DNA from: Phycisphaera sp.
GTDB taxonomy: Bacteria; Planctomycetota; Phycisphaerae; Phycisphaerales; Zrk34
Reading direction: 5' to 3'
DNA length: 33,391 nucleotides
Assembly: GCA_016125285.1 (NCBI GenBank)
Contig: WGMA01000056.1
Location: forward strand, 1-33,391
Shown here: piece by piece, positions 1 through 33,391 of the stretch
Position numbering within the stretch: position 1 is the first letter of the stretch
Layout of the letters: each line of letters opens with the position of its first letter
Translations under genes and position numbers: made by a program
Notes under the pieces: generated by a model
Database searches by the model: none
The model's input: the letters and a program-made list of their open reading frames with translations, nothing else
Told to the model about the DNA's origin: nothing

Positions 1-47
1 CTACCGTGACGCACGTTACTTCCCTTCCCGATCGACTGGCGCCCTAG

Positions 48-98
48 TTGGACTCCAAGCTCCTCGTGAAGAAACACAGACGCTTGGAGGATATACCA
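48..98 (+). promoter_or_regulatory. 5' leader hairpin that can sequester the SD of the first RRM gene
   Basis: CTCCAAGC (53-60) is perfectly complementary to GCTTGGAG (82-89), which contains most of the Shine-Dalgarno GGAGG (86-90) of the gene starting at 99. The loop is 21 nt. TTGG (48-51) can instead pair with CCAA (55-58) inside the same upstream arm, giving a small hairpin that would release the SD. The same two alternatives with the same loop length occur before the second RRM gene. The pairing is seen directly; a temperature- or protein-responsive switch is inference. Confidence 0.6.
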
Positions 99-443
99 AT
101 GCGCATCTACGTCGGAAATCTGTCGTTTAACACCACCCAGGACACCATCGAAGCGGAGTTCGGCAAGTTCGGCTCCGTGACCGAAGTGCACGTGCCCACC
201 GACCGCATGTCCGGTCGCCCGCGCGGCTTCGCCTTCGTGACGATGGACAGCGCCGAGGACGGCCAGAAGGCCATCGACGGCCTCAACGGCGTCGACCTCG
301 ACGGCCGCACGCTCAACGTCAACGAGGCCCGTCCCCGTGAAGAGGGTGGCGGCAACCGCGGCGGTGGCGGCGGTCATCGTGGCGGCGGCGGCGGTCACCG
401 CGGCGGCGGCGGTGGTGGTGGTCGCGATCGCGGCGGCTGGTAA
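99..443 (+). CDS. RRM-domain RNA-binding protein with glycine-rich tail
   Basis: A 114-residue single-RRM protein of the small bacterial/cyanobacterial Rbp type, which binds single-stranded RNA in the cytoplasm. RNP2 is IYVGNL (residues 3-8) and RNP1 is RGFAFVTM (42-49). The RRM ends near residue 83 and is followed by a Gly/His/Arg tail of GGGGH-type repeats ending in GGW. The ATG at 99 is chosen over the upstream in-frame start at 48 because GGAGG at 86-90 lies 8 nt before it and the protein then begins exactly at RRM strand 1, as in the paralogue at 1630. Family members are often cold-induced; the SD-masking leader fits post-transcriptional control, but that is inference. It is monocistronic, with its own terminator at 476. 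Confidence 0.93.
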
Positions 444-475
444 TCCCAGCGGCCTCGGCCAATGACAACACAAAA

Positions 476-512
476 CCCCGGCACGCCTACCGGTGTGTCG
501 GGGTCTTTTTTT
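476..512 (+). terminator. Rho-independent terminator of the first RRM gene
   Basis: CCCCGGCACGCC (476-487) pairs with GGTGTGTCGGGG through a 12-bp stem with three G-T wobbles and a 4-nt loop, followed by TCTTTTTTT. It lies 32 nt after the stop codon. The terminator of the second RRM gene begins with the same CCCCGGC arm. Confidence 0.88.
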
Positions 513-546
513 GCGATCGACTTTCTCTCTAAGCCGGGAGCCTCAC

Positions 547-735
547 ATGGGACTGATCGACCTTCTCCGTCGTCTGCTCGGTGGTGGCACGGGCAATCGC
601 GTTATCAACGAACGCCGCGACCGCGCCCCTGATCAACGCCGCAAACAGACCGAACGCGACGACCAGACCCATCAGCAGACCGGACACGGCGCCGATCAAC
701 AGGGCGACGGCCCCAAACGCATGCGACGCCACTGA
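547..735 (+). CDS. Small basic hypothetical protein
   Basis: A 62-residue ORF with a good Shine-Dalgarno (GGGAG, 6 nt before the ATG). The first 14 residues, MGLIDLLRRLLGGG, form a short amphipathic segment. The rest is strongly hydrophilic, rich in Arg, Gln, Asp and His, and probably disordered. Third codon positions are mostly G or C, as in neighbouring genes. I do not recognise a family. The opposite strand of the same interval (529-753) reads as a hydrophobic protein but has only a GTG start without an SD, so this strand is preferred. Existence as a protein is moderately supported; function is unknown. Confidence 0.5.
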   Translation: MGLIDLLRRLLGGGTGNRVINERRDRAPDQRRKQTERDDQTHQQTGHGADQQGDGPKRMRRH

Positions 736-797
736 CACGCCGCGTGTCGCCACACGTCAGCGCCGCACGCCGCGCCACCTACGCCGACGCACGCCGC

Positions 798-1040
798 TCA
801 CTTATCGTCGTCATCATCATCGTCGATGTCGAACGCCTCGGACGGGTCCAGCGTGTCGTCCGCGCCCAGGTCGCTCGACATCGCCTCCGTCAGCGCATCG
901 ACGTCCGCATCGTCGCCCGCCGCGGCGTTGGCCAGCTCGTCGAGCTCGTCCGAGCGGATGTCGTCCGTCACGCCCTGCTCCAGCGCGTCCGCCGCCGCGT
1001 CGTCGTCACCGATACCCGGCACCTTGTAGTTGTCACTCAT
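798..1040 (-). CDS. Small highly acidic hypothetical protein
   Basis: An 80-residue protein very rich in Asp, Glu and Ala, ending in a run of eight aspartates and a lysine (FDIDDDDDDDDK). The ATG at 1040 is preferred to the GTG at 1049 because GGGAG lies 8 nt upstream of it. No Cys, no membrane segment and no recognisable domain. The pattern of regularly spaced Leu/Ala among acidic residues (DELDELANAAAGDDADVDALTEAM) suggests helical stretches. Such acidic mini-proteins can be chaperone-like or nucleic-acid mimics, but nothing in the sequence settles this. It converges on the small gene at 547-735. Confidence 0.62.
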   Translation of the reverse strand: MSDNYKVPGIGDDDAAADALEQGVTDDIRSDELDELANAAAGDDADVDALTEAMSSDLGADDTLDPSEAFDIDDDDDDDK

Positions 1041-1580
1041 CGTGTCCACTCCCGGTCAACTCGTGACCCGTGATCTGATCCACACCCCAATCACCGCGAC
1101 CCCGATACGTCGCGACTCCGTCATGCATTGTACGTGACCTGACACGCGGTTACCGGGTTTTCTGGAAACCCCTGCGCGCCGCTGCGGCGCACGGACACGC
1201 GTGATGAAAAACCGGTATCGCCCTCCGCGAGCGCGCCGCCGCCGCGCCCGCACCGCGCCGACACGCCGGAACAAGGACTTACGGCGCTCCGATGCGATAA
1301 CATGTCGACAATCACGCGACTTACGTCATTTTGACGGGCGCGCGGACGTACAAAAAACGCGCTTCGACGGGGCCGAAACGGGGCGCAAAAGGGCGCGAAA
1401 AGCGATCGCAGGGGCGCGCACGGGACTTGAACGAGCGCGAAAGGGCGACGCAAAATCGGTATCGCGCCGAGTCGTGCGCACGCCGCAACCAGCGCGACGC
1501 GCGCCCCGCCGGTTCGACACGCGCGATCGGCACGCCTAGGCTCACCAGATAACTCCCTTCCGATTGGCTTGTGTCCGTGT
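1041..1580. other. Long intergenic stretch without a convincing gene
   Basis: About 540 bases between the divergently transcribed acidic-protein gene and the leader of the second RRM gene. Open frames exist on both strands but consist of Arg/Ala/Pro-rich GC-bias translations with no SD and no domain. Two similar words, accggtatcgccc near 1211 and atcggtatcgcgcc near 1456, recur. The last part, 1553-1575 (CTCCCTTCC followed by GATTGG), matches 20-37 upstream of the first RRM gene and probably belongs to the promoter or leader. I see nothing else definable. Confidence 0.6.
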
Positions 1581-1622
1581 TGGTCTCCAAGCGTCGCGAA
1601 GCTACCTATTGATGCTTGGAGG
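1581..1622 (+). promoter_or_regulatory. 5' leader hairpin that can sequester the SD of the second RRM gene
   Basis: CTCCAAGC (1585-1592) pairs perfectly with GCTTGGAG (1614-1621), covering the SD GGAGG (1618-1622) of the gene starting at 1630. The loop is 21 nt, the same length as in the first RRM leader, though its sequence differs. TTGG just upstream (1580-1583) can pair with CCAA (1587-1590) around a 3-nt loop, an alternative that frees the SD. Confidence 0.6.
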
Positions 1623-1629
1623 TTCTCCC

Positions 1630-1917
1630 ATGCGCATCTACGTCGGCAACCTGAACTTTGAAACTTCCCCCGCCACCATCGAGGCCGAGTTCGGCCGATT
1701 CGGCAACATCCAGGAGGTGCACGTGCCCTCCGATCGCGAGACCGGTCGGCCGCGCGGGTTCGCCTTCGTGTCCATGCCGGACGACGACGCGGCCGAGAAG
1801 GCCATCCAGTCGCTCAACGGCGTCGAGCTCGAAGGCCGCACGCTCAACGTCAACGAAGCCCGCCCCCGCGGCGGCGGCGGCAACGGCTACGGACGACACG
1901 GCCGCAACGGTTGGTAA
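1630..1917 (+). CDS. RRM-domain RNA-binding protein, short paralogue
   Basis: A 95-residue single-RRM protein closely similar to the product of 99-443: RNP2 IYVGNL (3-8), RNP1 RGFAFVSM, and the shared segment [14 protein letters not shown]. The glycine-rich tail is much shorter than in the paralogue and also ends in GW. GGAGG at 1618-1622 is 7 nt before the ATG and lies in a hairpin stem. It should bind single-stranded RNA in the cytoplasm, and its tail length may tune affinity or condensation (inference). The two paralogues share leader and terminator features, so the copy arose with its control regions. A terminator follows at 1959. Confidence 0.93.
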   Translation: MRIYVGNLNFETSPATIEAEFGRFGNIQEVHVPSDRETGRPRGFAFVSMPDDDAAEKAIQSLNGVELEGRTLNVNEARPRGGGGNGYGRHGRNGW

Positions 1918-1958
1918 GCCCACACCACCCACCGTCATCTCGACGTGACAACCCATCA

Positions 1959-1989
1959 CCCCGGCGCGCCCCACGCGTGCCGGGGTTTT
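1959..1989 (+). terminator. Rho-independent terminator of the second RRM gene
   Basis: CCCCGGC (1959-1965) pairs with GCCGGGG (1979-1985), followed by TTTTC. It lies about 40 nt after the stop and resembles the first RRM terminator in its left arm. Confidence 0.8.
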
Positions 1990-2029
1990 CGTTGCGCGCC
2001 GGTTCGATATGAATCTGCGTCGTGTTGCA

Positions 2030-2536
2030 TTAACGCGGAGTCGCGGGTGGCGTGGATGCGTCGGCCGGTGCGTCGGGGTACCCCAGGTCGATCTGTGCGG
2101 GCTCGTAGCCCATGGCGATCATGCGGTCGACGAACGGCCGGCGCGGGAAGCGGTAGAAGCCGCGTCGCGCAAGCTGGTAGTACGCGGCCTCGTGGCCGGG
2201 CAGCAGCGCGATCGCGGTGCGTCGGTCGCCCGGGCCGATGAAGGTGATGCGGCTCATCGCGACGCAGCGATGGTCCTCGACGGGCTCGGCGTGCGACAGC
2301 AGCGTCGCCAGGGTCTCGATCACCGCGCGGTCGGTTGACGAACGACGCACGACGCCGCTGGTCAGCGGGTCGTACATGCGCACCTCAACGGACACGATGC
2401 GCCGCGCGTCGATCGACGGCGGGCCGTCTTTCGGCATGGACAACACCGCGGCCACCGCCACGAGGCATAACTCCACCACGACGATCGCGATAAACCTTCG
2501 CGTACGCCGGGGTGGTTTCGCGGGTGTCGACTCCAT
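2030..2536 (-). CDS. Hypothetical single-pass membrane protein
   Basis: A 168-residue protein with a basic N-terminus (PAKPPRRTRR, from about residue 5) followed by one hydrophobic segment (about 15-34, IAIVVVELCLVAVAAVLSM). This predicts an inner-membrane anchor with the remaining roughly 130 residues outside the cytoplasm. The soluble part has alternating strands and charged loops but no motif I recognise. The ATG at 2536 is chosen because it puts the anchor at the N-terminus; the open frame extends upstream to 2719 with low-complexity sequence. The SD is weak. Function unknown. Confidence 0.7.
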   Translation of the reverse strand: MESTPAKPPRRTRRFIAIVVVELCLVAVAAVLSMPKDGPPSIDARRIVSVEVRMYDPLTSGVVRRSSTDRAVIETLATLLSHAEPVEDHRCVAMSRITFIGPGDRRTAIALLPGHEAAYYQLARRGFYRFPRRPFVDRMIAMGYEPAQIDLGYPDAPADASTPPATPR

Positions 2537-2640
2537 GCGTGATTCTAGGTCGAGGAGCGACACAATCCTGTCGTGGGGGTCGCGCACGGGGCAAAGCCCC
2601 ATGCGACACACAAACCAACGTGACCTTCCATGCGCGGGCT

Positions 2641-3117
2641 TCAGTCCAGCCATTGGATAATCGACCAGGCCAGCGGTACGCCACCGGTCGCGATGATCAG
2701 CAGAGCGATGCAACCCCACATCAATGACGTATTGCAGTCGCCCACCTCGCGCTCGACACGTGCGATGTGAGGCTTGGCCGGATCGTAATACACCTCGATC
2801 GCAGACCCGGCGGTCGTCTTGCTCAACGCTTGAGTCGCCGCTGGACTCTCCGTCGCGTAGTCGGTGACGTACCGGTTGGTCCCGGTGTACAACTGCCCGT
2901 CGACCGTGTATTCAAATCGAACCTTGATCTCCGTGTAGCTCACCCCTTCACTGGACTCGCGATTGACGTCCCGGCCGACCACCTCGCCGAGCACGCCAGG
3001 CCAGAATCGCGCCGCACGGTTATCCCGCCAACTACAGTAGACCATCCACAATACATAAGTCCCCGTGCCCATCACGAGGACGCCGATTGCACAAGCTGTT
3101 CCGGAATCACCATTCAA
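2641..3117 (-). CDS. DUF3592 domain-containing membrane protein
   Basis: The frame encodes two membrane segments flanking a beta-rich domain ending in IEVYYDPAKPHIARVE. That motif is diagnostic of DUF3592, where V.Y.P.nP..a closes the domain. The first hydrophobic segment is ACAIGVLVMGTGTYVLWM; the second is MWGCIALLIIATGGVPLAW at the C-terminus. The start is uncertain. The ATG at 3072 would cut the first membrane segment, so a TTG at 3117 (given here, about 158 residues) or a GTG at 3153 is more likely. The frame stays open upstream only because it shadows the next gene. Function of DUF3592 proteins is unknown; they are usually small membrane proteins. Confidence 0.75.
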   Translation of the reverse strand: MNGDSGTACAIGVLVMGTGTYVLWMVYCSWRDNRAARFWPGVLGEVVGRDVNRESSEGVSYTEIKVRFEYTVDGQLYTGTNRYVTDYATESPAATQALSKTTAGSAIEVYYDPAKPHIARVEREVGDCNTSLMWGCIALLIIATGGVPLAWSIIQWLD

Positions 3118-3227
3118 TTGGTCGGTCTCGTAGGTCCCCGCAATGCCGCGCACGTTCAAGTCCGGCCTCGGCACCAAGCCATCATACCTGCTCGTGCAAT
3201 CCGAGCCGGCGGTGTGTCGACGCGTGT

Positions 3228-4061
3228 TCAGGTCGCGGACTTCGGCGCGGTCGGCTTGAGCGATTTCGTGAACCGCTTCGTCGCTTCCCACCACCCGGCG
3301 TGCTCGCCCCACCTGTCTCGGTCGCTGGACCAGATGACCACGCCGTCGGCGCCGACGCGGCGGGCGGTTTCCAGCTGGTACTTCCAGAAGCTCTGCGGCA
3401 TCTCGCCGCCCTTTCGGCCGTGGAACTTGGGCATCAGAAACAGGTACACCGGCTTGTGCGCGCGATGGCCCTGTGTGACGAGCTTCCGCGCCGTGTTGGC
3501 CCACGCGCGGCGGTTGGTGTTGTGCACGTACATCGACGGATAGAACGCGTCGACCACCTTCTCCACCGGACGCTTCATCGGCGTGAGGTTCGACGGGCCC
3601 ACCGCGTACAGCCCGACCTTGCAGCCCGGCACGGCCTCGTGCGCCCACTTGACCACGTCCTTGAGGTGGCCGCTGCTCAGGTTGTGATCGTTGCGGTTGG
3701 TCTTCTCGATGTCGAAGACGATCGGCCCGTCGTAGTCCTTGAGCTTCGCGGTCACGCTGGCCGTGACCGACTGCTTCGTCTTCGTGTTGTAGCACAGCTC
3801 GATCGGCGTGAGGCCGAACGGCGTCAGGTCGTCGGGTCGGCCTCGGTTGTGGATGTGCTCGTAGACGACGAACGACCGATCGGGACGTGACGGACGGTCC
3901 GCGGCGGCGCTCGCGTCCGGCGCGGGGTCGGCCGGCGCCTTGGCGTCGGGTGCGTTGCCCGGCCTGTGGTGCTTGTGCTTGCCTTTCGCCGCGAGCGTCG
4001 GGCCCGCCGCCCCGAGCAGCACGGTGAGGATCAGCAGGACGCCGAACCGATTCATGGTCAT
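3228..4061 (-). CDS. Secreted protein, possible hyaluronidase-like TIM-barrel glycosidase
   Basis: A 277-residue protein with a signal peptide (about 1-25, hydrophobic core GVLLILTVLLGAAG) and a low-complexity Ala/Pro/Asp/His linker to about residue 62. The domain after it has strand-end acidic residues in IVFDIEK (D117, E119), then GLYAVG (150-155), YPSMYV, and GADGVVIWSS near the C-terminus. The DxE pair at a strand end and the GxVxWxS ending recall GH56 hyaluronidases and similar (beta/alpha)8 glycosidases; this is a weak, motif-level analogy. The ATG at 4061 has GGAG 9 nt upstream. It is likely exported and acts on a sugar polymer, but the substrate is unknown. A 244-nt gap without genes separates it from the DUF1080 gene. 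Confidence 0.72.
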   Translation of the reverse strand: MTMNRFGVLLILTVLLGAAGPTLAAKGKHKHHRPGNAPDAKAPADPAPDASAAADRPSRPDRSFVVYEHIHNRGRPDDLTPFGLTPIELCYNTKTKQSVTASVTAKLKDYDGPIVFDIEKTNRNDHNLSSGHLKDVVKWAHEAVPGCKVGLYAVGPSNLTPMKRPVEKVVDAFYPSMYVHNTNRRAWANTARKLVTQGHRAHKPVYLFLMPKFHGRKGGEMPQSFWKYQLETARRVGADGVVIWSSDRDRWGEHAGWWEATKRFTKSLKPTAPKSAT

Positions 4062-4305
4062 GTACGTTGGCTCCACGCGGTCGGTGAAGTGATGGACCAC
4101 GTCCATTGTATCCATGCCGCCGTGACGGAGTGAAGACCCGTCGGCGCGTTGGATCCGAGCCCGGCTGGGTCAGCGCGGGTTCGTGCGGAGCGCGCAGACT
4201 TGAACCTGCGGTTCAATCCGCCGCGACACACGTCGGCTGTGCTCGCGCGGCACGAGCGGGGGTCGCGCAGGGGGCCGAGCCCAACGCGGATTGAGCAATA
4301 GACTA
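4062..4305. other. Intergenic region with a perfect inverted repeat
   Basis: No gene is visible. TTGAACC (4200-4206) and GGTTCAA (4210-4216) form a 7-bp inverted repeat around TGC. A TACAAT-like -10 for the downstream minus-strand gene can be read at about 4103-4108 (plus-strand attgta). The repeat might be an operator or weak terminator. There is no T-run, and it is not part of a tRNA fold. Confidence 0.4.
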
Positions 4306-4923
4306 TCAGTCCGTCTTGATCTGAATACGCCGGTACTCCAGCGTCGCGCGGTCGCCTTCCAGGCCGATCGGGCCGGTCTCCGGCAGCTGCAGCGCGTCCT
4401 CCAGCAACTCGCCGTTGCACGTGCAGTGCGCCACGTTGTTCTTCACGACGACGATGATCTCGTTCCAGTCCTGCGGCTTGTACTTCTTGAGCTCCTTGTA
4501 AGGACCGGCCACGAGGTAGTCGCGGCACTGCAGCTGCGGCTTGCGGAGGAAGATGCCGCTGTCGGCCCCGACGCTGGCGCGGAACTCGAGCTTGAGCGTG
4601 AAGTCTTTCGGGAATTCCTCGACGGTCCAGATCTGCCCGGTCAGGCGGTCCTGCTCGTCGGGGAACTTGATCATGAACACGCCGTCTTTGGCGATGTAGC
4701 GTCCGTCGCGTGTCTCGGTCTTGCCGGTGAAGTCTTCGCTGACCGGGCCGGGCTTCGGGTCGTCTTTTTTGGGCTTGGGTCGGAAGCACCAGCCGGTCAG
4801 GTCGCGGCCGTTGAAGAGGCTGCGGAACCCTTCGTCGGGCTTCCACTCGTCGTCGGCGCGGACGGTAGCGAGGCAGCCCAGGGACAGCAGGACGACGGCG
4901 ATGACGAGACGCGCGTGATTCAT
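4306..4923 (-). CDS. Secreted DUF1080 (3-keto-disaccharide hydrolase-type) protein
   Basis: A 205-residue protein with a signal peptide (about 1-23, core ARLVIAVVLLSLGCLATVRA). A DUF1080/concanavalin-like domain begins at FRSLFNGRDLTGW (33-45), the standard N-terminal motif of the family. It continues with the jelly-roll strands FTLKLEFRAS...DSGIFLRK and closes with IGLEGDRATLEYRRIQIK, also typical. The family is greatly expanded in planctomycetes and includes 3-keto-glycoside hydrolases; the exact substrate cannot be read from sequence. Length is near the family norm. The ATG at 4923 is chosen for the signal peptide. A TACAAT hexamer at 4991-4996 (minus strand) may be its -10 element. Confidence 0.88.
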   Translation of the reverse strand: MNHARLVIAVVLLSLGCLATVRADDEWKPDEGFRSLFNGRDLTGWCFRPKPKKDDPKPGPVSEDFTGKTETRDGRYIAKDGVFMIKFPDEQDRLTGQIWTVEEFPKDFTLKLEFRASVGADSGIFLRKPQLQCRDYLVAGPYKELKKYKPQDWNEIIVVVKNNVAHCTCNGELLEDALQLPETGPIGLEGDRATLEYRRIQIKTD

Positions 4924-5052
4924 GATCGATCCACCGATGAACAGGAATGTGCCCGCCGCGCCGGACGCTCCGACGCCGCGCGAGGGCTGCATTGTAGCGG
5001 GGTGGATCGAGGCAAGTCACAGCCGGGATGCGACGTCATCCCGGCCCGGCCG

Positions 5053-5451
5053 TCAGCGAGAAGGCTTCACCTCGACGACCTCGAGCGTCTTGACGTCGAG
5101 TGTGAACTGGCGGCCGCGCTCGGCGTCGATCAACAGCTTGCCGTCGTTCGGTGACGCGGTGAGCTTCGTGATGAACTTCTCCTGCACGTCCTTCTCGAGG
5201 TTCTGGTTGTAGACGATGCGGTAGATCTCCTTGCGCCACGCCTGAGCCTTGCCGTCCTTTGGCTTGCCCTCGATCGACGCGACGAACGCCTTGCCGTCGT
5301 CGCCGCGTCCGTGGTGGGCGCTGTAGATCACGCCGTCCATCTCCACCGGCTTGACCTCCGGCGGGGCGACGCGTTTCGCCCACGCGCGCTTCACAGTCGT
5401 TCCGAGGATCAACCCCGCCGTCGCCATCAGCATCGTTCGTCGTGTCTGCAT
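5053..5451 (-). CDS. Hypothetical exported protein with twin-arginine-like signal
   Basis: A 132-residue protein whose N-terminus, MQTRRTMLMATAGLILGTT, looks like a Tat-type signal (TRRTML followed by a weakly hydrophobic core); cleavage would be after AWA at about residue 25. AGGAG lies 7 nt before the ATG at 5451. The mature part contains VEMDGVIYSAHHGRGDDGKAF and LLIDAERGRQFTLDVKTLEV, suggesting a small beta-rich domain that may bind a ligand. I do not recognise a family. It sits between the serine protease and DUF1080 genes on the same strand. Confidence 0.75.
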   Translation of the reverse strand: MQTRRTMLMATAGLILGTTVKRAWAKRVAPPEVKPVEMDGVIYSAHHGRGDDGKAFVASIEGKPKDGKAQAWRKEIYRIVYNQNLEKDVQEKFITKLTASPNDGKLLIDAERGRQFTLDVKTLEVVEVKPSR

Positions 5452-5566
5452 CGCTCGTCTCCTGGATCGGTAGGTACGTCCGTCAGAAGAACGACGCACG
5501 GGCCCGGCTGTCCGAAGACGCGCGGAAAATCGCCGGGCGCCACGGCTGTGGGGCGTTGCGTCCCGG

Positions 5567-6331
5567 CTACTGCGGCAGGATTTCGGGCAGCAGCGAGGCG
5601 TACCACGTCATGTTCAGCGCGAGGCGTTCGTCCTGGCTGGGGTCGCGGTCGGACACGTCGAGCGCCGAGGTGTGGATGCCCAGCAGCCGCCAGTTCGGCG
5701 CGGTGTTGGGCGCGGCGCCGGGCGCGGGGTCGGGGCGGTAGATGACCGGCGAGCCGCTCATGCCGCGGTGCAGCCGGCAGTCGGTCAGGAAGTACGGCTC
5801 GTTCTTGAACGGGTGCGAGAAGGAGCTGGCGATCGTCGCGCTGCGGACGATGGGCAGGTTGTTGAACGTGTCGTGAAAGCCGAGCGGGAAGCCGAGGATG
5901 AACACCTGCTGTCCGAGCGGCAGCGTCTGGTCGGAGCCGACGATGTCCGCGGCGTTGAACGTGTCGACGAAGTGCTCGCTGAGCGCATGCGGGTCGTTGA
6001 TCGCGATGGCGACGACGTCGGCCCGGCCGAAGCGCGGGTGCTGAAACCACTGCGGCACGCCCTTGTGATACAGCGGCACGGACAGGTCGTTGCGCTGCGG
6101 CAGGTTCGCGGCGTCCTTGTGCAGCGAGACGAGCAGGCGGTCGGGGAAGTGCCGCGTCGCCTGGTCGATCACGACGTGCCGGGCCGTCACGAGGTAGAGG
6201 AACTTGTCGTGCTGAAAGAAGAAGCCCGACGCGTTGGTCAGCGGCCGCCCGCCGATCCACGTGCGCAGCTGCGCGACGCGCACGTACATCGTGTCGATCC
6301 GCGACGATGCGACCGGCGTGTCATCAGGCAT
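5567..6331 (-). CDS. Trypsin-like serine protease, apparently cytoplasmic
   Basis: A 254-residue chymotrypsin-fold peptidase with the full catalytic triad in order: His52 in TARHVV, Asp105 in ADVVAIAI, and Ser192 in GMSGSPV. FILGFPLGF (144-152) is the usual strand before the second barrel half. There is no signal peptide, transmembrane segment or PDZ domain, so it is not a DegP-type protease. Stand-alone cytoplasmic trypsin-like domains often serve as effectors or regulators, but context gives no partner. The ATG at 6331 has no SD; a TACAAT hexamer ends 7 nt before it, suggesting a leaderless mRNA. Confidence 0.88.
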   Translation of the reverse strand: MPDDTPVASSRIDTMYVRVAQLRTWIGGRPLTNASGFFFQHDKFLYLVTARHVVIDQATRHFPDRLLVSLHKDAANLPQRNDLSVPLYHKGVPQWFQHPRFGRADVVAIAINDPHALSEHFVDTFNAADIVGSDQTLPLGQQVFILGFPLGFHDTFNNLPIVRSATIASSFSHPFKNEPYFLTDCRLHRGMSGSPVIYRPDPAPGAAPNTAPNWRLLGIHTSALDVSDRDPSQDERLALNMTWYASLLPEILPQ

Positions 6332-6338
6332 GGGGGCG

Positions 6339-6344
6339 ATTGTA
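6339..6344 (-). promoter_or_regulatory. Candidate -10 element for a leaderless protease mRNA
   Basis: Minus-strand TACAAT is followed by seven bases (CGCCCCC) and the ATG at 6331. Transcription starting about 7 nt downstream of the hexamer would begin at or next to the start codon. No convincing -35 box is visible. Confidence 0.45.
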
Positions 6345-6391
6345 CGTCAGATCGTAAGCGGCCGAGCGCGCGGGGTCGGCGAGCGACGGCT

Positions 6392-6598
6392 TCACCAGCG
6401 GTGGGTGAACAGTTCGAGCATGCCGAAGGCGAAGTCGACGAGGTCTTCGCGCGAGCGCTGCGCGTCGCGCATCGCGGTGGCGATGTGGTCGAGCTCACCG
6501 CGGTCGAGCCAGACGCCTGCGCACTTCGGGCAGACGTCGATGGTCACGTCCTCCCGCATCTCCTTCTTCAACGCCGCGTCGCACCGTGGACAGTTCAT
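6392..6598 (-). CDS. TFIIB-type zinc-ribbon protein (zf-TFIIB family)
   Basis: A 68-residue protein with the complete zf-TFIIB pattern: CPRC at 3-6, CPKC at 23-26, and the family signature GVWLDRGEL (28-36). The four cysteines should bind one zinc ion. The C-terminal 30 residues are helical (AMRDAQRSREDLVDFAFGMLELF). The ATG at 6598 has a purine run (AGGGGG) 4 nt upstream and places the first CxxC at residue 3, as in relatives. The family is widespread, cytoplasmic and poorly characterised. It is the last of the run of minus-strand GC-rich genes before the lower-GC unit. Confidence 0.9.
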   Translation of the reverse strand: MNCPRCDAALKKEMREDVTIDVCPKCAGVWLDRGELDHIATAMRDAQRSREDLVDFAFGMLELFTHRW

Positions 6599-6671
6599 CG
6601 CGCCCCCTTTCGACTTGCGTGATGCGGACATGATACCGCCGCGTCGCGGTTGATCGGCGTGTGCGGAGGGG

Positions 6672-6689
6672 CACGGGCTAAGGCCCGTG
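6672..6689. repeat. Short palindrome of a type dispersed in planctomycete intergenic DNA
   Basis: CACGGGC (6672-6678) and GCCCGTG (6683-6689) form a perfect 7-bp stem around TAAG, within ggcacgggctaaggcccgtg. Similar GGGCTTAGCCCG-type palindromes are common between genes in this group (recalled, not checked). A related imperfect copy, cacggggcaaagccccatg, lies at about 2583-2601. The rest of the 6599-6757 gap holds GC-rich sequence without a gene. Confidence 0.5.
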
Positions 6690-6757
6690 GCACACCCGTT
6701 TGCGGTGATGGGTTGGAGTCGCCCCGGGCACCCGGCCCGTCACCCACCACCAAACAA

Positions 6758-7489
6758 TCAACGAAACCCCGCAAGGTTAACGAGTTCGTCCACTACAACG
6801 CGCACTCCCGATTGGATGTTCTCCAGATCAGCCTTTACAGCCGTGTATCGTGGATTGTGAGCTGATCTATCACCTAGTTGCTTAATTGAATGAAGCGCCT
6901 TCTTTGCATCCCGACCTATGCCAATTCCATTCTTATCGCACGCCTTAAGGATAAGCTGCTGCAGCATGAAATAGTTGCCATCGCCATCGCGGATTTCGTC
7001 GGCGCGATTCGCGTGACAATAGGCATCAATAATCAAAGTCTCGACAAGACGCCTTACAAGAACAGAGGCGCCATCATAAAAACAGTACTGATACGATCCG
7101 TTAATCTGTGATGCTACACGTTCAATGTAACCTCGTGTGCCATGCCATACGGCCTCAGGGATATACCCCAATCGCTGATCAACCGATGGCATGATCCCGT
7201 CTATTGCCGTGCCGAATTTTGTTCGCAAAGCTGCGCGCGATGTGACTTTGAGATAGAAGCCCGCTGATTTAGCATTGACATGGCCGGACTTCTTTAACGC
7301 TTCCCCTAGGCGTGTAGAGTGCGGCGAACCAAGACCGGCATCGTGCATTATTCTTGCGATTGCTCCCGATGACATTGCATAGCCAGGATCCTTTTGATCG
7401 AAGAACCAAATAATCCCGAGAGCTCGCTCTACGTTCGTGAGTTCGAGTGACGCGAGGCCAAGGCAGAATTGTTCTAAGTCTGGTTCCAT
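6758..7489 (-). CDS. HEPN/DUF4145-like protein with N-terminal winged-helix-like domain
   Basis: A 243-residue protein of markedly lower GC than its neighbours. Residues about 20-92 form a helical domain ending in LKVTSRAALRTK that resembles the C-terminal domain of the upstream gene product. Residues about 110-240 have the DUF4145/HEPN-like pattern: YDGASVLVRRLVETLIIDAY (138-157), then LGDRSAHN (205-212) and an amphipathic end, DLENIQSGVRVVVDELVNLAG. GDRSAH has R208 and H211 only three apart, so it is the structural GNxAAH-type motif rather than a canonical Rx4-6H ribonuclease site. AGG lies 7 nt before the ATG, and the upstream stop is 8 nt away, so the two genes are co-translated. A defence or stress role is plausible but unproven. 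Confidence 0.8.
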   Translation of the reverse strand: MEPDLEQFCLGLASLELTNVERALGIIWFFDQKDPGYAMSSGAIARIMHDAGLGSPHSTRLGEALKKSGHVNAKSAGFYLKVTSRAALRTKFGTAIDGIMPSVDQRLGYIPEAVWHGTRGYIERVASQINGSYQYCFYDGASVLVRRLVETLIIDAYCHANRADEIRDGDGNYFMLQQLILKACDKNGIGIGRDAKKALHSIKQLGDRSAHNPRYTAVKADLENIQSGVRVVVDELVNLAGFR

Positions 7490-7497
7490 ACATCAGC

Positions 7498-8106
7498 CTA
7501 CTCACTGCGAGGCAGATCGTGCTCAACGAAGTTCTCGCCTTGGCTTGTCACCCGTAGCTTGGACATATTTGACGTATCAAGCCAACCCTTACGTGCGGAT
7601 GTGTTATTGATAACGGAGCCGATATTTGATGGGACTTTCGCGCCAACGTCCTTGAAGCACGTATACATGTGATCGATGTCGATGTCAGACAACCCTAATA
7701 CATGCTGCAAATAGTGTGTAAACAAAGTTACGCGTTCTTGGTCGGTTTTGGGTTTCTTCTGAGTGTAAATATCTTTAAGCGCATCCTTGCCCTTGGGACG
7801 TAAGTCCAAATCAACGTGTTTGTAGGTCGGGGGCTTAGATTTCTTCTTCTTCGACTTCTTCCTTGGGGTTTCTTGTGTCACCACTTCGTCAACCGACTCT
7901 TCTTCGAGTTCACTATTCGCAAGCTCGATCAATTCATCTTCGTCCAAATCTTCCGCATTTGGCAAAACTTTGATGATGCGAGTATCCGGCTGAAAAGTCC
8001 TGTTTACTGCAGCTGCAATTGAGGAGAGACTTTGCTGAAGCGTTTCGTTGTTGCCTTCGAGCTCAGCAAAGAATACGCGAATCCTCGCTTTGTCTTCCTT
8101 GGCCAT
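7498..8106 (-). CDS. Hypothetical protein with acidic/lysine-rich linker and winged-helix-like C-terminus
   Basis: A 202-residue lower-GC gene, first of a two-gene unit. The ATG at 8106 is chosen because GGAGG sits 5 nt before it; the ATG at 8118 lies in the SD. Residues 1-46 form a domain starting AKEDKARIRVFFAELEGNN. An acidic stretch follows (50-77) and then a basic run, PRKKSKKKKSK (81-91). Residues 124-197 form a helical domain with RKGWLDTSNMSKLRVTSQGE (172-191), resembling a winged helix: a W-bearing turn, then a strand of the wing. The same domain layout recurs at the N-terminus of the downstream protein. Nucleic-acid binding is a reasonable guess; I cannot name the family. Confidence 0.75.
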   Translation of the reverse strand: MAKEDKARIRVFFAELEGNNETLQQSLSSIAAAVNRTFQPDTRIIKVLPNAEDLDEDELIELANSELEEESVDEVVTQETPRKKSKKKKSKPPTYKHVDLDLRPKGKDALKDIYTQKKPKTDQERVTLFTHYLQHVLGLSDIDIDHMYTCFKDVGAKVPSNIGSVINNTSARKGWLDTSNMSKLRVTSQGENFVEHDLPRSE

Positions 8107-8123
8107 CACAACCTCCATTCAGT

Positions 8124-8161
8124 AAAAGAAAAACGGCGGGGCAGTCCTAACTGACCCGCCG
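8124..8161 (-). terminator. Rho-independent terminator of groES-groEL
   Basis: On the minus strand CGGCGGGTCAGT pairs with ACTGCCCCGCCG (one mismatch, 4-nt loop) and is followed by TTTTTCTTTT. It lies about 46 nt past the groEL stop and immediately before the SD of the lower-GC gene at 8106. The outer stem resembles the two terminators at 16692 and 16905. Confidence 0.9.
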
Positions 8162-8206
8162 TATTCGAGCGATATTCTTATGGCTAATAGTGTAGCCATT
8201 TATCTA

Positions 8207-9832
<1,626 letters not shown>

Positions 9833-9911
9833 TGTGATTACTCCAATGGTGGGTGGTTGCGTGTGTGTTCCGTGTCGTGTGAAGCACGCCCCTGCGGGAC
9901 GTCGCTAAACG

Positions 9912-9950
9912 GTGACGGCGTGCGCCGTCACGGTGATGACGGACGTCATC
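9912..9950 (-). other. Two adjacent perfect hairpins in the groES-groEL spacer
   Basis: GTGACGGCG (9912-9920) pairs with CGCCGTCAC (9923-9931). GATGACG (9935-9941) pairs with CGTCATC (9944-9950), the second reaching into the groES stop codon. Neither has a T-run in the direction of transcription, so they look like mRNA-stability or processing structures setting the groES:groEL ratio (inference). Confidence 0.5.
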
Positions 9951-10239
9951 ACTCGACGATGCCGAGGACGTCGTTCTCGGTGACGATCAGGTAGTCCTTG
10001 CCGTCGACCTTGACCTCGGTGCCGCCCCACTTGGACAGGAGGACGACGTCGCCCTTGGTGACCGAGAGCTTGACGCGGTTGCCGGACTTCTCGTTGATGC
10101 GGCCCTCGCCGACCTCGATGACCTCGGCCTGCTGGGGCTTCTCCTTGGCGCTGTCGGGCAGGAAGATGCCGCTGGAGGTCTGGGTCTCGGCCTCCTGGCG
10201 CTTGACGAGGATCTTGTCACCGAGCGGTTTGATCTTCAT
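9949..10239 (-). CDS. groES: Co-chaperonin GroES (10 kDa)
   Basis: A 96-residue GroES, the heptameric lid of GroEL. MKIKPLGDKILVKRQEAET starts the fold. The mobile loop is TQTSSGIFLPDSAKEKPQ, with the IFL GroEL-binding edge. GEGR...VKLSVTKGDVVLLSKWGGTEVKVDGKDYLIV is the conserved core, and VLGIVE closes the fold. AGGAG (minus strand, 10248-10252) is 8 nt from the ATG. Normal length. It lies between the receiver-like gene and groEL on the same strand; a hairpin sits just upstream of the SD. Confidence 0.98.
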   Translation of the reverse strand: MKIKPLGDKILVKRQEAETQTSSGIFLPDSAKEKPQQAEVIEVGEGRINEKSGNRVKLSVTKGDVVLLSKWGGTEVKVDGKDYLIVTENDVLGIVE

Positions 10240-10257
10240 AGTCGATACTCCTTGCTG

Positions 10258-10274
10258 CCCCCGTGTCGCGGGGG
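10258..10274 (-). promoter_or_regulatory. Hairpin in the groES 5' leader
   Basis: CCCCCG (10258-10263) and CGGGGG (10269-10274) form a 6-bp GC stem around TGTCG, ending 5 nt upstream of the groES SD. Upstream, AATAC/TTTAAT-like words near 10280-10288 may be a -10 element. No CIRCE palindrome (TTAGCACTC-N9-GAGTGCTAA) is present in 10240-10340. Confidence 0.45.
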
Positions 10275-10340
10275 TCGGTATTAAACCGTTAGTTGTTCGC
10301 GTTCCCTGTACCTGTTCCCATCAATCGGCCGCCGCGTGCG

Positions 10341-10922
10341 CTACGCGTAGTACGGTCCGTGATCTTTGTCGTCGTCGGGCCAGAGCCCGCCGTAGTACCG
10401 CTCGAGCAGGCGTCGCAGCACTTCGAGCATCTGCTCGAGCTGGACGGGCTGATCGAGGACGCTGAACACGTCGAGTCGCAGCGCCTGGCTGAGCAGACGC
10501 GTGTCGATGCGACGGTCGAACATCCTTCCGCGGACGACCACCGCCGGGGGCGTGGGGTCGAGGCGGTGGATGACCCGCAGCAGCTTCAGCCCGCCGGTCT
10601 CCACCTGACCTTGCGGTCGCGGAGCCTGGCCGGGCCGATTCATCTTGCTTCCCTCCGTGGGGCGCGGGTTCGTGTCGGGCGTCGCGTCCTGCGACGGGTT
10701 GCTCGGGCTGGCGGTGCGACGCATGGGCAGTTCCATGTCGATGACCGCGGCGTGGATGGGCTCGGCGGCGATGACCTTCATGGCCTCGTCGACGTCCCGC
10801 ACACGCAGGGCCCGCACGCCCTGGGGCTCGAGCAGACGCGGCAGCTGCTGGGACCAGATGTCATCGCCCGCCGTCAATAAGACGTTGAGACGATTTCCGG
10901 GCTCTAGCGGCACTGCGCGCAT
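10341..10922 (-). CDS. Degenerate response-regulator receiver-like protein
   Basis: A 193-residue protein with a receiver-like plan: strand 1 LNVLLTAGDD (acid pair D20/D21), then VRALRVRDVDEAMKVIAAE, then AAVIDMELP with a possible phospho-acceptor D62. A hydrophilic Pro/Ser/Asn insert (about 68-108) interrupts the domain before LKLLRVIHRLDPTPPAVVV and VFSVLDQPVQLEQMLEVLRRLLE. The switch Thr/Ser is replaced by Arg (VVVRGR), and the invariant Lys-Pro reads DQP, so phosphorylation switching is probably lost or altered. There is no output domain. GGAGG lies 8 nt before the ATG at 10922. It precedes groES by 101 nt on the same strand. Confidence 0.75.
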   Translation of the reverse strand: MRAVPLEPGNRLNVLLTAGDDIWSQQLPRLLEPQGVRALRVRDVDEAMKVIAAEPIHAAVIDMELPMRRTASPSNPSQDATPDTNPRPTEGSKMNRPGQAPRPQGQVETGGLKLLRVIHRLDPTPPAVVVRGRMFDRRIDTRLLSQALRLDVFSVLDQPVQLEQMLEVLRRLLERYYGGLWPDDDKDHGPYYA

Positions 10923-11060
10923 CGTCGTTGCCTCCAACGAGTAGACCATGGCAAACGCGATGCTAAAACGTGGCACGCGGCGACGCGGCGAGCCATGTCG
11001 TAAGTGATTGATTGACAGGTTGTTGATGATGCGCTGCCGCGCGTCGAGCGCCCCCGCGTG

Positions 11061-11125
11061 CCGGATCAGCCTGCCATGACCCGCCGCGGACCCGCGCACG
11101 GGTGTCAAGGTGGCAGGCGATCCGG
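11061..11125. repeat. Long imperfect hairpin in a 286-bp intergenic gap
   Basis: CCGGATCAGCCTGCCA (11061-11076) is complementary to TGGCAGGCGATCCGG (11111-11125) with one bulged base, and the loop flanks can extend the stem (TGACCCG with CGGGTGTCA). There is no T-run. Together with the adjacent 11127-11209 palindrome it fills most of the space between the DinB-family gene and the receiver-like gene; the remaining 10923-11060 shows no gene. Confidence 0.6.
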
Positions 11126-11126
11126 G

Positions 11127-11209
11127 AATGTCCAATGACCAAATCCCAATGCCCAATGCCGCGAGCGCCAATTCGGGCATTGGTCATTGGTGCTTGGACA
11201 TTGGTCATT
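11127..11209. repeat. Imperfect palindrome made of CCAATG/CATTGG words
   Basis: The left half reads as repeated words AATGTCC, AATGACC, AATCCC, AATGCCC. The right half is nearly the reverse complement (CATTGGTCATTGG ... GGACATTGGTCATT), giving a stem of roughly 33 bp with scattered mismatches. It abuts the stop codon of the DinB-family gene, so it may act as a 3' end structure. Word-based palindromes of other sequence occur at 18266 and 19912. Confidence 0.7.
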
Positions 11210-11685
11210 TACAGAGTTGGCTTTCCAAGGATCTTGCGGATCAGCCCCAGCTGGCCGATGTGATAAGTCTCGTGCCACAGGAGGAATAGCACCGCACCGC
11301 CGAGGGTGTTGGACCCGTCGGGCAGCGTGCGGGGGAACGGGCCGGCGAGCTGTTCGTCGGTCAGGCCCGGCAGCGCTTCGCCGAGACGTTCGCTGGTCGC
11401 AGCCAGGTCGTCGAGGAGATGCTTCGAGCCGATCTTGTCTGGTAAGTTCGTTGGTTTGGTGCCCTTAGCGAAGGCGGCCTCCCAATCGGCGGTGGGCAGG
11501 TCCAGGCCGATGTTGCGGAGGATGGTGCGGCGGTAAATGGCGACGTGGCCGACGACCCACAGGGCGTTGGAGGAGTCGGCGACCTGCTGACGCCACTCGG
11601 CGGGGGTCAGGTCGTTGACGCGCGCGTGCAGGGCCTTGGTGTTGAACTGAAAAAGCCGGGCGGCTTCCGTCATGGTGTGACTCAT
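11209..11685 (-). CDS. DinB-family protein (putative metal-dependent four-helix bundle)
   Basis: A 158-residue protein of the DinB/YfiT-like fold, small enzymes that include thiol transferases. The metal triad is visible: His47 in ALWVVGHVAIYR, and a second pair in LLWHETYHIGQL (H138 and H142). FNTKALHARVNDLTPAEWRQQ is the typical first helix, and GLIRKILGKP is the characteristic end. AAGGA lies 7 nt before the ATG at 11685. The substrate is unknown; members often use bacillithiol or mycothiol, but nothing here tells. The stop codon overlaps the end of the CCAATG-word palindrome. Confidence 0.88.
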   Translation of the reverse strand: MSHTMTEAARLFQFNTKALHARVNDLTPAEWRQQVADSSNALWVVGHVAIYRRTILRNIGLDLPTADWEAAFAKGTKPTNLPDKIGSKHLLDDLAATSERLGEALPGLTDEQLAGPFPRTLPDGSNTLGGAVLFLLWHETYHIGQLGLIRKILGKPTL

Positions 11686-11877
11686 CGTATAATCCTTATG
11701 GCGACCGCGATCTTTCGCACTTCACGGGGTTTACAGCGGTCGCGCGATTGCATTTCGACCGCCGCGTCAGGCCGCTGCTCAAAACATTTCGGTTTTCCAG
11801 AGCTTGGATTACGAAACGCGCCGGGCAGTTACATGAATGTGGGTGACAACGTTGTCGCCAACTCAGGGAGCGCGTGG

Positions 11878-13293
11878 ATGCCAGAGGAACGAAGTATCGG
11901 TCGCCGTCTCGCGGCGCGGGTGGGGCAGTACTCGTTGGTTGTAGCGATCGCTGTGGCGTCGGCCGCGTGCCTGGGCGCGGCGTCGGCTGTGCATGCGCAG
12001 GCGCGCGACCGTGACCCGGCCGGCGGCGGCGCGCAGCAGGGTCGGCCCGATGGCGGTCGGCCCGACGGGCGTCAGGGCGGGCCACCGAACGGCGGGCCGC
12101 CCGGTGGTGGGCATTTCGATGGGCAACCCGGCGGCGGTCAGTTCGATGGGCCGCCCGGTGGACCGCCCGGCGGCGGCGACCGGCAGATCAACGGCGTAGA
12201 CCGCGCCGTGGCGCACGGCCCGGCGAAGTCATCGGGCAGCGGCGTCGATCCCGGCGCGTCGATCGTCCGCTTCGAGGTCCGCGACGGATACCGCTACGTC
12301 ACCTCCAATGGCATCCCCAACCACACCATCGGCCAGTTCCCCAACTACGGCAACCCCAACAGCATCGCCGAGCAGAAGTACAGCTTTCGCATGCCGGCCA
12401 ACCCGCGACCGGCCGAGCGCGTCACGGCGAACCGCATGCAGCTGTTCGGCGTGGCGATCAACGGCGTGCCGTTCGACCCCGGCGCCGCCGAGTGGTGGAA
12501 CGGCAACCCGCGCTCCGGCTGGACCTACAACGCGATGGCCGAGCAGGTGAACCTCGGCGTCGACGACAACCACGCCCACATCCAGCCCAACGGCGCGTAT
12601 CACTATCACGGCATCCCGACCGGCCTGTTCCGCGTAAGCGTCGACGCCGCGGGCAACCCCGTGCCGCGGATGGAACTGGCCGGGTTCGCCGCCGACGGCT
12701 ACATGATCTTCGGCCCGGTGTGTCACGACGACCCTAAGAACGTCGGCAGCGCGCTGCGCGCGATGAAGCCCAGCTACAGGGTTCACGAAGGTGAACGACC
12801 GGCGGGAGACGGCGGGCCCGGCGGCGCGTACAACGGCCTGTTCGTCGAGGACTACGTCTACGTCCGCGGCGCCGGCGACCTCGACGAGTGCAACGGCCAC
12901 GTCGCCCCCACGCCCAGCCATCCCGAAGGCGTCTATCACTACCACCTGACCGAGGCGTTCCCGTATATCCCCCGCTACTGGCGCGGCACGCCCGACGACT
13001 CGTTCAACGTGCACCGCGGACCTGGCGGACGGGGCGGGCCCGGCGGGCAGTTCGGCGGGCAGGGCGGACAGTTTGGCGGGCCGCCCGGGCAGGGTGGTCA
13101 GGGTCAGTTCGGTCCGCCGAACGGCGGGCAGGGCGGGCCGCCGCATCATGGCGGTGGTCAGGGCGGTCAAGGCGGGCAACAGGGCGGACCACCCAACGGT
13201 GGACCGGGCCAAGGTGGTCAAAGCGGACCGCCCAACGGTGGACCGCCTCCGCAGGGTGGACCCGGACAGGGAGGACCGCCGCCGCGTCAGTAG
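11878..13293 (+). CDS. Secreted YHYH-domain protein with Gly/Pro/Gln-rich flanks
   Basis: A 471-residue exported protein. A long signal peptide (1-40) has the core YSLVVAIAVASAACLGAAS and cleavage at AHA|QA. Residues 42-100 and about 380-470 are low-complexity Gly/Pro/Gln/Asp repeats (GGPPNGGP-like). The core (about 125-375) is a YHYH domain with both signature motifs, YHYH at 241-244 and 353-356, plus DDNHAHIQPNG and CNGHVAPTPSHPEG. The family is uncharacterised; the paired histidines suggest metal binding. AGGGAG lies 7 nt before the ATG at 11878, which decides the start. The flanking repeats may anchor it in an extracellular matrix (inference). It converges on the DUF4399 gene. Confidence 0.88.
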   Translation: MPEERSIGRRLAARVGQYSLVVAIAVASAACLGAASAVHAQARDRDPAGGGAQQGRPDGGRPDGRQGGPPNGGPPGGGHFDGQPGGGQFDGPPGGPPGGGDRQINGVDRAVAHGPAKSSGSGVDPGASIVRFEVRDGYRYVTSNGIPNHTIGQFPNYGNPNSIAEQKYSFRMPANPRPAERVTANRMQLFGVAINGVPFDPGAAEWWNGNPRSGWTYNAMAEQVNLGVDDNHAHIQPNGAYHYHGIPTGLFRVSVDAAGNPVPRMELAGFAADGYMIFGPVCHDDPKNVGSALRAMKPSYRVHEGERPAGDGGPGGAYNGLFVEDYVYVRGAGDLDECNGHVAPTPSHPEGVYHYHLTEAFPYIPRYWRGTPDDSFNVHRGPGGRGGPGGQFGGQGGQFGGPPGQGGQGQFGPPNGGQGGPPHHGGGQGGQGGQQGGPPNGGPGQGGQSGPPNGGPPPQGGPGQGGPPPRQ

Positions 13294-13393
13294 GCGCATC
13301 GTGCGCAGCGCGCGACACACCTGCGACTGCGCTACGCTGCGTCGCGGCTTGCGCGTCGTCACATCATCAGATCACCACTTCACCGGATCAGCG

Positions 13394-13855
13394 TCACTTG
13401 ACCGTGATGGTGATCTTCTTGGAGATGACCGGCGGGTCGTGCGGGACGTGGACGTAGTCGCCGAGGATCAGCTGCAGCGTGTGCTCGCCGGGCGGGAGGG
13501 TCAGGACGGTTTCGGTCTGGCCGCCGCCGAAGTGTTTGTGGGTCGCGTCGTTGGGGATGGGCTGGTTGACGGCCGGGGGGTCGGTGTCGATGAGCAGGTG
13601 GTGGTGTCCGGTGTTGGTGACGGTCACGCCGGCGGGTGCGACGCCCATGCCGCGGAGGCCGAAGCGGACGGTGAAGGTCTGGCCGACCGTCTCGCCGTCG
13701 AGCGGTGAGATGATGTAGGACTCGGCGCCGGCGGGGCTCGGCGTGCGTTTGAACTCGGCGGGCTTGTCCTGGCTGACCGCGTCGCGGGTGGTCAGCAGCA
13801 GCGACCCGGCAACGGCGACAGCGAGACACGCGGCAACAATCGGCAGCTTCTTCAT
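13394..13855 (-). CDS. Secreted DUF4399 domain-containing protein
   Basis: A 153-residue protein with a signal peptide (1-29, core IVAACLAVAVAGSLLL, then AVSQ). A DUF4399 domain covers about 45-153. Family signatures are intact: GVAPAGVTVTNTGHHHLLID (71-90), HKHFGGGQTE (106-115) and PPGEHTLQLILGD (121-133), ending PPVISKKITITV. The fold is beta-sandwich-like and the role is unknown; the clustered histidines could bind metal. AAGGGA lies 6 nt before the ATG. It is convergent with the YHYH gene; the 100-nt gap between them contains no clear terminator. Confidence 0.9.
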   Translation of the reverse strand: MKKLPIVAACLAVAVAGSLLLTTRDAVSQDKPAEFKRTPSPAGAESYIISPLDGETVGQTFTVRFGLRGMGVAPAGVTVTNTGHHHLLIDTDPPAVNQPIPNDATHKHFGGGQTETVLTLPPGEHTLQLILGDYVHVPHDPPVISKKITITVK

Positions 13856-14021
13856 CAGATTCCCTTTCGATGGCTGGAACGTGGGTGTGACCCTCTCAGG
13901 ATACCGGCTCGTCGCGCCCGTTCAACCGCGCGGCGCGGCGAGACGCGACGGCCTGCGGTATCATGCCCCTGCTCGCCGCGACCGCGCGGCGCGCCTGTCC
14001 GTTACGGGTCGGAGACGACGC

Positions 14022-14777
14022 ATGCACACGTCGATCATCGGGGAAAGCCTGCTGCTCGCTTCGATCGCCGCGATCCTCTGGATCCCGTTGCTGCTCGGCC
14101 TGCTCGCCCTGCTCGCGTGGGCGATGGTCCGCCGGCCGAAGTCCGGCTGGGTCAAGACCGCGATGCTGCTGAACATGAAGCACTTCCGCGGCCTCGCCGA
14201 GATGAGCGTCGTCGAGCGCGACCTGTTCGCGTCGCTGCCCTTCGACGCGGTGAACTACGGCCGACCGCTCGACATCCTCATCCGTGAGTTCCTCGGCCAC
14301 ACGCTGATCGTGTGCGACTACTACGAGGAGCACCGCTCGCACACGACCGAGGGCCGGCGTGTCGAGGCCGAGCACCGCACGGTGTGCGTGATGATCTGCG
14401 ACGCGCTGGACCTGCCGGTGTGCGTGATGCAGGCCACGCCGCGCCACGTGCGCTGGATGCGCGAGCGCATCGGCAAGTCGCACGAGTTTCCGGTGCGGCA
14501 CGACAAGGCGTTCGACAACGCGTTCAAGGTCATCGGGCTGGACAACCGCGAGGTGCGCGGCCTGGTGGCGCACGACGAGCTGCGTCACTTCCTGCTGACG
14601 CTCAAGCACGACGACGTGGAGATCGAATGCCAGGGGCGCGCGTTCTCCATCCAGTTCCATCGGCCGATCGCGCCGGAGAACGCGTGGCGGCTGATCGATC
14701 ACGCCAACGAGCTGCGCGAGCTGCTGATCGAATCGGACACGCAGCGGCGCGGCGCGGGCGGCGGACACGCCGGCTGA
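14022..14777 (+). CDS. Hypothetical membrane-anchored protein
   Basis: A 251-residue protein with an N-terminal hydrophobic stretch (about 5-35, LLLASIAAILWIPLLLGLLALLAWAMV) followed by a soluble cytoplasmic-looking domain. The latter contains VCDYYEEHRSHTTEGRRVEAEHRTVCVM and FQ/FH-rich strands near IECQGRAFSIQFHRP. It may be a single or re-entrant membrane anchor. GGAG lies 7 nt before the ATG at 14022. I do not recognise a family; the soluble part has a mixed alpha/beta pattern without a catalytic signature. The next gene starts 35 nt downstream on the same strand, so the two are probably one operon. Confidence 0.78.
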   Translation: MHTSIIGESLLLASIAAILWIPLLLGLLALLAWAMVRRPKSGWVKTAMLLNMKHFRGLAEMSVVERDLFASLPFDAVNYGRPLDILIREFLGHTLIVCDYYEEHRSHTTEGRRVEAEHRTVCVMICDALDLPVCVMQATPRHVRWMRERIGKSHEFPVRHDKAFDNAFKVIGLDNREVRGLVAHDELRHFLLTLKHDDVEIECQGRAFSIQFHRPIAPENAWRLIDHANELRELLIESDTQRRGAGGGHAG

Positions 14778-14812
14778 TCCGCGTCGGCTTTCACACGGGG
14801 GATGCGACACGC

Positions 14813-15199
14813 ATGCTGGGACGCAAGATCTTTATCAAGACCGTGATCCTGATGGGCAAGATGGCCACATCGCTCGGGCTGCCTCGCCTGCTGCCGATCC
14901 CCCGGCCGAGCCCGCTGCCGATCCGGGCCGTCAAGTGGTACTTCCTGTCGATCGTGCTGCCCGCGCTGCTGCTGGACATGGCGTACCCGCTGTCCAGGAC
15001 CACCATCATCATGATCTCGGTGCTCGGCGGCGTCCTGGGCACGTGGGCGCTGACCGTCATCGGCATCCACTGGTTCGAGACGCGCGCCGAGCGGCGCGCG
15101 GAGTTCGACGAGGCGCAGCGACGCAGCCGCGATCGGCAGAGCCACCGCCGGGCGCGACGGCGACGCAAGCGCCGGCGGCGTGGCGACGACAAGGATTGA
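14813..15199 (+). CDS. Hypothetical two-TM protein with arginine-rich C-terminus
   Basis: A 128-residue protein. Two hydrophobic segments (about 43-60, YFLSIVLPALLLDMAYPL, and 65-86, IIMISVLGGVLGTWALTVIGI) form a hairpin. A C-terminal cytoplasmic tail contains DEAQRRSRDRQSHRRARRRR and ends RGDDKD. The tail could bind nucleic acid or membrane phosphates, but no family is recognised. A GGGGGA run lies about 10 nt before the ATG at 14813. It follows the preceding membrane gene closely and converges with the minus-strand gene ending at 15221. Confidence 0.65.
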   Translation: MLGRKIFIKTVILMGKMATSLGLPRLLPIPRPSPLPIRAVKWYFLSIVLPALLLDMAYPLSRTTIIMISVLGGVLGTWALTVIGIHWFETRAERRAEFDEAQRRSRDRQSHRRARRRRKRRRRGDDKD

Positions 15200-15220
15200 T
15201 CGGGGCGGCCGCGCCGGCGC

Positions 15221-16528
15221 TCAGCTGTCCAGGTCCTTGAGCGCGGCCTTGATCCGCTGCGTCGACGTGTCGCTGTCGCCGTGCAGCTTGAGGTAGCGGT
15301 GATACGCGTCGGCGGCGATGAACTTCAGCTGCGCGTGGAAGTCCGACAGGCCCGCGTCGCCGACCAGCTCCGCGGCCCAGTCGCCCAGCACCATCGCATC
15401 GATCTCGTCGAGGTCCTTGAGCGGCTGCCGCGCGAGCTTGAACCCGGCCTTGAACGGCGCGTCCACGTTCAGCGTGTACCTGTTCGCCTCTTCGGGGTTG
15501 TCGGCCTCGAGCAGGTAGAACAGCATCAGGCGGCGCGCCGCGGGGCGACGATCGCCGGTGGCGTTCTGCAGCGCGGCCTTGAGCGACTCCTCCCGCTGCG
15601 CGACCTTCACCGCGTCCAGCTTCGCGTCGCGCGTCTGGCGTCGCAGCAGCTGATTCAGCTGCGCCGAGATCGAGTGCGGACGCATGTGCCACTCGTACTT
15701 GTAGATCGTCGGACGCACCATCACCTTCTTCGACACGTTCACGCCGTTGACCTCGAACACCTTCTGCTGGTACAGCGACGGCGCGTGCTGGAGCTTGACG
15801 CTGTAGAAGTCCGGCAGCGTCACGTCGTTCTTGACGATGAACGCGTAGAGCTGCTCGCCGGTGACGGTGCTCGACGTGGCGCGCTGACGCAGCGCCTCGG
15901 CCTCGGCGTGCGCCTTGTCGTACAGCGGCTTGAGCAGCGCGACCTTCGCCTCCGCCGTCGACTCGGTCGACAGCGACGCCTTGTCCAGCTGCGACTTGGC
16001 CTCCGCCTCGCGCACCTCCGCGGCCGCCAGCTCCTTGCGCAGCGCCTCGGCGTCGTCCGCCGACAGCACCGTCGCGTCGTCCGGGATCGCGCCGAGGAAC
16101 TCGCCGGTCTTGAGGTTGTAACACACCGGCGGCACCAGCTGGCCGTCCACGAACGGCGCGGCCTTGCCGTTCCACTGCGAGCCCGGCAGGTACTCCGCCG
16201 TCGGCTGCTTCTTTTTCTTCTTCGTGTTCGCCGCCGCCGCCGCGTCGTCCGGCAGCGGCGGGATCGGATCGTTGTTCAACTCGCGGTTGCGATAGACCTG
16301 CGTGTCCTTCCGCCAGATCGTGCCGTGGTCGTGATAGCAGTCCGCGGCGTAGTGGTCGATCAGCTGCTTGAGCGTGGTCGACAGCTCGTCGTAGCTCGGC
16401 GTGTCGCCACGCGACGGGCTCGCCGCCCACATCAGCGCCATCGCCGTCACCATCGCTACGCGCGCGAGCTGCTGCACCGCCCGCCCCGGGCCACCCTTAC
16501 GCGTCGTCGTCGATTCATGTCGGAACAT
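15221..16528 (-). CDS. Hypothetical secreted protein with coiled-coil region
   Basis: A 435-residue protein with an N-terminal export signal after a long basic stretch (core ARVAMVTAMALMWAASP, about 22-38). Residues about 155-215 (ADDAEALRKELAAAEVREAEAKSQLDKA...) are heptad-rich and probably coiled coil. A KKKKKQP patch lies near 103. The rest is alpha/beta without a motif I know; LFYLLEADNPEEANRYTLNVDAPFK may be a TPR-like helix pair. The ATG at 16528 is preferred to 16534 because AAGGGG then lies 8 nt away rather than 2. Function unknown. Confidence 0.72.
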   Translation of the reverse strand: MFRHESTTTRKGGPGRAVQQLARVAMVTAMALMWAASPSRGDTPSYDELSTTLKQLIDHYAADCYHDHGTIWRKDTQVYRNRELNNDPIPPLPDDAAAAANTKKKKKQPTAEYLPGSQWNGKAAPFVDGQLVPPVCYNLKTGEFLGAIPDDATVLSADDAEALRKELAAAEVREAEAKSQLDKASLSTESTAEAKVALLKPLYDKAHAEAEALRQRATSSTVTGEQLYAFIVKNDVTLPDFYSVKLQHAPSLYQQKVFEVNGVNVSKKVMVRPTIYKYEWHMRPHSISAQLNQLLRRQTRDAKLDAVKVAQREESLKAALQNATGDRRPAARRLMLFYLLEADNPEEANRYTLNVDAPFKAGFKLARQPLKDLDEIDAMVLGDWAAELVGDAGLSDFHAQLKFIAADAYHRYLKLHGDSDTSTQRIKAALKDLDS

Positions 16529-16588
16529 CGGCATAGCCCCTTCGCTCAAAACACCATGTCGGTCGACCCGATCGGGTCGGTTACTCAT

Positions 16589-16683
16589 CTACGAAGTGCC
16601 CACTGGCCTGTGCGGTGCGAACGCACATATGGATCGTATAGCAATTGAGCGCACGAATCATATGGATACCGGCGTAACGGATT
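16589..16683. other. Intergenic DNA upstream of the coiled-coil protein gene
   Basis: Less GC-rich than the flanks, with no gene. It presumably holds the promoter of the minus-strand gene starting at 16528; no clear -10/-35 pair is assignable. Confidence 0.4.
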
Positions 16684-16764
16684 CCGCGCACAAAAAACGG
16701 CGGGGTGCCGAACTGGCCAGCCCGCCGTCGTTCCGGGGTCAATGTTGATGAACTAAGTATCGGC
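16684..16764 (-). repeat. Direct repeat copy A (81 bp) with terminator hairpin
   Basis: It matches 16897-16978 with three substitutions and one A-run indel. On the minus strand it contains CGGCGGG (16721-16727 complement) pairing with CCCGCCG (16698-16704 complement), followed by a T-run of six. Similarity continues more weakly for about 40 bp past the copy (ggccgga...ggggcgctttccccaattgtgcg). Confidence 0.88.
16692..16727 (-). terminator. Rho-independent terminator in repeat copy A
   Basis: A minus-strand CGGCGGG/CCCGCCG stem with an inner GCC/GGC, followed by TTTTTT. There is no annotated minus-strand gene between copies B and A, so if used it would end read-through from parA or a small RNA. 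Confidence 0.75.
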
Positions 16765-16824
16765 GCGCGGGCCGGATTCCTCTATGGGGCGCTTTCCCCA
16801 ATTGTGCGCCGGCGCGGTTTCCGC

Positions 16825-16845
16825 GGCGAATCCCGCGGATTCGCC
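16825..16845. repeat. Perfect 9-bp inverted repeat between the two direct repeats
   Basis: GGCGAATCC (16825-16833) and GGATTCGCC (16837-16845) surround CGC. There is no T-run; it could be a structural element of a transcript or an operator. The remaining spacer 16765-16896 has no gene. Confidence 0.6.
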
Positions 16846-16896
16846 ACGTCTACGCGCCGGGCGTCTGTGGGTGCGGACGGCAACCCCCGGCCCGAT

Positions 16897-16978
16897 CCGC
16901 GCACAAAAAAACGGCGGGGTGCCAAACTGGCCAGCCCGCCGTCGTTCCGGGGTCAATGTTGATGGATTAAGTATCGGC
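16897..16978 (-). repeat. Direct repeat copy B (82 bp) with terminator hairpin
   Basis: Second copy of the 16684-16764 unit, 213-214 bp away. It begins with the same CCGCGCACAAAAAA word and ends with AAGTATCGGC. It lies 75 bp beyond the ParA stop on the minus strand and supplies its probable terminator. Confidence 0.88.
16905..16941 (-). terminator. Rho-independent terminator downstream of the ParA gene
   Basis: Minus-strand CGGCGGG (16935-16941) pairs with CCCGCCG (16912-16918), followed by seven Ts. It is about 110 nt past the ParA stop codon. Confidence 0.82.
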
Positions 16979-17052
16979 ACACCGGCCGTATATTTCCACG
17001 GGGTGTTTTACCCAAATGCGTCGACCAGTATAAATTGCTTTATTTGAGCGTT

Positions 17053-18126
17053 TTACCGTCTGTCCGCGAGCTCTTTGGCGCGACGGACGAGCTCGGCGGC
17101 GCGGTTGGTCGGGCGTGGTGGGCCCGCGGGGGGGTCGATCGGGGCGGCGGCGCGGCCGGCGGCGTCGAGCACGATGTTGTACTCCGCCGAGTGCGGCGCG
17201 GCGGGCGTCGCCGGCTGAGCGGGCGCGTGCTCGGCGGGCGACGGGTGCGCGACGTGCGGCGACGGCGTGCTGAGCGTCGCGGGGGTGATCACCGGCGCGG
17301 CGGGCGCCTGGTTGAACACGCCCGGCCGATCGGGCATCGCCAGCCGCTGCGGTTGCGGCGTGTGCTTGAGCAGGTGCTGGGCGAGCTGCTCGTAGTCCGA
17401 CGCGGCGTCGCCGGTCGGTTCGTATTCGCTGATCGGCTGGCCGAGGCTCACCGCTTCCTGCAGCCGGTGGCTGAACCGGATCGGCGCCTGGATGACGCGG
17501 TCGCCGAAGTGACGCGTGAGCTCCGCGATGATCTGCTGCGCCATCCGCTGCTGGTCGTCGAACATCGTCGGCAGCACGTGGAAGCACACGGCGTGCCCGG
17601 CCCGGTCGGCCAGGACCTGCAGCGTCAGCGCCTGACGCGTCGAGCCCGACAGCGCGAGGTAGCCGGTGTCGACGGGGATGATCACTTCGCGTGCGGCGCG
17701 CAGCGCATTGAACGTGAGCAGCCCGATCGCCGGTCCGCAGTCGATCACGCACAGGGCGTAGTGCGAGCGGACCTGCTCGAGGGCGAGGGCGAGTCGGATG
17801 TCGCGGTCGTGGGCGTCGACGATGCGGTGCTCGGCGGCGGCGAGCTCGGGCGTGGACGGCGCGAGGTCGAGGTTGGCCGAGACCTGCCAGACGATTTCAG
17901 GAAGGATGATGCGCGGCGTGGGCGAGCCGGCGGCGAGCAGCGTGTCGGCGATGGACCGCTGCAGGTGCGACTCGGGCACCGCCAGGCCGACGGCGCAGTG
18001 GCCCTGGGGGTCCATGTCGACGAGCAGGGTCTTGTGGCCGAGATCGGCAAAGGCCGCGGCGAGGTTGATCGCCGTGGTGGTCTTGCCGCAGCCGCCCTTC
18101 TGATTGATCACCGCGAAGATGCGCAA
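17053..18126 (-). CDS. ParA/Soj-family ATPase (orphan)
   Basis: A 357-residue ParA/MinD-type P-loop ATPase. The deviant Walker A is KGGCGKTT (10-17), with the signature Lys10 and Lys15. Walker A' is LLVDMDPQGH, and Walker B is CVIDCGPAIG. The ATPase domain ends near residue 250; a Pro/Ala-rich linker and a basic C-terminal helix (NRAAELVRRAKELADRR) follow. No ParB, parS or MinC/E gene is adjacent, so it may position another cargo, though chromosome segregation cannot be excluded. The start is TTG at 18126 with AAGGAA 7 nt upstream; initiation at the family's N-terminal MRIFAVINQKGG supports it. Terminators lie in the repeats downstream. Confidence 0.92.
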   Translation of the reverse strand: MRIFAVINQKGGCGKTTTAINLAAAFADLGHKTLLVDMDPQGHCAVGLAVPESHLQRSIADTLLAAGSPTPRIILPEIVWQVSANLDLAPSTPELAAAEHRIVDAHDRDIRLALALEQVRSHYALCVIDCGPAIGLLTFNALRAAREVIIPVDTGYLALSGSTRQALTLQVLADRAGHAVCFHVLPTMFDDQQRMAQQIIAELTRHFGDRVIQAPIRFSHRLQEAVSLGQPISEYEPTGDAASDYEQLAQHLLKHTPQPQRLAMPDRPGVFNQAPAAPVITPATLSTPSPHVAHPSPAEHAPAQPATPAAPHSAEYNIVLDAAGRAAAPIDPPAGPPRPTNRAAELVRRAKELADRR

Positions 18127-18265
18127 CGCAGCGTTCCTTCCTTGGATACTCTTGTGCTCGCGCCTCGCCGGTCACACCGACGTCGCCACGGCGCGAGCCG
18201 CGTCTGACTTAGCTATCGGCGGGTGATGGTCGGGTTCTTCAAAAGTCACTTCGAGACGGGATTTA

Positions 18266-18323
18266 GCGGAGGAAACTGGAGACAGGGGATCGTACTGGCC
18301 ACTGTCTCCTGTTACCTGTCGCC
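18266..18323. repeat. Imperfect palindrome of GGAGACAG/CTGTCTCC words
   Basis: GCGGAGGAAACTGGAGACAG (18266-18285) is close to the reverse complement of CTGTCTCCTGTTACCTGTCG (18302-18321). The right arm overlaps the last codons of the glycosyltransferase gene, so it may serve as its 3' end structure. The rest of 18127-18311 shows no gene. Confidence 0.55.
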
Positions 18324-19856
18324 TGAGCGGTACAGCCCCAGCACGACGGTCTTGTCGCCGGTGTCGGGTAGCGGGTCGGAGACGACCACGGCCAGCGAGG
18401 CGTGATCCTCGTCGCGGACGGGGATGATGATCCAGCGGGCGGTGTGGAGTTGCTCGGGCGTGGCGGTCTCGGCGCCGCGGGCGTGGCCGAGCAGCGCGGC
18501 GAGGGGATCGACGCGGGCGCGGACGTTGACGAAGGCGATGCGGTCGTCGCCGGTGTGCTCGCGGACCTTGTCGGCGAAGGCGTGCACGCGCTCGCCGAGC
18601 TGCGATTTGGCGGCGGGCGACGCGGTGAAGTTGTACACGCCGAGGCCGATCGCGATCGCGAGGCCGACCGCGGCGATCGTCGGCGCGGCGAGGCGGTGCT
18701 TGCGTGCGACGATCACGAGCCAGTACGCCGCGATCGGCGCGAGGCCGATGAACATCGGCGCGAGGCGGTCGGCGCGCTTCGTGGTCAGCAGGAACACGCC
18801 CGCGACGATCGCCGTCCACAGCACCGCCGGACCCACCGGCCCGGTGAACCATCGCCGCGGCGCGACGTGGAACAGCGCGAGCACCGCGAACAGCGACCAC
18901 GGCGCGAAACGCGTGACCGCATAGAACGGCACCTGCCACGACGTCTGCAGCAGATACAGCGGCGTGCCTTCCTCGACGCGGCCCATCACCTGCTCGTCGA
19001 TCACCTTCTCATTGAACGCCTGCGGGTCGTTGAGGTACATCGGCACGAACCACGCCGCGACCAGCCCGAGCATCAGCGGCAGGCCCCACCACCACCCGAG
19101 CCGACGCAGCGTGCCCCACCGCCCGCCGATCAGCCGCGCCGCGGGGATCGCGTACAGCAGCACGAGCCCCGCGAGCGGGCCCTTCGTCAGCGCCGCCGCG
19201 GCGGTGCACAGCCAGAACCCCAGCGCCCAGGTCCACACGCGCGGTGAACGCGGTTTCGCCGCGTCTTCACCCTCGGCTACGCCGTCAGCGGCGCTCGGCG
19301 TGTCCCCGCGCGTCAGCGCCACCGTCGCGCACACCCACGCCCCGGCCAGGAACGCGACCAGCAGCGTGTCCGGCCGGGCCAGGTAGATCAGCTTGAAGTT
19401 CATGTAGTTGACCAGCCAGCACAGCCCGGCGATCAGCGCCACCGCGTCGGCGCCCGCCGCGCTCGCCGCGTCGCGGTCGGCATCGGCGTCGATCGCGCCA
19501 ACCCCGCCCGCCGCCGTCGCCAGCCCACGCCGGACCATCCACCGCGTCATCCACACCACCAGCCAAAGCGTCGCCAATCCCCCCAGCACGCTCGGCATCT
19601 TCAACGCCCACTCGCTCGGCCCGAACACCCACACGAACGGCGCCGCCACCCAGTTCACCATCGGCGGCTTCGTCGCCACGATCCCGTCGCCGTCCACCGG
19701 CGCCACCCAGTTTCCGTTGTCGACCATGTCGATCGTGTACGCCACCGTCCGCGGCTGCTCCTGATCGTAGAGATCGCTCGGCCCGGCGATCCGCGCGACA
19801 AGCGTCACGACGAGCGCGAGCAGCAGCAGCGTGAGTGTGGGGGACGGCTTTCGCAT
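18312..19856 (-). CDS. ArnT/PMT-type membrane glycosyltransferase (GT83-like)
   Basis: A 514-residue polytopic membrane protein of the GT-C fold, which transfers sugars from polyprenyl-phosphate donors on the outer face of the inner membrane. The first loop carries the expected acidic motif: DLYDQEQPRTVAYTIDMVDN, then GNWVAPVDGDGIVATKPPM, matching the D...E.R...G.W..P...G....KPP pattern of ArnT-like enzymes. About ten to twelve hydrophobic segments follow. The C-terminal soluble part (from about 420) is short. The start at 19856 has no SD; TACGAT lies 7 nt before the ATG, suggesting a leaderless mRNA. The acceptor is unknown. It is tandem with a related gene at 20045. Confidence 0.88.
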   Translation of the reverse strand: MRKPSPTLTLLLLALVVTLVARIAGPSDLYDQEQPRTVAYTIDMVDNGNWVAPVDGDGIVATKPPMVNWVAAPFVWVFGPSEWALKMPSVLGGLATLWLVVWMTRWMVRRGLATAAGGVGAIDADADRDAASAAGADAVALIAGLCWLVNYMNFKLIYLARPDTLLVAFLAGAWVCATVALTRGDTPSAADGVAEGEDAAKPRSPRVWTWALGFWLCTAAAALTKGPLAGLVLLYAIPAARLIGGRWGTLRRLGWWWGLPLMLGLVAAWFVPMYLNDPQAFNEKVIDEQVMGRVEEGTPLYLLQTSWQVPFYAVTRFAPWSLFAVLALFHVAPRRWFTGPVGPAVLWTAIVAGVFLLTTKRADRLAPMFIGLAPIAAYWLVIVARKHRLAAPTIAAVGLAIAIGLGVYNFTASPAAKSQLGERVHAFADKVREHTGDDRIAFVNVRARVDPLAALLGHARGAETATPEQLHTARWIIIPVRDEDHASLAVVVSDPLPDTGDKTVVLGLYRSGDR

Positions 19857-19863
19857 GAGGACG

Positions 19864-19869
19864 ATCGTA
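19864..19869 (-). promoter_or_regulatory. Candidate -10 element for a leaderless glycosyltransferase mRNA
   Basis: Minus-strand TACGAT is followed by CGTCCTC and the ATG at 19856. No SD is present between them. Confidence 0.35.
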
Positions 19870-19911
19870 GCGGCTCCGTAGGCGTCGCGCGTGGTTCGCG
19901 TCGGCGTTGTT

Positions 19912-20032
19912 GGGAATTGCAAATTTCAGATTGAGCATTGTCCATTGCAAATCACCCGGTGGTGTCGCTGTGCGGTCAGGTGTCGGGTTCGGTTTGCAAT
20001 GTGCAATGCTCAATTTGCAATCTGCAATTCCC
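19912..20032. repeat. 121-bp imperfect palindrome of TTGCAAT/ATTGCAA words
   Basis: The left arm begins GGGAATTGCAAATTTCAGAT and the right arm ends with its near complement (TTGCAATCTGCAATTCCC). The arms match over about 40 bp with scattered mismatches, around a GC-rich centre (19970-19985). It fills the 188-nt gap between the two glycosyltransferase genes, ending 12 nt from the stop codon of the upstream one. Confidence 0.75.
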
Positions 20033-20044
20033 TCCGAGCGATCG

Positions 20045-21766
20045 CTACCGAGTCTCAATCGTGGAAGGCTTGCCCAGATACCACACCATCAGCCACTTGC
20101 CGATCGTGTCGTCGAGCTTCACGACGCGGGCGACGCGCGTGCCGAGCTTCGGTTGCCACTCTTCCCACTCCAGCTCGTGGAGGATGAAGCACGCCGGGGC
20201 GTCGCGCTGGAACGCCTCGGCGAGGCCGCCGCGGTAGCGCTTCACGTCGAGCTTGCCGTAGTAGAACACCTCGGGGTGATCGAGCACGGTCTTCTCGGCG
20301 ACGATCGCCTCGTTGGGGCCGATCTCTTCGCGGAGTTGCAGGCCGAGCTGCTGACCGGAGCGCTCCTCGCGGTCGAGGTGCTTGTAGTCGTTGAACGCGA
20401 TGCTCGACGCGACGATGAGCCCGGCGATGGCCCACGTGCCGGGGCGATGCTTCTGCATGATCCACGATCCGACGGCCACGAGGGTCGCCACGCCCGCCGC
20501 GGCCGCGCCGCCGATCAGCCACGCGTGGTGCGGGCTGCCGTCGCGCCACGCCAGCCAGGTCAGCGTCCCGCTGAGGCCCGCGAGCATCAGCGCGACCAGC
20601 GTCATGATCTGCCGCAGCGACGTGCGCATGCGCGCGCCGAAATAGCCGCGGAACCACGCCTCGCCGAACGCGCCGACGACGAGGCTCACCAGCGGCAGCG
20701 TGATGTAGCCGTAGCGCGGGCGCGTCATCAGCACCATGCCGCACAGCGCCATCGACGCGATCACCGCCCCGATCGCCGCACGCGTGCGGACGCGCATCGT
20801 GTGGTCGGTGATCGATCGCGTGACCGACGGGAACAGGCCCAGCAGCACAACGATCGACCACGGCATCGCGTAGCCGATCAGCAGGAACGGCAGCGCCGCG
20901 GCGTCGAGCACGTGGCCGAGGTTTTCGGGCGAGAGGCGGTTGAACACCTCGTTGGGACCGCTGGTGTCGACGTTCAGGTCGTCGGCCGCGACGGTCATCG
21001 CCGCCGCGACGCCCCACGCCGCGAAGATCAAGATGCCGATGATCACCGACAGCCAGACGCTCGGCCGCTTCGCCCACGCCCACCTCTGCGTCGCGATCGA
21101 CGCGCCGATGAACGTGCCGCCCATCACCGGCAGGCCCGCCGGACCCTTGACCAGCAGCACCGCGGCGGTCGACAGCGCGATCGCGATGCCCCACGCCCAG
21201 CGGCGCTTCGTCGGGCCGAACCCGCACTCCAGCACGGCGCACGCGCAGCCGACCGACACCAGCGTGTTGAGCGCGTCGATCTCCGCGGCGCGGTTCTGAG
21301 ACCACAACGCCACCATGCCCAGGCAGCTGAACCCCGCCGCCGCACCGCCCACCTCGCCGAACCACCTTCGGCCCATCCACCACATCAGCATCACCAGCGC
21401 CACCGCCGACAACGCCGACGGCAGCCGCCACACGAACTCGTCGCCGTGCCCCGCGATCATCTCCGTGATCGCGATCACCCAGTAATGCCCCGGCGGCTTG
21501 CGCAGGTAGACCTTGCCGTACAAAGTCGGCGTGATCCAGTTGCCGGTCTCGACGATCTCGTGCCCCGTCAGCGCGCGGTGCCCTTCCGTGCGGGCGAGCG
21601 GCGAGTCGCCCAGCGTCCAGAGGTTGACGAACAGCGCCGCCAGCAGCAGCGCGACCGCGACCTTGACCGGGCACACGCCACCCGATTTCGCGAGCGCGGG
21701 CTCCGGTGCGTCGTCGCCTTCCTGCTCAGCGGCTGCGTCGTCGTCAGGTTTCGTCGTGTCGTCCAT
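20045..21766 (-). CDS. ArnT/PMT-type membrane glycosyltransferase (GT83-like), second copy
   Basis: A 573-residue GT-C membrane glycosyltransferase. After a 30-residue acidic N-terminal tail (DDTTKPDDDAAAEQEGDDA) comes the first membrane helix and the catalytic-loop motif TEGHRALTGHEIVETGNWIT...GKVYLRKPPGHYW, a textbook ArnT/PMT_2 signature. Multiple hydrophobic segments follow and a soluble C-terminal part of about 130 residues. GAGG lies 5 nt before the ATG at 21766, preferred to 21784. It probably acts with its tandem neighbour on surface or exported glycoconjugates; the two differ too much for a recent duplication. The donor and acceptor cannot be inferred. Confidence 0.9.
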   Translation of the reverse strand: MDDTTKPDDDAAAEQEGDDAPEPALAKSGGVCPVKVAVALLLAALFVNLWTLGDSPLARTEGHRALTGHEIVETGNWITPTLYGKVYLRKPPGHYWVIAITEMIAGHGDEFVWRLPSALSAVALVMLMWWMGRRWFGEVGGAAAGFSCLGMVALWSQNRAAEIDALNTLVSVGCACAVLECGFGPTKRRWAWGIAIALSTAAVLLVKGPAGLPVMGGTFIGASIATQRWAWAKRPSVWLSVIIGILIFAAWGVAAAMTVAADDLNVDTSGPNEVFNRLSPENLGHVLDAAALPFLLIGYAMPWSIVVLLGLFPSVTRSITDHTMRVRTRAAIGAVIASMALCGMVLMTRPRYGYITLPLVSLVVGAFGEAWFRGYFGARMRTSLRQIMTLVALMLAGLSGTLTWLAWRDGSPHHAWLIGGAAAAGVATLVAVGSWIMQKHRPGTWAIAGLIVASSIAFNDYKHLDREERSGQQLGLQLREEIGPNEAIVAEKTVLDHPEVFYYGKLDVKRYRGGLAEAFQRDAPACFILHELEWEEWQPKLGTRVARVVKLDDTIGKWLMVWYLGKPSTIETR

Positions 21767-21833
21767 GAACGCCTCGGGGATCATCGAATCGCACGCCACA
21801 ATAGACGAGGGGTGAGGCGGCAGCAATTGATCG

Positions 21834-21903
<70 letters not shown>

Positions 21904-21914
21904 CCTCTACGGCT

Positions 21915-22550
21915 TCACTCCGCCCGCCGGATCACCATGCGGAAGCGCAGCTCCTTGGCGAGCGTTCCGGCCTCGCGCGTGATGCGGCGTTTCATCGCGG
22001 TGGCGCCGCCGATGGTCAGGGCATTGTCCTGCATGGCCGCGAAGACCAGCAGCTCGAACGCGGTGGCGCGGAGCCAGCCGACGTCCTGCCGGTAGCCGCA
22101 CACCGCCAGTGCGCCGGTTTCCTTGAGGAAGCGGTTGAGCCGGTTGCCGTGCACGTCGAGCGTCGCGCACGCGCCGAAGTAGATCACGCGGCCGCCGCAC
22201 CGACCGGCCAGCGCGTCCTCCATCACGTCGAGTGTCACGTGGCTCTCCTCGCGGTGCTGCTCGCCGATGTAGATCGTGCCCGGGTCGCCGTGGAACGCCA
22301 GGTACAGGATCGGGTGATCGGCGTACGTCTTCAGCAGCCATTTGTCGAGGTAGTAGCGCAGCTCGTCCGACGTCGCGACGTTGCGATGGATGCTCGGCAC
22401 GTGGTAAGGCGCCCACTGCCGCAGCAGCTCGAGGATGGGCTTGACCGACGACGTCTTCTTGAGCGACTCGTTCCACTCGCCTTCGAGGCAGAACACACCC
22501 TTGACGTGCCGCCGCACCCCGCGAAACCCACCCTTCGTCGCATCGTTCAT
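21915..22550 (-). CDS. DUF6642-like protein with caspase/CHAT-type His-Cys dyad
   Basis: A 211-residue protein starting with a beta strand motif, VKGVFCLEGEW (17-26), that I associate with the DUF6642 family. Two motifs suggest a clan CD cysteine-protease fold: His87 in LYLAFHGDPG, after a hydrophobic strand, and Cys128 in RVIYFGACAT, after the next one. The His-Gly and strand-end G-A-C arrangement is that of CHAT/caspase peptidases. TGALAVCGYRQDVGWL (145-160) follows as in CHAT proteins. There is no signal peptide. CHAT-like proteins often act in defence or stress proteolysis, but no partner gene is adjacent. A terminator-like hairpin ends 15 nt before its start codon. Confidence 0.72.
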   Translation of the reverse strand: MNDATKGGFRGVRRHVKGVFCLEGEWNESLKKTSSVKPILELLRQWAPYHVPSIHRNVATSDELRYYLDKWLLKTYADHPILYLAFHGDPGTIYIGEQHREESHVTLDVMEDALAGRCGGRVIYFGACATLDVHGNRLNRFLKETGALAVCGYRQDVGWLRATAFELLVFAAMQDNALTIGGATAMKRRITREAGTLAKELRFRMVIRRAE

Positions 22551-22564
22551 CGCGTGCTCACCCG

Positions 22565-22589
22565 AAAAACCCGGGGCAAAATCGCCCCG
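22565..22589 (-). terminator. Rho-independent terminator of the PVC-type cytochrome gene
   Basis: On the minus strand CGGGGC, a 6-nt loop GATTTT, and GCCCCG are followed by GGTTTTTCGG. It lies 53 nt past the cytochrome gene stop and ends only about 15 nt before the ATG of the next minus-strand gene (22550), so it could also act as an attenuator for that gene. Confidence 0.7.
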
Positions 22590-22641
22590 ACTGTCACCAG
22601 TTTATCGGTTTTCACGCACCTGGCGCGGCGACGCCGTCACA

Positions 22642-25278
22642 TTATTGCGAGACGCCCGGCACGGCCTTGCCGTAGATCTCCAACTCGTGGATCGACCAGA
22701 ACTTGCCGTTCACCTTGCCGGTCTCCGTGATCTTCACGTAGCGGGCGTCGACGTTGGGGAACGTGATGTCCGTCACGGGGGACTTGCCGGCCCCGGTGGC
22801 GACGGGGTCGGACCACGTCTTGCCGTCGAGCGAGACGCGCACCTCGTAGCCGCGCGGGTAGTCCTTGTTCGACGCCGCGCAGTCGAGCAGGATGCGGTTG
22901 ACGCTCGACACCTGCGGGAACTCGATCTGGAACCACATGCCCGGCTCCTGCGAGGCGCCGGTGTCGTAACGGCTCTTCCCGTTGCCATCGATCGCGTCCT
23001 TGACCTTGTTCGCGTTGTGGCTGGCGGTCAGCTTCCATTCCTTGCGGTTGTTGAGCTTCGGCGGCTCGAGCGCTTCGAGCTCTTCGGAGGTCCACGGCGT
23101 GCTTCGGTCGGCGTGCTGCTTGCGGATCGCGGCGACGAACTGCGGCGAGATCGGCGTGCCCTTGTTACCGAAGCTGTTGCGCACGTACGTCGTGACATCG
23201 GCGATCCACGCGTCGTCGTTGGTCGCCATCGGCACCATCTGGGCGGTGTAGGTCTTGCCGTCGACCGGACCGGTCAGGCCGAACAGCACCGTGCGGACGA
23301 GGCTGCCGCCGGAGCCCTGCACGCGGGGAGACTTGACCAGCGGGGCTCCGAGCGTCATGCCCGGCGCGCCGCCCGGCATCGGCGTGCCCTTGCCGTCTTC
23401 GCCGTGGCACGCGAAGCACAGCTGCGTGTAGATCTCCGCGCCGTGCTGCATCTGCGCCGCGTAGTGCGCGTCGCGTTTCGCCTCGGCCGCACGCCGCGCC
23501 TGTTCCGCCGCCAGCTTCATGCGGTTGTCGGCCACCGCCGCCAGCCCCGCGCTGTCGCCGTGCGCCTCGATCAGCGCCGTGTCGAGCGCCAGCAGCCGCT
23601 CGTTCTTCGTCGCGACGTACGCGATCGAGTTGATCACCTGCTGCGCCACGTCGATGTCGGTCTCGGTCTTGAGCTTCAGCACCGCGTCGACGACCGGCGT
23701 GTTGTCCGCCAGCAGGAACGGCTCGCTGATGCGCACCGCCGCCATCCGCACGCGCGGGTCCTTGTCCGCCAGCTTCTCGACGATCAGCTCCGGCGTCACC
23801 GCGCCGAGCCCTTCGAGCGTCCACATCGCGTGCACGCGGCCGAGCGGCGACTCGCCGGTGCGCGCCAGCTGCTCGAGCTGCGGCACGACCGACTTGCCGT
23901 CCTTGCGGAGGATGATCAGCTTCTGCGCCGTGTCGCGCCACCAGCCGTTGGGGTGCGACAGGTGCGCGACGAGGTCGGCGGTCTTCTCGTCGAGCATGTG
24001 CGGCTGCGGGCCGGGCTTGAAGTCCTGATGCACGAGGCGATACACGCGACCCTTGCCGATGTTCTTGTCGAGCCCCCACTTCTCCACGATGCCACGCAGG
24101 TAGCCCTTGACCCAGTTGCCCTGCTGAATGATGCCGCGGTGCATGTCGATGATGAACATCGTGCCGTCGGGCGCCGTCTTGGCGCCGACCGGGCGGAAGT
24201 TCACGTCACGCGTGCGGATGAACTCGCTGCCCGGATACGCGTTGGTCAGGTGCGTCACGCCGTCGCTGCGCTCGACCTTCGCCCGGCGGATCAGTCGGCC
24301 GACCGGCTCGGGGATGAACAGGTCGCCGCGCAGCTCCTCGGGCAGGCGGTCGCCGCGGAAGATGCCCTGGCCCGCGCAGCCGGTGAAGTGGTTGAGCCCG
24401 CCGTTGGGTCCGACGCGTCGCGGGCCGCCCTGCACGTCCGGCACCTGCGCGATCGGGTAGACCGTGCGGAAGTCGGCGTCGGTCTGATCTTTGGCGTCGA
24501 GCATGCCGTACTGCGGGGGCTGCTGGAAGAAGAACGCGGGGTTCTCGCCGCCGCCGGTCGAGTAGTACAGGCGCCCGTCGTTGTCCTGCGTCAGGCCGAA
24601 CTGCCCGCCGCCGCGCGGCAGCTTTTCTTTCTTGAACTCGCCGTCGGTGAAACGATACCGCACGGCCTCGTAGGTGATGTAGATCCAGTTGTCGAGCGCC
24701 CAGATCAGGCCGCTGGGTTGGTGCTCCATGTTGCCGCCGCGGGGTCCGCCCTCGAAGACCTTGACCTTCTCGTCGGCCACGCCGTCGCCGTCGGTGTCGC
24801 GATACGTCCACAGGTCCAGCGTGTTGGTGGTGCCGACCAGCACGCGGTCGTCCAGCGGCAGGACCATGCGCGGCAGCAGCAGGTTGTCGACGAACACCGT
24901 GTGCTTGTCGTACACGCCGTCGCCGTCGGTGTCCTCGTGACGCGAGATCCGGCTGCGCGGCTCCTGCTCGCCCTTCGCGTCGATGTCCTGCATGTACGTC
25001 CGCATCTCCGCGACGTACAGCACGCCGTTGCCGTCCCACGCCATCGCCACCGGCTCCTCGATGTCCGGCTCGCTGAGCACCAGCTGCAACGCGTATCCCT
25101 CCGGCAACTGGATCGACTTCCGCGCCTCCTCGATCGGCAGGAACCCGTGCTGATACACCACGTCGCCCGGCTTGGGCTCGGCCTTCGCGTCGCCCTTGTC
25201 CTTGGCGTCATTATCCGCCGCCAGCGCCACCACCGAGACGAGAAGAGAGCACATCACGAACAGAACAAATCGTTTCAT
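22642..25278 (-). CDS. PVC-type haem-binding CxxCH protein (dehydrogenase propeller, HEAT-like, cytochrome c and discoidin parts)
   Basis: An 878-residue exported protein typical of planctomycetes. Signal peptide 1-21 (FVLFVMCSLLVSVVALAA). A beta-propeller dehydrogenase-like domain (about 55-420) includes WDGNGVLYVAEMRTYMQD and EDTDGDGVYDKHTVFVD with Ca-binding-like DTDGDG loops (twice). Alpha-helical HEAT-like repeats span about 440-570. A cytochrome c module has CFACH at 621-625, so one covalent haem. A C-terminal F5/8-type discoidin domain (about 740-870, ...GYEVRVSLDGKTWSDPV...ARYVKITETGK...) probably binds carbohydrate. It likely oxidises a sugar or alcohol and passes electrons through its haem; the substrate is unknown. 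GTGAGG lies 5 nt before the ATG. Confidence 0.93.
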   Translation of the reverse strand: MKRFVLFVMCSLLVSVVALAADNDAKDKGDAKAEPKPGDVVYQHGFLPIEEARKSIQLPEGYALQLVLSEPDIEEPVAMAWDGNGVLYVAEMRTYMQDIDAKGEQEPRSRISRHEDTDGDGVYDKHTVFVDNLLLPRMVLPLDDRVLVGTTNTLDLWTYRDTDGDGVADEKVKVFEGGPRGGNMEHQPSGLIWALDNWIYITYEAVRYRFTDGEFKKEKLPRGGGQFGLTQDNDGRLYYSTGGGENPAFFFQQPPQYGMLDAKDQTDADFRTVYPIAQVPDVQGGPRRVGPNGGLNHFTGCAGQGIFRGDRLPEELRGDLFIPEPVGRLIRRAKVERSDGVTHLTNAYPGSEFIRTRDVNFRPVGAKTAPDGTMFIIDMHRGIIQQGNWVKGYLRGIVEKWGLDKNIGKGRVYRLVHQDFKPGPQPHMLDEKTADLVAHLSHPNGWWRDTAQKLIILRKDGKSVVPQLEQLARTGESPLGRVHAMWTLEGLGAVTPELIVEKLADKDPRVRMAAVRISEPFLLADNTPVVDAVLKLKTETDIDVAQQVINSIAYVATKNERLLALDTALIEAHGDSAGLAAVADNRMKLAAEQARRAAEAKRDAHYAAQMQHGAEIYTQLCFACHGEDGKGTPMPGGAPGMTLGAPLVKSPRVQGSGGSLVRTVLFGLTGPVDGKTYTAQMVPMATNDDAWIADVTTYVRNSFGNKGTPISPQFVAAIRKQHADRSTPWTSEELEALEPPKLNNRKEWKLTASHNANKVKDAIDGNGKSRYDTGASQEPGMWFQIEFPQVSSVNRILLDCAASNKDYPRGYEVRVSLDGKTWSDPVATGAGKSPVTDITFPNVDARYVKITETGKVNGKFWSIHELEIYGKAVPGVSQ

Positions 25279-25418
25279 CGCAGCCTCACCGTGTAATCAG
25301 GAAAGAAACCAACCGCGGATCGATGTGCCCTCGATCACAGACTGTATGCAGTTGCGTAATCATAGTCACGGGTTACGCGCCGGTTCGAAGGACGTAAAAT
25401 ACTTACATCAGGCTGAGC
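25279..25418. other. Promoter region of the cytochrome gene
   Basis: 140 bases, lower in GC than the flanks. GCGTAA (near 25353) and TTACGC (near 25372) form a 6-bp inverted repeat around gggtcatag-like sequence, a possible operator for the minus-strand cytochrome gene. No gene is visible and no terminator for rarA is obvious. Confidence 0.35.
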
Positions 25419-26768
25419 TCACCCCGCGTCGCTCTCCGGCTTCTTCGGCATCGCGCCTTCCTTGAGCCACGCCATGAACTGCTGGATGCGTTGCTCGTAG
25501 CCGCGGTCGGTCGGGACGTAGTAGGTCTTGTCGACGCCGAGGTAGTCCTGGTCGACCCAGCCCTTGTCGCCCTTGTGCGCGTACTGGTAGCCCTCGCCGC
25601 TGCCGAGCTTCTTGGCCCCGGCGTAGTGGCCGTCACGCAGGTGCTTGGGCACGGGGACGGTGCGCTGGTTCTTCACGTCGTCGACCGCGGTCCACACCGC
25701 CAGCGCCGACGCGTTCGACTTCGGGGCGCACGCCATGTAGATCGCGGCCTGGGCGAGTGTGAGCTGACACTCGGGCAGGCCGATGCGTTCGGTGACCTGA
25801 TACGCGCTGGACGCGATCATCAGGGCGCGCGGGTCGGCGTTGCCGATGTCTTCGCTGGCGAGGATCGCGATGCGGCGGGCGATGAACAACGGGTCTTCGC
25901 CGGCGACGATCATGCGGGCGAGCCAGTACACCGCGGCGTCGGGGTCGGAGCCGCGCATCGACTTGATGAACGCGCTGATCGCGTCGTAGTGGCTGTCGCC
26001 GGTCGGGTCGTACTCGATGGCCTTGCGCTGGATGGATTCCTGCGCGACGTCGCGGTCGATGATGATCGCGGGGCCCTCGGCGTCCTTGCCGCCGGACAGC
26101 ACGGCGATCTCCAGCGCGGTCAGCGCCCGGCGGGCGTCGCCATCGCACATGATGCACCAGTGCTGCAGCGCCTCGTCGGTGATCTCGATGTTGCACCGAC
26201 CGACGCCGCGCTCGCCGTCGTCGATCGCACGCATCAGCAGGATCCAGATGTCGTCCTCGCCCAGCGGCTCGAACTGGAAGACCTGCGACCGGCTGATCAG
26301 CGGGCTGTTGACGGAGAAGTACGGGTTCTCGGTGGTCGCGCCGATAAGCGTGATCGTGCCGCGCTCCACGTCCGGCAGCAGCACGTCCTGCTGGGCGCGG
26401 TTGAAGCGGTGGATCTCGTCGAGGAACAGGATGGTCTTGCGACCGGTGTCGGTGAGTCGGCGGACGGCGTCGTCGATGATAAAGCGAACGTCCTTCACGC
26501 CGATGATCGCGGCGTTGGCGCGCTCGAAGTGGCGTTTCGTCTGGTTGGCGATGACCTCGGCGAGGGTGGTCTTTCCGCAGCCCGGCGGGCCGTAGAAGAT
26601 CACGCTGGTCATCCGGTCGGCCTCGAGCATGCGTCGCAGCAGCTTGCCGGGCCCGAGGAAGTGCTGCTGTCCGACGAACTCGTCGAGCGTGCGAGGCCGC
26701 ATCCTCACCGCCAGCGGCTCGGCCGACTTGAGCATCTCCTCACGCTTTCCCGACCACAGATCCGACAT
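25419..26768 (-). CDS. rarA: Replication-associated recombination protein RarA (MgsA, AAA+)
   Basis: A 449-residue AAA+ ATPase of the RarA/WRNIP1 family, acting at stalled replication forks. Walker A is GPPGCGKT (60-67) and Walker B is ILFLDE (113-118), followed by the family motif [17 protein letters not shown]. Sensor 1 is GATTEN (143-148), and [16 protein letters not shown] carries the arginine finger. The C-terminal half has the RarA-specific SEDIGNADP and oligomerisation region ending in [20 protein letters not shown]. Length is normal. The ATG at 26768 has no SD; TATAAT lies 6 nt upstream, so the mRNA may be leaderless. It is divergent from the gene at 26917. Confidence 0.98.
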
Positions 26769-26774
26769 CGCCGA

Positions 26775-26780
26775 ATTATA
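26775..26780 (-). promoter_or_regulatory. Candidate -10 element for a leaderless rarA mRNA
   Basis: Minus-strand TATAAT, a perfect consensus, is followed by TCGGCG and the ATG at 26768. A start about 7 nt after the hexamer would fall on the start codon. The -35 region (around GAAGTC, 17 bp upstream) is weak. Confidence 0.6.
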
Positions 26781-26916
26781 TCACGTTTTGAGGGTCAGAC
26801 TTCACCGCTTCCACACGTCTGACGACTTGCCACGCGATGGCCATCGGGCTACGCTCGCCCGCGTTCCGAGTACCGTTCACACCCTTTATCCCGACACATT
26901 CGAAGAGGAGAGTTGC

Positions 26917-27327
26917 ATGTCGCTGAACACGAAGGACATCTCGCTGGAGCAGGCGCAGGCGGTGGTTGCCGCGGCGATCGTCAAGGCCGCGGAGCTGGGC
27001 TGCAAGATGAACATCGCGGTGGTCGACGCCGGGACAAACCTCAAGGCGTTCGCCCGCATGGACGACGCGTGGATCGGCTCCATCGACATCTCCCAGAAGA
27101 AGGCCCGCACGGCGCGCTACTTCAACTTCCCCACCGGCGTCATCGGCGAGCTGTCGCAGCCCGGCGCGTCGCTCTACAACATCGAGCACTCCAACGGCGG
27201 GCTGATCACGTTCCCCGGCGGCGTGCCGATCAAGGACGGCGACGTGGTCATCGGCGCGGTCGGCGTGTCCGGCGACACGGTCGAGAACGATCACGCCGTG
27301 GCCGAGGCCGGCGCCGCTGCGGTCTGA
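26917..27327 (+). CDS. GlcG/HbpS-like haem- or cofactor-binding family protein
   Basis: A 136-residue protein of the GlcG/HbpS fold (PF03928). [18 protein letters not shown] is the first helix. [36 protein letters not shown] is the family's central motif. [28 protein letters not shown] and the closing [10 protein letters not shown] are typical. Members are octameric cytoplasmic or exported proteins, some binding haem or cobalamin, others part of propanediol or glycolate loci; the ligand here is unknown. There is no signal peptide. GAGGAG lies 6 nt before the ATG. A strong terminator at 27354 separates it from the CDSGH-type gene that follows. Confidence 0.93.
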
Positions 27328-27353
27328 GTAACCCCAACACGTTTCGCGAATCC

Positions 27354-27388
27354 AAGAGCGGGCCGCGCATCGGCGCGGCCCGCTCTTT
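27354..27388 (+). terminator. Strong hairpin terminator after the GlcG-like gene
   Basis: AAGAGCGGGCCGCGC (27354-27368) pairs perfectly over 15 bp with the arm at 27373-27387 around the tetraloop ATCG; only a short T-run (CTCTTTC) follows. It also lies just upstream of the SD of the next gene (27413). Confidence 0.8.
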
Positions 27389-27412
27389 CATCCTCCAGGA
27401 AGGACACACATC

Positions 27413-27631
27413 ATGGCGCGACTGATCAAACACACGGCCGTGGGCCCCAAGGAAGTGCCCGCGTCGGACCAATCAGCGTGGGTCTGCATGTGCGGCCTGT
27501 CGAAGAACTACCCGTTCTGCGACGGCAGCCACAAGCTCGCCCGGCAGCAGGAGGCCGAGGGCAAGACCTACCTGTTCGACGGTGACACCGCGACCGAGAT
27601 CGCCGACCCCGGCCCGACGCGGCAGGTGTGA
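27413..27631 (+). CDS. CDGSH-type iron-sulfur protein (mitoNEET-like)
   Basis: A 72-residue protein with the exact CDGSH signature: Cys25, Cys27, Ser30, Pro34, Cys36, Asp37 and His40, giving a 3Cys:1His [2Fe-2S] cluster that is labile and redox-active. No membrane segment, so it is soluble, unlike eukaryotic mitoNEET. AAGGA lies 8 nt before the ATG. Bacterial CDGSH proteins are thought to act in iron or redox homeostasis; the neighbours (GlcG-like, gatB) give no specific hint. Length is normal for the single-domain form. Confidence 0.94.
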   Translation: MARLIKHTAVGPKEVPASDQSAWVCMCGLSKNYPFCDGSHKLARQQEAEGKTYLFDGDTATEIADPGPTRQV

Positions 27632-27673
27632 GCGCGATGCGCGCCGCGTCTTTGTGGTCAAACCGATTCCCCG

Positions 27674-27679
27674 TAGAAT
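27674..27679 (+). promoter_or_regulatory. Candidate -10 element upstream of gatB
   Basis: TAGAAT is 9 nt before the gatB ATG, with TTGTGG about 16 bp upstream as a possible -35. No SD lies between, so the mRNA would have a leader of only a few bases. Confidence 0.45.
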
Positions 27680-27688
27680 GACGCGGCT

Positions 27689-29203
27689 ATGAGTACCGTC
27701 ATCGAAGGCCTCAAAACCACGCTGAAGGTCGGTCTGGAGATCCACGTCGAGCTCGCGACGCGGACGAAGATGTGGACATCGGCGCCGAACGTGGCGCACC
27801 CGGACTACTTCAACGCCGAGCCCAACACGCTGCTCGACCCCGTAGTGATCGGCATGCCGGGCACGCTGCCGGTGATGAACCGCGAGGCCGTCCGCATGTC
27901 GATCAAGGTCGGGCTCGCGCTCGGCTGCGAGATCGCCAGGTGGTGCAAGTGGGACCGCAAGAGCTACTACTACCCCGACCTGCCGAAGAACTACCAGATC
28001 AGCCAGTACGACCTGCCGCTGGTCGGGCCCGGCACGATCGACATCCCGATCAACGACGAGCCCGACGCGCCGACGAAGTCGATCCGCATCACGCGGGCGC
28101 ACCTCGAGGAGGACGCGGGCAAGCTGATGCACGAAGCGCCCGGCGGGCGACCGATCGACTACTCGATCGTCGACCTCAACCGCGCGGGCACGCCGCTGCT
28201 GGAGATCGTTACCGAGCCCGACTTCGACACCGCCGACCAGGTCGTGATGTTCGGCCAGACGCTGCGGAATCTCTGCCGATTCCTCGGCGTGAGCGAAGGC
28301 ATCATGCAGCAGGGCCACATGCGGTTCGAGCCGAACATCAACGTGATCATCGAGCGCGACGGTCAGACGTACGCGACGCCGGTCGTGGAGGTGAAGAACC
28401 TCAACAGCTTCAAGGCGGTGCGCGGCGCGATCGAGTACGAGCACGGGCGTCAGGTGCAGCAGTGGCTGGAGGACGGCCTGGTGATGGGCCCCGGCGCGAA
28501 GGCGACGTACGGGTGGGACGACAACCGGCTCGCGACGTTCCTTCAGCGCGAGAAGGAAGACGCGCACGACTACCGCTATTTCCCCGACCCCGACCTGCTG
28601 CCGGTCGAGGTCAGCTCGGTGTGGCTCGAAGAGATCCGCGCCGAGATTCCCGAGCTGCCGCACCAGCGTGTGCACCGGTATGTCGAGGAGTACGGCCTGG
28701 ACATCAAGCAGGCGCGGACGATCACCGACGAGCGCGGCGTGTGCGAGTTCTTCGAGGCGGTGGTGGACGCGGACGTGACGCCGCACCGCGCCGCGGCGGT
28801 GCTGCTGAACAACCTGGCGAAGCGCGCCAACGAGCGCGGCGTGCTGATCAGCGGGCTGGGCATCACGCCCGTGCAGGTCGCGACGATCGAGCAGCTGCGT
28901 GACGGCAACAAGATCAGCTCGAACGGCGCCGACGAGCTGATCGACGCGTGCATCGAGGCCGGTTCGAACGGCGACGCCGAGCAGCTGGCCGAGGCCAAGG
29001 GCCTGCTGCAGGTCAACGACGACAGCGCGCTGGACGGGTGGATCGACGAGGCGATCGGCATCGAGCCCAAGGCCGCGGAGGACGTCCGCAGCGGCAAGAT
29101 GGCGGCGATCGGCCGGCTGGTCGGCGCGGTGATGAAGGCGTCGAAGGGCCAGGCGAACCCGAAGATCGTTCAGCAGAAGCTGCGCGAGAAGCTGTCGTCG
29201 TAA
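27689..29203 (+). CDS. gatB: Asp-tRNA(Asn)/Glu-tRNA(Gln) amidotransferase subunit B
   Basis: A 504-residue GatB, the subunit of the GatCAB amidotransferase that binds tRNA and activates the misacylated residue. KVGLEIHVELATRTKMWTSAPN is the conserved start. KSYYYPDLPKNYQISQYDLPL, RITRAHLEEDAGKLMHE and VDLNRAGTPLLEIVTEPD are family signatures containing catalytic metal-site residues. AYG-type VEVKNLNSFKAV and the C-terminal YqeY-like tail (NPKIVQQKLREKLSS) are complete. No gatA or gatC is nearby. There is no SD; a -10-like TAGAAT is 9 nt upstream. Start is confirmed by alignment with the family motif beginning near residue 13. Confidence 0.98.
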   Translation: MSTVIEGLKTTLKVGLEIHVELATRTKMWTSAPNVAHPDYFNAEPNTLLDPVVIGMPGTLPVMNREAVRMSIKVGLALGCEIARWCKWDRKSYYYPDLPKNYQISQYDLPLVGPGTIDIPINDEPDAPTKSIRITRAHLEEDAGKLMHEAPGGRPIDYSIVDLNRAGTPLLEIVTEPDFDTADQVVMFGQTLRNLCRFLGVSEGIMQQGHMRFEPNINVIIERDGQTYATPVVEVKNLNSFKAVRGAIEYEHGRQVQQWLEDGLVMGPGAKATYGWDDNRLATFLQREKEDAHDYRYFPDPDLLPVEVSSVWLEEIRAEIPELPHQRVHRYVEEYGLDIKQARTITDERGVCEFFEAVVDADVTPHRAAAVLLNNLAKRANERGVLISGLGITPVQVATIEQLRDGNKISSNGADELIDACIEAGSNGDAEQLAEAKGLLQVNDDSALDGWIDEAIGIEPKAAEDVRSGKMAAIGRLVGAVMKASKGQANPKIVQQKLREKLSS

Positions 29204-29266
29204 ATCGATCATTGGCGCGAAGCGGTTAGCCGCGTCGCTCCGCGCGCACTCATTCAAGGTATTCAA

Positions 29267-29665
29267 ATGAAGATCACTCAACTGAATCACGTGGCGTTGC
29301 ACGTGGCGGACGTGCAGCGGAGCATCGACTTCTACGGCGGGCTGCTGGGACTGACGCAGATCCACCGACCGCAGTTCGACTTCGAGGGCGCATGGTTCGA
29401 CCTCGGCGAGGACCGGTCGCTGCACCTGATCGGCGGGCGGGACAAGCCGTCGAACGGGCACAACCGCGGCACGCACACGGCGTTCTGCGTCGACGACTTC
29501 GACGCGGCGGTCGCGCTGATCGAGAGCCACGGCATCCGGCACCACGGGCCGAACCTCCGCCCCGACGGCGCCAGGCAGCTGTTCGTCTTCGATCCCGACG
29601 ACCACGTCATCGAGCTGTGCGACAACACCACGGCGGACGCGTCGAAACGCACGCTTTGGCCGTAA
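29267..29665 (+). CDS. VOC-family metalloprotein (glyoxalase/bleomycin-resistance fold)
   Basis: A 132-residue single-subunit VOC protein with two beta-alpha-beta-beta-beta repeats. Metal ligands are readable: His8 (QLNHVALHV), His53 (RSLHLIGG), His70 (THTAFCVDD) and Glu116 (DHVIELCDN). This matches the usual H/H/H/E set of lactoylglutathione lyases and dioxygenases, so it should bind a divalent metal. The substrate is unknown; the family covers glyoxalase, fosfomycin resistance and catechol dioxygenases. AAGG lies 7 nt before the ATG. It sits between gatB and the leuB-type gene, both on the plus strand. Confidence 0.9.
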   Translation: MKITQLNHVALHVADVQRSIDFYGGLLGLTQIHRPQFDFEGAWFDLGEDRSLHLIGGRDKPSNGHNRGTHTAFCVDDFDAAVALIESHGIRHHGPNLRPDGARQLFVFDPDDHVIELCDNTTADASKRTLWP

Positions 29666-29831
29666 TCGACGCGGGGCCCGGCGATTCCCGCCCGCGGCCC
29701 GTGAGGCGTCCGCCTTGCCGTGTGGGGGCGCACGTGCTATCTATACCGGCTCGTCGCCGCGGGCCGGTCGCGTTTTCGACCGCGGAATCCAAGTGAAACG
29801 GGCGTCGATTCGCATCGAGAGGCAGGACGTT

Positions 29832-30923
29832 ATGGCATTGAACATCGCAGTGATCGCCGGTGACGGCGTGGGTCCCGAGGTGGTCGGCGCGGCGCTGGAA
29901 GTCATGGCCGTCGCGGCATCGGCCGACGGGTTCGAGTACACCACGCACGACCTGCCTTACGGCGGGACGCACTACCTCGAGACCGGCGAGGTCATCACCG
30001 ACGCGCAGATCGACGAGCTGCGCCCGTTCGACGCGGTCCTGCTCGGCGCGGTGGGCCACCCCGACGTCAAGCCCGGCATCCTCGAGAAGGGCCTGCTGCT
30101 CAAGCTCCGCTTCACGCTCGATCAGTTCATCAACCTCCGCCCGGTGAAGCTGCTGGCCGGCGTGTCGACGCCGCTGGCGGGCAAGGGGCCGAAGGAGATC
30201 GACTTCGACGTCATCCGCGAGAACACCGAGGACCTGTACACCGGCGCGGGCGGGATCGCACGCAAGGGCACGGCCAACGAGGTCGCGACGCAGGAGATGC
30301 TCGCCACGCGGTTCGGTGTCGAGCGGTGCCTGCGTTACGCGTTCGAGTTCTGCAAGGCGAAGAAGGCGGCGGGCACGGGCGGCGGGCAGCTGACGCTGGT
30401 GCACAAAACCAACGTGCTGACGCACTGCGGCGACCTGTGGTTCCGCGCGTTCAACGAGATCGGCGACGCCGACTACAAGGACATCGAGCGCGTGTACCAC
30501 CACGTCGACGCCTGCTGCATGTACATGGTCGCCAAGCCGGAGATCTATGACACGATCGTCGTGCCAAACATGTTCGGCGACATCATCACGGACCTGGGCG
30601 CGGCGATCGCCGGGGGCATGGGCGTCGCGGCGTCGGGCAACCTGAACCCCACGGGCGCGGCGCCGAGCATGTTCGAGCCCGTGCACGGCAGCGCCCCGGA
30701 CATCGCGGGCAAGAACATCGCCAACCCCGTGGCGACGGTGATCAGCGTGGCGATGCTGCTGCGGGAGACGGGCCGGATCAAGGGCGACAACGCCGCGATC
30801 GCCGCCGCGGATCGCATCGATGCCGCGGTGCGGAAGGTGTGCCCGAACTTCACCGGCAAGTCGATGGACCGCCTGGGCATCGGCACGGATGCGGTGACGA
30901 AGATGATCCTCGAGGCGCTCTGA
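29832..30923 (+). CDS. leuB: 3-Isopropylmalate dehydrogenase-type NAD-dependent enzyme
   Basis: A 363-residue beta-decarboxylating dehydrogenase. [16 protein letters not shown] opens the fold. [30 protein letters not shown] carries substrate and metal contacts and resembles the shorter actinobacterial LeuB type. [35 protein letters not shown] and [20 protein letters not shown] are diagnostic of the family, the last binding NAD. LeuB of leucine synthesis is the best call, but tartrate or homoisocitrate dehydrogenase cannot be excluded, since no leuA/C/D genes are nearby. AGGA lies 4 nt before the ATG at 29832. rho follows downstream with its own leader. Confidence 0.88.
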
Positions 30924-30955
30924 GCGGGCCGGTCCGACGCAAGCAGCGGGCTAAA

Positions 30956-31231
30956 ACGGGTTTAAGACCCCGTGAGACGAAGTTGCGACAGGACTGGACA
31001 ACGGGGTCGGTGTCCACAATAATGCAGTGGTCTCACCGGGATCGAGGCTGATCTGTAAATGATCAGAGGGAATGTCAGCCTCCCCCAACGGATTCAATCT
31101 GCGGGTCGTGCGGCGGAGGGACCGACCACGGCCATCGCGTACAGTCAGGATGTATTGATGATTCGTCCGCAGGGTTCCACTCTGCAACTGCGGGCGGGTC
31201 CCGAAACTTACACTTTGCATGTGATCTACTC
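30956..31231 (+). promoter_or_regulatory. Structured 5' leader of rho with competing hairpins
   Basis: GACCCCGT (30966-30973) can pair upstream in ACGGG/CCCGT (30956-30960 with 30969-30973) or downstream with ACGGGGTC (31001-31008). Further on, CTGATC (31048-31053) pairs with GATCAG (31061-31066), or the overlapping GAGGCTGA (31044-31051) pairs with TCAGCCTC (31075-31082); the two are mutually exclusive. Two small ORFs lie in the leader (31022 and 31158). This is the layout of an attenuator, and rho autoregulates through its leader in E. coli (established). Mechanism here is inference. Confidence 0.6.
31022..31051 (+). CDS. Nine-codon leader ORF in the rho leader
   Basis: ATG to TGA encodes MQWSHRDRG. 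Its stop codon (31049-31051) lies within the 5' arm of both competing hairpins (31044-31053), so a ribosome finishing here would block them. The SD is weak. Translation is unproven. Confidence 0.35.
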   Translation: MQWSHRDRG

Positions 31232-31235
31232 ATGA
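31158..31235 (+). CDS. 25-residue leader peptide overlapping the rho start (rhoL-like)
   Basis: An ORF of 25 codons beginning MIRPQGSTLQLRAGPET and ending in HVIYS. AGGA (31147-31150) lies 7 nt before its ATG. Its stop TGA (31233-31235) overlaps the rho ATG as ATGA, the standard layout for translational coupling. rho itself has no SD, which makes coupling likely. E. coli rho is also preceded by a short leader gene (rhoL), though I see no sequence similarity to claim homology. Confidence 0.55.
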   Translation: MIRPQGSTLQLRAGPETYTLHVIYS

Positions 31236-32401
31236 ATCGTCGCACAGGTGTTATTGACCTGTCGCAGCGAGCCGACGGCCGCCTGCGACAACTGGAAAAA
31301 ACGCTGATCGAACGGCCCAACGATCCGGTGGTGCCCGAGCGGTTGGTTTCTCAATACGGCCTGCGCACCGGCATGACGATCACCGTCGAGATCGGTGACA
31401 AGCGCGGCGCCGAGGGCGGTCGACGCAAGAAGAAGAAGTCGAAGATCGCCAAGGAGATCGCCGCCGCCCCGCGCGTCGAGCGCGTCATCGAGATCGAGAA
31501 CGTGCCGGTCAAGGACTACCAGATGCCGGCCCCGCTCGAGGACAACACGTCCATCGATCCCCAGCCGCGCCTCCAACTCGAATACGACGGCTGCCCGCCC
31601 TCCTGCCGACTCATCGACCTGTTCTGCCCGATCGGCCGCGGCCAGCGCGGACTGATCGTCTCGCCCCCCAAGGCCGGCAAGACCACCCTCCTCCAGCAGA
31701 TCGCCTTCGCCCTGCAGCGCAACTACCCCGAGCTGATCGTCTGGGCGCTGCTGATCGACGAGCGTCCGGAGGAGGTCACCGACTTCCGCCGCAACGTGCC
31801 CTGCGACGTGTTCGCTTCGAGCAACGACCACGAGCCGGACAAGCACGTCAACCTCGCGATCCTTACGATCGAGCGCGCCAAGCGGCTCGCCGAGCGCGGC
31901 AAGGACGTCGTGATCCTCATGGACTCGCTGACGCGCGTCGGCCGGGCGTTCAACACCGCGCCGTCCGTCGCCTCGTCGGGACGCACGCTGTCCGGCGGCC
32001 TCGACTCCACCGCGCTGTCGATCCCCAAGCAGCTGTTCGGCTCGGCGCGCAACACCGAGGAGGCCGGCTCGCTGACCATCCTCGCTACCGCGCTGATCGA
32101 CACCGGCTCGCGCGGCGACCAGGTGATCTTCGAGGAGTTCAAGGGCACCGGCAATATGGAGATGATCCTCGACCGCGACATCGCCAACCACCGCGTCTAC
32201 CCAGCGATCAACCTCGCCGAGTCCGGCACGCGTAAGGAACACCTGCTGCTCGACGAGCACACGCTGGCGACCACCGCCGCGCTCCGCCGTCGCCTGATCA
32301 ACATGAAGCCCGTCGACCAGGTCCAGCAGTTGCTCAAGGCCCTCGAGCACTTCAAGACCAACGAAGACCTCGTTGGCAAGACCGCCGCCGCGGCGCGGTG
32401 A
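31232..32401 (+). CDS. rho: Transcription termination factor Rho
   Basis: A 389-residue RNA-dependent ATPase, shorter than the 419-residue E. coli protein because the N-terminal helical bundle is missing. The RNA-binding OB domain (about 6-95) has a lysine-rich insert (RRKKKKSK, 64-71). Its RNP1-like segment reads ADGRLR where E. coli has GFGFLR. Motor motifs are intact: RLIDLFCPIGRGQRGLIV (126-143), Walker A SPPKAGKTT (144-152), the Walker B region VVILMDSLTRVGRAFN, and GRTLSGGLDSTAL with the Q/R-loop region TALIDTGSRGDQVIFEEFKGTGNMEM. No SD precedes the ATG at 31232; translation may be coupled to the upstream 25-residue ORF. The last 21 nt begin a perfect 23-bp repeat found again at 32721. 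Confidence 0.97.
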   Translation: MNRRTGVIDLSQRADGRLRQLEKTLIERPNDPVVPERLVSQYGLRTGMTITVEIGDKRGAEGGRRKKKKSKIAKEIAAAPRVERVIEIENVPVKDYQMPAPLEDNTSIDPQPRLQLEYDGCPPSCRLIDLFCPIGRGQRGLIVSPPKAGKTTLLQQIAFALQRNYPELIVWALLIDERPEEVTDFRRNVPCDVFASSNDHEPDKHVNLAILTIERAKRLAERGKDVVILMDSLTRVGRAFNTAPSVASSGRTLSGGLDSTALSIPKQLFGSARNTEEAGSLTILATALIDTGSRGDQVIFEEFKGTGNMEMILDRDIANHRVYPAINLAESGTRKEHLLLDEHTLATTAALRRRLINMKPVDQVQQLLKALEHFKTNEDLVGKTAAAAR

Positions 32402-32403
32402 CA
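32381..32403 (+). repeat. 23-bp direct repeat, copy 1 (rho 3' end)
   Basis: The sequence beginning ACCGCCGCCGCGG and ending GGTGACA covers the last rho codons and the stop codon. It is identical to 32721-32743. Confidence 0.9.
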
Positions 32404-32406
32404 GGC

Positions 32407-32718
32407 ATGACCTGGCTAACTCCGTGGCATCCAATTGACGACGACGATTTGCGCGACCAGACGCGGGATGAGTTGCGCGCGGAACTCGCGGCCGCACACG
32501 TGCTATACGAATTGCCCGTTCGGGCAATCGCCCATCGACAAGACTGCGATGAAATCCTCTTAGAACTCTGCGATGGGACAGGGCGCTTCGCAGTCGTGCA
32601 TCTCACGTATGCTCAGCACCCCGAACCCAACCCGGTTTGGCCCGAAACGAGAGTTTTCCAGTCGTGGAACCAGTTCGAACAGGAAATGCAGAAAGAGAAC
32701 AAGTCCTGGGGCGAATGA
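32407..32718 (+). CDS. Small hypothetical protein, inserted gene
   Basis: A 103-residue cytoplasmic protein from the ATG at 32407; an in-frame GTG at 32398 overlaps the rho stop as GTGA and would add three residues. It has the pattern of a small, widely scattered family I recognise only loosely: LELCDGTGRFAVVHLTYAQHPEPNPVWPETRVF, followed by SWNQFEQEMQKEN. There is no signal or catalytic motif. Its base composition is clearly lower in GC than rho. It sits exactly between two perfect 23-bp repeats of the rho 3' end, which points to a recent insertion. Immunity-like or stress roles are possible, but nothing shows this. Confidence 0.78.
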   Translation: MTWLTPWHPIDDDDLRDQTRDELRAELAAAHVLYELPVRAIAHRQDCDEILLELCDGTGRFAVVHLTYAQHPEPNPVWPETRVFQSWNQFEQEMQKENKSWGE

Positions 32719-32720
32719 AT

Positions 32721-32743
32721 ACCGCCGCCGCGGCGCGGTGACA
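32721..32743 (+). repeat. 23-bp direct repeat, copy 2
   Basis: Identical to 32381-32403. The 340-bp unit from the end of one copy to the end of the other carries the gene at 32407-32718. Flanking bases differ (ggcaag/ggcatg versus atgaat/catgtc), so the repeat ends are sharp. Confidence 0.9.
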
Positions 32744-32752
32744 CATGTCATC

Positions 32753-32807
32753 ATTCGGCCCGCTTCGGTAGAGGCACTAAGTTTTGCCGAATCGGGTTGA
32801 TCAACCC
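32753..32807 (+). promoter_or_regulatory. Inverted repeats between the inserted gene and the lipoprotein gene
   Basis: ATTCGGC (32753-32759) pairs with GCCGAAT (32786-32792), perhaps a former rho terminator stem. GGGTTGATCAACCC (32794-32807) is a perfect 14-bp palindrome, a possible operator. A TATAGT hexamer lies near 32853 before the T-run, as a possible -10. The rest of 32808-33004 has no gene. Confidence 0.4.
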
Positions 32808-33004
32808 CCTACAAATTGTGGTCTGAAAGTGGCCGACCCCACAGGTCCGCGCCTATAGTTTTTTGTTACGGGGAACGTTCACGGACGAAGCGTTCACATC
32901 TTTCTCGTCCCGATACCGAGTCTCGCCGCGTCGACAACACGGACCGAATGGACCTGCTCCGCCGCTTGTATGCGCGACAGACGCCTCGCAGTGAGGGCCC
33001 CGAC

Positions 33005-33190
33005 ATGCTGCGAATCCCCTGCCTTGCCGCCTTGCTGTTCACCTGCCTGCTCGGTGCGCTCGGTTGCACCAGCACGACGCCGTACTGGGTCGAAGCGCCG
33101 ATGATTGAGCCCATCTACACCGCCCCCGCGGAAACACCCGTGACGTCGCCGACGGTCGCGGTTGCCGACGACGCGGTCAAGCCGTACTGA
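33005..33190 (+). CDS. Small putative lipoprotein
   Basis: A 61-residue protein with a lipoprotein signal: hydrophobic core CLAALLFTCLLGALG and lipobox cysteine at residue 21 (ALGC). The mature part of 40 residues is Pro/Thr/Ala/Val-rich (TAPAETPVTSPTVAVAD) and probably unstructured. GAGGG lies 7 nt before the ATG at 33005; an upstream in-frame ATG at 32948 has a poorer SD and would put the signal internally. Function unknown. Confidence 0.72.
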   Translation: MLRIPCLAALLFTCLLGALGCTSTTPYWVEAPMIEPIYTAPAETPVTSPTVAVADDAVKPY

Positions 33191-33267
33191 CATCAGACCT
33201 GCTGTCGCGGGTCGCCGTCCATCCAACTGAAATCCTGTGGCTTCGGTCCGCAATAGAGCATCTTGCA
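33191..33267. other. Short gap before the transposase 3' end
   Basis: 77 bases with no gene. The terminal inverted repeat of the transposon should lie here or just inside the preceding gap, but the partner end is outside the window, so it cannot be located. Confidence 0.3.
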
Positions 33268-33390
33268 TCAATCAGTTTCATATCCACATGACCGCATGTA
33301 GTTGGCGCACTCGGTCGGATCGACCGTTTGCAGCACCTCGACCAACGCCTGGCCGATCGCGTCGAATGCCCGGGCGGCGACCCGACGCAG
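33268..33390 (-). CDS. IS630-family transposase, C-terminal fragment (runs off the window)
   Basis: On the minus strand the last 40 codons of an ORF entering from the right edge end in ANYMRSCGYETD and a TGA stop. Preceded by AFDAIGQALVEVLQTVDPTECANY, this is the typical C-terminus of IS630/Tc1-like DDE transposases, whose last residues have an NxxxHCGY pattern. Only the end is present, so the catalytic Asp/Asp/Glu residues and completeness of the element cannot be judged. It is read in the opposite direction to the rho cluster. Confidence 0.75.
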   Translation of the reverse strand: MRRVAARAFDAIGQALVEVLQTVDPTECANYMRSCGYETD

Positions 33391-33391
33391 C

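Follow-up and report, generated by a model that had tools for sequence, protein, structure and literature searches.

A winged-helix/HEPN gene pair behind groEL in a planctomycete: a candidate anti-phage module

Retron-Kva2, which is a type IX retron, has a HEPN protein without the canonical motif (PMC13405049). A distant histidine and arginine, His64 and Arg122, meet at the HEPN dimer interface, and mutating either residue abolishes defence. Furthermore, the HEPN protein is sequestered by a complex that includes a winged-helix protein (PMC13405049). Kva2 is the closest described mechanism to the gene pair that we describe here, which we will call A-B. The pair lies in a 33,391-nucleotide stretch of DNA from a Phycisphaera sp. 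(contig WGMA01000056.1); the window, below, is this entire stretch.

Like a type IX retron, A-B combines a winged-helix protein with a HEPN protein that lacks the canonical motif (we compared the two systems by description). The protein sizes are about 27 and 19 kDa for Kva2 and about 25 and 19 kDa, as estimated from length, for a sister class of A-B whose adaptors are DUF5343 proteins. Unlike a type IX retron, A-B has no reverse transcriptase or msDNA. Also, the HEPN gene comes first in the cloned Kva2 operon, while the adaptor gene comes first in the A-B loci, and the corresponding residues of B (Arg146 and His211) are in the reverse order.

B also resembles three other groups of HEPN proteins. 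In the DUF4145 family, the catalytic motif is mostly conserved (80%; Anantharaman et al. 2013, PMC3710099), and DUF4145 domains are fused to restriction, helicase, sigma-HTH, or AbiJ-NTD parts (PMC3710099). B shares the HEPN fold, and its relative from locus L003 scores above the Pfam cut-off for DUF4145, but the catalytic arginine is lost throughout the B lineage. Csm6 and Csx1 are HEPN proteins as well: Csx1-Crn2 and Csm6 are in the first Foldseek rows for B (with E-values that are not significant), and Csm6' aligns with B at Z = 9.6. However, B has only a winged helix and a HEPN domain, with no CARF domain, and it is not accompanied by CRISPR genes. MNT-HepT has the HEPN fold (Z = 8.8–9.7) and a small two-gene layout, but A-B has no nucleotidyltransferase partner and no R-x4-HxY motif.

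In the DUF5343/HEPN pairs, as in A-B, the adaptor gene is directly upstream of a gene from the same HEPN lineage, but the adaptor has no detectable profile similarity to the winged helix of A and the HEPN protein has no N-terminal winged helix. The DUF5343 adaptor matches PDC-M34A from PADLOC (E = 8e-41), where PDC stands for phage defence candidate (PMC11514479). PDC-M34 consists of M34A and M34B together. The sister class has M34A; in six genomes, PDC-M34B did not match the downstream HEPN protein, in a search without a positive control. Searches of A and B themselves against PADLOC, PHROGs, and NCBIfam were empty or at noise level. So the initial annotation was right that A-B is not a known system, as far as A and B are concerned, but the adaptor of the sister class is already a PADLOC candidate. 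In the collection of papers that we searched, none names PDC-M34 or DUF5343.

The gene pair and its two proteins

The minus strand carries, in order, groEL (with its stop codon at 8207), a terminator-like hairpin, gene A, gene B after a gap of 8 nt, a zf-TFIIB gene, and a peptidase gene (Table 1). The initial annotation, which was made from the sequence alone, gave the coordinates of the unit and the gap correctly, and all of the peptides that it quoted, including GDRSAH, are found in the translations. It described the pair as lower in GC than its flanks, which we confirmed: the pair has 48.3% GC, whereas the window has 65.8%, groEL 65.7%, and the left flank 67.7%, and the pair is within the window's lowest-GC stretch of equal length. 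It also placed the pair right after the groEL terminator. Downstream of groEL there is indeed a strong, terminator-like hairpin, followed by TTTTTCTTTT, with a folding z-score of -3.1.

This hairpin is either the terminator of groEL or the leader of the A-B module. In the region between groEL and gene A (8107–8206), the 3' end of the hairpin is about 19 nt ahead of the start of gene A, so there is no space for a promoter after the hairpin. The pair may depend on read-through from upstream. Or, the hairpin may be the leader (an attenuator) of a promoter that is close to an inverted repeat; this repeat is a possible operator. We found no tRNA in the window, no long att-like direct repeat flanking the pair, and no credible RNA in an Rfam search of the A-B region.

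Table 1. Features of the A-B locus, in window coordinates
Feature	Position	Strand	Basis
Gene A	7498..8106	-	ORF and ribosome binding site; AlphaFold2 model; homologues in L002 and L038
Winged helix of A (residues 108-201 of 206-aa frame)	7516..7797	-	AlphaFold2; winged-helix fold matches
Gene B	6758..7489	-	ORF; AlphaFold2, pLDDT 93.6; conserved pair
Winged helix of B (residues 1-97)	7199..7489	-	AlphaFold2; profile match to winged helix of A
HEPN domain of B, DUF4145-like (residues 112-239)	6773..7156	-	AlphaFold2; 2hsb; DUF4145
GDRSAH motif (residues 206-211)	6857..6874	-	Alignment of 26 relatives
Terminator-like hairpin and T-run	8125..8165	-	Inverted arms 8130-8145 and 8150-8165; RNA fold
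Perfect 7-bp inverted repeat, ATGGCTA-6-TAGCCAT	8180..8199	.	Putative operator

Protein A (202 amino acids) is adaptor-like, with an N-terminal segment that is poorly modelled, a lysine-rich linker, and a C-terminal winged helix. The ATG at 8106 is directly preceded by a GGAGG ribosome site, which makes 8118, where a longer frame begins, an unlikely start. In the AlphaFold2 model, the N-terminal half is poor, and the winged helix has a pLDDT of about 88. The fold matches of the winged helix are mainly transcription regulators. A has no match in Pfam.

Protein B (243 amino acids) has a winged helix joined to a four-helix bundle, in an AlphaFold2 model that was built from an alignment of 27 relatives. 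The C-terminus of A and the N-terminus of B had been said to have the same layout, and this similarity is real, if remote. Both regions are modelled as winged helices, and their family profiles align in register (hhalign, 84%; taken as a single comparison, E = 7.9e-6). In the related pair from Chitinophaga (L038), the two winged-helix domains match each other directly (E = 3e-5). BLASTP of the winged helix of A against that of B in the window gave no match. The winged helices of A and B are remote homologs.

The C-terminal bundle of B has a four-helix HEPN fold, with a pLDDT of about 97. Its best HEPN structure match is 2hsb (Z = 13.3, rmsd 2.9, 119 residues). Further HEPN matches, including HepT and Csm6, are at Z of about 9–10, and the HEPN domain of Roquin is also among the matches. 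Since Z below about 13 may arise by chance for helical bundles, the HEPN assignment is based on 2hsb and on the DUF4145 match of a relative: B itself scores 20.7 bits against Pfam's DUF4145 (the cut-off is 23.1), and the L003 protein scores 28.1. The winged-helix and HEPN folds that the initial annotation had guessed at are supported. A sequence search for a relative of B's HEPN domain with a solved structure found none.

What the initial annotation had not noticed is that the HEPN domain of B lacks the canonical catalytic arginine. The R-x4-6-H motif of HEPN proteins is absent from the B lineage: the position of the canonical arginine, five before His211, is a glycine, followed by an aspartate, in all 26 of the sequences that cover the site. 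(Gly-Asp at 206–207 and Ala-His at 210–211 are both conserved in 26/26 relatives.) So we do not class B as a canonical HEPN RNase, and its HEPN domain may not be an RNase at all. Across phyla, His211, Arg146 (in helix 2), Lys203, and Arg230 are invariant in the alignment. By analogy to Kva2, our hypothesis is that a composite site may be formed by Arg146 together with His211, with the positions swapped, and that B might act as an RNase via this site.

Relatives, mobility, and defence neighbours

We scanned a genome collection with a profile for B's HEPN domain and found 31 loci from many phyla (Proteobacteria, Acidobacteria, Chloroflexi, Gemmatimonadetes, Bacteroidota, and others, as well as Planctomycetota records). 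In every one of the 31 loci, an adaptor gene is directly upstream of the HEPN gene, so the two genes do co-occur across genomes. (At L035, the end of the contig truncates the adaptor gene.) The adaptors fall into three classes: 24 are DUF5343 proteins, 6 have a strand-helix segment and a winged helix, and 1 is A-type. In the six strand-helix pairs, or class 1 (L018–L021, L024, and L046), an adaptor with a strand-helix N-terminus (LPDGTxVTIEGTxEEV) and a winged helix is followed by a winged-helix/HEPN protein that resembles B. In the DUF5343 class, a DUF5343-like adaptor is followed by a HEPN-only protein, without the N-terminal winged helix. We confirmed the Pfam match to DUF5343 for the copy at L004; we did not detect any profile similarity between DUF5343 and the winged helices of A or B. 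The HEPN proteins of the DUF5343 pairs share GDxSAH, QxNGxYxxG, and RRLxETLIIE with B and form one lineage with it. At L038, the adaptor has an A-type winged helix and the B-type protein has its own winged helix. The closest A-type pair is at L002, in another planctomycete from the same order, and has a divergent HEPN protein. (This protein, at 1492–2244 of L002, lacks GDxSAH and reads RDYRNVIHP there.)

Among 392 genomes of Planctomycetota, a profile search found B in just five, from five different families. We also compared the region downstream of groEL in seven relatives from the same family. The zf-TFIIB neighbour gave only weak and non-syntenic matches in relatives, so we used groEL, instead of the zf-TFIIB gene, as the anchor for an empty site. 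Downstream of the orthologous groEL (77–86% identity), all seven relatives have different genes, and B was not found there. Given the patchy distribution and the absence from this flank, A-B does not belong to the class's core genes, which was the alternative that the initial annotation had raised. What follows groEL in the relatives is a DDE transposase, a KAP NTPase, or a DUF4062 protein that matches the PADLOC candidate PDC-S60 (these three are in the flanks L093, L095, and L096), or else unrelated frames, and the site looks like a variable insertion spot. Overall, the best explanation is that A-B is an accessory module that was acquired horizontally.

Using the B profile, we identified three (pro)virus contigs with the DUF5343 version of the pair; queries with single proteins found no match in the viral contigs. 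At L146, the pair has a tmRNA on one side and a phage integrase on the other, which is the usual position for prophage cargo. At L147, the pair is near an Eco57I-type methyltransferase and an integrase, and the L148 pair comes after an Rz lysis gene. Also, the class-1 pair at L018 ends 79 bp from a tmRNA. We found no match in 72,556 plasmids and 50,697 phage records. For a mobile defence system, this is an uncommon result.

A PADLOC-matched neighbour is present within about 6 kb at 9 of the 31 pair loci, versus 1 of 36 control regions (Fisher p = 0.003), where the controls are arbitrary regions from the same genomes that were picked by hand once the loci had been seen, and were called by the PADLOC tally together with reading by eye. 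The defence neighbours are type IIG proteins (L022 and L025), MzaE (L023), DrmD (L026), an NsnA/PD-T4-2-like protein (L034), a methyl-directed restriction enzyme (L036), PtuA (L038), a type II methyltransferase (L045), and a type I methyltransferase (L048). The one control region with a defence match, L110, has a methyltransferase. Eight of the nine defence-linked loci are of the DUF5343 class and the ninth is L038, versus none of the six class-1 loci, so the support for the window's own kind of pair comes down to homology and L038. The HEPN proteins also have weak similarity in PADLOC to PD-Lambda-5_A (E = 6e-4, for L038) and to AbiJ (E = 0.013), which is compatible with a lineage of defence HEPN proteins. 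As for the suggestion that A-B is a mobile defence or toxin-type module, it gains from the prophage relatives and from the restriction, DISARM, MZA, and Septu neighbours, but the defence linkage lies mainly in the DUF5343 sub-class. Furthermore, many of the loci are surrounded by metabolic genes, which counts against a role in defence.

Possible roles of A-B

We propose that A-B is an uncharacterised mobile effector module of the winged-helix/HEPN type and that it is probably anti-phage. The function is one that we infer, and we would give this reading a probability of about one half. Most likely, the module is related to untested phage-defence candidates. In our model, which presumes an A-B complex, a trigger, and a defence phenotype, the small winged-helix adaptor A would bind and restrain a dimer of the winged-helix/HEPN effector B. 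Infection or another nucleic-acid stress signal, sensed via the winged helices, would free the HEPN domain. The freed HEPN would cleave or sequester RNA, growth would stop, and the population would be protected from the phage.

We also considered that A-B might be a toxin-antitoxin pair for stabilisation or stress dormancy, with A binding and neutralising an RNase B and repressing the operon via its winged helix. This would account for the arrangement of two small genes that overlap or abut, the putative antitoxin gene being in front, for the toxin-like fold of B's HEPN domain, which is related to HepT, and for the inverted repeat upstream, which is a candidate operator. Also, a Cytophagales genome (L048, 5156–6400) has an intact DUF5343 frame next to a broken HEPN frame. 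However, B carries its own winged helix, which HepT does not, it lacks the canonical catalytic arginine, and the pair was not found on the plasmids that we searched, so this seems unlikely to us. It does overlap with our proposal of an effector module, since an abortive system may itself be a toxin-antitoxin pair. The missing arginine, in 26/26 sequences, might instead indicate a non-toxic regulatory or nucleic-acid-binding complex, in which a dead HEPN domain is used for dimerisation or to bind RNA or nucleotides, and the winged helices bind DNA and control genes of the element or the host. The RNA-binding HEPN domain of Roquin is among the fold matches, the winged-helix matches are mainly transcription regulators, and several of the loci are in ordinary metabolic surroundings. 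But four invariant residues (His211, Arg146, Lys203, and Arg230) are more than a bare scaffold needs, and the relatives are associated with defence genes and prophages, so we doubt that A-B is just a regulatory complex.

A-B might also be a true descendant of a type IX retron whose reverse transcriptase and ncRNA were lost or are elsewhere, as the types of components are the same and the sizes are similar, going by the description of Kva2. This seems very improbable: no ORF near any of the loci has a reverse-transcriptase motif, 12 of the 30 genomes that carry the pair have no match to RVT_1, the only RVT_1 in the source genome is on a different contig, and there is no PADLOC match to a retron effector. 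With no reverse transcriptase near the loci, we rejected A-B as a retron.

If our proposal of an anti-phage module is correct, then A-B would represent a class of small HEPN effectors that has yet to be characterised and whose winged-helix partners are exchangeable. It would give DUF5343 and PDC-M34A a function, and type IX retrons would not be alone in their winged-helix/HEPN logic, which would also occur without a reverse transcriptase.

Variation among the adaptors

A broader and more tentative idea, which we would not bet on, is that these pairs form a widespread defence family. Interchangeable adaptors (A-type, strand-helix, or DUF5343) would act on one HEPN lineage whose active-site arginine has been relocated to another helix, much like a type IX retron without its reverse transcriptase. 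The DUF5343 adaptors (such as L028 5315–5950) all share a highly conserved C-terminal tail, HIDxQIHISPDxTPEQIDxIFxSMAKHLY, which probably contacts either the HEPN partner or the adaptor itself.

L020 and L046 have additional small genes within the same run of genes. Small winged-helix-like genes of this kind are at 4992–5438 and 6841–7392 of L020, at 4938–5462 of L046, and at 5108–5542 of L106. Their presence at some of the pairs suggests exchangeable or multiple adaptors.

We also noticed solitary A-like proteins that have no HEPN partner (L008 1276–1743, L009 1324–1794, L015, L016, and L017) in some Planctomycetota. These have a strand-helix N-terminus and an A-type winged helix, and are apparently a domesticated or ancestral form. 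The position of their genes, close to rpmE and prfA-like genes, is conserved.

Follow-up and report, generated by a model that had tools for sequence, protein, structure and literature searches.

Downstream of a parA-like gene, the 33,391-nt stretch of DNA analysed here (the window) carries a short sequence twice on the minus strand, and the question is whether each copy is a gene for a small RNA (sRNA) or whether the terminator of parA has simply been duplicated. The first-pass annotation had described two copies of about 95% identity lying 213 bp apart, with a minus-strand terminator at each left end, weaker similarity past the right end and no minus-strand gene between them. These features were all recovered. 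Blastn aligned two direct repeats, 16684-16766 and 16897-16978, with 95% identity over 82 bp (E = 3e-30 for the second copy) and a start-to-start spacing of 213-214 bp; each left end holds a GC-rich hairpin followed by a U-run. Without gaps, the copies are 86% identical across 113 nt, and no minus-strand gene was called between them by the home-made gene caller that supplied the gene calls around members. The 82-bp unit of that annotation is a real repeat; however, its boundary was drawn too short, as the promoter-proximal 40 bp also belong to it, and the full unit measures ~124 bp (Table 1). We refer to the downstream copy as w1 and to the copy adjoining parA as w2. The palindrome of w2 starts 39 bp past the parA stop codon (17053-17055), on the same strand. 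A 12-bp inverted repeat without a T-run (CGCGGCGAATCC / GGATTCGCCACG, 16822-16848) lies between the two copies, and a 455-aa reading frame downstream of the pair (15221-16588, minus strand) had no Pfam match.

Table 1. Features of the duplicated unit and its neighbour, in window coordinates.
Feature	Position	Strand	Basis
Unit copy w1, the downstream one, with palindrome, -10 box, predicted sRNA and terminator	16684..16806	-	sequence comparison
Unit copy w2 (adjoins parA)	16897..17020	-	sequence comparison
w1 palindrome GGGGAAAGCGCCCC, candidate regulator site; centre 31.5 bp before first -10 base	16786..16799	-	
w2 palindrome GGGTAAAACACCCC, imperfect; spacing as in w1	17000..17013	-	
w1 -10-like box GATACT	16756..16761	-	
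w2 -10-like box GATACT	16970..16975	-	
w1 predicted small RNA, ~58 nt	16692..16749	-	start placed from -10 box
w2 predicted small RNA, ~59 nt	16905..16963	-	start placed from -10 box
w1 conserved motif CCCCGGAA	16731..16738	-	
w2 conserved motif CCCCGGAA	16945..16952	-	
w1 terminator hairpin and U-run	16692..16729	-	folding
w2 terminator hairpin and U-run	16905..16943	-	folding
parA-like gene, upstream of w2	17053..18126	-	PF13614 AAA_31

A search of the 6.09-Mb genome with the unit (blastn), which the first-pass annotation had suggested, returned three additional copies on two other contigs, a tandem pair on C82 and a single copy on C50; given these copies and the E value of the second window copy, the repeat in the window is not a chance similarity. 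The copies stand in unrelated surroundings, and the similarity between the three loci stops at the unit or within ~12 bp. The C50 copy is flanked by two genes on the strand opposite to it, the end of a carbon-nitrogen hydrolase gene on one side and the start of a DUF5060 gene on the other, so that no gene on its own strand was found to read into the unit. Between w1 and w2, 67 of 71 positions are identical (94%) from the -10 box to the U-run, while the promoter-proximal 40 bp diverge faster (28 of 40 identical, 70%). The promoter part of w1 is closer to the downstream copy on C82 (92% match) than to w2, which suggests that sequence has been exchanged among the copies.

Read 5' to 3' on the minus strand, the unit consists of a palindrome, a -10-like box (GATACT, GATAAT or CATAAT among the own copies), ~20 bases containing CCCCGGAA, a GC-rich hairpin and a U-run. 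The palindrome is of a GGGG-N6-CCCC-like form, best represented by GGGGTAATTACCCC, and because it is imperfect in w2 it was missed there by our palindrome pattern scan. The distance from its centre to the first base of the -10 box was 31.5 bp in all five own-genome copies, and four members belonging to two other genera matched it to within 1 bp. Palindrome-type members at matching spacing (within 1 bp) occur in genome G045 and in Planctomycetales bacterium ZRK34, the named relative within the window's family; in the latter, a pair of adjacent copies is present, one of them detected only with R1, the covariance model of the five own copies (E 0.137). Altogether, a palindrome at matching spacing was seen in only ten rows among 122 members scanned, of which one (L141) is probably due to chance and two represent the same place; L277 and L279 were not usable, and the test carries some bias, since R1 itself contains the palindrome and loci that it had found were among those scanned. 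At the palindrome sites C3, C34, C44 and C55, the adjoining stretch inspected held no sRNA core.

Setting the predicted RNA start 7 bases after the -10 box yielded the short RNAs listed in Table 1. In minimum-free-energy folds at least the first 15 bases, CCCC included, were unpaired in the predicted RNAs of all five own copies. Compared with shuffles, the short RNAs of the window copies were moderately stable (z -1.85 and -2.36), and folds of the full units barely exceeded shuffles (z -0.77 and -0.90). Whichever frame is read, the two predicted RNAs contain neither ATG nor GTG, TTG being the only start codon present. A hairpin with U-run, as expected of an intrinsic terminator, was found by folding and by covariation. 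A simple consensus scan of 16600-17100 returned no sigma-70 promoter and no terminator; the latter was probably missed because the scan demands an uninterrupted stem, and the stem here has an internal loop. The window copies carry the -10 box and the palindrome only, with no recognisable -35 element. The U-run is often directly followed by a GCGC-containing stretch (16684-16697 and 16897-16910 in the window; loci L024, L039, L052, L054 and L058), and by eye such stretches also follow terminators apparently unrelated to the sRNA family.

With R1, matches at E<=0.1 were obtained in 23 of the 201 order genomes, a count that includes the own genome and some chance matches. These relatives revealed a common core, CCCCCGGAAGGGC, followed by the terminator, and a scan of a contig collection for core plus terminator found at least 119 stretches; among the 80 matches listed, 71 bore planctomycete names (37 of Phycisphaerae type), 6 were unnamed bacteria and 3 were others. 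A core model, R2, was built from 33 sequences, none of which occurs in the 92 window-family loci checked. Its alignment (A5) contains 13 base pairs with 94.4% of cells paired, and 11 of the 13 pairs are doubly changed; none of 500 shuffles reached the covariation score, and 3 of 500 reached the number of doubly changed pairs. R1 hits judged to be chance or near-duplicate (L043, L045, L047, L051-L055, L057, L058 and L060) and the wrongly anchored L039 had been left out of A5 and of alignment A4. CCCCG is invariant across 49 aligned sequences, partly by construction, since rows were fetched or anchored by this motif.

Applied to the own genome, R2 recovered the copy on C50 (E 2.6e-8), w2 (2.2e-7), the C82 copies (C82b 4.1e-7, C82a 0.0045) and w1 (4.9e-6), C82a failing to outscore a match to the terminator alone at another place in this genome (0.003). 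Six further members fell below 1e-3 (C74, C64, C63, C68, C54 and C5), and the genome holds ~11 members, two pairs of them in tandem. Matches were present in all nine genomes of the window's family at E<=1, with best E values from 3.5e-18 to 1.0e-8, and nine members lie below 1e-3 in ZRK34, whose complete chromosome is CP050848 and bears no MAG label. Across the order, 136 of 201 genomes and 76 of 110 genera had a match at E<=1e-5, leaving 65 genomes without one at this threshold; up to 12 members occur per genome (G033 and G081). A phylum sample of 393 genomes gave 69 with matches at E<=1e-3, 53 of them inside the order (down to 9e-22). The 16 genomes outside the order gave weak matches (best 6.7e-5), and in half of these genomes the alignment began at model position 28 or beyond, covering essentially the terminator. 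Blastn with the unit found nothing in the eight other genomes of the window's family, but the covariance models do reach them. An exact 21-mer of the window copies was absent from the contig collection, which may omit the own genome's record, and a 19-mer of the relatives was present in 5 of 101 order genomes. Near-matches to the motif with two mismatches numbered seven in the own genome.

Promoter-like sequences were then scored next to the core in relatives, the window copies not being counted and three loci (L103, L133 and L137, from Sulfitobacter and two Clostridia) having been excluded. A sigma-70-like promoter with a score of at least 6 lay just upstream of the core at 65 of 114 loci, as against 1/114 in each of two control windows further upstream and 1/111 downstream, and the -10 boxes peaked 21 bases before the core. 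This comparison covered 114 of the 116 loci remaining after the exclusion; those 116 include the 39 loci L146-L184. When 76 of the 77 listed loci remaining after exclusion were compared with dinucleotide shuffles of matching upstream DNA, 65 of the 76 scored 6 or more, against 28% of the shuffles. As the terminator control set comprised only 8 sequences, we relied on the shuffles and the control windows instead.

It is against these results that a pure terminator has to be weighed. If the window repeat were the intrinsic terminator of parA and other genes, duplicated and spread as a cassette without an RNA of its own, one could point to w2 directly following parA on the same strand, to the missing consensus promoter in 16600-17100, to the six copies in G033 that end a repeated module (with an integrase in the one copy scanned), and to the upstream neighbours of 40 members in four genomes, 23 of which are on the same strand according to our gene caller. 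The same count, however, gave an opposite-strand gene upstream of 15 members (two uncalled), and in family f3 the sRNA gene is divergent from a 6-pyruvoyl-tetrahydropterin-synthase (PTPS) gene (PF01242) at all 12 of the 19 loci at which the neighbour was tested. Upstream of the hairpin the unit moreover includes another ~55 bp, in which the distance from palindrome to box is fixed, CCCCGGAA lies outside the main terminator stem, and the relatives' promoters are concentrated beside the core. We therefore regard this explanation as unlikely. A simple duplication of the parA terminator, which the first-pass annotation had offered as the alternative, also fails to explain the context of the C50 copy, the promoters of the relatives and the recovery of the copies by an out-of-family model; nor did the unit turn up at many loci solely as a terminator. 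The sRNA gene duplication named first by that annotation fits the computational data best, as the unit recurs on C50 without a same-strand gene upstream, promoter-like sequences in relatives stand at a preferred distance from the core, and R2 recovers the copies. Transcripts of parA may stop at the w2 terminator as well, which is compatible with an sRNA role.

Two further explanations are less probable still. The RNA could be longer (~124 nt) and start upstream of the palindrome, which would then be an RNA hairpin at the 5' end and not a DNA site. The palindrome can indeed fold as a hairpin whose four GC pairs are retained by every own copy, w2 having a single mismatch; in w2 a TATACT also lies upstream of the palindrome. 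We consider this improbable, since no more than 31 bases separate the start of the -10 box from the core at 40 of the 65 relatives' loci scoring 6 or more, divergence is much faster in the 40 bp preceding the -10 box than in the RNA part, and a palindrome at matching spacing is confined to the ten rows described above among 122 members. As for a dispersed mobile repeat of REP/MITE type with no function of its own, the multiple copies, both tandem and dispersed, and the association with an integrase module in G033 would suit it; yet the compensatory changes in the helix, the promoters beside the core in relatives and the one or two copies per genome of f3, whose position is conserved at all 12 loci tested, make it very improbable.

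At the two loci examined in family f6 PTPS was not the neighbour, and other genes were found instead; in the window's family, one paralogue lies tail to tail with an alpha/beta-hydrolase gene in three genera. By eye, the paralogues keep the core and differ in their promoters, which are of a TTGACA/TACGAT type, a TATACT type with an extra 5' hairpin, or the palindrome type of the window. A second paralogue type with the core CCCCCGGAAGCGCCCG or a close variant (L245, L247, L256, L264 and L265) sits 18-43 bp after a same-strand gene at five loci, in segments that are partly duplicated; four of the five genes encode a glycosyltransferase or sulfotransferase, and the fifth has no Pfam match. The copies in G033 (L270-L274 and L276) are six similar versions of one member, with 84-87% identity in alignments, and each ends a repeated stretch of up to ~3.1 kb; the neighbouring gene of L271 is a phage-type integrase. 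Between the sRNA terminator and the start of the repeat there are at most ~9 bp, which would suit a boundary or attachment site at the 3' end of the sRNA.

Two other candidates were discarded. A leader or attenuator was rejected on the downstream neighbours of the 40 members (same strand 18, opposite 16, uncalled 6), and a CsrA-type reading, with GGA in a GCCC-CCGGAA-GGGC hairpin, was set aside as the own copies cannot form that stem.

We consider it likely that each window copy is a complete minus-strand sRNA gene belonging to a planctomycete family of paralogues that act in trans, through C-rich pairing and without Hfq; that such a gene family exists is well supported by the comparative data. 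Starting from what was observed computationally (the unit, its homologues, the covariation of the hairpin, the enrichment of promoters in relatives and the distribution), we infer transcription, the role of the palindrome, the pairing and its targets as follows. A regulator would bind the palindrome ~43 bp before the RNA start and, as no -35 element is recognisable, would most likely be an activator. RNA polymerase would then use the GATACT box and produce an RNA of ~58 nt, whose first 15-20 bases (within AUCAACAUUGACCCCGGAA) would be unpaired and whose remainder would form the terminator hairpin and U-tail. The RNA would act in trans, probably through a C-rich 5' end that pairs with mRNA stretches rich in G and resembling a Shine-Dalgarno sequence, and the tandem duplication might raise dosage or allow separate regulation of the copies. 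More tentatively, the family could represent an Hfq-independent sRNA system of the whole order, in which an ancestral gene (divergent from PTPS in one family) gave rise to paralogues with a common CCCCCGGAA seed and terminator but different promoters, so that many signals would converge on one set of G-rich mRNA targets.

None of the nine window-family genomes (f1, G000-G008), of which six are at least 90% complete, gave a match to Hfq (PF17209); the same search found it in 5 of 14 control genomes. No Rfam release 15 family reached its gathering score in 16400-17200 of the window or in 33 loci (31 of relatives, 2 of the own genome); the sub-threshold matches were ncS035, with 13.2 bits against a gathering score of 79, and Chloroflexus-1, with 11 bits against 181.5. 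The element was not described in the literature searched, a scope that left out most subscription papers and all bioRxiv preprints. On these two grounds we call it a new family, apparently of a known kind, the trans-acting bacterial sRNA. Few planctomycete sRNA families are on record, and a review table lists 8 for the PVC group compared with 345 for Proteobacteria (PMC9029176). A family present in 136 of 201 order genomes, with Hfq not found in the nine searched, would open up post-transcriptional regulation in the phylum, and a covariance model would annotate such sRNA genes directly.

Several features resemble known systems. RsaE belongs to the regulatory sRNAs of Firmicutes that carry a C-rich motif. 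Staphylococcus aureus IsrR, together with FsrA, is described in PMC9410917 as a short regulatory RNA with unpaired C-rich regions, one of which abuts a stem at the 5' end in IsrR; according to the same source, targets in S. aureus are recognised through C-rich motifs, and FsrA binds a Shine-Dalgarno sequence by means of such a motif. The unpaired CCCC in the predicted RNAs of all five own copies is of this kind. The comparison does not extend to sequence, however; here CCCCGGAA adjoins the terminator stem, the phylum is another one, the pairing is a prediction, and at the 51-65% GC of the genomes measured, G-runs are less specific. In gene organisation, the nearest parallels are Qrr, LhrC and OmrA/OmrB, which are near-identical sRNA genes, some of them adjacent, each with its own promoter and terminator. 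The sRNA family described here differs from these in sequence, lineage and regulator, and in the own genome it has ~11 members, among which are two tandem pairs.
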